A stretch of 42,834 nt of DNA from Armatimonadota bacterium (lineage in GTDB: Bacteria > Sysuimicrobiota > Sysuimicrobiia > Sysuimicrobiales > Humicultoraceae): assembly GCA_031459715.1 (NCBI GenBank), contig JAVKIA010000021.1, forward strand, positions 1 through 42,834, written 5' to 3'. Position numbers and translations under genes: made by a program. The notes below the pieces were generated by a model, which saw only the letters and a list, made by a program, of their open reading frames with translations, was not told the origin of the DNA and searched no databases. The stretch's first letter is position 1. The number at the start of each line of letters is the position of its first letter. This document shows, in pieces, positions 1 through 42,834 of this stretch.

Positions 1-408
1 GGACGCGTGCTTGCTCAGAACGATGCGGCGCACTTCATCCCCGCTCTGGAGACGTACCTGGCCGAGCTGCCCTGGGAGATCCGCTGCGTGCACTGCATCC
101 TGGACAATGGATCCTCGCATATCGCCAAAGCCACGCGCGACTGGGTCGCGGCCCAAGAAGGATTGGTACGCTTGCACTTCACTCCCGCCCACGCATCGTG
201 GCTGAATCAGGCAGAGCTGGCCCTCAGCGCCTTCAGTCGACGCTACCTGCGCAACCGGGTGAGCGAAAGCCGTCAGGAATTGATCACCCATATCTACCGC
301 TCAATAGGCGAGTACAATGCGTTACACGCTCATCCTTTTCGGTGGTCGTTCACGAGGCACGCGATGCATCAATGGTACTGCCGCCGAATTTGGGCGACGG
401 TGCACTAG
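1..408 (+). CDS. IS630-type DDE transposase, C-terminal part, cut by the window edge
   Basis: The reading frame is open from the first base, so the start lies outside the window; about 135 residues remain. It shows the end of an IS630/Tc1-like DDE integrase core. There is an aspartate in an LDNGSSH motif followed by a downstream glutamate in SWLNQAELALS, with the typical FTPAHASWLN stretch between. The enzyme would catalyse cut-and-paste movement of its insertion sequence. The full family protein is usually about 330-380 residues, so the first aspartate and the N-terminal helix-turn-helix are missing from view. I could not identify a terminal inverted repeat after the stop codon. The element marks the left boundary of the respiratory gene cluster. 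The family call is firm; whether the copy is intact is unknown. Confidence 0.85.
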   Translation, partial: GRVLAQNDAAHFIPALETYLAELPWEIRCVHCILDNGSSHIAKATRDWVAAQEGLVRLHFTPAHASWLNQAELALSAFSRRYLRNRVSESRQELITHIYRSIGEYNALHAHPFRWSFTRHAMHQWYCRRIWATVH

Positions 409-507
409 GATGAAAGGATGAGGAGATCGGGCGACGAGCTGATAGGAGGTAGATGGGTGCCGGTTGCCCCGCCACCGGGCAAGAACCTTACTGGCCCTGC
501 TTCGGGA

Positions 508-1155
508 TCAGAGCAGGCCGCGCCGCAGTGCCTGGATCACCGCCTCCAGGCGGCTGTGTGCCTGGAGGGCTACCAGAATCTGCTGGATGTGGTTGCGCAC
601 GGTGGCGGGGCTGATCCCCAGCGTACGGGCGATGCTGCGGGTGCTGGACCCGTAGGCCAGGAGCTTGAGGATCGTCGTCTGCCGCGGTGAGAGGACCACC
701 GGCATGACGGCGGCGCGGCCGTCGGGGTCGCCGGAGGAGAGAGCGAGGGCCCCCTGGAGCACCTGCTGCACGAAGGAGCGGCGGTACTGCTCCTCGGTGA
801 CGTTCCGCAGGAGGTGGACGACGCAGGGAGCGGCGTTGGGCGGGATGATGGAGGAAACCGCAACCCACAGGGGCGTCCCCCCGCGCCGGTCCACCTGCAG
901 CTCCATCGACCCCAGTGGCTCGTGCCGCTGCATGGCCACCAGGGCCGGGCAGAGGGTGTTGCAGACGGGACGCCCCCTGGCATCGCGTCCGGCGATGACC
1001 TGCGCGCAGCTTCGGCCCACCGCCTCGCCGGCCGGGAGACCAAGGAGCTTCTCCGCCCCCTGGTTCCAGGCGATGATCGTGCGCGTGGCGTCTGCGGCGA
1101 AGGCGGGATCGCCGGTGCCTTCCACCAGCGCGACGATGTCGTCCGTCGCGCGCAT
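508..1155 (-). CDS. PAS domain + LuxR-type helix-turn-helix transcriptional regulator
   Basis: A 215-residue protein. Residues about 1-125 form a PAS fold (WNQGAEKLLGLPAGEAVG is a typical PAS start). Residues about 148-212 form a LuxR/NarL-type DNA-binding domain (LSPRQTTILKLLAYG, then SPATVRNHIQQIL). The PAS part holds cysteines at 50, 65, 69 and 111, including a CNTLCP motif that could sense redox state or bind a cofactor; that is inference. There is no receiver domain, so it is a one-component sensor-regulator. The ATG at 1155 is chosen because a GGAGG lies just upstream; longer readings of the frame run into the next gene's region. It is the last gene of the leftward ccm cluster and 11 bases from the cytochrome gene, so it may regulate cytochrome biogenesis. 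The ligand is unknown. Confidence 0.85.
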   Translation of the reverse strand: MRATDDIVALVEGTGDPAFAADATRTIIAWNQGAEKLLGLPAGEAVGRSCAQVIAGRDARGRPVCNTLCPALVAMQRHEPLGSMELQVDRRGGTPLWVAVSSIIPPNAAPCVVHLLRNVTEEQYRRSFVQQVLQGALALSSGDPDGRAAVMPVVLSPRQTTILKLLAYGSSTRSIARTLGISPATVRNHIQQILVALQAHSRLEAVIQALRRGLL

Positions 1156-1166
1156 GGGCGTCCTCC

Positions 1167-1505
1167 TTACTTCGGCTTCGACGTCGGGTCGCCCGGCAGG
1201 GTGCCCGCCCTGATCTCGGTGATGTTGTTGAAGCCGTCCTTGTCGGAGTCCAGGGTCTCGATGGCCTTCAGGGCGGCCGCGTCCCGCGTCTTCTTGCTCA
1301 GGTAGTCTTTTCCGTAGGGGTTGAGCTCCTTTGTAGGCGGCATCTTGGCGTGGCAGACCAGGCAGCCCGCGCTTGCCAATGCCGTTCCCTCCTTGGGAGC
1401 GTAGGTCTCTTTGAAGAGCGTATGGTCCTTGGGCAGGGCCAGCGCCACCGCGGTGGTAAGGATCAGCGCCAAGGCCACCGCTACAGCAGTACCGGTGCGA
1501 ACCAT
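1167..1505 (-). CDS. small secreted mono-heme c-type cytochrome with a Ca-binding-like repeat
   Basis: A 112-residue protein with a signal peptide (residues 1-24, hydrophobic with an ALA end) and one heme c motif, CLVCH, at 48-52. The C-terminus holds a DSDKDGFNNITE stretch, resembling the calcium-binding loops of thrombospondin type 3 or dockerin repeats. It lacks an obvious axial methionine in a classical class I cytochrome context. The MPPTKE and NPYGKDYL stretches after the heme are as expected for a small periplasmic heme protein whose fold I do not recognise. The start at 1505 follows an AGAAGGGAGG ribosome site. It lies next to the System I maturation operon, whose products would attach its heme. 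A role as electron carrier is inferred. Confidence 0.8.
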   Translation of the reverse strand: MVRTGTAVAVALALILTTAVALALPKDHTLFKETYAPKEGTALASAGCLVCHAKMPPTKELNPYGKDYLSKKTRDAAALKAIETLDSDKDGFNNITEIRAGTLPGDPTSKPK

Positions 1506-1531
1506 CGTCGTGCCTCCCTTCTCCTGGCGTC

Positions 1532-2794
1532 TCACCCGCCCGAGCCTGGCGGTCCCTCAGCCTGCCGGGCTGGCGATGCTTCCCCCTCCCCATCGTTGCG
1601 GGGCCGTGCTGTCGCCGGCGCGGGAGCGGTCAGCTCCAGCAGCCAGCGCTTGTAGCGGGCGCGCTGTCGCCGGTAGGCGGCCTCGTCGATACCGCCCGCC
1701 TGGTACAGGTCGTCCAGCGCAGCGATCGCGTCGATCAGCTCCTCCCTGTGTAGCGGCGGCTGCCGGCCGGGCCAACGACTGCCCCGTCGGACGAAGGGGT
1801 AGACCAGCGCGGCCGCGGCCACCCCGGCGAAGGCGGCGACGAGCAGGCGGCGGCTCGCGCTCCGCGGCGCCGGCAGGTCGGAGAGGACCAGAGAGATCGA
1901 TGTTCCCGGGGCCAGCGAGCGGGCGGAGAAGCGGGAGAAGGTCCCCTGCTCGGTCCTCACCGGGGCCTGCACGGCCAGCGGCGCAGCAGCGGTCAGCCGG
2001 GCCGCCGGGTCGCCGAAGACCTCCACCAGGTCCGTGGGATAGTCCAGCGTGCGCACCACGGTGGCCCCGCCGCCCCTGGAGGGGACGGTGTAGCTGAACC
2101 CGATCTCCCGCGCCCCCGGCTTCACGTCCATGGTGTCCACGAAGCCCCCGGGCGTTGGGAAAACGCAGCACTCCATCAGGCCTTCCAGGTACGAGACCTC
2201 CGCGGCACCGTGGGGCAGGCGGAAGCGCAACGTCTCCCGCTTACCGTCCTGCCGCACAGTGGCCCCGATGTAGGTGCGGTCCGTGGGGTTGACGAAGACG
2301 AGGAGCTCGGTCACCCGCACCAGGCCCTCCCCGGGCTCAACGATCACGTGGTGCACGTTCACCCGGATGATCGAGGAGTCGGTCGTCGGCTCATAGACCC
2401 GCAGCGTCACCTCCCTGGCGCGTTCTCCTGCCTTGAACCTGACAGGGAGGCTGTCGTAGTCGCCCCCGCGGTACTTCACGTTGACCATGTAGGTGCGGGC
2501 CGGATCGGCGGCCACGGTGAAGGTGAATCTGCCGCCGGCATCGGTGGTGGCGGTCGCCCTGTCCACCTCAGCACTGCCGGAGTAGGTGGTCAGGGTGACG
2601 GTCTGACCGGCTAGGGGTGTGACCTTTCCCCCCGTCATGCTCTGCACCCGGCCGCTGATGGTGCCGGGGGGCGGGGCGGCGGTGGCGAACCCGGCGGCCG
2701 CCTGCAGCGTCAGGCCGGCCAGCACCAGCACAGCCAGGGCGCCCGGCAATGCGGTCGGCGCGCCCCCGGCCATAGGGAGCGCCATCCGTTTCAC
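1532..2794 (-). CDS. membrane-anchored CnaB/carboxypeptidase-regulatory-like protein
   Basis: A 420-residue exported protein. Residues 1-40 are a signal peptide. About 44-135 form a CnaB-like or carboxypeptidase-regulatory-like beta sandwich (GTISGRVQSMTGG, then GGRFTFTVAA). About 140-320 form a second beta-rich region. A transmembrane helix lies near 333-352. The cytoplasmic tail contains a SHOCT-like helical pair (AIAALDDLYQAGGIDEAAYRRQRARYK is its core, residues about 371-397). The GTG start at 2794 overlaps the stop of the preceding gene (GTGA), so the two are translationally coupled. Its place directly behind ccmF, ccmH and the CcmI-like gene suggests a job at the membrane during cytochrome assembly, but no catalytic motif is visible and the function is unknown. 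Confidence 0.7.
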   Translation of the reverse strand: MKRMALPMAGGAPTALPGALAVLVLAGLTLQAAAGFATAAPPPGTISGRVQSMTGGKVTPLAGQTVTLTTYSGSAEVDRATATTDAGGRFTFTVAADPARTYMVNVKYRGGDYDSLPVRFKAGERAREVTLRVYEPTTDSSIIRVNVHHVIVEPGEGLVRVTELLVFVNPTDRTYIGATVRQDGKRETLRFRLPHGAAEVSYLEGLMECCVFPTPGGFVDTMDVKPGAREIGFSYTVPSRGGGATVVRTLDYPTDLVEVFGDPAARLTAAAPLAVQAPVRTEQGTFSRFSARSLAPGTSISLVLSDLPAPRSASRRLLVAAFAGVAAAALVYPFVRRGSRWPGRQPPLHREELIDAIAALDDLYQAGGIDEAAYRRQRARYKRWLLELTAPAPATARPRNDGEGEASPARQAEGPPGSGG

Positions 2795-3213
2795 CGTGGC
2801 ACCTCCACGCCCACCGGCGCCCCGCAGGTGGGGCAGTAGCGGGCCTCCTGTGGCAGGCTTCCTCCGCAGGAGGCGCAGGGCCGGGTGCGGCGCCGCGCCG
2901 CGATCTGTGCCTCCAACAGCGCCTCCGCGTCGGGCTCACCGCCCCTGGTGGGGGAGACGGCGGCCCTGGTGATGGCCTGCAGCGCTCTGGCCTCGTAGCG
3001 GGCCCGCAGGAGGGCGTAGTCCTCGGGCGAGATCTTGCCCGTGGCGTAGTCAAACTCCAGTTCCCTGATGGCGGCCAGGGCCAGCTCCTTCTCCCGGCTG
3101 CCGTCGGCGGGGAGAGGGGGCGGTTCCTCCTCCGCCTCCGTCGCGCGCAGCAGCGGCCAGAGGATAAGCGCCGCAGTGGCGCCAACGAGCAGGACCATGA
3201 CCATTAGGTCCAT
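2791..3213 (-). CDS. CcmI-like membrane protein with C-terminal zinc ribbon
   Basis: A 140-residue protein. There is one N-terminal transmembrane helix (residues 4-23). An acidic helical stretch follows with the signature ELALAAIRELEFDYATGKIS, which resembles the N-terminal part of cytochrome c maturation proteins of the CcmI/CycH type. The end carries a zinc ribbon built from CASC and CPTC pairs. It lacks the TPR region of proteobacterial CcmI. It follows ccmH by 9 bases and overlaps the next gene by four. By position it is an accessory of the heme ligation complex (CcmF/CcmH), perhaps linking apocytochrome or redox control through the zinc ribbon; this is inference. Confidence 0.65.
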   Translation of the reverse strand: MDLMVMVLLVGATAALILWPLLRATEAEEEPPPLPADGSREKELALAAIRELEFDYATGKISPEDYALLRARYEARALQAITRAAVSPTRGGEPDAEALLEAQIAARRRTRPCASCGGSLPQEARYCPTCGAPVGVEVPR

Positions 3214-3222
3214 CAGCGGGCC

Positions 3223-3714
3223 TCAGACATCGAACTTGCGCAGCTCCTCGTCCAGCAGCCGGCGCTCCTCGGGGGTCAGCGACGAGGGTGGCGCCGCCTG
3301 CGGGGCCGGCCGCCGCGTCCAGGACGCTCCAAGAAGCAGGATGACCACAGCGCCGGCCAGCAGGGCGGCGTAGGGACCCCACCAGGCCACCAGGTTGAGT
3401 CCGCGCCGCGGCGGGGCGGCCAGTACGGCCTCGCCATACTGTGCCACCAGGACGTCCGTGATCTCCGCGGGGGTCTTCCCGGCCTCCACCAGGCGGCGGA
3501 TCTCCGCCAGCATCCTGTCCCGCGGGCCGCAGACCGGGTGGGTGCAGGAGGCCAGGGTGAGGCCGCAGCCGCACTGGCACATGAACTGTGTGGCCAGCTG
3601 GTTCACCACGGCCTGGACGGTCTCCCCGGCGGCATGGGCGTGCGCCGGCTGCAGCAGGACCAGGACCGCTACCCCGCCCAGCCAGACGAGCAGACTCAGC
3701 GCCGCCGGTCTCAT
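3223..3714 (-). CDS. ccmH: cytochrome c maturation protein CcmH/NrfF type
   Basis: A 163-residue protein with a signal peptide, the CcmH helical domain, a transmembrane helix near 107-127 and a cytoplasmic tail. CcmH reduces or handles apocytochrome cysteines before heme attachment by CcmF. The usual LRCxxC redox motif is replaced by a cysteine-dense version, MCQCGCG followed by ASCTHPVC (cysteines 46, 48, 50, 57 and 62). Hallmarks such as EIRRLVEAGKTPAEI and LVAQYGEAVLAAPP are clear. It lies 67 bases behind ccmF. The ATG at 3714 is preceded only by a weak AAGGG. No thioredoxin-like CcmG/ResA gene sits in the usual place between ccmF and ccmH. Confidence 0.88.
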   Translation of the reverse strand: MRPAALSLLVWLGGVAVLVLLQPAHAHAAGETVQAVVNQLATQFMCQCGCGLTLASCTHPVCGPRDRMLAEIRRLVEAGKTPAEITDVLVAQYGEAVLAAPPRRGLNLVAWWGPYAALLAGAVVILLLGASWTRRPAPQAAPPSSLTPEERRLLDEELRKFDV

Positions 3715-3781
3715 CCCTTGCTTCCTACAGGCAATGCGCCTCAGTGTTCATGTCTCGGGTTCCTGTGGCCCATGTTCGGGT

Positions 3782-5755
<1,974 letters not shown>

Positions 5756-5769
5756 CGCGCTCCTCGTTT

Positions 5770-6195
5770 CTATCCCCGCGGCACCTGGCCCGGGCCAAGA
5801 CTCCTGCCTCCCGGCTTGGCCTCAAACTTGGACGGGCACTTGGCGAACAGGCGAACAGCGGTGAAGCTCTCCCCGTCGTAGGTCCCCTCCAGCACCACCT
5901 CCGCGCCTGGCTTGAAGGTGTCCGGCACCACCCCCCGGTAGGCCACCGGAATCCGCCGCCTACCGTCGGTGATGGTGAAGGCCAGCCGGCCGCTCATCTG
6001 GTCCCAGGCGACCCCGGGGAGGACCCTGCCGTTCAGGCGGACGCTGGCGCCGCGCAGCGCCGCGCCGCGGTCCAGCAGCTCTCCCACGGTCAGGTAGTAG
6101 CTCATGCTGCTGCGGGCTCCGGTGAAGGCCAGGTACCCGGCCCCCAGTACGAAGACGGCGACGGCCAGGGCGAACTTCTTCCTGGCACGGCTCAT
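5770..6195 (-). CDS. ccmE: heme chaperone CcmE, cysteine variant
   Basis: A 141-residue periplasmic heme chaperone with an N-terminal membrane anchor (residues 8-24) and an OB-fold (about 33-118). CcmE accepts heme from the CcmABCD complex and hands it to CcmF. The standard heme-binding histidine is replaced by Cys120 in the motif FAKCPSKFE. This matches the cysteine-type CcmE (CxxxY) described in archaea and some anaerobes, except that the tyrosine position is phenylalanine here. Start at 6195; it is the third cistron from ccmC and lies 24 bases behind ccmD. Confidence 0.93.
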   Translation of the reverse strand: MSRARKKFALAVAVFVLGAGYLAFTGARSSMSYYLTVGELLDRGAALRGASVRLNGRVLPGVAWDQMSGRLAFTITDGRRRIPVAYRGVVPDTFKPGAEVVLEGTYDGESFTAVRLFAKCPSKFEAKPGGRSLGPGQVPRG

Positions 6196-6219
6196 GGCAT
6201 CACCCTCCCGCCGTCCTGC

Positions 6220-6357
6220 TCACGCCCGGCGGGCCTGCTGCAGCGCCCGGACCTCGGCCTCCAGCGCCCGGCTGATGCCCAGCAGCCGCAGGACGTAGAG
6301 GAACAGGCCCGCCCAGACCAGGGCGAACCCAATGAACATGGCCACCAGGGGAGTCAT
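6220..6357 (-). CDS. ccmD: CcmD-like small membrane protein
   Basis: A 45-residue protein beginning MTPLVAMFIGFALVWAG. It has one transmembrane helix (residues about 4-25) and a short basic/helical tail ending RALQQARRA. It sits exactly between ccmC and ccmE, where CcmD is normally encoded, and its ATG overlaps the ccmC stop (ATGA). CcmD holds CcmE in the CcmABC complex and is needed for release of holo-CcmE. CcmD sequences are poorly conserved, so the call rests on size, topology and position. Confidence 0.82.
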   Translation of the reverse strand: MTPLVAMFIGFALVWAGLFLYVLRLLGISRALEAEVRALQQARRA

Positions 6358-7130
6358 GACGGCACCTCCTGCCCTCCGGCGGCCCACCGGGGTGCAGCCA
6401 GCCGGAGCTCGTCATCCTTGAGTTCTGCCAGCACGTCGGCTGTCGCCATCTGCCGGCGGCGCACTGAGAAGAGGGCGACATAGAGCACGGTAAACGCAGC
6501 CACGTTCACTAGCAGCGCCTGCAGCATCGCCGGGTGTAGTCCGGAGCCGAAGCCCTCTGGCCGCACCACCACCGGCAGCGGGTGGAGGGAGCGCCACCAG
6601 ACCACCGAGAGGTGGATCAGCGGGATGTCCAGGAACCCGATCACCCCCAGCACCGCAGCGAAGCGCGAGGCCTGCCCACCTGCGCCGCCGTAGGCGCGGA
6701 CCATCAGCGCCACCACGTAGATCAGCCAGAGCATGAACGTGGTGGTGAGACGCGGGTCCCAGGACCACCAGGTGCCCCAGGCATAGCGTCCCCACACCGA
6801 GCCACTGAGGATAGCGAGGGTGGTGAAGACGACCCCCACCTCGGTGCTGGCCCAGGCGGCGAGGTCGTACCGCCGGCGGCGCGTGAACAGGTATCCCAGA
6901 CTGGCAGCGAAGACCACGGCGAATGCCAGGAAGGCCACCCAGGCTGCGGGGACGTGGACGTAGAAGATGCGCTGGGCGTTGCCCATGGTAGCCTCTTCCG
7001 GGGCGTAGAGCAGAGCGGCGAACTGGCCACCCACCGCCAGGGCCAGCCCCAGCCAGGTGAGCGCCGCCACCCTATCCGGCCTGATTCTCACTGGCCTCTC
7101 CCATTCCCGGGTCGTCGCCACGCCGCTCAC
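6354..7130 (-). CDS. ccmC: heme handling protein CcmC
   Basis: A 258-residue six-helix membrane protein with the WWD motif (WGTWWSWDPRLTTTFMLWL). The two flanking periplasmic histidines that bind heme in this family are present (in YVHVP and in the stretch near IHLSVVWWRSLH). CcmC loads heme onto CcmE. The GTG start at 7130 overlaps the ccmB stop. The C-terminal cytoplasmic tail (MATADVLAELKDDELRL) is longer than in many homologues. Confidence 0.96.
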   Translation of the reverse strand: MSGVATTREWERPVRIRPDRVAALTWLGLALAVGGQFAALLYAPEEATMGNAQRIFYVHVPAAWVAFLAFAVVFAASLGYLFTRRRRYDLAAWASTEVGVVFTTLAILSGSVWGRYAWGTWWSWDPRLTTTFMLWLIYVVALMVRAYGGAGGQASRFAAVLGVIGFLDIPLIHLSVVWWRSLHPLPVVVRPEGFGSGLHPAMLQALLVNVAAFTVLYVALFSVRRRQMATADVLAELKDDELRLAAPRWAAGGQEVPS

Positions 7131-7804
7131 TCCTCCAGGAGGAACTCAAAGACCAGGTAGCCCAGCACCAGGAATATCAGGTCGAAAGCTCCAAGGATGC
7201 GCAATCCGGGCAGCACCGCGCGCAGGGGCCAGCCAGCCAGGATCCCCGCCGTGGCCTTCACTCCGGCGATGAGCACGGGGGAGGCGATGGGGAACAGCAG
7301 CACCGGGAGCAGCACCTCCCGGATGCGTGTGTGCACCGACATGGCCGAAAAGATCGTCCCCACCGCCACCAGCCCCACGCCCCCCAGCAGGAGGACGGCT
7401 GCCAGAGGCAGCAGCCGGGAGCCCAGGGCGATGCCCGAGAGTGCCGCCATCGCCGGGAGGATCAGGGCCGCCACCAGAAGCAGAAAGAGCAGGTTGGCCG
7501 CCGCCTTCCCCAGGTAGATAAGGCTGCGCTCCACCGGGAAGAGGCGCAGCGCCTCCAGGCACTGCTGCTCGCGCTCCAGCACAAACGAGCGCGACAGGCC
7601 CAGGGTGGCGGCGAAGGCCAGCGTCACCCAGAGCATCCCCGGCAGCAGGGCCGCCGCCTGGGCCGGCGAGGGAGAGAAGGCGAAGTTGAAGACCACCGCT
7701 GCCAGGAGGGCAAAGACCACCATCCCCGTGAGGATCTCCTTGGTGCGCAGCTCCAGGAGGAGGTCCTTCCAGACGAGCAGGCGCACAGCGCTCAGTGCAC
7801 CCAT
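7127..7804 (-). CDS. ccmB: ABC transporter permease CcmB
   Basis: A 225-residue membrane protein with about six helices. It carries the family's early signature LVWKDLLLELRTKE and the LSRSFVLEREQQCLEALRLF stretch. It is the membrane partner of the CcmA ATPase. ATP use by CcmAB drives release of holo-CcmE from CcmCD. The ATG at 7804 lies inside the end of ccmA (13-base overlap), showing translational coupling. Length is normal. Confidence 0.95.
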   Translation of the reverse strand: MGALSAVRLLVWKDLLLELRTKEILTGMVVFALLAAVVFNFAFSPSPAQAAALLPGMLWVTLAFAATLGLSRSFVLEREQQCLEALRLFPVERSLIYLGKAAANLLFLLLVAALILPAMAALSGIALGSRLLPLAAVLLLGGVGLVAVGTIFSAMSVHTRIREVLLPVLLFPIASPVLIAGVKATAGILAGWPLRAVLPGLRILGAFDLIFLVLGYLVFEFLLEE

Positions 7805-8505
7805 GCTCCGCTCCTTACCACCTGGGTGTAGAGCTGGCCCACGGCACGCCAGTCGTCCAGCCCCTCCCGGCCCTCATAGGCCACCGCCCCGTCCACCAGG
7901 ATGACCATGCGGTCGGCCAAGGGGAGTCCCTGTTCGATGCTGTGGGTGGTCAGGACGATGGTGCGGTCGCCGCGCAGCCGTTCCAGCAGCCCGCTGAAGA
8001 TCTCAGCGGCGTGCCGGTCCAGCCCAGTGTAGGGCTCGTCCAGCAGCAGCAACGGCGGGTCGTGCACCAGGGCACGGGCGATGGTTAGCCGCTGCAGCAT
8101 GCCGCGGCTGAAGGTGCGCACCAGATCATAACGGCGAGAACCCAGCCCCACAGTCTCCAGCATCGCGGCGGCCCGCGCCGCTGCGTCCGGCACCCCGTAC
8201 ATCCGTGCGGTAAACACCAGGTTCTCCAGGGCGGTCAGGCCCGTGTAGAGGTAGCTGTGGTGGGAGACCAGACCGATCAGCCGGCGGAGACTGTCGTCCC
8301 CCTGCGGGTTGCGGCCGAAAAGGCGCAGGGTGCCGGCGCTTGGCCGCATCAGGGTGGCCAGGATCTTGATCAGCGTGGTCTTTCCGGCCCCGTTTGGGCC
8401 GAAAATGACCAGGGACTCGCCCGCCGGGACGTCCAGGGTCACCTGCCGCAGTGCCCGCACCGGGCCAAACGCCTTCTCCAGGTCTCTGGTCTCGATCGCC
8501 TGCAC
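7792..8505 (-). CDS. ccmA: ABC transporter ATP-binding protein CcmA
   Basis: A 237-residue ATPase. Walker A is GPNGAGKTT (about residues 36-44). The signature motif is the variant FSRGMLQRLTIARAL. Walker B is LLLLDEPYTGLD, and the switch histidine is in TTHS. The SRGMxQR signature is characteristic of CcmA. It powers release of holo-CcmE. It appears to be the first gene of the leftward operon; the GTG start has no strong ribosome site. The promoter should lie in the 8506-9052 gap. Confidence 0.95.
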   Translation of the reverse strand: MQAIETRDLEKAFGPVRALRQVTLDVPAGESLVIFGPNGAGKTTLIKILATLMRPSAGTLRLFGRNPQGDDSLRRLIGLVSHHSYLYTGLTALENLVFTARMYGVPDAAARAAAMLETVGLGSRRYDLVRTFSRGMLQRLTIARALVHDPPLLLLDEPYTGLDRHAAEIFSGLLERLRGDRTIVLTTHSIEQGLPLADRMVILVDGAVAYEGREGLDDWRAVGQLYTQVVRSGAWVH

Positions 8506-9052
8506 CGGTCACCGAGCGCGCAATGCGCGCTTCCCCGATTCCTGCGCCCAGTCTATGTGGCGGTGGAAAGCGCCGCTATCAGGTAGGGGGCGGATTCTGC
8601 CTCCTGTGCCCGGCCTATATGGCTCTGGTCTGCACAGGAGCGGTAAAGATGCGGGGTTCTGAGGGCTGGAGGGCCCGATTACGTCAGCACATTGGAGGCT
8701 GGTGAGAATTGTTACGGGGTAGTGCAGGTGCTTCAGGGGCTATGAGCTCCGGTCCGTCAACAGGCCCATCCCTGGGCAACTGTGCCTCCGCGCAAGTGCC
8801 CAACAGACCGCGTGGCGCTGGACCGTACCAGCCGAGCGCAGTGGATAATCGGGCTTTGGCCTGATGTTGGGCTAGGCTTGAGGACCTAGTTCATTCCTCC
8901 AGGTGTTAGGTACGGCTGGTTCATGACAGGACATACTCGGTCGCCTATGGTGCAATTGGGTCGCTGGTGCCTGGTGTGCTTACTGGTGGACCGTCGGGCG
9001 CCGGGGCTACCGTGAGAGATTCGCCCTGGATGCTTTGAAGCAGGGAAGGGAG
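8506..9052. other. divergent promoter region between the ccm operon and the Rieske/cytochrome b operon
   Basis: Five hundred and forty-seven bases without a convincing gene. Both flanking operons read away from it, so it must hold their promoters. I see no tandem CTTAA repeats here, unlike the right half of the window. Two related short motifs occur at 8534-8544 (CCCGATTCCTG) and near 8590 (GGATTCTGCC). A small open frame on the minus strand near its right end overlaps the Rieske start and looks accidental. Confidence 0.5.
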
Positions 9053-9505
9053 ATGGACGAATTAAGTGCACGGCCACAGCGCATCCGGCGCCGGAGGTTC
9101 CTCGACTACTCGTTCGGCGCTGCTCTGGCGGCACTGGCCGGGACTGTACTCTACCCGGTCATCAATTACCTGATCCCACCGAAGACCAAGGAGATCACCC
9201 ATCAGGCGGTGGTGGCGGGGAAAGCGGGTGAGCTCCCTTCCAACTCCGGGAAGATCTTCGCCTTCGAAGGGAGACCGGCCATCGTGCTGCGCACACCCGA
9301 TGGAGAGGTGCGGGCCTTCACCGCTGTGTGCACTCACCTGGCCTGCAACGTGCAGTACCGCCCGGACCTGCAGCACATCTGGTGCGCCTGCCACGACGGC
9401 CACTACGACCTCCACGGGCAAGTCCTCTCCGGCCCGCCGCCCCGGCCGCTGGTGGAATATAAGGTCACCCTCAAAGGAGAAGACATCATCGTCAGCAGAA
9501 CCTAG
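9053..9505 (+). CDS. Rieske [2Fe-2S] protein of a cytochrome bc-type complex
   Basis: A 150-residue protein. It has a twin-arginine-like start (RRRRFLDYSFGAALAAL) that doubles as a membrane anchor. A Rieske domain follows with both cluster-binding boxes, CTHLAC and CACHDGHYD (two Cys, two His). It transfers electrons from quinol to the c-type cytochrome partner. The ATG at 9053 is preferred over a TTG at 9035 because GGGAAGGGAG lies at the right distance. The gene is followed after 2 bases by cytochrome b. The second box has CACHDG rather than the commoner CPCHGS. Confidence 0.93.
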   Translation: MDELSARPQRIRRRRFLDYSFGAALAALAGTVLYPVINYLIPPKTKEITHQAVVAGKAGELPSNSGKIFAFEGRPAIVLRTPDGEVRAFTAVCTHLACNVQYRPDLQHIWCACHDGHYDLHGQVLSGPPPRPLVEYKVTLKGEDIIVSRT

Positions 9506-9507
9506 CC

Positions 9508-10563
9508 ATGGGCGTGCGGGACTGGCTGAACGAACGCCTGCGGTACGAAGCTGCCCAGGCGTTCCTGGAGAAGAAGGCTGTTCCCGTCCACCGCTACGCT
9601 GTCACCTACTACACGGGGGGTGTCACCCTTTTCTTCTTCGTGGTCCAGGTGCTCACCGGGTTGCTCCTGCTCATGTACTACCGGCCCGCCTCCGACGCTG
9701 CCTTCGAGAGCGTGCGCCTGATCATCGCCAAGGTGCGTTTCGGCTGGCTCGTCCGCAATATCCACGTCTGGTCCGCCAACGCTATGGTGGGAGCGGCAGT
9801 GCTCCACCTGGCAGCCACTTTCTTCAGCCGCGCCTACCGGAAGCCGAGGGAACTGACCTGGGTCTCCGGTGTCCTCCTCCTGGGCGTTACCCTGGCGTTT
9901 GCCTTCACCGGGTACCTGTTGCCGTGGAACACCCTGGCTTACTTTGCCACGAAGGTGGGGACGGAGATCGCGGGTGACGTCCCGGTCATCGGCCGGGCGC
10001 TCATGGTCCTGCTGCGGGGGGGCGAGGACATCACCGCAGCCACCCTCATTCGCTTCTTCGGCATCCACGTGGCCATCCTGCCCGCGCTGGCCACAGTGCT
10101 GCTCGGCCTGCACCTGACGCTGGTGCAGATACACGGGATGAGCCGGCCGATCTCCGTGCGCGTGCGTGGCGAGGAGCGCTTCTACCCCGAGTTCATGCTG
10201 CGAGACTTCATCGTCTGGGTGGTGCTGCTGGGCGGCCTGGCTGTGGTGGCCACGCTGTGGCCCTGGCCACTGGGGGAGAAGGCGGACCCGCTGGCCCCGG
10301 CTCCTGCGGGTCTGCGGCCGGAGTGGTACTTCCTGTTCATGTACCAGACCCTGCGCATGATCCCCGGCCGCATCGCCGGCCTGGAGGGCGAGGCTGTGGG
10401 CGTCACCCTCTTCGCGCTGACCGGCCTCGCGCTGCTGCTGGTCCCCTTCCTCGACTGCTGGGCGCAGCGGGAGCACAAACACCCGCTGTTCCCCGCCCTG
10501 GGGGCGGCCGCCTTCGCCTTCGTCCTGCTGATGACGGCGCTGGCCCTGGTCGCCGGGATGTGA
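9508..10563 (+). CDS. cytochrome b, b6-type heme spacing with fused subunit IV-like half
   Basis: A 351-residue membrane protein joining the four-helix heme half and the quinol-site half in one chain. Heme ligands are His86/His100 and His187/His202. The 15-residue step in the second pair is the b6 pattern, not the mitochondrial one. The quinol-site motif PEWY is at 271-274. The cysteine that attaches heme c(n) in b6-type proteins falls at position 35, which is tyrosine here, so a covalently bound third heme is not expected. It works with the Rieske protein upstream and the multiheme cytochrome 5 bases downstream. It oxidises quinol and pumps protons by the Q cycle; this follows from the family. 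Confidence 0.95.
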   Translation: MGVRDWLNERLRYEAAQAFLEKKAVPVHRYAVTYYTGGVTLFFFVVQVLTGLLLLMYYRPASDAAFESVRLIIAKVRFGWLVRNIHVWSANAMVGAAVLHLAATFFSRAYRKPRELTWVSGVLLLGVTLAFAFTGYLLPWNTLAYFATKVGTEIAGDVPVIGRALMVLLRGGEDITAATLIRFFGIHVAILPALATVLLGLHLTLVQIHGMSRPISVRVRGEERFYPEFMLRDFIVWVVLLGGLAVVATLWPWPLGEKADPLAPAPAGLRPEWYFLFMYQTLRMIPGRIAGLEGEAVGVTLFALTGLALLLVPFLDCWAQREHKHPLFPALGAAAFAFVLLMTALALVAGM

Positions 10564-10567
10564 GGCT

Positions 10568-11854
10568 ATGAGGCCAGGGGCGCTCCTGCGCGTCCTCCTG
10601 GTGGCCACAGCCGGGCTCGGCATCTGGGCAGGATGGGCGCTGCTGCCCGGCTCATCGGTCCAGGCGGCCCAGACGGCTGACTCCTGCACCAACTGTCATC
10701 AGAACCTCGCCGGGAAGCTGGCGGCCCCAGCGGAGGGGATGAGCGAAGACGTGCACGGTCGTGCGGAACTGCGCTGCGCGGGGTGCCATGGGGGCGACCC
10801 CGCCCGCAGCGGCATGGACGCCCACGACCCCGCCGCCGGATTCAGGGGCGTGCCCCAGCGACGGCAGGTTCCGCAGCAGTGCGCGCGCTGCCATGAGGAT
10901 CCGACATTCATGCGGCGCTTCAATCCTTCGCTGCCCACCGACCAGTTCGCCCGCTACCTGACCAGCGAACACGGGAAGCACCTGGCCGCAGGCGACGGCA
11001 ACGTGGCTGTGTGCACCTCCTGCCACGGCGTCCACCCGGTGCGTGCCGTGAGCGATGCGCGCTCCCCTGTCTTCCCCACCAACGTGCCCAGTACATGCGC
11101 CCGCTGCCACGCCGACGTTGCCCTGATGAAGCCCTATGGAATCCCCACCAGCCAGTTCGCCGAGTACCGGGAAAGCGTGCACGGGCAGGCACTACTTCGG
11201 CGGGGCAACCGCCAGTCCCCGGCGTGCAACGACTGTCACGGCAACCACGGTGCCGCACCCCCAGGCGTTGAGTCCGTGGCCAACGTCTGTGCCCAGTGCC
11301 ACCGCGCCACGCGGGACCTTTTCGTGCGCAGCCCGCACAAGAGGGCGTTTGACACCCTGGGGATGGCGGAGTGCACCGTCTGCCACGGGACACACAACAT
11401 CTCCTTTCCCACGGACGTGATGCTGGGTCAGGAGCAGGGGTCGGTGTGCCTGCGGTGCCACCCCGGCGGAACCGCAGGCCTGCGGGCTGCTGCAGAGATG
11501 CGGGCGACCCTGGAAGAAGTGAAGGCCGCCATCGCGCAGGCTGAGGCCATCCTGAAACGCGCGGCCGGCGCCGGGATGGACGTGGGCGACGCCAGGATCG
11601 ACCTGGACGAGGCCACGTCGCAGCTGATCCGGGCCCGGGCCGTGACCCACACCACAAGCCCGCCCGAGGTGCGGCGGGTGACTGCGGTCGGCCTCACTGC
11701 CGCCGGCCGGGCACGCGCCGTGGGCGAAGCGGCCCTGGCCGAGATGGGATTCCGCCGCCGCGGCCTCGGCGTCTCTGTGGCCATCATCGCCTTTGTGGCA
11801 ATCCTGCTCTGGCTGAAGCTGCGGGAGCTGAAGCATACGCCAGCATCCAGGTGA
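10568..11854 (+). CDS. nonaheme c-type cytochrome with C-terminal membrane anchor
   Basis: A 428-residue protein with a signal peptide (about 1-34) and nine CXXCH motifs: CTNCH, CAGCH, CARCH, CTSCH, CARCH, CNDCH, CAQCH, CTVCH and CLRCH. A helical region of about 100 residues without hemes and a transmembrane helix close to the C-terminus (LGVSVAIIAFVAILLWLKL) follow. It is the third cistron of the Rieske/cytochrome b operon. By position it takes the place of cytochrome c1 or f and would accept electrons from the Rieske centre. It then passes them to a soluble carrier or terminal enzyme. Extra histidines between motifs suggest bis-His hemes. It depends on the adjacent ccm system for heme attachment. 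Confidence 0.92.
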   Translation: MRPGALLRVLLVATAGLGIWAGWALLPGSSVQAAQTADSCTNCHQNLAGKLAAPAEGMSEDVHGRAELRCAGCHGGDPARSGMDAHDPAAGFRGVPQRRQVPQQCARCHEDPTFMRRFNPSLPTDQFARYLTSEHGKHLAAGDGNVAVCTSCHGVHPVRAVSDARSPVFPTNVPSTCARCHADVALMKPYGIPTSQFAEYRESVHGQALLRRGNRQSPACNDCHGNHGAAPPGVESVANVCAQCHRATRDLFVRSPHKRAFDTLGMAECTVCHGTHNISFPTDVMLGQEQGSVCLRCHPGGTAGLRAAAEMRATLEEVKAAIAQAEAILKRAAGAGMDVGDARIDLDEATSQLIRARAVTHTTSPPEVRRVTAVGLTAAGRARAVGEAALAEMGFRRRGLGVSVAIIAFVAILLWLKLRELKHTPASR

Positions 11855-11905
11855 CCAAAGCGCTGGCCATAGAGCTCGTGGTCTCAGGCAGGTCCCCCGC
11901 CCCGC

Positions 11906-11923
11906 ATCGGGCGGTCGCCCGAT
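11906..11923. promoter_or_regulatory. perfect inverted repeat upstream of the kinase/regulator operon
   Basis: ATCGGGCG, two bases, then CGCCCGAT: an 18-bp perfect palindrome between the nonaheme cytochrome gene and the histidine kinase. It has no T-run behind it, so it is more likely an operator or weak transcript end than a classical terminator. Confidence 0.5.
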
Positions 11924-11927
11924 ACCT

Positions 11928-11957
11928 TTGCCGCGGTTTTGGCCTATAGGCTATAGC
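11928..11957 (+). promoter_or_regulatory. candidate sigma-70 promoter of the histidine kinase operon
   Basis: TTGCCG at 11928-11933 and TATAGC at 11952-11957 are separated by 18 bases. The hexamer CTATAG occurs twice side by side (11944-11949 and 11951-11956). Transcripts would have a very short leader before the ATG at 11977. Confidence 0.4.
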
Positions 11958-11976
11958 TAAAGCGAAGGTGTCCCGT

Positions 11977-14178
11977 ATGAGCCTACGCAGGCGGATCATG
12001 CTGCTGGTGACGGTCGGGCTGATCGCCGCCACCGCCCCGCTGGGGGTAATGGGTATCGGCATGCTCCGCGCATCCACCGACCGTATCCTGGAGGAGCGGC
12101 TGGCCGTGGCCAGGTCCACGGCCGGCCACCTGGACGACCGCCTCACCCAGGAGCTGCGGCAGCTCCACCAGCTTGGCCGCCGGGTTGGCCCCCTGCTGGC
12201 TGACGGGGATCTGGACGGAGTGCGCCGCGTCCTCACCTCCGCTGCGCCCGCCCTGGACCTCTTCTCCGGTGCGGTGTTCCTGGCTGACCGCCGAGGCGCG
12301 CTTGCCGCCAGTGAGCCCCCGGGTAGACAATGGGCGGCGATGCCGGCGGCTGCGCCAGGCGCGGTGCGGCAGGCGCTGGAGCGTGGCCGTCCCGGGATCA
12401 GCGGGCCGGTGCGGACTGCGGAGGGAACCCCTGCGGTCATCGTCACCATCCCCGTCCTCGGGCCGTCCGGCACTGCTGCCGGCGTGATCGGAGGGCTCAT
12501 CCTCCTCCCCAGCCCCGTGCTGCAGGCGTTTGTCGAGAGGTTGGCGGTGGGCGCGACCGGGCACGCTGCAGTGGTCAGCGAGGACGGGGTGGTCCTGGCC
12601 AGCAGCGAACCTGAGGAGATATCCACCCGGGGCGAGCACCCCGAGTTCGTCTCCCGTATGATCTCCACACGCCGTGCCGGAGTAAGCTTGGCCGAGGGGA
12701 CGGATCCGGCGGGACGGCCGGAGCGCCACGTCATGGCTTTCGCCCCGCTTTCCGCAGCTCCCTGGGGCCTCATGGTGGGCCAGGACGAGGCGGAGACCTA
12801 CGGCCCCATCCGCCGGCTGCGCGACCGGGTGGTCCTCTTCGGCCTGGCCGTGCTCGCCGCCGCCCTCCTCTTTGCCTGGCTGGACACGGGAGCGGTGGCT
12901 TCCCCCCTGCGGGCGCTGAAGGAGGCGGCGGAGCAGATCGCCGGCGGGGACCTGGGGCGGGAGATCGCGGTGCGTCGCAGTGACGAGGTAGGGGCGCTGG
13001 CGGACAGCTTCGAGACCATGCGGCAGCGGTTGCTCGCTTCCCTGGAGGAGATCCGCCGCCGGGCCCGCGCCTCACAGTCCCTCTACGAGACCGGGAAGGA
13101 CGTGCTCAGCCTGCAGGACCGGGAGGCTGTTTTGCGGTCGATCGTACACCGGGCCGCCGCGTTGCTGGCGGTGGACGTGGCGGTCCTCTGCCTGGCGGAC
13201 GAGGGGGGAGCGGCGCGCGTCGGCGCCCTGGCCGGTCCCGCGGACGCCACCTCTGCAGGGCCGCACGCGTTTCCCCTGCACGAAGGAGAGGGAGGGACGG
13301 CCTGCCTGAACTGCACCGTGCTGAAACCCCGCTACCGGGCCTCCCACCTGGCAGCACCCCTGACCATCGGCGGGCGCGCGGTGGGCGCCCTGTGCGTTGG
13401 GGCGCGGGGAGTTCGGGAGTTCTCGCTGGAGGAGCGGGAGCTGCTCTCCGGGCTGGCCAACCTGGCGGCGATTGCCGTGGAGAACGCCCGTCTCCAGGAG
13501 CGGGTGCAGTCCCTGGCGGTGCTGGAGGAGCGGGAGCGCATCGCCCGGGAGATCCACGACAGCGTGGGTCAGGTGCTGGGCTACGTCAACACCAAGGCGC
13601 AGGCAGTGAAGGTCCTGCTGGAAGCGGGGAGGAGTACAGAGGCGCAGGCCCAGCTGGCGCAGCTGGAGCAGGCGGCGCGGGAGGTCTACGCCGACCTGCG
13701 CGAGGCCATCCTGGGGCTGCGCGCAGACACAGGGCCACAGCGGCGACTTGTCCCGGTGTTGCGCGAATACGTGCGGCGGTACAGCGAGCTGAGCGGCGTG
13801 CAGACAGAGCTGGTCACCGAAGGTGATCCGGCCCTCTACGTCTTCAGCCCCACCACAGAACTCCACCTCCTGCGGATCATCCAGGAGGCTCTGACCAACG
13901 TGCGCAAGCACGCCCTGGCGCGACGGGCCTGGGTGCGGTTTGCCCACGAGGACGGTGTGCTTGTGGTCAGCGTCCGCGACGACGGCCAGGGGTTCGATCC
14001 TGCGCGGGTGCCCCCGGGCGCCTGGCCGCGTTTCGGCCTGCAGACCATGCGCGAGCGGGCGGAGGCCATTGGAGGCGTATTTACCGTCCGCTCTGCAGGC
14101 GGATCGGGCACAGAGGTTGTAGTGCGGCTGCCGCTATCACGGGGGAGGGTGGGTGATGCGAGTCCTGCTGGCCGATGA
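11977..14178 (+). CDS. membrane sensor histidine kinase (HAMP-GAF-HisKA_3-HATPase, NarX/NreB class)
   Basis: A 733-residue kinase. It has an N-terminal transmembrane helix (about 9-30), a periplasmic Cache-like sensor (about 31-284) and a second helix (about 287-305). Then come HAMP (about 305-360), GAF (about 370-508), a HisKA_3 dimer domain with the phospho-acceptor in IAREIHDSVGQ (His about 527), and an HATPase with the N box in LTNVRKHA and G boxes in DDGQGFD and FGLQTMRERA. The GAF domain contains a CLNC pair near residue 442 that could be a redox or metal site (inference). The ATG at 11977 is preferred over a GTG at 11968 because GAAGG sits 8 bases upstream. It overlaps the response regulator by 23 bases. 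A decayed relative lies at 32.6 kb. Its neighbours suggest it senses a respiratory condition. Confidence 0.93.
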   Translation: MSLRRRIMLLVTVGLIAATAPLGVMGIGMLRASTDRILEERLAVARSTAGHLDDRLTQELRQLHQLGRRVGPLLADGDLDGVRRVLTSAAPALDLFSGAVFLADRRGALAASEPPGRQWAAMPAAAPGAVRQALERGRPGISGPVRTAEGTPAVIVTIPVLGPSGTAAGVIGGLILLPSPVLQAFVERLAVGATGHAAVVSEDGVVLASSEPEEISTRGEHPEFVSRMISTRRAGVSLAEGTDPAGRPERHVMAFAPLSAAPWGLMVGQDEAETYGPIRRLRDRVVLFGLAVLAAALLFAWLDTGAVASPLRALKEAAEQIAGGDLGREIAVRRSDEVGALADSFETMRQRLLASLEEIRRRARASQSLYETGKDVLSLQDREAVLRSIVHRAAALLAVDVAVLCLADEGGAARVGALAGPADATSAGPHAFPLHEGEGGTACLNCTVLKPRYRASHLAAPLTIGGRAVGALCVGARGVREFSLEERELLSGLANLAAIAVENARLQERVQSLAVLEERERIAREIHDSVGQVLGYVNTKAQAVKVLLEAGRSTEAQAQLAQLEQAAREVYADLREAILGLRADTGPQRRLVPVLREYVRRYSELSGVQTELVTEGDPALYVFSPTTELHLLRIIQEALTNVRKHALARRAWVRFAHEDGVLVVSVRDDGQGFDPARVPPGAWPRFGLQTMRERAEAIGGVFTVRSAGGSGTEVVVRLPLSRGRVGDASPAGR

Positions 14179-14830
14179 TCATCCCCTCTTCCGGGACGGC
14201 GTTCGCAGTCTGCTCCAGGCGCGCGGTGTGGAGGTGGTGGGGGAGGCCGGTGACGGGGAGGAGGCGGTGGAGGCGGCGCTGCGGCTGCGGCCGGATGTTA
14301 TCCTGATGGACATCTCCATGCCCAGGATGAACGGGCTGGAGGCCACCCGTGTGATCAAGGCGCGCCTGCCCCAGGTGAAGATCGTCATGCTTACCGTCTC
14401 CGACGAGGACCGCACCCTCTTCGAGGCGGTAAAGAGCGGCGCACAGGGCTACCTGCTCAAGAACCTGCAGGCCGATGAGTTCTTCGACCTGCTCTCTGGT
14501 CTGGAGCGGGGCGAGGCCCCCATCTCCAGAAGCCTGGCCGGTCGGATCCTTGAAGAGTTCGCCCGGCGCCGCGGGGGCCGGCCGCAGGAGGAAGCGGAGG
14601 AACTGACCGAGCGCGAGCGCGAGGTCCTCCGGGCGGTGAGCGGCGGCGCTTCCAACCGGGAGGTGGCGGCCGCCCTGCACATCTCGGAGAATACCGTGAA
14701 GTTCCACATGAAGAACATTCTGGATAAGCTCCACCTGCGCAACCGTGCCGAGGTGGTGGCCTACGCAGCCCGTCGGGGGTGGCTGCCCCCAGAGACGACC
14801 TCCGGCGGGGAGGGCAGGGAGAGCGGCTAG
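14156..14830 (+). CDS. NarL/FixJ-type response regulator
   Basis: A 224-residue regulator. The receiver domain has Asp7/Asp8 and the phospho-acceptor Asp52 ([12 protein letters not shown]). The conserved lysine is in YLLKNLQ. The LuxR-type helix-turn-helix covers residues about 152-212 ([15 protein letters not shown], then [15 protein letters not shown]). Its start lies inside the kinase gene, so the pair is co-translated. The ATG at 14156 is chosen over the GTG at 14153. Targets cannot be read from the sequence. The flanking respiratory operons and the palindrome at 11906 are candidates. Confidence 0.95.
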
Positions 14831-15672
14831 TCAGGGGGTATGCCTTCCAGCGCCTCCCGGACCTCCCGCCGGAAGCTGTCCCTGTCCAGGACGAAAGCCC
14901 TGATGGGGCTGGCGTTTACGATCCACCCGACCCACCCGCCGCGCCGGGTGACCTCAGCAGGTTCGGCCACGGCATTGATCCAGCGGATGGGCAGACGGGG
15001 CGCGATCTCCTTGATCTGCCTCTCCCCCTGCAGCCAGAAGGTGTAGGTGAAGGGGCAGAAGGAGGGGCCGTAGATGATCAGCGCCTTTCCCCTGTCCTCC
15101 GCCTGCGGGACGTAGGTGCCGGCCCGCTCCTCAAAGAGGGACTCTAGCGCTCCCCGGCCGACCACGGCCTTGACTTCTGCGATCGGGATGCTTTCTTCCA
15201 GAGGGTAGAAGAGCGTCTTGCCATCGTCCACAGGTTGGAAGCCGCGGCGCAGGAAGAATTCGTGCGCCGGCAGTTGCCCCGTCTGTTCACCCGGGAACGT
15301 GCGGGTCACCAGGAACCGCGCCGGCTGATGGTCGAACCAGACGTGCGGCTTCCGCACCTCCTCGATCAGGCTTTCCAGCAGCCTGGTGCCCACCCCTCGC
15401 CGCCAGTGCGTCCGCTCGGGGACATAGATGCAGTAGATGAACACGGCACGGTCTCCGGGGATCGGTCGGTACTGCACCAGCCCCACGGGTACAGTGTTCC
15501 TGTAGGCGATCCTGGCGAAGGTACCCCATCGCTGGAGCATCTCCACCGCCCAGCGGCGCTTTTCGTGCATGCCCGTCACGAAGGCCAGCTCGTTTCTCCG
15601 CTCCCGTGGCACACACAGCTCCAGATCAGCGAGGTTTTCTGCAGTGACCTGGCGCACGGTGATCGCGCCCAT
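14827..15672 (-). CDS. GNAT acetyltransferase with YoaP-like C-terminal domain
   Basis: A 281-residue protein. Residues about 1-160 carry an acetyltransferase fold with the acetyl-CoA loop in WRRGVGTRLLESLIEE. Residues about 195-275 resemble the YoaP-like domain (ALIIYGPSFCPFTYTFW), a thioredoxin-like module that follows GNAT domains in a small family. It would acetylate an unknown small molecule or protein. The start at 15672 is an ATG. The stop overlaps the stop of the response regulator by four bases in convergent orientation. It is probably co-transcribed behind the ZIP transporter, 40 bases away. Confidence 0.8.
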   Translation of the reverse strand: MGAITVRQVTAENLADLELCVPRERRNELAFVTGMHEKRRWAVEMLQRWGTFARIAYRNTVPVGLVQYRPIPGDRAVFIYCIYVPERTHWRRGVGTRLLESLIEEVRKPHVWFDHQPARFLVTRTFPGEQTGQLPAHEFFLRRGFQPVDDGKTLFYPLEESIPIAEVKAVVGRGALESLFEERAGTYVPQAEDRGKALIIYGPSFCPFTYTFWLQGERQIKEIAPRLPIRWINAVAEPAEVTRRGGWVGWIVNASPIRAFVLDRDSFRREVREALEGIPPD

Positions 15673-15712
15673 CGCACTAAGATCTTCTGGAATTCAGGTC
15701 GCCGGGTCCTGC

Positions 15713-16483
15713 TTACTGCAGGACGTTCTGCAGCAGCATCATGGCCAGGAAGCCCACCAGGACCGCCGCCGCGGCGTTGGCCCGGTCGCCGCTGTGCTCC
15801 ACGGCCTCGGGGATCATCTCGCTCACCACCAGGAATCCCATGGCGCCGGCGGCAAAGCCAAAGCCTACGGGCACCAGCGGGCGGAAGACGGCCACCGCCA
15901 GGGCGGCCGGCACCGCCAGCGCGGGCTGGGGCAGGCTGGTGAATACCGCCCACCAGATGCAGGCCCACCCGGAGAAGCCCTCCGCCCGTAGAGGGAGCGA
16001 GACGGTGAGCCCCTCGGGTATGTTGTGAATGGCGATGGCGATGGTCAGGAGGATGGCCAGGGTCAGCTCGCCCGATCCGAAGCTTACCCCGATGGCGATT
16101 CCCTCGGAGAAACTGTGCACGGTCATCGCGCCGATGACCAGGAGGACCCGTCGGGCCGATACCCCCTGCAGGTGGTAGAAGTTGTGCTCACTGTGGCCCA
16201 TCCGTCGCTCCACCAGCCAGAAGAAGACGGCACCCAGGGCGATGCCCAGGGCGACCACGTTATAGCCGGCCAGATCCATGCCGGCAGAGACCAGGTTGAA
16301 GACGGAGGCGGAGAGCATCATCCCGCCGCTGAAGCCCCAGGCCGCGCCCAGCAGTGGGCGCGGCAGTCGAGGGGTGAAGAGGAAGGGTACCCCGCCCACG
16401 CCGGTGGCCAGCGCCGTGACCAGGGCGCCCAGGAAGGTCCAGAAGGCCAGTGCGGCCGTGGACAATCGCTTCCCCCGCGTCAC
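15713..16483 (-). CDS. ZIP-family divalent metal transporter
   Basis: A 256-residue membrane protein with about eight helices. It has the two ZIP metal-site motifs HSFSEG (123-128) and HNIPEG (153-158). A third acidic motif is in SEMIPEAVEHS. ZIP proteins bring zinc, iron or other divalent metals into the cytoplasm. A histidine-rich loop (MGHSEHNFYHLQG, about 95-107) precedes the fourth helix. GTG start. It is divergent from the cupredoxin operon across a gap that carries a palindrome at 16636-16647. Substrate metal is not decidable from sequence. Confidence 0.92.
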   Translation of the reverse strand: MTRGKRLSTAALAFWTFLGALVTALATGVGGVPFLFTPRLPRPLLGAAWGFSGGMMLSASVFNLVSAGMDLAGYNVVALGIALGAVFFWLVERRMGHSEHNFYHLQGVSARRVLLVIGAMTVHSFSEGIAIGVSFGSGELTLAILLTIAIAIHNIPEGLTVSLPLRAEGFSGWACIWWAVFTSLPQPALAVPAALAVAVFRPLVPVGFGFAAGAMGFLVVSEMIPEAVEHSGDRANAAAAVLVGFLAMMLLQNVLQ

Positions 16484-16635
16484 AGCATAGGTCTCACGCC
16501 CCCAGGCGGCTATCCATCAGTGGCCTGATTCTGCCGCTTGTGCGCCATCTGTCCCGGGTGCCACGCCGGATCTCTGGAACTCTCGCCGACGGCTGCGACG
16601 GCCGCCGCTCCGGACCGCTGGAGCCTTCCCCGCCC

Positions 16636-16647
16636 ACCCGATCGGGT
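16636..16647. promoter_or_regulatory. 12-bp palindrome in the ZIP/cupredoxin divergent gap
   Basis: ACCCGATCGGGT, a perfect dyad, lies in the 294-base gap between the ZIP transporter and the first cupredoxin. It could be an operator for either side. A GATTCTGCC motif lies nearby at about 16527. No clear promoter hexamers were recognised. Confidence 0.35.
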
Positions 16648-16777
16648 AGCGGGTTCCTCCCCGGAAGTGGGGGCAGGCCGCCGGGGAGGACTATCCCGGG
16701 GTGTGTTGTTGGCCTGGCGCGGCGCTCCGTATTGTCGCCACAGAGGGCGTCTTCCGGCTTCGATGGGGGCGAGACCC

Positions 16778-17233
16778 ATGGAACGGCGCGCCGACGGCAT
16801 CGTCTACTACGCTCTGGTCATTGCGCTTGCCGCTCTGGTGCTCAGCATCGTGGCCTACACCGCGCGGGCGCGGCCGGCGGGAGCTCCGGTGTTGCGGACC
16901 CCGGCGACCATGAAGCTCTCCATGGTGGTGGCCACCTTCAGCGGCCAGGGGGTGGCCGCACACCGCTGGTATCCCACCATGCTGGTGGTGCGGCAGGGGG
17001 ACACGGTGGACCTGGCGCTGGGCAACCCTGATCGGGTCAACCACGAGTTCGCCATCCCTGACCTCAACCTGCGCTCCGGCAAGCTGGCGCCCGGCGGCAC
17101 CGACCGGCTGCGCTTCGTCGCCGACCGCGCCGGTGTCTACGTCTTTCAGTGCGCCCTGCCCCATGACCCAGCGCGCGGCGACTGCACGCCAGACCACGAG
17201 CTGATGCGCGGCTACCTGGTCGTCACGGAGTGA
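16778..17233 (+). CDS. membrane-anchored cupredoxin (first of the array)
   Basis: A 151-residue protein with an N-terminal transmembrane anchor (about 8-29) and a cupredoxin beta sandwich. Candidate copper ligands are His89 (NHEFAI), Cys125 (FQC), His140 and Met143 (DHELM), the His-Cys-His-Met set of type 1 copper sites. The ligand loop is long and holds a second cysteine, Cys136. The ATG at 16778 is chosen over one at 16763; a GGGGGCGAG precedes it. It heads a six-gene operon running into a ferredoxin/NrfD pair. A periplasmic one-electron carrier is the likely role. Confidence 0.8.
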   Translation: MERRADGIVYYALVIALAALVLSIVAYTARARPAGAPVLRTPATMKLSMVVATFSGQGVAAHRWYPTMLVVRQGDTVDLALGNPDRVNHEFAIPDLNLRSGKLAPGGTDRLRFVADRAGVYVFQCALPHDPARGDCTPDHELMRGYLVVTE

Positions 17234-17245
17234 GGGGGCGGAGAG

Positions 17246-17737
17246 GTGGACGGGCCCCGATCAGCGTTGCGCTCGCTCCTGGCTGGCCTCGCCCTGGTTG
17301 TGGCGCTGGTGGCGGTGGCGCTCAGCTTGCTGGCGCTGACCACACCGGGGACCCCAGCGCGTTCTCCCGCTGCGGAGGATCCGGCAACTATCGACCTCTC
17401 CCTGCTCATCACCGGGCGGGGGGCGATCGGGGGCCCCGCGGAGAGTCACCTCTACGATCCGCAGTTCCTGGTGGCCCGCAAGGGGGACAGGGTGCGGCTG
17501 CACGTGACCAATGGGTCCCACTTCCGGCACGGCATCGAGATCGTCGGCTATGGGGTGAAAACCCGTCCCCTCACCGGCGGGCCGCAGGCGGCGGAGACGC
17601 TGACTTTCGTCGCCAGCAGGAGCGGGATTTACGAATACCGCTGCTACCTGCCGTACGACCCGGCAACCGCTACATGTTCGCCCGACCACAGCCAGATGGT
17701 GGGCCATCTCGTTGTCCTGGACCCGGAGGTGCGGTGA
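17246..17737 (+). CDS. membrane-anchored cupredoxin (second)
   Basis: A 163-residue protein with an N-terminal helix (about 10-32) and a cupredoxin fold. Probable ligands are His95 (RHGIEI), Cys133, His148 and Met151 in a loop that also contains Cys144 (ATCSPDHSQM). It is clearly a paralogue of the gene 12 bases upstream. The GTG start at 17246 is preceded by GGGGGCGGAGA. Like its neighbours it would shuttle electrons outside the membrane. Confidence 0.78.
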   Translation: MDGPRSALRSLLAGLALVVALVAVALSLLALTTPGTPARSPAAEDPATIDLSLLITGRGAIGGPAESHLYDPQFLVARKGDRVRLHVTNGSHFRHGIEIVGYGVKTRPLTGGPQAAETLTFVASRSGIYEYRCYLPYDPATATCSPDHSQMVGHLVVLDPEVR

Positions 17738-17771
17738 ACGCTCTGCCAACTCTCTCATGGAGGTGAGGTAG

Positions 17772-18236
17772 ATGAGGATGTATGTGCGTGTCTTCGGCCT
17801 GACCGCGCTGCTGGTGTTCTTCAGCCTGGGCGGCGCGGCGGGTGCAGCCAAGCAGAAAGTCACCATCGCGCTGAGCGAGATGAAGTTCACTCCCGGCAAG
17901 ATCACCGTGCAGGCGGGCAATCCTGTGGAGTTCAAGCTGGTGAACAGGGGGAAGGTGAAGCACGAGTTCATGGTGTATAAGCCGCCGAAGGCCGGTTTGG
18001 CGGGCGACGAGCTTGAGGAGTGGGCTGAAGAGAATTCCTACTTCAAAGGCATTGAGGTCAAGGTCGAGGGCGGCGGCATCGAGGTGGTCGGCACCAACAT
18101 CTTCGAGGTGGAGATCGATGCCGGCAAGTCCGCGGAGGTGTCCTTCACCCCCAAGCAGACCGGGACCTTCGAGATCGGTTGCCACATCGAAGGGCACTAC
18201 GAGAAGGGCATGAAGGGCACGTTGGTGGTCAGGTAG
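17772..18236 (+). CDS. secreted cupredoxin, type 1 copper (third)
   Basis: A 154-residue protein with a cleavable signal peptide (about 1-26) and a plastocyanin/azurin-like fold. Ligands are His64 (KHEFMVY), Cys137, His142 and Met147 in the tight loop GCHIEGHYEKGM, a standard type 1 arrangement. An insertion of about 40 residues (ELEEWAEENSYFKGIEVKVEG is its centre, about 80-100) separates the first ligand from the rest. GGAGGTGAGG lies just upstream of the ATG. Unlike the others it looks soluble. The C-terminal half of a second copy survives at 38.9-39.2 kb. Confidence 0.85.
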   Translation: MRMYVRVFGLTALLVFFSLGGAAGAAKQKVTIALSEMKFTPGKITVQAGNPVEFKLVNRGKVKHEFMVYKPPKAGLAGDELEEWAEENSYFKGIEVKVEGGGIEVVGTNIFEVEIDAGKSAEVSFTPKQTGTFEIGCHIEGHYEKGMKGTLVVR

Positions 18237-18246
18237 GGGTGGAGGT

Positions 18247-18699
18247 ATGGGTACGGACGGCAGGGGAACGGCAATTCTCGTTGCGACCTTCACGGTCGTG
18301 CTGCTGGCGCTGGGGGCGGGGTTTCTGGTGTTCCGCACCTACACCCCGCCCACCTCTGCCGCTCCATCCATCGTTCCGGAGGTGCGGCAGTTCGCCCTGC
18401 AGCTGCACGCCGAGGAGTTCGGTGACCAGACGCTACACCACTGGCTACCCGCCACCATCGTGGTCAACGTGGGCGACACGGTCATCCTCAGGGTGACCAA
18501 CACCGATCCGGAGGCCGCACACGGCTTTGGCCTGGCGGCCTTCAACATTGCACTGCCGCCCATCCCGCCCGGGGAGACGCAGACCATCCGCTTCCAGGCT
18601 ACCCGTCCCGGCGTCTTCCACTTTGGCTGCAGCGTGGAGGGCTGCGCGCCCGACCACGGCGACCAGACGGGTCAAATGGTCGTCCTGGGGCATCCGTAG
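18247..18699 (+). CDS. membrane-anchored cupredoxin with extended Cys loop (fourth)
   Basis: A 150-residue protein with an N-terminal helix (about 9-30). Possible metal ligands are His92 (AHGFGL), Cys128, Cys133, His137 and Met144 (GCSVEGCAPDHGDQTGQM). Two cysteines, a histidine and a methionine recall the CuA site of oxidase subunit II, but the spacing is longer, so a CuA centre is not proven. GGAGGT precedes the ATG. A frameshifted copy lies at 37.4-37.9 kb, also followed by a ferredoxin start. Confidence 0.8.
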   Translation: MGTDGRGTAILVATFTVVLLALGAGFLVFRTYTPPTSAAPSIVPEVRQFALQLHAEEFGDQTLHHWLPATIVVNVGDTVILRVTNTDPEAAHGFGLAAFNIALPPIPPGETQTIRFQATRPGVFHFGCSVEGCAPDHGDQTGQMVVLGHP

Positions 18700-18700
18700 C

Positions 18701-19645
18701 GTGGCCCTGACGCGGCGGTCCTTCCTCAAGATCCTGGCCGCGGGGACGGCGGTGATGGCCGGGCCACCGGCGGGAAACCGGCTGCTCCGTCGCCTCCGGC
18801 TGCGGCCGGCTGGAGGTGGGCTGCCGGCGCTTGCCGCCAGCCGGGAACCGGCGGGTCCCATCGTACGGCTGTTCGGCCTGCCCGCCGGGGACGGCGACCC
18901 GACTCTGGCCTACGCCGCCGAGCCCAACACGCGCACGGGGCCGGGTGAGGCCGGCCGTCGCTGGGTCATGGTCATCGACCTGGCCCGCTGCGACGGCTGC
19001 CGGGAATGCACGCGCGCCTGCACCGCCATGCACTTTGTCCCATCTGGCCAGGAATGGATCCGCGTCTACGAGATGCGCGACCACGCCACCGGCAACGCCT
19101 ACTGGCTGCCGAGGCCGTGCATGCAGTGCGACAACCCCCCATGTGTCAAGGTCTGTCCGGTGAGCGCTAGCTGGAAGCGGGAGGATGGCATCGTCATGCA
19201 GGACACTTCCCGCTGCATCGGCTGCCGCTTCTGCATCGCCGCCTGCCCCTACCAGGCCCGCGGCTTCAACTGGGTGCAGCCTCCAGAGTCCGAGGAGCAG
19301 CGCCGACAGCCCTACGACATGGAGTGGAACACCAGACATTTCAAGGGCACCACCGAAAAGTGCATCTTCTGTCCCGGGCTGGTCAAGGAGGGCAGGCTGC
19401 CGGCCTGCGTGTCCGCCTGCCCCATGGGGGCCCTCTACTTCGGGGACCAGGCCGAGGATGCCGTGACCAACTCGCAGGGCGAGACGGTCCGCTTCTCCCA
19501 GCTGGTACAGGAGAATGCGGGCTACCGCTTCCTGGAAGAGCTGGGCACGGAGCCGCGTGTCTACTACCTGCCCCCGCGGAAGCCTCTTTACCCCCCGCCG
19601 CCGTCTGAGCAGGAGCCGGCGGCACTGGGAGGAGGGCACCGCTGA
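18701..19645 (+). CDS. four-cluster ferredoxin subunit (NrfC/PsrB/DmsB type) with Tat signal
   Basis: A 314-residue protein. The N-terminus has a twin-arginine signal (LTRRSFLKILAAG). Four cysteine groups follow: 97/100/103/107, 140/143/148/152, 172/175/178/182 and 221/224/236/240. All sixteen ligands for four [4Fe-4S] clusters are therefore present. It passes electrons between the membrane quinone site of the NrfD-type partner and a catalytic or carrier protein. The GTG at 18701 is 2 bases after the previous stop and places the Tat motif correctly; longer readings overlap the cupredoxin. Its stop overlaps the NrfD start (TGATG). No catalytic molybdenum subunit is encoded next to it. Confidence 0.9.
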   Translation: MALTRRSFLKILAAGTAVMAGPPAGNRLLRRLRLRPAGGGLPALAASREPAGPIVRLFGLPAGDGDPTLAYAAEPNTRTGPGEAGRRWVMVIDLARCDGCRECTRACTAMHFVPSGQEWIRVYEMRDHATGNAYWLPRPCMQCDNPPCVKVCPVSASWKREDGIVMQDTSRCIGCRFCIAACPYQARGFNWVQPPESEEQRRQPYDMEWNTRHFKGTTEKCIFCPGLVKEGRLPACVSACPMGALYFGDQAEDAVTNSQGETVRFSQLVQENAGYRFLEELGTEPRVYYLPPRKPLYPPPPSEQEPAALGGGHR

Positions 19646-21228
19646 TGCCGCGCCGGCCGGATCCGTTCTCCCCGCGGGAGCGGGTGCTTCTGGCGTCACT
19701 CACCACAGCCGGACCGGGATTCTCCGCTCTGGTTGGGGCGCTGCTGGCCGTGATCGCCTGGGGCATCATCGCCTACACCGTGCAGCTGCGCTACGGATTG
19801 GGCGTCACCGGCCTGCGGGACAACTTCATGTGGGGCGTCTACATCACCAACTTCGTCTTCTTCATCGGCGTCAGCCACGTGGGCGCCCTGATGTCGGCCA
19901 TCCTGCGGATTACCGGGGCGGAGTGGCGCCGCCCCATCACCCGCATGGCCGAGGCCATCACCTTCGCCTCCCTGCTCATGGGCGCGCTGATGCCCTTTGT
20001 GGACATGGGCCGCCCGGATCGGATCCTCAACCTGCTGCTGCACGGGCGCCTGCAGTCGCCCGTGCTGTGGGACATTCTCTCCATCGGCACCTACCTCACG
20101 GGAAGCACGCTCTTCCTGTACGTGCCCATGATCCCCGACATCGCGCTCCTGCGTGACCGGTTCGCCGCGGGGCCCGCCTGGCGGCGCCGCCTGTACACCG
20201 TCCTGGCCGTGGGGTGGAAGGGGACCGAGGCGCAGCGTCACCACCTGGAGCGGATCATGGGCGTGATGGCCGTCCTCATCATCCCCATCGCCGTCTCCGT
20301 GCACACGGTGGTCTCCTGGATCTTCGGCATGACGCTGCGCGCCGGGTGGAACAGCACCATCTTTGGTCCCTACTTCGTCTCCGGCGCGCTGTTTTCCGGC
20401 GCGGCAGCGGTGGTCACGGCCATGGCAGCCTTCCGCTGGGCCTACCACCTGGAGGACTACATCACGGAGGTCCACTTCCGGCGGATGGGCTACCTGGTGA
20501 TTGCCCTGGGGATGATCTACGCCTACTTCACCTTCGCCGAGTACCTGACTCCGGCGTACAAGATGGCCGCCTCCGAGCGCGGCTACCTCAACGCGGTCTT
20601 CAGCGGCCAGTTCGCCCGCCTCTTCTGGTTCACCCAGGTCGGCGGCGTCCTGCTACCTGTGCTGCTGCTGACCGTGCCGCGGGTCGGCTGGGTGCCGCGC
20701 CTGACTCGCGTGCCAGTCCTCCGTCCGGTTCCTACGTTGGCGACGATAGCTACCTCGCTGCTGGTGCTGCTCCTGCTGCCGGCGGTCCTCCCGCGGACCG
20801 CGGCGTTCGGGGGGTTCGCCCTCATCCGGCAGCTCCCGGCCTGGATCATCGCGGCGCTGGGGGCGTGGCTCTTCCTGACGCTGCTGCCGCTGTTCCACCA
20901 GCGTCCCATCGCTGCGGCTGTGGTGGCCTCGCTGCTGGTCAACGTGGGGGCCTGGCTGAAGCGCTTTGTCATCATCGTGCCCACGCTGCAATACCCCTTC
21001 CTGCCCATCCAGCGCGCGCCGGCCGGCTGGGCCATCTACCGGCCCACCTGGGTGGAATGGTCAATCACCGCGGGCGCGCTGGCCGGATTCGTGCTGGTCT
21101 ATCTCCTGTTCAGCAAGGTCTTTCCCATCGTTTCGATCTGGGAGACCCGGGAGGAGGGTCACCGCCCCGCGCCGGCATCGTCTGCGGTGGGAACACATGG
21201 AGAAGCTGCCGATGCGCCGGTTCTGTAG
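19645..21228 (+). CDS. NrfD/PsrC-family quinone-interacting membrane subunit
   Basis: A 527-residue integral membrane protein with about ten helices. It has the family stretches NFMWGVYITNFVFFIGVSH and FASLLMGALMPFVDMGRPDR. NrfD-type subunits bind quinone and hand electrons to, or take them from, the ferredoxin subunit, without heme. Length is closer to ActC/HybB-type members than to the short NrfD of enterobacteria. Coupled to the ferredoxin gene by a one-base overlap. Confidence 0.92.
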   Translation: MPRRPDPFSPRERVLLASLTTAGPGFSALVGALLAVIAWGIIAYTVQLRYGLGVTGLRDNFMWGVYITNFVFFIGVSHVGALMSAILRITGAEWRRPITRMAEAITFASLLMGALMPFVDMGRPDRILNLLLHGRLQSPVLWDILSIGTYLTGSTLFLYVPMIPDIALLRDRFAAGPAWRRRLYTVLAVGWKGTEAQRHHLERIMGVMAVLIIPIAVSVHTVVSWIFGMTLRAGWNSTIFGPYFVSGALFSGAAAVVTAMAAFRWAYHLEDYITEVHFRRMGYLVIALGMIYAYFTFAEYLTPAYKMAASERGYLNAVFSGQFARLFWFTQVGGVLLPVLLLTVPRVGWVPRLTRVPVLRPVPTLATIATSLLVLLLLPAVLPRTAAFGGFALIRQLPAWIIAALGAWLFLTLLPLFHQRPIAAAVVASLLVNVGAWLKRFVIIVPTLQYPFLPIQRAPAGWAIYRPTWVEWSITAGALAGFVLVYLLFSKVFPIVSIWETREEGHRPAPASSAVGTHGEAADAPVL

Positions 21229-21754
21229 TCTTCTCGGCTGCGGCTTCCTTGCGGTCATGCTGCTGGCGCCACCGGCCGAGGGCGCAGAGCCTGCCCGCGT
21301 CCTGCTGCGGGCGCAGGCTGTTGCCGGCGGCGCGGTGCAGGTGACGGCGACGGTCGTAGACGCCCGCGGCGCGCCCGTGGCGCAGGCGCCCCTGGTCTTC
21401 AAGAGGCGCACGGCCTTCGGCTGGCTGACGGTGCTCGAGACCTCCAGTGGCAAGGACGGGACCGCGCAGATGACGCTCCCGGCGGGGAGAGGGCCCGGGG
21501 AGATTGCGGTCGAGGCGGGTGAAGAGGGGATCGTTCGCGCGGTCGTTGTGGTCGGGGAGAGGGAGGCGCCCCCGCCCGCCGTCCGACCGGGCCGTAACGT
21601 GCTACTTGGCCTGAGCCCGCAGCCGGGATTCATCAGTCCCTACCCCGTCCCCATGCAGGCGGTCCTCTTCGGCCTCATCCTGGGGGCCATCTGGTCGACC
21701 TACGGATACGTGGTCTGGCAGCTGCTGCGCATCCGGCGAGACCGGCAGCCCTGA
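21212..21754 (+). CDS. exported Ig-like protein with C-terminal membrane helix
   Basis: A 180-residue protein with a signal peptide (about 1-23). A beta-rich domain (about 28-115) resembles bacterial Ig-like or carboxypeptidase-regulatory folds (VTATVVDARGAPVAQAPLVF). A proline-rich linker and a C-terminal transmembrane helix (about 150-170) follow. The ATG at 21212 has GGAGAAG 6 bases upstream; an ATG at 21197 is the alternative. It overlaps the end of the NrfD gene and is probably an accessory that holds soluble carriers at the membrane, which is inference. Confidence 0.65.
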   Translation: MRRFCSLLGCGFLAVMLLAPPAEGAEPARVLLRAQAVAGGAVQVTATVVDARGAPVAQAPLVFKRRTAFGWLTVLETSSGKDGTAQMTLPAGRGPGEIAVEAGEEGIVRAVVVVGEREAPPPAVRPGRNVLLGLSPQPGFISPYPVPMQAVLFGLILGAIWSTYGYVVWQLLRIRRDRQP

Positions 21755-21783
21755 CACCTCTCAGCGCACACGAGCACCGGCTT

Positions 21784-21838
21784 CTTCAAAGGCCCTTAAG
21801 AAATCCTTAAACACCCGGCTGAGCAGGCGCGGTACATT
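21784..21838 (+). promoter_or_regulatory. 11-bp tandem-repeat promoter (three repeats) of the cupredoxin/CcdA operon
   Basis: Repeats begin at 21784 (CTTCAA), 21795 (CTTAAG) and 21806 (CTTAAA), exactly 11 bases apart. The last supplies a -35-like TTAAAC (21807-21812). Twenty bases later comes the hexamer TACATT (21833-21838). Same architecture as six other promoters in this window. Confidence 0.75.
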
Positions 21839-21870
21839 GGACGCGGCCGTATGCGGAATACGGCAGACCC

Positions 21871-22365
21871 ATGGGGTGGCCCGAGAAGGATCTCGTGGGC
21901 AAGAAGGTGCGCGGCCATAAGGCGAGTCGCCGGGAGCGCAGAGCAGCGCGCCGGAAGGGCAGGGTCATCTGGTTTTCCCTGGGGGCGCTGGCAGTGCTCA
22001 GTGCGGCCGGGTTCCTGGTGGCCTCTCCCTTCCGCCCCGGGCCGGCCCCCTCCGAACCGGGTGGCTTCATTCCGCAGGTGTACGTGGACATGGCCGGCTT
22101 CGAGCCGCGGGTGCTGACGGCACCGGCGGGGCGGGAGTTTCGGGTGCAGTTCATCAACCCGGACTCCCGCTTCCACACCGACGGAGGCGGGTGGCATCAG
22201 TTTCGCATCGGCGGGACGGACATTGACGTGCGCATCCCACCCAGTACCCGGCTGGTCGTCACGTTGCCGCCGCTGGCCGCCGGTACCTATGAGTTCTACT
22301 GTGACGTCTGCTGCGGCGGCAAGGAGAACCCGGCGATGCGCGGCATGCTGGAGGTCAGGGCTTGA
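21871..22365 (+). CDS. membrane-anchored cupredoxin with a C-x2-C-C ligand loop (fifth)
   Basis: A 164-residue protein with a very basic N-terminus (RRERRAARRKGR), a transmembrane helix (about 33-51) and a cupredoxin domain. Probable ligands are His109 (WHQFRI), Cys144, Cys147 and/or Cys148, and Met156 (YCDVCCGGKENPAM). The two-cysteine loop suggests a CuA-like or other non-type-1 site. The ATG at 21871 lacks a ribosome site; a GTG at 21895 preceded by AGAAGGA is a serious alternative. It is driven by the tandem-repeat promoter at 21784 and overlaps the next gene by four bases. Confidence 0.75.
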   Translation: MGWPEKDLVGKKVRGHKASRRERRAARRKGRVIWFSLGALAVLSAAGFLVASPFRPGPAPSEPGGFIPQVYVDMAGFEPRVLTAPAGREFRVQFINPDSRFHTDGGGWHQFRIGGTDIDVRIPPSTRLVVTLPPLAAGTYEFYCDVCCGGKENPAMRGMLEVRA

Positions 22366-23042
22366 GCCGCCTGAGCTTCCCCACGGTCATCGTTAGCGGT
22401 CTGCTTGACGGCCTCAATCCCTGTGCCTTCGGCGTCGTCCTCTCGCTGGTCGCCCTGCTCCTGGCCGGCATAGCCCTGGGCGAGGCTCGGCCGCGGCTGT
22501 GGCGCGTGGGCGGAGCGTACGTCGCCGGTATGTTTCTCACTTACCTGCTGCTCGGCCTGGGTGTGATTTCCGTGGTGGCTGTACTGACGCGGACGCACCT
22601 GCCGGTGCGGATCATGGGCCTGCTGGTGGTCATCCTCGGCCTGTGGATGCTGAAGGACGCCTTCCTCCCGGGGACAGGCTGGCGGCTGGAGATGCCCGCG
22701 GCCTTTCATGGGAGCGTGCGAAAGATGCTGGCGCAGACCACGCCTGTGGGACTGTTCGCCGCCGGGGGGCTGGTCGGGCTGTGTACAGTGCCCTGCAGCG
22801 GGGCCATCTACATGGGCGTACTGGCGCTGCTGGCCCGGCAGCCATTTCTGCCGCGCCTGGGCTACCTCCTCGCCTACAATGTCATGTTTGTCCTCCCGCT
22901 GCTGGCACTGCTGGTAGTGGTGGCGAGCCGGCGGACATTGAATCGGATTGCCCACTGGTACGTCCCGCGCAAGTCCCTGGCCAGGGCCGTCCTCGGGACT
23001 TTAACACTGATTCTGGGCTTCGTCGTGCTGGTGACAGCATGA
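22362..23042 (+). CDS. ccdA: CcdA/DsbD-like thiol-reducing membrane protein
   Basis: A 226-residue protein with six helices and the two redox cysteine sites of the CcdA family, Cys21 in GLNPCAFG and Cys141/Cys145 in GLCTVPCSG. CcdA carries reducing power from cytoplasmic thioredoxin across the membrane to periplasmic thiol proteins used in cytochrome c and copper-site assembly. The TTG start overlaps the cupredoxin stop. Pairing with a multi-cysteine cupredoxin suggests it keeps those cysteines or CcmH reduced. Confidence 0.88.
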   Translation: MSRLSFPTVIVSGLLDGLNPCAFGVVLSLVALLLAGIALGEARPRLWRVGGAYVAGMFLTYLLLGLGVISVVAVLTRTHLPVRIMGLLVVILGLWMLKDAFLPGTGWRLEMPAAFHGSVRKMLAQTTPVGLFAAGGLVGLCTVPCSGAIYMGVLALLARQPFLPRLGYLLAYNVMFVLPLLALLVVVASRRTLNRIAHWYVPRKSLARAVLGTLTLILGFVVLVTA

Positions 23043-23108
23043 ACAGATCAAGCCTGCGGCCGCCATGGAGCGCGGGAGCGACCGCGGACGAGTGCGGAGG
23101 TGAGCCTC

Positions 23109-23282
23109 ATGGCAATTGATCCGGTATGCGGCATGACGGTTGAGGAGCAGAAGGCTGCAGGCAGCTCGGAGTACAGGGGACAGACATATTACTTCTGCTC
23201 CAGCGGCTGTAAGGCCGCCTTTGACAAGGAGCCCGAGAGGTATGTCGGACACGGAAGCCACCAGCCCGGCCATGGGCACTAA
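23109..23282 (+). CDS. YHS-domain metal-binding protein
   Basis: A 57-residue protein that is almost entirely a YHS domain (DPVCGMTV, then YYFCSSGCKAAFDKEPERY), ending in a His-rich tail (GHGSHQPGHGH). YHS domains occur in copper and heavy-metal ATPases and chaperones and bind metal through their cysteines. GGAGGTGAG precedes the ATG. It follows the cupredoxin and CcdA genes, so a role in metal supply is plausible. Confidence 0.88.
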   Translation: MAIDPVCGMTVEEQKAAGSSEYRGQTYYFCSSGCKAAFDKEPERYVGHGSHQPGHGH

Positions 23283-23374
23283 CGGCGTGGTCCTCCGCGG
23301 CAGACGGCGACCTGGGTGAGCGTGCCAAGCTCCTGTCCTGTTCAGTCGTGTCCGGGTTTCGCAGGAGGGCGGTC

Positions 23375-23866
23375 GTGAAGAGTGTCCCGGTATTGGTGGT
23401 GCTGGTGTTGCTGGTGCTGCTGCCACTTCCGGCCCCGGGCGCGCCGGCGGTTGCCTTCACCCGGACGGCCAGCGCCGGAGGGGTGGAGGTCAGGGTTACT
23501 TATGCTCCACCGGAATACTTCGCCCTGGTGCAAGACTCGGCCGGGGCGAGACGGTTCGCCCCGGAACAGCAGATTGTCTTCCTCATCTCGCTGGACACCC
23601 ACGGGGGAGACCTGAGGTCGTTCGATCTGGTGCGAAACAGCCGGCTGCGGACTCGAACGGCGGGTGGCGCAGTCCGCGAGTATGCGCCCGCAAGGTGGGA
23701 GGCCATCAACGACGGCAGCCACCACCGCTCGGGCGCGCTGATCTTTCCCGCGGTGGCCAACGGCACGAGGGTCATCGCACCGGAGGTAGATTCCATTACG
23801 TTGGTGATTGCCGGTCTGGCCGGGGTGCCGGTGCGCACATTCGAGTGGACCCTGCCGGTACGGTAG
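23375..23866 (+). CDS. secreted protein of unknown function
   Basis: A 163-residue protein with a strongly hydrophobic signal peptide (VLVVLVLLVLLPLP, about 5-22) and a single beta-rich domain. Features are TRTASAGGVEVRVTYAPPEY near the start and FEWTLPVR at the end. No cysteine or obvious catalytic residue is present in the mature part. The GTG at 23375 is chosen because GGAGGG stands 8 bases upstream. It is the last gene before a convergent peptidase gene. Not recognised as a known family. Confidence 0.6.
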   Translation: MKSVPVLVVLVLLVLLPLPAPGAPAVAFTRTASAGGVEVRVTYAPPEYFALVQDSAGARRFAPEQQIVFLISLDTHGGDLRSFDLVRNSRLRTRTAGGAVREYAPARWEAINDGSHHRSGALIFPAVANGTRVIAPEVDSITLVIAGLAGVPVRTFEWTLPVR

Positions 23867-23930
23867 GGCGGCCGGCACCCCTCGGCCCCAGCATCCTTCA
23901 GACAAGAGCGGCTCTCGGTTCGGCCTCTAT

Positions 23931-24431
23931 CTACCGCGCCTGAAGGAACGGCAGTGGATCCAGGGGAACGCCGTTCCGGCGCACTTCGAAGTGGACATTC
24001 GGTCCGGTCACGTCTCCGGTCGTCCCCACCGCCGCGATCATCTGGCCACGCCTCACCCGCTCTCCTGCCTTGACCAGAAGCCGGGAGGCATGGCCGTACC
24101 AGGTGGTAAGACCGTTACCATGGTCGAGGATGACCAGCAGGCCATAGCCGCCCTGTCGGCTGGCGAAACGCACCCTGCCGTCCTGGACAGCGTAGATTGG
24201 GGTGCCGGTGGGGGCTGCTATATCGATGCCGTGGTGATGCCGGCGGCCGCGGAATCCGAACCGTGAGGTGACGACGCCGCGACTCGGCCAGCCGAACCGG
24301 GGGCGGGCGGGAGCGGCGACATAGGGCAACCTTACCACGTGCACCGCCTCTCCGGGCGTCAATGGTGCCGCTGTCACAGACGATAAGAGGAGGACAATCC
24401 CCGCCAGGGTGGCAAAGGCAACCAGGAGCAA
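23931..24431 (-). CDS. M23 (LytM) peptidase-like protein, one active-site residue changed
   Basis: A 166-residue exported protein with an N-terminal hydrophobic segment and a LytM domain (about 50-160). It has the first zinc motif (HHHGIDIA, His66 and Asp70), YGHAS (His114) and the last zinc histidine, His147. The normal HxH motif reads NVH here, so Asn145 replaces the first histidine, which is catalytic in studied enzymes. It may be a weak or non-catalytic wall-binding protein. The start is uncertain: a TTG at 24431 is the only start codon near the hydrophobic segment. Confidence 0.78.
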   Translation of the reverse strand: MLLVAFATLAGIVLLLSSVTAAPLTPGEAVHVVRLPYVAAPARPRFGWPSRGVVTSRFGFRGRRHHHGIDIAAPTGTPIYAVQDGRVRFASRQGGYGLLVILDHGNGLTTWYGHASRLLVKAGERVRRGQMIAAVGTTGDVTGPNVHFEVRRNGVPLDPLPFLQAR

Positions 24432-24775
24432 CGGGCTCTTCCTCGAGCAGAGATGAACCCCGCGGAGGAGCGCACCGCGGGCACGACCTGACTTCCAGAA
24501 GTGCGAGCGTACGCAGAATTCCTGGCGACGGGCAGCGTCTCCTTCCCCAGGTTCTTAAGCTTTTGTTAAGAGCCTCCATCCCGGCTGGCGCGCCGGTGGG
24601 CCTATTTAGCCATGGATTCCTACATCCTTGGCCCGATAAGATTAGGCCCTTTGAAGAATTGTCCGCTCCACATTTGGCCAGTAATCTTGGGCCAGATTCC
24701 TGTGCCTGAGTTCTACGTCCCGCGGGGGGATAGAGCAAGAGCGCTGTGCTGCTGAACCCGGGGAGGCGTGACTGG
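24432..24775. other. intergenic region between the M23-like gene and the Fe-S/molybdopterin operon
   Basis: Three hundred and forty-four bases without a convincing gene. It should hold the promoter of the rightward operon and that of the leftward peptidase gene. It contains two CTTAAG-type repeats at 24554 and 24565, and a CCAGATTCCTGTG motif at 24692-24704 related to motifs at 8534 and 33932. Confidence 0.45.
24554..24570 (+). promoter_or_regulatory. weak two-repeat version of the 11-bp element
   Basis: CTTAAG at 24554 and GTTAAG at 24565 are 11 bases apart. No third repeat and no hexamer at the expected -10 position could be found, so this is much weaker than the other elements. It lies about 200 bases upstream of the Fe-S subunit gene. 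Confidence 0.35.
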
Positions 24776-25801
24776 ATGAATGTCGGTGGGGAAGCGGGCC
24801 GCCCGAAGTCGGGACTTTCGGTCATTTGGTCCATGAGATCCGCCACTTCCGATTCCTCTGCCCGCAGCCCATCGGCCGCGGGAACCGATGGACCGGCGCC
24901 GGCTGCGCTCAAGCGCCGGGACGTGCTCCGGCTGGCAGCAGGTGCGGGAGCGACCCTGCTGGTGGGTCGCCCAAGCCTCGCCCGGGCTGAGCTGCCAGCG
25001 GGGTCTCCCGCCGCGCCACCGGTCGTGGACGGTGGAGGGGATGAGCTCCTCCGCATGCAAGCAGAGATCCGGCGAGCTCTCCAGAAGCCGGTGGAGCAGC
25101 GCAGCTGGATCATGGTTATCGACGGCCAGAAGTGCGTGGGCTGCCAGGCCTGCGTCGTCGCCTGTACGGCCGAAAACATCCTGCCGCCGGGCGTCTCATA
25201 CCGTAGTGTCCCGGAAGTCGAGGTGGGAACCTATCCCAACGTGAAACGGTACCCGATGCCGACCCAGTGTATGCAGTGCGACAAGCCTCCGTGCGTGGCG
25301 GCAGCCAACGCCATTGCTCCCGGGTCTTTCTCCAAGCGCCCGGACGGTATTGTAGCCATCGACTACACCAGGTTCCGCGGCCGGGCCGCCTACCAGGCGG
25401 CAGCCAAAGCCTGCCCGTACCGGGCGCTGTACTTCGACCAGGGGAGGTTCTACACGCAGCCCACCCCGGCGTTCCAGCCCTACGAGGAGGCGCTCAGTCA
25501 CGACTACGGCCGCCGCTGGGTACGCCAGCGCGAGAGGCGGAACGAGCCTCCCGCGGGCGGCGGGCGCAAGTGCCACTTCTGTCTGCACCGACTGAACGCC
25601 GGCATGGTCCCGGCCTGCGTCGCCACGTGCATCGGCCGCGCCATCTACTTCGGCGATAAGAACGACCCACAGAGCCTGGTCAACGAGGTGCTCACGAAGA
25701 AGGCCGACAAGGTCCTGCGCATCCGGGCCAACCGGGGGACAGAGCCCCGAGTGTACTACCTGTGCGACGACGTTCAGTTGACCACCAGCGTGCACACGTG
25801 A
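24776..25801 (+). CDS. Tat-exported Fe-S subunit of a molybdopterin oxidoreductase, one cluster lost
   Basis: A 341-residue protein with a twin-arginine signal (LKRRDVLRLAAGAGA, about 45-59) and a DmsB/TtrB-type ferredoxin domain. Cysteine group I (120/123/126/130) and group IV (266/269/281/285) are complete. Group II keeps 165/168/173 but has Ala177 in the fourth place. Group III keeps only Cys213, with Arg203, Tyr206 and Ala209 in the other places. These are exactly the four ligands of one cluster, so three [4Fe-4S] clusters are predicted. The ATG at 24776 has GGGGAGG upstream. The catalytic subunit follows after 11 bases. Confidence 0.88.
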   Translation: MNVGGEAGRPKSGLSVIWSMRSATSDSSARSPSAAGTDGPAPAALKRRDVLRLAAGAGATLLVGRPSLARAELPAGSPAAPPVVDGGGDELLRMQAEIRRALQKPVEQRSWIMVIDGQKCVGCQACVVACTAENILPPGVSYRSVPEVEVGTYPNVKRYPMPTQCMQCDKPPCVAAANAIAPGSFSKRPDGIVAIDYTRFRGRAAYQAAAKACPYRALYFDQGRFYTQPTPAFQPYEEALSHDYGRRWVRQRERRNEPPAGGGRKCHFCLHRLNAGMVPACVATCIGRAIYFGDKNDPQSLVNEVLTKKADKVLRIRANRGTEPRVYYLCDDVQLTTSVHT

Positions 25802-25812
25802 GGAGGACGGCC

Positions 25813-28800
25813 GTGGCTGAGCATCGGGTGGCAGGGAAGACGCACCGCATTCATCGCCGGGAACTGCTGGCTGGCGGCGCCCTCCTGGGGACCGGAGCAC
25901 TGCTGGCCAGCCAGATCAGGCTCGGTGAGGTGTTGGGGTTGATCCGGCGGGCGGAAGCCCGGGAACTGCCCGCCGGCGACTATGACCTGGCAAATCCCGA
26001 AAACATCCTCTATTCAGTCTGCCAGCAGTGCAACACCCAGTGTGGGATCAAGGCCAAGCTGCGCGACGGCACTGTGGTGAAACTGGACGGCAACCCCTTC
26101 AACCCCTGGAATCTGGACCCGCATCTCCCGTACCGGACTTCACCCTTTGCCACAGCGACGGTGGACGGCCGCCTCTGTCCCAAGGGGCAGGCCAGCATCC
26201 AGACGGCCTACGACCCCTATCGCATCGTTAAGGTGTTGAAACGGGCTGGGAAGCGGGGCGAGAACAAGTGGATGACCATCCCTTTCGAGCAGGCCGTCGC
26301 TGAGATCGTCGAAGGCGGCTACCTCTTCCGTCACGTCCCTGGCGAGGAGAACCGGCGGGTGGAGGGGCTCAAGGAGATGTGGGCTCTCCGCGATCCGAAG
26401 CTGGCTGCGGCCATGGCCGGCGATGTGGCGGCGATTCGGGCCCGGAGGACCCCGGCGGAGAAACGGCAGGCCGTCGAGGAGTTCAAGGTCAGGTACAAAG
26501 ATCACCTCAACGTGCTCATCGACCCTGACCACCCCGATCTGGGCCCGAAGAACAATCAGCTCCTCTTCCTCTGGGGGCGCCTGAAGGCAGGTCGCGGCGA
26601 ACTTATCCGCCGCTTCACGGTTGATGCCTTCGGTTCCGTCAACGCCCACGGGCACACCACCGTCTGCCAGGGATCTCTCTACTTCACCGGCAAGGCCATG
26701 AGCGAACAATACCGGGACGGGAAGTGGACCGGTGGCCGTAAGTTCTTCTGGCAGGCGGATCAGGAGTCGGCCGAGTTCATCATCTTCGTCGGGGTGAACC
26801 CCTTTGAGGCGAGCCAGGGCCCCACCAACCGGGCCCAGCGGATCGCCCACCGCGCCAGGGAGGGCCGCCTCAAGTACGTGGTCGTCGACCCCATCTTGAG
26901 CCGGACTGCGGGGACCCTGGCCTGGAAGTGGCTGCCCAACATTCCCGGCACCGAGGCCGCCGTGGCCCTGGCCCTGGTGCGCTGGATCATCGACAACCGC
27001 CGCTACGATGAACGCTACCTGCGAAATGCCAACAGGGCGGCGGCTGCAGCCGACGGCGAGCCCACCTGGACCAACGCCACCTGGCTGGTGAAGGTGGACA
27101 AGGATGGCGTGCCCGGGAAGTTCCTCCGGGCTTCCGAGGCCGGGATTGCCCCTAAGGAGGTCCGGCCCCGCAGTGACGGCAGGGGCACGTACGAGTTCGA
27201 CCCCTTCGTGGTCTCCCTGGGCGGGCGCCTCCTCCCGTTCGACCCCTACGACACAGGTACTCCAGTCGAGGGCGACCTGGAGGTCAGCACCGAGGTCGCC
27301 GGCATTAAGGTCAAGAGCGCTTTCCAGGTTCTCGCCGACCAGGCCCGGGCGCGCACCATGGCGCAGTGGGCGAGACTGTCAGGGTTGCCGCTCAAGGATC
27401 TGGTGGAGGTCGCCCGCGAGTTCACCAGCCACGGCAAGAAGGCGGCCGTGGACATCCACCGGGGCGTCTCCCAGCACACCAACGGTCTGTACAACTGCAC
27501 TGCGTGGTATGCCCTTCCCTTGCTAATGGGGAGCTTCGACTGGAAGGGCGGCATGGTGGCCGGAGCAACCTACGACCACACCGGCGGCAAGCCGGGTCAG
27601 CCGTTCCCGCTGGGACGACTTCATCCCGGGAAGACCACGGCCTTCGGGATCAGCATCATCCGCCACGACGTCAACTACGAGGACACCACGCTCTTCAACG
27701 GATACCCGGCGAAAAGACAGTGGTATCCCCTGGCCAGCGACATCTACCAGGAAGCCATCCCCTCCGCCGGGGACGCGTACCCCTATCCCATCAAGGCCCT
27801 GTTCATCTACATGGGCACGCCGGTCTACTCGCTGCCCGCCGGTCACACCAACATCGCCATCCTGGCCGACCCGGCAAAGATCCCGCTGGTGGTGGCCAGC
27901 GACATCATAATCGGCGAGACCTCCATGTACGCCGACTACATCTTTCCGGACTGCACCTACCTGGAGCGGTGGGAGTTCGCCGGGACGCAGTTCTCCGTGC
28001 CCTGGAAGGTACAGCCCATTCGCCAGCCGGTCATCGCCCCCTTGACCGAGACCGTGCGGGTCTTCGGCCAGGAGATGCCCTGTGACCTGGAGGCAATGCT
28101 CCTTGCCCTGGCGGAGAAGCTGGGCCTGCCCGGCTTCGGCAAGGACGGCTTCGGCCCCGGGCAGGACTTCCGACGGGGCGAGGACCTCTACCTGCGCATG
28201 GTGGCCAACGTGGCCGCCGGGGAGCGGGCGGACGGCTCCGACGCCGTACCCGACGCCGACGACCGGGAGGTGGAGCTTTTCATCAGATCCCGGCGGCATT
28301 TGCCCCCGGTCGTCTTCGACCCCGATCGCTGGGCGGGCGTGGTGGGCCCCCGCTGGTGGCGGAAGGTCGTCTACGTCCTCAACCGGGGCGGTCGGTTCGA
28401 GGATTACGAGCGGGCCTACGACGGTGAGCAGCTCCGCAACAAGTACGGGACGCTGATCAACCTCTACCAGGAGAAAACGGCTACCACCAGGAGCGCCATC
28501 ACCGGGAAGCCCTTCGCCGGAGTGGCCAACTACACTCCGGCCCCCCGCGACCTGCTTGACCGGCCGGTGACGGATGCGGGGTACGACTTCCGACTCCTCA
28601 CCCACCGCGTGGTGTTCCACACCAAGAGCCGCACCATCAGCAACTACTGGCTGCTGAACATCCTTCCGGAGGGTGAGTTCCTGATGAGCAGCCGGGACGC
28701 CAAACGGTTAGGGCTCAAGAGCGGGGACCGTGTGCGGGTGGTCTCTGCGACTAACCCGGAAGGGGTGTGGGACCTGGGGCACGGCCGCAAGAAGCCCATG

Positions 28801-29058
28801 GTCGGAACGGTGAAGGTCATCGAGGGGATCCGCCCCGGCGTGGTGAGCTTCTCCCTGGGTCACGGCCACTGGGCCTACGGCAGCCAGGATGTGGTGATCG
28901 ACGGACGCCGCATCAGGGGGGATCCGCGGCGGGCCAAGGGGCTGCACGGCAACGCCGCCATGCGCACGGATCCCTCCCTGCCCAACACCTGCCTGGCGGA
29001 TCCCGTGGGGGCCAGTGCGGTATTCTTTGACACCCAGGTGCGGTTGATCAAGATCTGA
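25813..29058 (+). CDS. molybdopterin oxidoreductase catalytic subunit, TtrA-like
   Basis: A 1081-residue Tat-exported enzyme of the DMSO reductase superfamily. The signal is RIHRRELLAGGALLG. The N-terminal [4Fe-4S] motif is Cys70-x2-Cys73-x3-Cys77 and Cys122 (CQQCNTQCG, GRLCPKG). Molybdopterin-binding domains follow, with NPFEASQGPTNRAQRI and the C-terminal cap near the end. Cys285 in HTTVCQGSLYF is the likely molybdenum ligand. Stretches such as GSLYFTGKAMSEQ and ADGEPTWTNATWLV recall tetrathionate reductase TtrA; arsenate or selenate reductase relatives are alternatives. The GTG at 25813 is preceded by AGGAGG. No NrfD-type anchor gene follows, which is unusual for this family. Confidence 0.88.
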   Translation: MAEHRVAGKTHRIHRRELLAGGALLGTGALLASQIRLGEVLGLIRRAEARELPAGDYDLANPENILYSVCQQCNTQCGIKAKLRDGTVVKLDGNPFNPWNLDPHLPYRTSPFATATVDGRLCPKGQASIQTAYDPYRIVKVLKRAGKRGENKWMTIPFEQAVAEIVEGGYLFRHVPGEENRRVEGLKEMWALRDPKLAAAMAGDVAAIRARRTPAEKRQAVEEFKVRYKDHLNVLIDPDHPDLGPKNNQLLFLWGRLKAGRGELIRRFTVDAFGSVNAHGHTTVCQGSLYFTGKAMSEQYRDGKWTGGRKFFWQADQESAEFIIFVGVNPFEASQGPTNRAQRIAHRAREGRLKYVVVDPILSRTAGTLAWKWLPNIPGTEAAVALALVRWIIDNRRYDERYLRNANRAAAAADGEPTWTNATWLVKVDKDGVPGKFLRASEAGIAPKEVRPRSDGRGTYEFDPFVVSLGGRLLPFDPYDTGTPVEGDLEVSTEVAGIKVKSAFQVLADQARARTMAQWARLSGLPLKDLVEVAREFTSHGKKAAVDIHRGVSQHTNGLYNCTAWYALPLLMGSFDWKGGMVAGATYDHTGGKPGQPFPLGRLHPGKTTAFGISIIRHDVNYEDTTLFNGYPAKRQWYPLASDIYQEAIPSAGDAYPYPIKALFIYMGTPVYSLPAGHTNIAILADPAKIPLVVASDIIIGETSMYADYIFPDCTYLERWEFAGTQFSVPWKVQPIRQPVIAPLTETVRVFGQEMPCDLEAMLLALAEKLGLPGFGKDGFGPGQDFRRGEDLYLRMVANVAAGERADGSDAVPDADDREVELFIRSRRHLPPVVFDPDRWAGVVGPRWWRKVVYVLNRGGRFEDYERAYDGEQLRNKYGTLINLYQEKTATTRSAITGKPFAGVANYTPAPRDLLDRPVTDAGYDFRLLTHRVVFHTKSRTISNYWLLNILPEGEFLMSSRDAKRLGLKSGDRVRVVSATNPEGVWDLGHGRKKPMVGTVKVIEGIRPGVVSFSLGHGHWAYGSQDVVIDGRRIRGDPRRAKGLHGNAAMRTDPSLPNTCLADPVGASAVFFDTQVRLIKI

Positions 29059-29097
29059 AGAGCCTGCGGATCGAAGGCTCGAGCACCCGGGGCCGGC

Positions 29098-29163
29098 CTT
29101 AACAAAACCTTACCCCCTGCTTAATGTGCCGTTTACATCTCTACCACACCTGGAAACTTACTC
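29098..29163 (+). promoter_or_regulatory. 11-bp tandem-repeat promoter (four repeats) of the methyltransferase operon
   Basis: Repeats start at 29098 (CTTAAC), 29109 (CTTACC), 29120 (CTTAAT) and 29131 (GTTTAC). The last gives a -35-like TTTACA. Twenty bases on is TTACTC at 29158-29163. First repeat to -10 distance is 60 bases, as in three other promoters here. Confidence 0.75.
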
Positions 29164-29217
29164 TGGTCCGCGGAGGCGATTGGGAGTTCACCTTCGCGAG
29201 GAGGGAGGTGCCGCCCC

Positions 29218-29772
29218 GTGAGTTACGCGTTTCTTATTCCGCTGCTGCTCGGGTTCGCCCTGGGAGGCGCCAGCGCCTTTACCGCGGCGTACTCTCACTG
29301 GTGGGGTGACCGGGGCGGGCAGGCGGCAACCATGATCTTGAGGAACGCGCTGGGGATCCCGCTGTGGGTTGTTGGGTACATCCTGGCCTGGCGGGACCCG
29401 GCGCCGTTCCTGTTCGTCCCTGTGGGAGCAGCCCGGACCCTGGCATGGCTGCTTGTCGCCGCTGGCACGGTGCCCGTGATCTGGGGCCACCTGCAGCTGG
29501 GCCTGCGCACCCACATGCCGTCGGTGCGCGATTCGCTGGTGCGCACCGGGCTGTACGCCCGCATGCGTCACCCCATCTACGCCGGCGTCGTCCTGGTCTT
29601 CGGCGGACTGGCGGTGCTGCGTCCGACGGCACCGGTGCTCGTGGCGTCTTGTGTCGGGATCGGCTGGGCCCTCGTCCAGGCCCGCCTGGAAGAACTGGAC
29701 CTGGTAAAACGGCTGCCGGCGTACCGCGAGTACATGCGGCAGGTGCCCCGCTTCTTCCCTCGCTTCAGATGA
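29218..29772 (+). CDS. isoprenylcysteine carboxyl methyltransferase-like membrane protein
   Basis: A 184-residue membrane protein with about five helices. The C-terminal ICMT/PEMT signature is LVRTGLYARMRHPIYAGVVL, and EELDLVKRLPAYREYM follows. Bacterial members bind S-adenosylmethionine and methylate lipids or unknown substrates; the true substrate is rarely known. GTG start with GGAGGGAGG upstream. It is the first gene after the tandem-repeat promoter at 29098 and overlaps the DOMON gene by four bases. A deleted relative lies at 41795-42182, directly upstream of another such promoter. Confidence 0.85.
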   Translation: MSYAFLIPLLLGFALGGASAFTAAYSHWWGDRGGQAATMILRNALGIPLWVVGYILAWRDPAPFLFVPVGAARTLAWLLVAAGTVPVIWGHLQLGLRTHMPSVRDSLVRTGLYARMRHPIYAGVVLVFGGLAVLRPTAPVLVASCVGIGWALVQARLEELDLVKRLPAYREYMRQVPRFFPRFR

Positions 29773-30521
29773 AGCGTTCTGTCTGCGCGGTGGGAAGCCT
29801 CTGCCGCACGCTCCGGACCTTCGCAGCCGTGATACAGGTACTGCTGGCGTGGCAGCGGGTGGAGGCAGCAGTCCTGCCGACCGTCGACGGCCGCATCGCG
29901 GAAGGAGAATATGCCAGCCATTACCTGGCCCCGGGTATCGGCATGGAGGTGCACTGGACCGTCGAGGGCGACTTCATCTCCTTCGGCCTCCGGGCTCCTG
30001 CTCGGGGCTGGGTGGCCATCGGGTGGGATCCCACCGGGCCGATCATGGAAGGGGAGGACATCATCCTCGGATACATCCGCGGCAAAGAGTTGTTCCTGCA
30101 AGACTACTACGCCAGCAGTTCGGTGACACACGCCAACGACGTGAGCCTGGGCGGTCGGGATGACGTGCTGGAGTCTTCGGGGTCGGAAGACGAGCGGTAC
30201 ACGACCATCGAGTTCCGCCGTCGCCTGGACACCGGAGATCGGTTCGACAGGCCCATCACGCCCGGACCCCACACCGTACAGCTCGCCTACGCGCCCGGCG
30301 ATGACTTCGTCACCTACCATGGGGAGAAACGGACCGTCGTCACCATCGACTTCTTCGCCGGCGGCGCGCAGGAGGCCGGACTCTTCGCCCGGCCGCGGTC
30401 ACTGGGCGGCGGCCGCGGTCCCCTGGTGCCCTGGCTGCGGACCCTGGCCGCCGGCGCCATCGCCATCATCAGCGTCACCGTGGCCTACCTCCTCTGGCCG
30501 CGGCCGATGCGCGGAGGCTGA
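29769..30521 (+). CDS. exported DOMON-domain protein, heme- or sugar-binding fold
   Basis: A 250-residue protein with a signal peptide (about 1-34). A DOMON-like beta sandwich (about 38-195) contains VHWTVEGDFISFGLRAPARG, GWVAIGWDPTGP and IILGYIRGKELFLQDYYAS. A C-terminal transmembrane helix (about 222-242) follows. DOMON domains in redox systems bind heme b through Met/His and usually pair with cytochrome b561-like membrane proteins. The next gene encodes a small multi-helix membrane protein, which fits that pattern. ATGA overlap with the methyltransferase. Confidence 0.8.
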   Translation: MKRSVCAVGSLCRTLRTFAAVIQVLLAWQRVEAAVLPTVDGRIAEGEYASHYLAPGIGMEVHWTVEGDFISFGLRAPARGWVAIGWDPTGPIMEGEDIILGYIRGKELFLQDYYASSSVTHANDVSLGGRDDVLESSGSEDERYTTIEFRRRLDTGDRFDRPITPGPHTVQLAYAPGDDFVTYHGEKRTVVTIDFFAGGAQEAGLFARPRSLGGGRGPLVPWLRTLAAGAIAIISVTVAYLLWPRPMRGG

Positions 30522-30526
30522 GCGCC

Positions 30527-31183
30527 ATGCAGCCGATGCCGGGTGAGACCGGTCGGGTCGCCTGGCACGTGATCACCGCGGAACTGCATACCGGGATGCT
30601 CACGCTGGCTTTCGCCAGCCTCGCCATCCGTATGGCGGGTGTGTGGGTGCGGGCGGAGAACGGGCTATGGCGGGGGCTGGTCCGGCTGGCCGAGCCCACG
30701 GCGTTCCTGGCCGCTGCCGCCGGCTTGCTGGCCCTGATAGCCAGCATCGTCACCGGGATGCTCTACACCTGGCCGGCGGAGGTCTTGCTGACGTCTTCGA
30801 TTGTGCTCAACAAGATGGCGCTGACGGTCTTCTCCGCGACATTCTGGATTCTCGCCGTGCTGGTCCGTGCCGTGTACGGACCGCGGCTGTGGGGCCGGGC
30901 CCGGCTGCGGGGGCTCTACTTCGCGCTGGGCGCCGGCGGCTTCCTCAGCCTGATGCTGGTTGAGTCGACCGGCGGGCACCTGGCGGGGAAGCGCAGCATG
31001 CTGGATGGGATCCTGCATGGCCTCGGCATCAACACGCACATCCTCTTTGCTCTCTCCCCTCCTGCCGCCTATCTCATCGTAGTTCTTGCCCTGCTCCTTG
31101 TCGTCGCGGCGGGAGTGCGGCGGGCCCTCTGGCGCCGCGGTCTGGTGCGGCGCGTTGAGCCGCTGGAGGAGACCACAGCGTGA
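30527..31183 (+). CDS. multi-helix membrane protein, possible b561-like partner of the DOMON protein
   Basis: A 218-residue protein with about five hydrophobic helices. Histidines occur in helix contexts: AELHTGML near residue 21, and GGHLAGKRSM, ILHGLGINTHIL around 145-170. These could ligate heme, but I do not recognise a named family. It lies 5 bases after the DOMON gene, and DOMON plus a heme-b membrane protein is a known redox pairing. The assignment as heme protein is inference from context. Confidence 0.55.
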   Translation: MQPMPGETGRVAWHVITAELHTGMLTLAFASLAIRMAGVWVRAENGLWRGLVRLAEPTAFLAAAAGLLALIASIVTGMLYTWPAEVLLTSSIVLNKMALTVFSATFWILAVLVRAVYGPRLWGRARLRGLYFALGAGGFLSLMLVESTGGHLAGKRSMLDGILHGLGINTHILFALSPPAAYLIVVLALLLVVAAGVRRALWRRGLVRRVEPLEETTA

Positions 31184-31228
31184 GGATGCCCTGCGTGGGG
31201 TGATTCTGGTGCCACTGGGGGAGAGGTG

Positions 31229-31545
31229 ATGGTGAACACGGCTGTTGGGCTGGCGGAGGAGCACATCGCCGACGCCGCCCGGGCGCTGCTGGATCGCGGA
31301 CAGTTCAGGCTCCAGCACCGGCCCGGGCTCGCCTGCCGCGTCCGCCTGGCATCCTTCACCGGCCGCGTGGACCCGGCGCACCGGCCGGACGGGCTGACCA
31401 TCACCCTGGGGCACATGCTCCACTTCATCCAGGAGCGCCTGGCCGCATACCGCTCCGTGCTGCACAGCGCTCATTTCGGCGCCCACTGCTCGACCTCCTC
31501 AAACTGATGGAGAAGCTGGAGGTCGAGCTGGCCTTCGGTGGGTAG
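31229..31545 (+). pseudogene. small unknown protein with an apparent one-base frameshift near its end
   Basis: From the ATG at 31229 the frame ends at 31507 after 92 residues. If one C were restored in the GCCCAC run near 31480, the frame would continue as GAPLLDLLKLMEKLEVELAF. It would then stop at 31543-31545, overlapping the GTG of the next gene, just as intact neighbours overlap. The coding look of that tail argues for a recent frameshift or a base-calling error. The body (ALLDRGQFRLQHRPGLACRV and GHMLHFIQERLAAYRSVL) has no family I recognise. Confidence 0.6.
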
Positions 31546-32476
31546 CGGGCCGGGCCGCGGCGTGGCTATCGTCGTGGCCGGAGTCGTCCTGCTGCTTGTG
31601 GCGGTGCGTATGGCTCCCGCCTTCTTCAACGAGCGGCCGGCGGGCGAGATCGGGCACGCCCACGGTCTTGCCGTCGACCCGACGGTTCGAGACGTACTCT
31701 GGATTGGCGGACACAGCGGTCTGGTCAAGGTGACGGCGGGCAGAGTCTGGCGGCAGATCGGTCGTCAGCGATACGACATGATGGGGTTCGTGATGTCACC
31801 CGCCGGCGGGGGCACCATGTTCACCAGCGGCCATCCCGGTCCACACGACCGCAGGCCTGACCCTCTGGGTGTGGAGGTCAGCAGGGACCGCGGGCGGACC
31901 TGGCGCTCCCTGGCGCTGGCGGGCCAGGCCGACTTCCACGCCCTGGCCGTCAGCACCGCCAACCCACAGGTCCTCTACGCGTGGAACGTCTTTGGGCGCG
32001 AGGGCCTCTACCGCAGCCGTGACGGGGGTCGGAGCTGGACGTCGCTAGGGGCCCAAGGACTGGGGCAGGTCTTCGCCCTTGCCGCCCACCCGCAGCGCCC
32101 CGAGGTCGTGCTCGCAGGTACCGCCGGCGGCCTGCTGGTCAGTGAGAACGCGGGAGAGATCTGGACAACGCGGGCGGGCCTGGGGAAGGTCACCATTACC
32201 GCAGTGGCCACCCATCCCCGGGACCCTCGCGTCATCTACGCCTACGGCGTGCCGCCCGGGCCGGGGCTCGTCCGTAGCTTTGATGGAGGCGTGACCTGGA
32301 CCAGCCAGGGGTTCTTTCTTGGCTCGGCAGACGCCGTGGAAGCCATGGCGGTTGACCCGGAGGATGCCGACGTCCTCTACCTGGCCACCTTCAACGGTGA
32401 CCTTTACCGTTCGCCAGACGGTGGCCGGAGCCGGGAACAGTGGCTGGTCCGCGGCAAGATTCTCTATGAGCGTTGA
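31538..32476 (+). CDS. F510_1955-type BNR-repeat protein
   Basis: A 312-residue protein with an N-terminal membrane anchor (about 7-27). A sialidase-like beta-propeller follows with Asp-box motifs (SRDRGRTWRS, SRDGGRSWTS, SFDGGVTWTS, SPDGGRS). The opening HAHGLAVDP and MFTSGHPGP stretches match a family annotated as F510_1955 glycosylhydrolase, although no hydrolase activity is established for it. It is probably a surface or periplasmic binding/photosynthesis-factor-like (Ycf48-type) propeller. GTG start coupled to the preceding gene in its restored frame. Last gene of the 29.1-kb operon. Confidence 0.8.
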   Translation: MGSGPGRGVAIVVAGVVLLLVAVRMAPAFFNERPAGEIGHAHGLAVDPTVRDVLWIGGHSGLVKVTAGRVWRQIGRQRYDMMGFVMSPAGGGTMFTSGHPGPHDRRPDPLGVEVSRDRGRTWRSLALAGQADFHALAVSTANPQVLYAWNVFGREGLYRSRDGGRSWTSLGAQGLGQVFALAAHPQRPEVVLAGTAGGLLVSENAGEIWTTRAGLGKVTITAVATHPRDPRVIYAYGVPPGPGLVRSFDGGVTWTSQGFFLGSADAVEAMAVDPEDADVLYLATFNGDLYRSPDGGRSREQWLVRGKILYER

Positions 32477-32490
32477 GCATCCCGGCTGCC

Positions 32491-32555
32491 CTTAAAACAA
32501 CCTTAAAGGCCTCTTAGACTGGCGTTAACCATTACTGCGGGCCGGTCCCTACGCT
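32491..32555 (+). promoter_or_regulatory. 11-bp tandem-repeat promoter (four repeats) before a decayed kinase
   Basis: Repeats begin at 32491 (CTTAAA), 32502 (CTTAAA), 32513 (CTTAGA) and 32524 (GTTAAC). TTAACC at 32525 is followed after 19 bases by TACGCT (32550-32555), one base tighter than the other copies. It would transcribe the kinase/regulator relics. Confidence 0.7.
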
Positions 32556-32618
32556 TGTCTTGGAGTCACCCGGCGCGGACTCCACGCCGGCATCACCCGC
32601 CTGCTGCGTATTGGTGAT

Positions 32619-33557
32619 GTGGCCATAGCTGCCGGCGCGGGCCGGCCAGCCCTGCTGCAGGGGCTGGTCGATCAGCTGGCCCTATTCTGCTGGGTTAGTG
32701 GTCGCCCAAAGCGGACGGATCATCTGGAGCCGCGCGCCGGTAGCGGTGCAGGACGTGCTCGTCAAGGGCCTGCAGTCGTCTCCCATCCCCGCGCCACCCC
32801 AACTCTCCGGTCTGCGGTGGGTGGGGGATGTCCCCCTGGTGATGTACGTGGGGCGATTGGAGACGGCAGCCCCAGGGGCCGACGCGGCCATCGCCGCGGC
32901 CATCGATCTGCGGGGGAGCCAGCTTGCGGGTGCGGTGGGCACGCTGGCGCCGGTGACCACCTGGCACGTCGGGGTCGTCAACAGGGCCGGGTGGGTATGG
33001 TCGGCCCGCCTCAGTTGCTGTTCACCAGACGCGAGCACCCGGAATTCTTGGCCTCCCTCATCCGCACAGGGCGCCCCCGCGTTGCCTGGACCGTGGAGGG
33101 CGAGATTGCCGCCATCCCCCACGTCATGGCGTTCGCGCCGCTCCCTGGGGCGTCGCCTATGGCCAGGCGGAGCCGGTGGTGATGGAACCCATCGTGCGGT
33201 TGCCGGCTGCTGCTGACGGTGTGGAGCCTGGCCGTGGTCGTGGCTCTCCTGTACGCCTGGCGCGACACGCGCGCCGTGATCGCCCCCCTCAAGGACCTAA
33301 CCGTGGCCGCGGCCCGAATTGCCGACGGCGACCTGGGGGCACCGATCACCACCGTTCGTAGCGACGAGGTGGGCGCGCTCGCGCGGTCGTTGTGACCAAC
33401 CCACCCCCAGGCCGAGGTGCAGATCATCCGGATCGTCCAGGAATCCCTAACGAACGTGCGGAAACACGCCCAGGCCCGCAGGGTCCGGGTCTCGGTGGCG
33501 CAGGAAGGCGGCGCGCTCCTTATTCAGATCGCCGAGGAAGGGAGGACGGGGAAGTGA
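32619..33557 (+). pseudogene. decayed sensor histidine kinase, relative of the 11977-14178 kinase
   Basis: Kinase pieces follow one another in different frames. There is a sensor part (GRIIWSRAPVAVQD, near 32710), a segment like the intact kinase (RREHPEFLASLIRTGR and HVMAFAPL, about 33025-33140) and PWGVAYGQAEPVV (from about 33146). A transmembrane/HAMP part follows (WSLAVVVALLYAWRD, RIADGDLG, SDEVGALARSL, to about 33395). Then the frame reads straight into an HATPase fragment (IVQESLTNVRKHAQARRVRV), missing the GAF and phospho-histidine domains. The end reads IQIAEEGRTGK with the ATP-binding G boxes absent. There are at least three frame changes and two internal deletions. It cannot make an active kinase. 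Confidence 0.8.
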
Positions 33558-33874
33558 CCAGGCGCATCCGGCTGTTGCTGGTTGATGACCATGCGCTGTT
33601 CCGCAAGGGGATAGCTCGGCTTCTGGCGTCGCGGGCCGACATGGAGGTAGTTGGCGAAGCGGCCGACGGGGAGGAGGCCATGGCGCAGGCGCTGGCGACG
33701 AAGCCTGACGTGGTGGTGATGGACATCTACATCAGCACAGACACAGTACGGAACCATATCCGGAGCGTCCTGGAGAAGCTCAACCTGCGGAACCGGCTGG
33801 AGGCAGCCGCCTACGCCGCCAGGATCGGGCTCATTGACGCCGGGCATCCCGGGGAGAACCGCGGCGTGCGTTGA
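33554..33874 (+). pseudogene. NarL-type response regulator with its middle deleted
   Basis: The frame stays open for 106 residues. It begins as a receiver domain (IRLLLVDDHALFRKGIARLL) up to the phospho-acceptor region VVVMDIY (Asp57). It then jumps directly to the end of a LuxR helix-turn-helix (STDTVRNHIRSVLEKLNLRN). About 100 residues, including most of the receiver and the first part of the DNA-binding domain, are missing without breaking the frame. GTG start overlaps the kinase relic's stop. A stable protein is doubtful. Confidence 0.85.
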
Positions 33875-34347
33875 TCCGGTCAGGCGAGGTGCGACCAGTG
33901 CATGCATCGCTTATGCCACGGCCTCTTCTTGCCCGATTCCTGTGGGGGCGGAGCCGCTCCAGGCGGGGCGGCTCCGGTCCCACCGTCCGGCCGGCCCGTC
34001 CGGATCGTCGGCCGGGTGCGACTCATTGACTTCGTCACGGCGGTCACCGGGGCGGTGGTGTGAGCGGTGTTGGGTGGTGTACGTGGTGTTGACCCCGAGC
34101 GGTCAGTGATGCTACATTACCTCCCGGACATGCAGACTGCAGGGTATCACTCACTGCGTTTTCTCCCTCGCGCCCGGAATTGCATCTGTTCAGGGCGGAG
34201 ACGCCGGTCCGGCTAACTGCGCGGCTGGCCCTCCGCCTTTCCTGGTCTAAAGCCTAAACTGAGCAATTCTTAAGCCGGAATCCTTGCAGTGTGATCGGTG
34301 GCACCGGCACTGCCGCCCACTGCAGGGGGATCAGGGAGGAAGCGACC
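33875..34347. other. intergenic region upstream of the ABC transporter
   Basis: About 470 bases without a supported gene. It contains CCCGATTCCTG at 33932-33942 (identical to 8534-8544), the hairpin at 33949-33976 and a single CTTAAG at 34269 without the 11-bp partners in register. The transporter promoter must be here, but I see no convincing hexamers. Confidence 0.45.
33949..33976 (+). repeat. 9-bp inverted repeat (hairpin)
   Basis: CGGAGCCGC and GCGGCTCCG flank a 10-base loop. It lies 75 bases behind the truncated regulator. There is no T-run, so it may be a weak transcript end or relic. Confidence 0.4.
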
Positions 34348-35490
34348 ATGGGAAACCTGGTTTTTCCCCCAGACCGCCATCCAGCGGACACTGCGCAGGT
34401 TCAGGGGGGTGACAAACCTGTGGAGCCCTGCGGTCCTCACTGCTGCACCGCGAGATACGTCGCCGGCAGCCAAGGGGCGCGCGTCCGCAGGCGCGAGTTC
34501 CTGATCAGGATGGGCCAGCTGGGGCTGGCCACGCTGGCCCTCTCATCTTCCTTTCAGACGGCGGCCGCACAGGGGCGGCGGAAGGTGAAGCTGGGGTTCT
34601 GCAGTCAGGTCCTCTGCATCATCCCCTACGAGCTGGCACGAGCGCAAGGCTACTACGCCGACGAAGGCCTTGAGGTCGAACTGGTCTACTTCCGTGGAGG
34701 GACCGCGGCGATGCAGGCCCTGGTGGGCGGTGCCGTGGACTATGTGGCCACCTCCTACGATGTCGCAGTGGCAGCCTTTGGCCGCGGGGCAAACATCGTC
34801 AGCTTCTTCTCTACCGGACGACTGCCCTTCTTTGCGCTGGCCGTCGCCCCCAGGGTTGCCAGCGAGCTTCGCCGCCTTGCCGACCTGCGGGGACGCGTCA
34901 TCGGCGTCTCCGCGCTGGGCAACGCGGACCATCAACTCTCGGTCTACCTCCTGACACGGGCGGGGGTGAGCCGGGACGCTGTCCGTTACGCCATTGTGGG
35001 CCCGAACCTCTATGATGCGCTGAGGGTCGGCCACGTGGATGCCGGGATGGTGCAGGAGCCCGCCGCTACCCTTATCGAGCGGGCGGGAGGCAAGGTCCTG
35101 GTCAATCTGATGGAACCCCAGCAGGCCCGACGGTACCTGGGCGGGCTCTATGCCCACATGGGCGTCTCGCTGCGCCGGGAGGAGTGGGAGCAACGCCGTC
35201 AGGAGATGCGGTCTCTGGCCCGGGCGCTCAGGCGTGCGCTGCGGCTCATCCGGTACGGGACGCCACGGCTCTTGGTCGACGCCCTGCCTGCCGAACTCAT
35301 CGCCGGCGGCGATCGGGCGCTTCTGGAACAGGTCCTGGGCCGTCGCCGACGAGCGCTCTACACCGAAGACGGCCGCATCGACCCGGACGCCGTCCGCCGG
35401 GTGGTCGAGGTGGCACGCCGCACAGGGGCCCTGACAGACGAGGTAGACGTCAACCGTCTGGTCAGCAACGCCATTGTGGATAGCCTGTGA
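34348..35490 (+). CDS. ABC transporter substrate-binding protein (SsuA/NMT1-like), Tat signal
   Basis: A 380-residue exported protein. After a long N-terminal extension with cysteines (PCGPHCCTARY) comes a twin-arginine signal (RRREFLIRMGQLGLATLAL). A type II periplasmic binding fold follows: PYELARAQGYYADEGLEVEL, AMQALVGGAVDYVATSYD, GVSALGNADHQLSVYLL. These stretches mark the SsuA/TauA/THI5 family, which binds sulfonates, taurine, nitrate or pyrimidine precursors. The ligand cannot be chosen from sequence. AGGGAGGA precedes the ATG. It overlaps the ATPase gene by four bases. Confidence 0.88.
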   Translation: MGNLVFPPDRHPADTAQVQGGDKPVEPCGPHCCTARYVAGSQGARVRRREFLIRMGQLGLATLALSSSFQTAAAQGRRKVKLGFCSQVLCIIPYELARAQGYYADEGLEVELVYFRGGTAAMQALVGGAVDYVATSYDVAVAAFGRGANIVSFFSTGRLPFFALAVAPRVASELRRLADLRGRVIGVSALGNADHQLSVYLLTRAGVSRDAVRYAIVGPNLYDALRVGHVDAGMVQEPAATLIERAGGKVLVNLMEPQQARRYLGGLYAHMGVSLRREEWEQRRQEMRSLARALRRALRLIRYGTPRLLVDALPAELIAGGDRALLEQVLGRRRRALYTEDGRIDPDAVRRVVEVARRTGALTDEVDVNRLVSNAIVDSL

Positions 35491-36266
35491 ACGCGCTGGA
35501 GATCCGTGACCTTGCGGTGCGGTTTGGGAGCAGACAGGTCCTGCACCGGGTCTTTCTGGAGGTACCGGCCGGCAGGTTCGTCAGCCTTATCGGCCCATCA
35601 GGTTGCGGCAAGACGACTCTGCTCCGGACCGTCGCCGGATTGGTTCGCCCCACCGCAGGCACGCTGCGCCTGCTGGGCCGGTCTGTGGAGGGCTGTTCGC
35701 GCGAAGTGGGAATTCTGTTCCAGGAAGACGCCCTTCTGCCGTGGAGGACAGCGCGCGAGAACGTGGCGCTCGGCCTGCGCTTCCGCGGCATCTCCCCTGC
35801 CGACGCGCTCCGCGAGGCCGATGCCTGGCTGGAGCGCGTGGGACTGGGAGGCTTTGGTGCCTACTTCCCGTATGCCCTCTCGGGGGGTATGAAGAAGCGC
35901 GTCGCCCTGGCCCAGGTCCTGGCCACACACCCGCGCCTGCTCCTGATGGACGAGCCCTTTGCCAGTCTGGACGCCATCGTGCGGAGTCTCCTTCAGGCTG
36001 ACTTCCTGTCCCTGGTGCGGGAGGCCGGCGTCACCGTACTCTTGGTCACGCACGATCTCGAGGAAGCCCTCCTCCTCTCCGAGAGCGTGGCCCTCATGTC
36101 CGCTGGCCCGGCGGCCCGCATCACGCAGGTCTATGCAGTGCCTTTCCCCTATCCCCGGGACCTCATCGGCCTCCGGGTCAACCCCACCTTCGGCCAACTC
36201 CTGCAGCAGATCTGGGCAGACCTGCAGCGTGAAGTGGCCCGGATGGGATGGGGGGTGACGGCATGA
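35487..36266 (+). CDS. ABC transporter ATPase (SsuB/TauB type)
   Basis: A 259-residue ATPase with Walker A GPSGCGKTT, the Q loop in LFQEDALLPW, signature LSGGMKKRVALAQVL, Walker B LLLMDEPFASLD and switch VTHD. The signature has MKKR rather than MRQR. It supplies energy for import of the solute bound by the 34348 product. GTG start in a GTGA overlap. Confidence 0.93.
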   Translation: MNALEIRDLAVRFGSRQVLHRVFLEVPAGRFVSLIGPSGCGKTTLLRTVAGLVRPTAGTLRLLGRSVEGCSREVGILFQEDALLPWRTARENVALGLRFRGISPADALREADAWLERVGLGGFGAYFPYALSGGMKKRVALAQVLATHPRLLLMDEPFASLDAIVRSLLQADFLSLVREAGVTVLLVTHDLEEALLLSESVALMSAGPAARITQVYAVPFPYPRDLIGLRVNPTFGQLLQQIWADLQREVARMGWGVTA

Positions 36267-37102
36267 GGCGCGCTGGCGCTCTGGTCGCCCTGTTGGCCCT
36301 CTGGGAGGCGGCGACACGCCTGGGCGCGGTGAGCCCGCTGCTGGCGCCTCCTCCTACCCGCGTGGCCACAGTGCTCCTGGGCCTGATGGCCAGCGGCAGG
36401 CTGTGGCCCCACTTCGCCGTCACCATGCTGGAGGCTGGCGGCGGGTTGATCCTGGGCGTGGGTGTGGGCGCGGTCTTGGGGCTGGCCGCCGCCCTGCTCC
36501 CCCCGCTGGCGGATCTGTTGCAGCCGGCTATGACGCTCCTTAACGCCGTACCCAGGGTGATCCTGGCCCCACTGTTCGTGATCTGGCTGGGGATCGGTCT
36601 CGCGTCCAAGGTCGCCCTTAGCTTCCTGCTGGTGGCGGTCACCGCGTTCTTCGCGGTGTACTCCGGCATCCGCGAGGTGGATGCGCGCCTGGTGGATCGG
36701 GTGCGCACCCTCGGGGGAAACGGCCTCCATCTCCTGTGCGAGGTCTACCTTCCGTCGGTGGCCGCCTGGTTCCTGGGCAGCCTCAAAGTCGCGGTGGGGT
36801 TTGCCTTTACCGGCGCCGTTGTGGGCGAATTCGTTGCCAGCAGCCGGGGGCTGGGTTACCTGCTCTCCTTCGCCCAGAGCACTTACAACGCCGCGCTCAC
36901 CATCGCCCTCATAGCGCTCGTGGTCGTAGTGACCTTCTCGATCTTTGTGGCGTTCGAACGCCTGGAGCGGTGGGTGTTCCGCTGGAAGCGTGGGCACCCG
37001 GTCGCAGAGCCGCTCCGTGCTCTGCCCGACCGGCAGGCGTCCGCAGGCCTCGCCGGCATCGGGGAGGAGGGTGTACAGCCCTCCGGTCCTCCTGTGAACT
37101 AG
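36263..37102 (+). CDS. ABC transporter permease (SsuC/TauC type)
   Basis: A 279-residue membrane protein with about six helices. The cytoplasmic EAA-type loop is VDRVRTLGGNGLHLLCEVYLP (about 148-168). The typical opening PPPTRVATVLLGLMASG is near residue 30. It forms the import channel with the ATPase upstream (ATGA overlap). No gene follows in the operon. Confidence 0.92.
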   Translation: MRRAGALVALLALWEAATRLGAVSPLLAPPPTRVATVLLGLMASGRLWPHFAVTMLEAGGGLILGVGVGAVLGLAAALLPPLADLLQPAMTLLNAVPRVILAPLFVIWLGIGLASKVALSFLLVAVTAFFAVYSGIREVDARLVDRVRTLGGNGLHLLCEVYLPSVAAWFLGSLKVAVGFAFTGAVVGEFVASSRGLGYLLSFAQSTYNAALTIALIALVVVVTFSIFVAFERLERWVFRWKRGHPVAEPLRALPDRQASAGLAGIGEEGVQPSGPPVN

Positions 37103-37249
37103 TCCACCGCGCAAGCCGAGGATGCCCGGAACGCTCACGGGCGACTACTGGCAGGGGGTCTCTTTGTAGCCGCACAATAGCCCAACGCGGCCATGGCGCC
37201 GCCGCGCGCCATCCGCTATCCCTCCTGGTGAGGATCGGCGCGAGGCGTC

Positions 37250-37441
37250 GTGGTGGAGATCTCGCCGCGGTCCGTCCGCGTGGTCATCCTGTACCGCACA
37301 GCCCTCTTCGGGGAAGGGCTCGCTACCCCAACGCCCTGCCGATCCGCGTGAACCCGCGCCGGAACGTCCTGGACCTGTACTCGCGTATCAGCATGACCGC
37401 CAATGTCGAGCGCCTGATCTCCCTCCTCGTGGTGCAGGCTT
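37250..37441 (+). pseudogene. relic of a receiver-like regulator
   Basis: One frame gives VVEISPRSVRVVILYRTALFGEGLA, which looks like the start of a degenerate receiver domain (compare the ALFxxGLARLL pattern of the regulators in this window). It then runs to a stop near 37350. A different frame from about 37325 gives RVNPRRNVLDLYSRISMTAN and VERLISLLVVQA, which read like the end of the same kind of small regulator. The middle is missing. It joins directly to a cupredoxin relic. The regions on either side, 37103-37249, show nothing recognisable. Confidence 0.5.
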
Positions 37442-37853
37442 ACGGCCTGCCGCTGGGGCTCCGCCTCGGTGGCGCGGGCCTCGTGTGGTCGGGACCGATC
37501 CACGCCCCCCGGGCGGCCGAGGAGCCGGCACCGGTGGTCCGCCAGTTCAGGGTTGCCATGATCATGCTGGGGGAAGGCGACCTCGAACAACACCGCTGGC
37601 TCCCCGGGACGATCGTGGTGAACCGGGGGGACACGGTCATCCTGCGCGTCACGAACGCTGACCAGGATGCAAGTCATGGATTCGCCATCGGGGGCTACGA
37701 CATCTTCGAGCCAACCATCCCCCGGGCGGACAGAAGACGTACCGCTTCGAGGCGAAGACGCCGGGGATCTTCCTGTTCTCCTGCGCGCTCCCAGGGTGCG
37801 CCGAGGACCACGCCGAGCAGGTAGGGCAGCTGGTGGCCCTGGGGGTACCGTAG
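37442..37853 (+). pseudogene. frameshifted cupredoxin, copy of the 18247-18699 gene
   Basis: Membrane anchor remnant, then VVRQFRVAMIMLGEGDLEQ, HRWLPGTIVVNRGDTVILRV and SHGFAIGGYDIFEPTIP in one frame. After the run of five C at 37719-37723 the frame is lost. One added C restores PGGQKTYRFEAKTPGIF and the ligand loop CALPGCAEDHAEQVGQL to a stop at 37851-37853. It is clearly a paralogue of the fourth cupredoxin. Like it, this copy is followed by the start of a Tat-signal ferredoxin gene. Confidence 0.8.
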
Positions 37854-37876
37854 GAGGCCGGGACGGCTGAGGAACG

Positions 37877-37990
37877 GTGGACTTTTCCCGACGGGGCTTC
37901 CTGAGGCTCGCGGCCGCGGCTGCCTGCGCGCTGGCGGGGTCGCTGGGGGGGCGCTGCGCTGGCCGGGCCGGTACGGCCGCCGCGCTGTGC
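37877..37990 (+). pseudogene. start of a Tat-signal ferredoxin gene, truncated
   Basis: A GTG opens MDFSRRGFLRLAAAAACALAG, a twin-arginine signal like the one at 18701. No ferredoxin cysteine groups follow. The frame runs into sequence that belongs to a kinase sensor in another frame (from about 37990, with YIADASTTGHLVHLDG). This is the cut end of a second copy of the 18701 gene. Confidence 0.65.
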
Positions 37991-38108
37991 CTGCCTACAT
38001 CGCCGACGCTTCCACCACCGGCCACCTGGTCCACCTGGACGGGCTGCCCATGGCCCGAGGCCCGGTGCCGGCCTACGTGTCGCCGCCCCCTCCATCGCCC
38101 ACCGCATC

Positions 38109-39176
38109 TTGGACCGGGCGGCCTTCGTCACCGCCGTGGTGGCTAGCGTCTTCGTGACGCGGCGCATCCTGGCCATCATCCATCTCATGCGACAGGCCAG
38201 CGCCCGCATCGCCGGCGGCCAGTACAGCGAGCGCGTCCCTATCACCTCGGGCGATGAACTGGGCCAGCTGGCGACGCAGTTCAACCGGATGGCGGAGACT
38301 CTGGAGCGGGTAGAACAGGCCCGCCGCGACCTGATCGCCGACATTGCCCACGAACTGCGGACGCCCCTGGCCAGCATCGCCGGATACCTGGAGGCGATGA
38401 TGGACGGCGTCATCTGCCCGGAGCCTGAAACGCTGAACCGCGTCCGCCGGGATGCCGCCCGCCTGCAGCGCCTGGTGGACGACCTGCAGGAGCTCTCGCG
38501 CGTCGAAGCGCGTCAGTTGCCGCTGCAGCCGCGGCCCATCGACGTCCGCGAGCTCGTCGAGACGACCGCAGGGCGGATCCGTCCCCAGTTTGACGCCAAG
38601 GGGGTCGAGCTGCGGATCGCCACTGCCGCCGGGCTGCCGCGAGCCGTGGCCGACCCGGACCGGAGGGTGCAGGTGCTGACCAACCTCCTGGGAAATGCCC
38701 TGCAGTATACACCCACGGGCGGCAGGGTGGAGGTCCGAGCAGGTCCGGCACACGGCATGGTGACCATCGCCGTCGCGGACACCGGGATCGGGATCGCTCA
38801 GGAGCACCTCCCGCATGTGTTCGACCGATTCTACCGGGCGGACAGGTCCCGCACCCGCGCCAGTGGAGGCAGCGGCATCGGGCTGACCATCGTCAAGCAC
38901 CTGGTGGTCTACCAGAGGCCGAAGGCGGGCGCCACGGCCATGGACCTGCACGACTGGTCACGGGAACGGTCGTACTTCCTGGGGTTGGAGCCGAAGGTCG
39001 AAGGCAGCGTCACCGACGTGGAACGGAAGGGCAAAGACCCGGTTATGATCATGCTCGCAGCGGGGAAGAGCGCCACCATCAAGTTCATCCCGAAGAAGAC
39101 CGGCACATTCGAGATCGGCTGCTTCATGCCGGGGCACTACGAAGCGGGAATGAAAGCGGCCCTGGGCGTCCGCTGA
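38109..39176 (+). pseudogene. chimera: PhoR/BaeS-type kinase core joined in frame to the C-terminal half of a cupredoxin
   Basis: Residues about 1-265 are a kinase: end of a membrane helix (TRRILAIIHLM), HAMP, HisKA with the phospho-histidine in IADIAHELRTPLASI, and HATPase with the N box NLLGNALQYTP and G boxes DTGIGI and GSGIGLTIVKH. At 38901-38910 it changes without a frame break into VYQRPKAGATAMDLHDWSRE and ends with CFMPGHYEAGM. That end matches the second half of the cupredoxin at 17772. The kinase sensor and last G-box strand, and the cupredoxin's first ligand, are missing. The kinase belongs to the class that pairs with OmpR/PhoB regulators. A functional protein is unlikely. Confidence 0.82.
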
Positions 39177-39183
39177 TCCTGAT

Positions 39184-39238
39184 TTTCACGTCTTCTTCAC
39201 ACTGTTTCCATGGCTGGTTCGCAGAGGTGCGGTACCGT
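39184..39238 (+). promoter_or_regulatory. variant tandem-repeat promoter (TTCAC type) of the SHOCT gene
   Basis: TTTCAC at 39184, CTTCAC at 39195 and TTCCAT at 39206 are 11 bases apart. The third position is followed after 20 bases by TACCGT (39233-39238). First repeat to -10 is 49 bases, the same as at 21784. The TTCAC core is closer to the Streptomyces PHO-box repeat than the CTTAA copies are. Confidence 0.55.
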
Positions 39239-39275
39239 TGTCGCAGAGACTCTTTGAGAAAGGGGCGTGAGCAGG

Positions 39276-39485
39276 ATGATGGGCGGTTTCGGCGCGATGG
39301 GTGGCGGGGCGATTGTATTCCTGGTGCTGCTGGGCCTCCTGGTCTGGGCGGTTGTCAGCGGCATCCGGAGGGTGGGACCGGCGTCCTCCCCGGCATCAGA
39401 CGCACGGGCCCTGTTGAACGAGCGGCTGGCCCGAGGGGAGATTTCCGTTGAAGAGTACCGGAAGCTGCGCGAGGTCCTGCAGTAG
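39276..39485 (+). CDS. SHOCT-domain small membrane protein
   Basis: A 69-residue protein with a Gly/Met-rich start, one transmembrane helix (about 11-29) and a C-terminal SHOCT motif (DARALLNERLARGEISVEEY). SHOCT ends are short helical oligomerisation modules found on many small membrane proteins. AAGGGG lies 10 bases before the ATG at 39276; a GTG at 39267 is possible. First gene behind the TTCAC-type promoter. Confidence 0.82.
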   Translation: MMGGFGAMGGGAIVFLVLLGLLVWAVVSGIRRVGPASSPASDARALLNERLARGEISVEEYRKLREVLQ

Positions 39486-39501
39486 CCACGAGGGACGAGC
39501 C

Positions 39502-39603
39502 ATGAGCTTTGGCGGGATGCTGCTGTGGACGGCTCTGTTCTGGGTGGGCGTGACTGCCCTGGTCCTCTGGGTGGTGGGCCTGCTGTTCCCGCGGGTACCA
39601 TAG
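39502..39603 (+). CDS. 33-residue membrane peptide
   Basis: The ATG at 39502, preceded by GAGGGACGAG, opens MSFGGMLLWTALFWVGVTAL and ends GLLFPRVP before a TAG. Almost the whole peptide is one transmembrane helix. It lies 16 bases behind the SHOCT gene, and tiny membrane peptides often accompany such genes. Function unknown; a chance frame cannot be excluded, but the hydrophobic pattern and ribosome site argue for it. Confidence 0.6.
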   Translation: MSFGGMLLWTALFWVGVTALVLWVVGLLFPRVP

Positions 39604-39640
39604 GTGATGACAATCAGAGATCCGCTGGCCATGCCTCCGC

Positions 39641-39706
39641 CTTAAGAGAACCTTAACCTGCCCATAACCTGTGATTAACCACGCCTCGTGTCTTGCTTGT
39701 TAGGTT
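39641..39706 (+). promoter_or_regulatory. 11-bp tandem-repeat promoter (four repeats), best example
   Basis: Repeats start at 39641 (CTTAAG), 39652 (CTTAAC), 39663 (CATAAC) and 39674 (ATTAAC). TTAACC at 39675 and TAGGTT at 39701-39706 are 20 bases apart. The predicted start of transcription lies about 13 bases before the ATG of the downstream gene. Confidence 0.8.
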
Positions 39707-39725
39707 GGGGGCGGAGGTGAGGGCC

Positions 39726-40019
39726 ATGACGGGTGCTGGATGGGTTGCGCTGGTGATTGTGGGAGTCCTGGCAGGTCTTCTGGCCAGCTATTACCGGCTC
39801 GGCGGCCGGACCATGCCCGCCGGCTGGCTTGGGGGCGTCATCGCGGGGCTGGTTGGCGCGTACCTGGGCGGCGTGTGGATCGGAAAGTGGGGGTGGAGGC
39901 TCGGCGGGCTCAACGTCATCGGAAGCGCTCTCGGCGCGTTGGTGATCGCCTACATCGTGGAAGCGTTCGGGGCCAAAACAGCCGCTCCCGACATGCCGCA
40001 CCACCCTGACATGAGGTAG
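39726..40019 (+). CDS. GlsB/YeaQ/YmgE-type (transglycosylase-associated) membrane protein
   Basis: A 97-residue protein with three helices and the glycine-rich pattern of this stress-linked family (AGWLGGVIAGLVGAYLGG, then GLNVIGSALGALVIAYIVE). The C-terminal tail ends PHHPDMR. Family members are induced by general stress in many bacteria but their biochemical role is unclear. GGGGCGGAGGTGAG stands before the ATG at 39726. Directly under the promoter at 39641. Confidence 0.85.
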   Translation: MTGAGWVALVIVGVLAGLLASYYRLGGRTMPAGWLGGVIAGLVGAYLGGVWIGKWGWRLGGLNVIGSALGALVIAYIVEAFGAKTAAPDMPHHPDMR

Positions 40020-40037
40020 TTTCAGCGGGCCCCGCAG

Positions 40038-41075
40038 ATGTGGTGCCACGTTCCCCTGCTCCTCCCGGTGCTGGGGCTGGTTCTCTTCTTCGTCCTCCCG
40101 TTCCCTGTGGCCGCGCCGCTCTACACGGTTGTGGCCATCGCATCCTGGCTTCTGTACCGGCTGACCATGCAGGCCCTCCGCCTTCCCGTGAAGACGGGGT
40201 CGGAGGGCATGGCCGGCGGACTGGCTTACGTCGTTGACCCACTGTCCCCCGAGGGCGTCGTCCGGTACGGCGGGGAGCTCTGGCGGGCGGTGGGCGACGA
40301 GCGCATTGAGCGGGGGCAGGAGCAGCCCTGTGGTCCCCCCGGAGACCGGTCGAGATGGGGCGGTCAGGCTTCTCTGGCGGTCGTGCTCCTCTTCGCCGCC
40401 GCTTTGCTGGCCGCCCAGGTGGGGACAGAGCGGACTATCCGCCGCGAAATCGGCGTGGGCTCCACGCGGCTACAGGAGGTGAGTTATCAGTTGCGCCGGG
40501 CCGAGGCCGCCCGGCAGAGGATGGAACGGGAAGTGACGGTGCTGCGGGAAGAGGCGGCGGAGCTGGCCCATGCGGCGGCAGAGGGTGAGGAGGGCCTGCG
40601 CCGGCTGACCGGCGAGCTGCATCGGCTGAAGGCCCTCGCCGGCCTGACGCCGGTAAGCGGTCCGGGCATTGTCCTGGAGGTGCGCGACAGTCCCCGCAAG
40701 GCGGGGCCGGGCGAGGACCCGAACGATGTGTTGGTGCACTATACCGATCTGCGGGCAATCCTCAACGACCTGCTCGCTGCAGGCGCGGAGGCCATCGCCA
40801 TAAACGGGGAACGGTTTGGCGCCACATCGGCCATCGTCTGCGTGGGGACCACTGTGCTGGTCAACGGCAAGCGCCTGGTTCCACCGTTCCGCATCGAGGC
40901 CATTGGGGATCCCGCCAGGCTGAAGGGCCATGTACTGCGACCTGAGGGTGCAGCAGGGTTCTTGCAGGCATTCGGATTCCCGGTGACGGTGGCGGTCAGC
41001 GCAAAGCTGACCCTGCCCGCCTATCGCGGCGCCTTGCCCCAAGGGCCCTCTCGCCTCCTCTTAAGCAAGTCTTAA
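40038..41075 (+). CDS. fusion of an NfeD-like membrane protein and a DUF881 protein
   Basis: A 345-residue protein. Residues about 1-95 match a short NfeD-type protein (two helices, then EGMAGGLAYVVDPLSPEGVV, YGGELWRAV) but stop before the end of its OB-fold. Residues about 107-340 are a DUF881 protein: transmembrane helix, coiled coil (about 140-195), then PVSGPGIVLEVRDSP, NDVLVHYTDLRAILNDLLAAG and AIAINGERFGATSAI. I know of no regular NfeD-DUF881 fusion, and other genes nearby have lost their middles, so this may be two genes joined by a deletion near 40320-40350. Its last codons lie inside the next promoter's repeats, which supply the stop codon. Confidence 0.75.
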   Translation: MWCHVPLLLPVLGLVLFFVLPFPVAAPLYTVVAIASWLLYRLTMQALRLPVKTGSEGMAGGLAYVVDPLSPEGVVRYGGELWRAVGDERIERGQEQPCGPPGDRSRWGGQASLAVVLLFAAALLAAQVGTERTIRREIGVGSTRLQEVSYQLRRAEAARQRMEREVTVLREEAAELAHAAAEGEEGLRRLTGELHRLKALAGLTPVSGPGIVLEVRDSPRKAGPGEDPNDVLVHYTDLRAILNDLLAAGAEAIAINGERFGATSAIVCVGTTVLVNGKRLVPPFRIEAIGDPARLKGHVLRPEGAAGFLQAFGFPVTVAVSAKLTLPAYRGALPQGPSRLLLSKS

Positions 41076-41125
41076 TGCCCGGATAAGGCGCGGTTAACAT
41101 CTCCCGCTCCCGCCCGGTCTATGGT
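41060..41125 (+). promoter_or_regulatory. 11-bp tandem-repeat promoter (four repeats) of the CCxHH membrane protein gene
   Basis: Repeats at 41060 (CTTAAG), 41071 (CTTAAT), 41082 (GATAAG) and 41093 (GTTAAC). TTAACA at 41094 and TATGGT at 41120-41125 are 20 bases apart. The first repeats overlap the end of the preceding gene. Confidence 0.8.
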
Positions 41126-41182
41126 GAAGGCAACGTGTCGTGGGCACGTCCATCCCGGAATCTAAGGAGCGATGTCAGCGGC

Positions 41183-41767
41183 ATGGACGACCATGAGGCG
41201 GCGGTTCAGCCCCGACTGCGGGCGGGTCCAGCGCCCCGACCGTCAAGAGTCGATGGCAGGATCCTTCGTGCGCTCCCGTTAGGTGTGCTGGGTGCTGTGG
41301 CCCTGGTCGGGTTCTACATTATCGTCGTATGGCTCGGCTCAAGGTCCTGGGCGCACGCTGTCCAGCTGCTCCTGGCCGACCGCTACTACGTCGTCGCTGT
41401 GGCCCTGGGCTTTGGCATCCAGATCGGCCTGTACGCCCACGTCCGCGGGCTGTTGCGGGATTCGGCCGGACTCAGGTCCTCCACGGCCATCGCCGCCGCG
41501 GGCACCGGGACATCGACGACCTCCATGGTCGCCTGCTGCCTGCACCACGTCGCCGACGTCCTGCCGGTGGTCGGCCTCACCGGCGCGGCGGTATTTCTCT
41601 CCGACTACAAGGTCCCGCTGATCATGGTTGGACTGGCTACCAACGGCATCGGTATCGGCCTGATGGGCCGGGTCATCCGCCACCACCGCCGCACCGGCGC
41701 AGCGACAGGCTTTCACACCACGAAGCCTGCGACGGAGAAGGCTGCCCACTGCCAGACGCCGGGATAG
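41183..41767 (+). CDS. four-helix membrane protein with a CCLHHxxD motif
   Basis: A 194-residue protein with helices at about 31-52, 66-88, 112-140 and 144-163. The third helix carries Cys118-Cys119, His121-His122 and Asp125 (VACCLHHVADVLPVVG), preceded by the small-residue run AAAGTGTSTTSM. Such a packed Cys/His patch inside a helix suggests metal binding or transport, perhaps copper or mercury, but no transporter family is recognised. The ATG at 41183 has AAGGAG 13 bases upstream, a rather long distance. Alone behind its own tandem-repeat promoter. Confidence 0.7.
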   Translation: MDDHEAAVQPRLRAGPAPRPSRVDGRILRALPLGVLGAVALVGFYIIVVWLGSRSWAHAVQLLLADRYYVVAVALGFGIQIGLYAHVRGLLRDSAGLRSSTAIAAAGTGTSTTSMVACCLHHVADVLPVVGLTGAAVFLSDYKVPLIMVGLATNGIGIGLMGRVIRHHRRTGAATGFHTTKPATEKAAHCQTPG

Positions 41768-41794
41768 CGGCCTGAGGGCAGCACCAACGCGGCT

Positions 41795-42182
41795 ATGGAG
41801 CTCCTCAGCGGTCCCGCATACGCCTATGGCCTGTGGGGCTTGGTTGTGTTCAATGTCCTCCTGTGCGCGGGGAGATCTGGTGACCGACGGCCTTTACCGG
41901 TACGTGCAGCACCCGCAGTACGGCGCCCTCTTCCTCTTCACGTTCGGGCTACTGGTGCAGTGGCCAACCATCGCCACGCTGCTCATGTGGCCCGTGCTGG
42001 TTGCCGCGTACCTCCGTCTGGCCAGGCGCGAGGAGGCTGAACTGCTGGCACGATTCGGCGAGCGCTATGCTGCCTACGCGGCAGTGACGCCGCGTCTCTT
42101 CCCCCGAATGAAACTACTTTGCGTCACGGCTCGTTCACCGGGAGAGAGAAGTGCCCTTAAGGAAAACTTAAAGTCCGTCTAA
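41795..42182 (+). pseudogene. isoprenylcysteine methyltransferase-like gene with internal deletion
   Basis: The start (MELLSGPAYAYGLWGLVVF, from 41795) is in one frame. From about 41873 another frame continues as the family's C-terminal part (DLVTDGLYRYVQHPQYGALF, then EEAELLARFGERYAAY). The central helices are missing and the frames do not match. The second frame runs on through the downstream promoter repeats to a stop at 42180-42182. It is a decayed relative of the intact gene at 29218. Confidence 0.75.
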
Positions 42183-42221
42183 TCTGTCCTTAACCATGCA
42201 CCTTCAGCCTCCGACTAGGAT
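42156..42221 (+). promoter_or_regulatory. 11-bp tandem-repeat promoter (four repeats) of the TraR/DksA-type gene
   Basis: Repeats at 42156 (CTTAAG), 42167 (CTTAAA), 42178 (TCTAAT) and 42189 (CTTAAC). TTAACC at 42190 and TAGGAT at 42216-42221 are 20 bases apart. The predicted transcript starts about 30-40 bases before a small leader gene. Confidence 0.8.
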
Positions 42222-42265
42222 GGAGCCGGACCCTGCAGGTTGGCTCCGGGAAGGAGATGAGGGCA

Positions 42266-42349
42266 ATGAACCGCCCGATCAAGATCGGCGCCTTCCTGGG
42301 CTGGCTGATCACATGGGTGCCGGCGAGGGTGGCTCGCGCGGTGCACTGA
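42266..42349 (+). CDS. 27-residue leader-type peptide coupled to the zinc-finger gene
   Basis: The ATG at 42266 (or 42257) follows GGGAAGGAGATGAGG. It opens MNRPIKIGAFLGWLITWVPA and ends ARAVH at a TGA that overlaps the next ATG (TGATG). It has one hydrophobic stretch with flanking basic residues. It is the first frame of the transcript from 42156 and has a better ribosome site than the gene behind it, which suggests translational coupling. A real function beyond that is unproven. Confidence 0.5.
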   Translation: MNRPIKIGAFLGWLITWVPARVARAVH

Positions 42350-42765
42350 TGGCGAGGAGCGTGAGCGGTCTGCACAGTGGGAGGAGCGCGCTCCGCGGCA
42401 GGCCGCTGCGGAAATTCGAGGTCCTCCTGCGCAGGGAGCGGGCGGAGGTGCTGGACCTCCTGGCGGCCTGGCCGGGCACCGAGACTGATCCCGTCGGCTA
42501 CGGGCACACCCACCCCGCTGAGGCGGCGAGCACGCTCTACGACCGTGAAGAAGCACTGAGCGTGAAGGCCTGGCTCCTGCACCGGCTGGCTGAGATCGAT
42601 GCCGCCCTTCAGCGGATTCGGGAGGGCACCTACGGCCGCTGCGAGGTATGCGGTAATCCCATCGAACGCCGGCGACTGGAGGCACTGCCCACAGCGCGCC
42701 TGCGGGTGAAGTGTCAGGAGCGGTTGGAGCGGGAGGCGCAGCGCGGGAGGCCCCAGCGTGTATGA
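42349..42765 (+). CDS. TraR/DksA-type zinc-finger protein with one Cys missing
   Basis: A 138-residue protein. A long helical pair (about 20-92, with DREEALSVKAWLLHRLAEID) is followed by the DksA/TraR finger (GTYGRCEVCGNPIERRRLEA). Cys98, Cys101 and Cys122 are present; the fourth position is Arg119, so only three of four zinc cysteines remain. DksA-type proteins bind RNA polymerase's secondary channel and tune stress transcription. Cysteine-poor variants work without tightly bound zinc in some bacteria. The ATG at 42349 overlaps the leader stop. A start at 42196 is excluded because it lies before the predicted -10 box. Confidence 0.82.
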   Translation: MARSVSGLHSGRSALRGRPLRKFEVLLRRERAEVLDLLAAWPGTETDPVGYGHTHPAEAASTLYDREEALSVKAWLLHRLAEIDAALQRIREGTYGRCEVCGNPIERRRLEALPTARLRVKCQERLEREAQRGRPQRV

Positions 42766-42799
42766 GCTGATGGTTGAGGAGAACAAGAGGAGGCGGGGG

Positions 42800-42834
42800 A
42801 TGCTGGCCCGTCTGAGTATTGGACCGGAGCACGA
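42800..42834 (+). CDS. start of an unidentified gene, cut by the window end
   Basis: AGGAGG at 42788-42793 precedes an ATG at 42800 that opens MLARLSIGPEH. Only eleven complete codons are visible, so no family can be named. It lies 34 bases behind the zinc-finger gene and is probably in the same operon. Confidence 0.5.
   Translation, partial: MLARLSIGPEH

Follow-up and report, generated by a model that had tools for sequence, protein, structure and literature searches.

Four small cupredoxins encoded with an ActC-like NrfD protein: a predicted quinol-to-copper module in an uncultured CSP1-3 bacterium

In an uncultured bacterium of the phylum CSP1-3 (Sysuimicrobiota), we identified five cupredoxin-fold genes within positions 16778-22365 of the window, which is the whole 42,834-nucleotide stretch of DNA that was analyzed. 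The five genes formed two units: cup1 to cup4 (16778-18699), which belonged with an NrfD module, and cup5, which was paired with a CcdA-like gene. We consider it reasonably likely that cup1-cup4, an Fe-S protein, an ActC-like NrfD protein, and a Big-domain protein make up a minimal ACIII-like quinol:cupredoxin oxidoreductase, which would feed a haem-copper oxidase or perhaps NosZ or NirK. That is, the membrane enzyme probably takes electrons from quinol, and the four small copper proteins would carry them onward.

The first unit was a single run of genes on the + strand. Specifically, cup1 (16778-17233), cup2 (17246-17737), cup3 (17772-18236), and cup4 (18247-18699) were followed by genes for a DsrO-like, four-cluster Fe-S protein (18701-19645), a predicted quinol-binding membrane subunit of the NrfD family that was ActC-like (19645-21228; Pfam NrfD, E = 1.1e-23), and a Big-domain protein with a C-terminal membrane segment (21197-21754). 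The intergenic gaps from cup1 through the Fe-S gene were 12, 34, 10, and 1 bp and the later genes overlapped, in agreement with the original prediction that four cupredoxins led directly into a ferredoxin/NrfD pair. Also on the + strand and syntenic with the NrfD module were genes for a NarX-like sensor kinase (11998-14178; dCache-HAMP-GAF-HisKA_3) and a NarL/LuxR-type response regulator (14153-14830).

The prediction of five cupredoxin-fold open reading frames held for every gene. Pfam Cupredoxin_1 matched cup1, cup3, cup4, and cup5 with E values of 1.4e-8, 6.6e-15, 1.5e-6, and 5.4e-12, respectively, and cup2, which fell below the cut-off (E = 0.087), was a paralog of cup1 (39% identity, E of about 1e-26). 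Five distinct metal-loop designs had been claimed, but we found four because cup1 and cup2 had one loop in common, C-x10-C-x3-H-x2-M. In the membrane-anchored cup1 protein, this loop read H89...C125-x10-C136-x3-H140-x2-M143. Across 14 relatives, H, C, C, and H were invariant and M was present in 13. The pair stemmed from one old duplication (support 98/98) and was retained in six genomes; thus, as predicted, cup1 and cup2 were not recent redundant copies. A comparison of the window with G001 indicated purifying selection, with dN/dS values of 0.12-0.13 for cup1 and cup2, 0.20 for cup4, and 0.31 for cup5; the value for cup3 was 0.51 at a dS of about 1.

The compact type 1 loop predicted at 17772 was found in cup3, a type 1 blue-copper-like protein with an ordinary C-x4-H-x4-M loop, an upstream His, and a cupredoxin fold. 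Its loop and its further Pfam matches (Copper-bind, 8.6e-7; SoxE, 2.6e-5) were reminiscent of rusticyanin- and sulfocyanin-type proteins, but cup3 scored below the cut-offs of the rusticyanin and sulfocyanin equivalog models.

The membrane-anchored cup4 protein had been described as resembling CuA without matching it. The resemblance extended to the predicted ligands (H92...C128-x4-C133-x3-H137-x2-Q140), and the mismatch lay in the C-x4-C spacing and in a Gln in place of Met. This Gln was present in 7 of 7 orthologs, whereas two canonical CuA-like relatives had Met; a Met close to the cup4 C-terminus was not conserved. Profile matches in the PDB were to CuA of COX2 and NosZ (3e-17 to 6e-16), and the profiles of cup1, cup2, and cup4 were nearest to NosZ, NirK, CuA, and nitrosocyanin. 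Predicted models of cup1 (mean pLDDT 90, N-terminal helix at residues 4-29) and cup4 (mean pLDDT 87) also resembled nitrosocyanin, NirK, and CuA domains. Nitrosocyanin, a red copper protein, was the top Foldseek match for both models, but its ligand spacing probably differs from that of cup1 and cup4, and we rejected membership in this family because the TIGR03096 scores reached at most 27 bits against a cut-off of 143.

Like the CuA domains of cytochrome oxidase subunit II and NosZ, with which they aligned, cup1/cup2 and cup4 had His, Cys, Cys, and His plus Met or Gln, and the set of His, Cys, Cys, His, and Met was complete in cup1/cup2. In contrast to the C-x3-C-x3-H-x2-M pattern of those domains, the Cys-Cys spacing was 10 in cup1/cup2 and 4 in cup4 rather than 3, and the cup proteins were small, separate, and anchored. 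Judged from the sequences, then, cup1/cup2 and cup4 carry CuA-like ligand sets in unusual loops. We scanned 386 genomes (43 of the same order and 343 from outside it) for the long loop, and no full-strength cup1/cup2 match was found outside the order. There were about 15 weaker outside hits, of which five were extracted; the L241 loop was unreadable, and C-x10-C was found in none of the four hits with a readable frame (L238, L242, L243, and L248), the L242 loop being canonical CuA-like. A tentative idea, which we think has a limited chance of being correct, is that cup1, cup2, and cup4 each act on their own as a dinuclear CuA-type electron carrier, with as yet undescribed loops (C-x10-C, and C-x4-C with an axial Gln). 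They would then take the place of cytochrome c in linking a minimal quinol dehydrogenase, made of NrfD and Fe-S proteins, to a CuA oxidase, and the respiratory chain would be largely copper carried and encoded by one operon. The long-loop cupredoxins could instead bind mononuclear copper or zinc, or form a disulfide.

The best PDB profile match of the NrfD protein was ActC of ACIII (7e-79), and all of its PDB profile matches were ACIII subunits (four ActC sequences and, weakly, ActF). Eighteen of the 23 quinone and proton-path residues of ActC were identical in the NrfD protein. The quinone-site residues S164 and D169 were retained; D253 was replaced by I, and H139 was replaced by Asp, a substitution also found in PsrC, DsrP, and Qrc. 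The Fe-S protein was a separate, 314-residue polypeptide with a Tat motif (RRSFLK) and 16 Cys in four cubane motifs. The original prediction left open whether the copper proteins fed or drained the membrane module. Two features favor draining (from quinol to copper) rather than feeding: the Tat signal of the Fe-S protein and the ActC-type residues retained in the NrfD protein.

We infer copper binding and the order, direction, and acceptor of electron transfer as follows. Menaquinol would be oxidized at an outer-face quinone site of the NrfD protein, possibly with proton translocation, and the Fe-S protein, exported by the Tat route, would receive the electrons in its four [4Fe-4S] clusters. 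From there, they would move to the tethered CuA-like cup4, cup1, and cup2 proteins and the type 1 cupredoxin cup3, and then to a haem-copper oxidase, or perhaps to NosZ or NirK where these are present.

Such a module would share with ACIII (ActABCDEF; quinol:cytochrome c/HiPIP/auracyanin oxidoreductase) the ActC-like NrfD protein with most quinone and proton-path residues, an outer-face Fe-S protein, a putative copper-protein acceptor, and, in one genome, a position after aa3-type oxidase genes. The copper protein auracyanin is a reported electron acceptor of ACIII, and in Chloroflexus the respiratory ACIII genes and cox lie in one operon (PMC9316378). Unlike ACIII, the cupredoxin unit had four cupredoxins in its operon and a separate Fe-S protein, and it contained neither a MopB-like ActB domain nor a MopB-type gene. 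The pentahaem ActA and monohaem ActE cytochromes were absent from the conserved unit in the window and its CSP1-3 relatives, and each unit had one NrfD, with no second ActF-type NrfD and, in the gene lists, no ActD-like gene. In the case of DsrMKJOP, DsrO and DsrP were the best NCBIfam names for the Fe-S and NrfD proteins, but the scores (188 and 96 bits) were below the equivalog cut-offs (200 and 350 bits), and DsrM, DsrK, and DsrJ were missing from the unit.

Gene order in CSP1-3 linked cup1-cup4 to the Fe-S/NrfD module. The order-level set of 43 genomes comprised nine module genomes and 34 module-free genomes. Orthologs of cup4 occurred in exactly the eight genomes with a close NrfD, and full-length ones occurred in no others. 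The order cup3-cup4-FeS-NrfD-Big was kept in eight CSP1-3 genomes, with the G014 copy spread over two contigs; G001 had two NrfD genes, each paired with its own Fe-S protein. The linkage of cup1-cup2 to NrfD was borne out by the CSP1-3 order and by two archaeal loci in which the cup1/cup2 type was joined to the Fe-S/NrfD module, but not by G007, a single case in which the pair adjoined a TtrA-like Mo enzyme and no NrfD was found in the genome.

A haem-copper oxidase is our inferred acceptor, based on one oxidase-linked operon and one looser case. In the operon (G011), coxB-A-D-C lay just upstream of cup1-cup2-cup3-cup4-FeS-NrfD-Big on the same strand, with about 170 bp between coxC and cup1. 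COX1-family genes were present in all nine module genomes, and the four genomes of genus g2 that were without COX1 were likewise without the module. The same quinol-to-copper module might instead have denitrification as its main outlet, with the cupredoxins supplying NosZ or NirK and the NarXL-like pair acting as regulator. We regard this as unlikely, although the NarXL-like genes adjoined the module in eight of nine genomes and the cup1, cup2, and cup4 profiles lay near NosZ and NirK. NosZ or NirK scored over the cut-off in six of nine module genomes, but this excess was weak by a rough estimate because 11 of the 34 module-free genomes also carried one. Moreover, the acceptor was not uniform, since G001 and G004 had NirK without NosZ and G000, G011, and G020 the reverse. 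NirK was rejected as an obligate partner, and so was NosZ, which scored over the cut-off in 12 of 43 genomes, including only four of the nine module genomes. In addition, the dCache-GAF sensor was only putatively nitrate sensing, and the sole terminal enzyme with an operon link was the oxidase.

The second unit consisted of cup5 (21871-22365, + strand; C-x2-CC-GGK-x2-P-x-M) and an overlapping gene for a CcdA/DsbD-like membrane protein (22362-23042, + strand), which was named from its NPCAF and CTVPC motifs and had no Pfam hit. The original prediction tied all five cupredoxins to the NrfD module and had named independent scattering in relatives as the sign against it. This was what we saw for cup5, which occurred in other genomes without NrfD and lay about 100 kb away from the module in G020, so a five-member array was rejected. 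A CcdA-like gene neighbored cup5 at most loci, and the two form a separate unit, more likely one for copper or thiol handling.

This pairing, the oxidase genes next to the module in G011, and CopI as the top NCBIfam model of cup3 would fit a role for the cupredoxins in buffering or delivering copper, for example to the CuA of an oxidase, with no electron transfer. We find this improbable, as cup3 scored 66 bits against the CopI cut-off of 280, and cup4 and cup1/cup2 retained CuA-like ligand sets and traveled with a quinol dehydrogenase. Furthermore, cytochromes c occupied the cupredoxins' position in other phyla, which suggests an electron carrier role.

The same core had haem c fused to the Big protein in Chloroflexi, a separate monohaem c in Bacteroidota, and a cupredoxin in archaea, one Chloroflexi MAG, and G006. 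The Big gene of relatives encoded an N-terminal haem c or cupredoxin domain, the copper state required four to five changes on the NrfD tree, and a cox cluster lay about 5 kb from Chloroflexi module L200. Because the same enzyme was paired with haem proteins in other phyla, it seems to have exchanged one electron carrier for another repeatedly. The one-electron outlet of this stripped-down NrfD/Fe-S core would then be interchangeable, with some phyla using haem c and others, archaea among them, using copper. Descriptions of NrfD complexes usually center on their catalytic subunits or on multihaem ones. In a 2021 survey of NrfD-like complexes (PMC8076601), the main text contained neither the word copper nor the word cupredoxin, and the titles and abstracts of literature joining cupredoxin with NrfD or ACIII did not describe the unit. 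If the quinol-to-copper reading is right, the module offers a simple setting in which to ask how quinol dehydrogenases select their carriers and whether CuA-type centers can serve as small separate carriers, as well as insight into respiration in members of an uncultured phylum.

The window also encoded a TtrA-like Mo enzyme 4.6-8 kb downstream of NrfD, which scored 453 bits against the TtrA equivalog cut-off of 1750. We rejected the TtrA/TtrB-like enzyme as the catalytic subunit because it was unlinked to the module in relatives. It is very improbable that the module runs in reverse, with a periplasmic oxidation supplying electrons to the cupredoxins and NrfD delivering them into the quinone pool, because electron flow to menaquinone from high-potential copper should be uphill, the NrfD residues resemble those of ActC, a quinol oxidizer, and the Mo enzyme is unlinked to the module in relatives. 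The position of this enzyme in the window, the TtrA-like enzyme beside cup1-cup2 in G007, and NXR-type genes reported for CSP1-3 (PMC11604079) were the points in favor of reversal. A point against the favored quinol-to-copper reading is a Rieske/cytochrome b/multihaem set at 9053-11854 of the window, which already offers another quinol-oxidizing route.

The original prediction of five cupredoxins in the window was borne out: a cupredoxin fold was found in all five open reading frames, at 16778-17233 (cup1), 17246-17737 (cup2), 17772-18236 (cup3), 18247-18699 (cup4), and 21871-22365 (cup5), all on the forward strand. Only cup2, a clear paralog of cup1, scored under the Pfam cut-off. Four of the genes led directly into a ferredoxin/NrfD pair, as had been claimed; the gaps from cup1 through cup2, cup3, and cup4 to the gene for a DsrO-like Fe-S protein (FeS; 18701-19645) were 12, 34, 10, and 1 bp. 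The genes for FeS, an ActC-like membrane subunit (NrfD; 19645-21228), and a Big-domain membrane protein (Big; 21197-21754) overlapped one another directly downstream of cup1-cup4. The distance from Big to cup5 was 116 bp, and cup5 overlapped a CcdA-like gene (22362-23042). An N-terminal membrane helix was predicted in the models of Cup1 and Cup4, and the start of Cup2 looks similar judging by its sequence.

Several distinct metal-loop designs were present, but there were four rather than the five proposed, because cup1 and cup2 had an identical design and cup3, cup4, and cup5 each had their own. The shared loop was an upstream His followed by C-x10-C-x3-H-x2-M; its His, Cys, Cys, and His positions were invariant in 14 relatives (two archaeal), and the Met was kept in 13 and replaced by Gln in one. 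The cup4 loop was a His followed by C-x4-C-x3-H-x2-Q, with Gln in all seven orthologs and Met at that position in two canonical CuA-like relatives. Invariance at four of the five named ligand positions gave hypergeometric P values of 7e-4 (cup1/2) and 2e-4 (cup4), with the share of invariant columns as background and relatedness ignored. The cup3 loop was ordinary type 1 (C-x4-H-x4-M), and that of cup5 was C-x2-CC-GGK-x2-P-x-M. Based on ligand conservation and fold, Cup1, Cup2, and Cup4 are putatively CuA-like, although their Cys spacing differs from that of CuA. When a cup1/cup2 profile was run across 386 genomes (343 outside the order), every match above 85 bits was a CSP1-3 cup1/cup2 or cup4. 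About 15 weaker matches fell outside the order; five were extracted, and C-x10-C was absent from the four readable frames. The C-x10-C loop thus appears to be rare, which is indicated rather than proven because only four of those matches were read.

The window constitutes contig C21, and the genome it belongs to is 2.76 Mb in size. We treated 43 genomes of its order as CSP1-3 because G001, from the same genus (LDXQ01000050), is recorded as "Armatimonadetes bacterium CSP1-3", and that phylum is now named Sysuimicrobiota (PMC11604079). The sequences were contigs of metagenome-assembled genomes (MAGs), and relatives' genes were predicted with our own gene caller. Protein searches identified close NrfD orthologs in 8 of the 43 genomes (G000, G001, G004, G011, G014, G015, G020, and G033), whereas the ortholog in G006 was more distant. 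Full-length cup4 orthologs occurred in exactly the same eight, all of which kept the order cup4-FeS-NrfD with cup3 upstream and Big downstream; this order was divided between two contigs in G014, and Big was short in G015. These genes, their order, and the conserved residues were observed directly. The cup1-cup2 pair was found in six genomes, five with the NrfD module plus G007, in which it adjoined a TtrA-like Mo enzyme and a protein search found no NrfD. The window's own TtrA-like gene showed no linkage to the module in relatives. Cup1 and cup2 fell into two tree groups (support 98/98), and their duplication therefore predates the two sampled families. Orthologs of cup5, mostly followed by a CcdA-like gene, were found in G003, G009, G015, G020, G027, G032, and a second G001 contig. 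In the distant NrfD matches of G027, G021, and G014 (loci L045, L046, and L047), each matched stretch was interrupted by a single in-frame TGA.

FeS carried a Tat motif, and its cysteines, exactly 16, were distributed over four cubane motifs. Against solved structures, a 10-sequence NrfD profile matched only subunits of alternative complex III (ACIII): ActC, with four sequences (7e-79 to 1.3e-74), and ActF, for which the match was weak (1.5e-7). Of the ActC residues listed in PMC8076601, 18 of 23 were identical in NrfD, including the Q-site residues S164 and D169; Asp replaced H139, a substitution shared with PsrC, DsrP, and Qrc, and Ile replaced D253. The inner half-channel retained 12 of 13 residues and the outer 4 of 6, including the gate Arg395.

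Membership in DsrMKJOP was rejected, since scores were under the cut-off and the remaining subunits were absent from the unit. Membership in ACIII proper was rejected as well; the unit had no ActA, ActB MopB domain, ActD, ActE, or ActF. We take cup1-cup4-FeS-NrfD-Big to be a putative minimal ACIII-like quinol:cupredoxin oxidoreductase. Copper binding, the direction of electron transfer, its acceptor, and any gradient of the kind originally proposed, a graded copper chain, are what we infer.

An oxidase as the electron outlet was suggested by one oxidase-linked operon, in G011, in which coxB, coxA, coxD, and coxC lay upstream of cup1-cup2-cup3-cup4-FeS-NrfD-Big on the same strand, with coxC about 170 bp from cup1. 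At one Chloroflexi locus, about 5 kb separated a cox cluster from the module, and a gene on the opposite strand lay in that interval. COX1-family genes were present in all nine module genomes but also in most others. NosZ was found in 12 of 43 genomes and NirK above cut-off in seven CSP1-3 genomes; one or the other occurred in six of nine module genomes, a partial overlap. In Chloroflexus, ACIII is described as donating electrons to auracyanin, and the genes for the respiratory ACIII lie in one operon with cox (PMC9316378); there is therefore a precedent for a route from quinol through a copper protein to an oxidase. Auracyanin of R. castenholzii receives electrons from ActE (PMC8552683).

Rieske, cytochrome b, and multihaem c genes at 9053-11854 adjoined ccm genes, and their orthologs were grouped in G011 (L054, 1177-3952); they are possibly a second quinol-oxidizing unit beside the NrfD module. 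A polyferredoxin-like membrane protein lay between two CuA-like cupredoxins at three loci (L088, 5478-7902; L089, 4960-7326; L212, 18746-21525), which points to another copper-linked electron route; NosZ adjoined the set in L089.

A scan of named genomes yielded 79 loci, mainly from Chloroflexi and Bacteroidota, with a few from archaea and others. The FeS-NrfD-Big core recurred and the electron carrier varied. In many Chloroflexi, Big itself bore a fused monohaem c domain, and Bacteroidota had a separate monohaem c downstream of Big. Big carried an N-terminal cupredoxin domain in G006, two thaumarchaeal loci, and one Chloroflexi MAG, and two archaeal loci encoded a cup1/2-type protein that stood alone. 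With carriers labeled by automatic calls within a few kb (28 rows unlabeled) on an NrfD tree built by a quick method, the copper label required five changes, at least four of them forced by well-supported branches, and the haem-fused label required four; a Mo-enzyme subgroup was also nested within the tree. The protein encoded after NrfD at one euryarchaeal locus (L207, 11251-12360) had an N-terminal domain that looked DOMON- or dehydrogenase-cytochrome-like by eye, followed by a Big domain.

Elsewhere in the window, an open frame at 38109-39176 encoded a histidine kinase (HAMP, HisKA, and truncated HATPase) fused in frame to a cup3-like cupredoxin's C-terminal half, either a deletion chimera or an assembly join. 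A second cup4-like gene, broken by a frameshift (37459-37850 and 37874-37950), still encoded C-x4-C-x3-H-x2-Q, and after it came the beginning of a DsrO-like Tat signal, FSRRGFLRLAAA; the stretch at 37459-37950 is apparently a relic of a second cup4-FeS unit.
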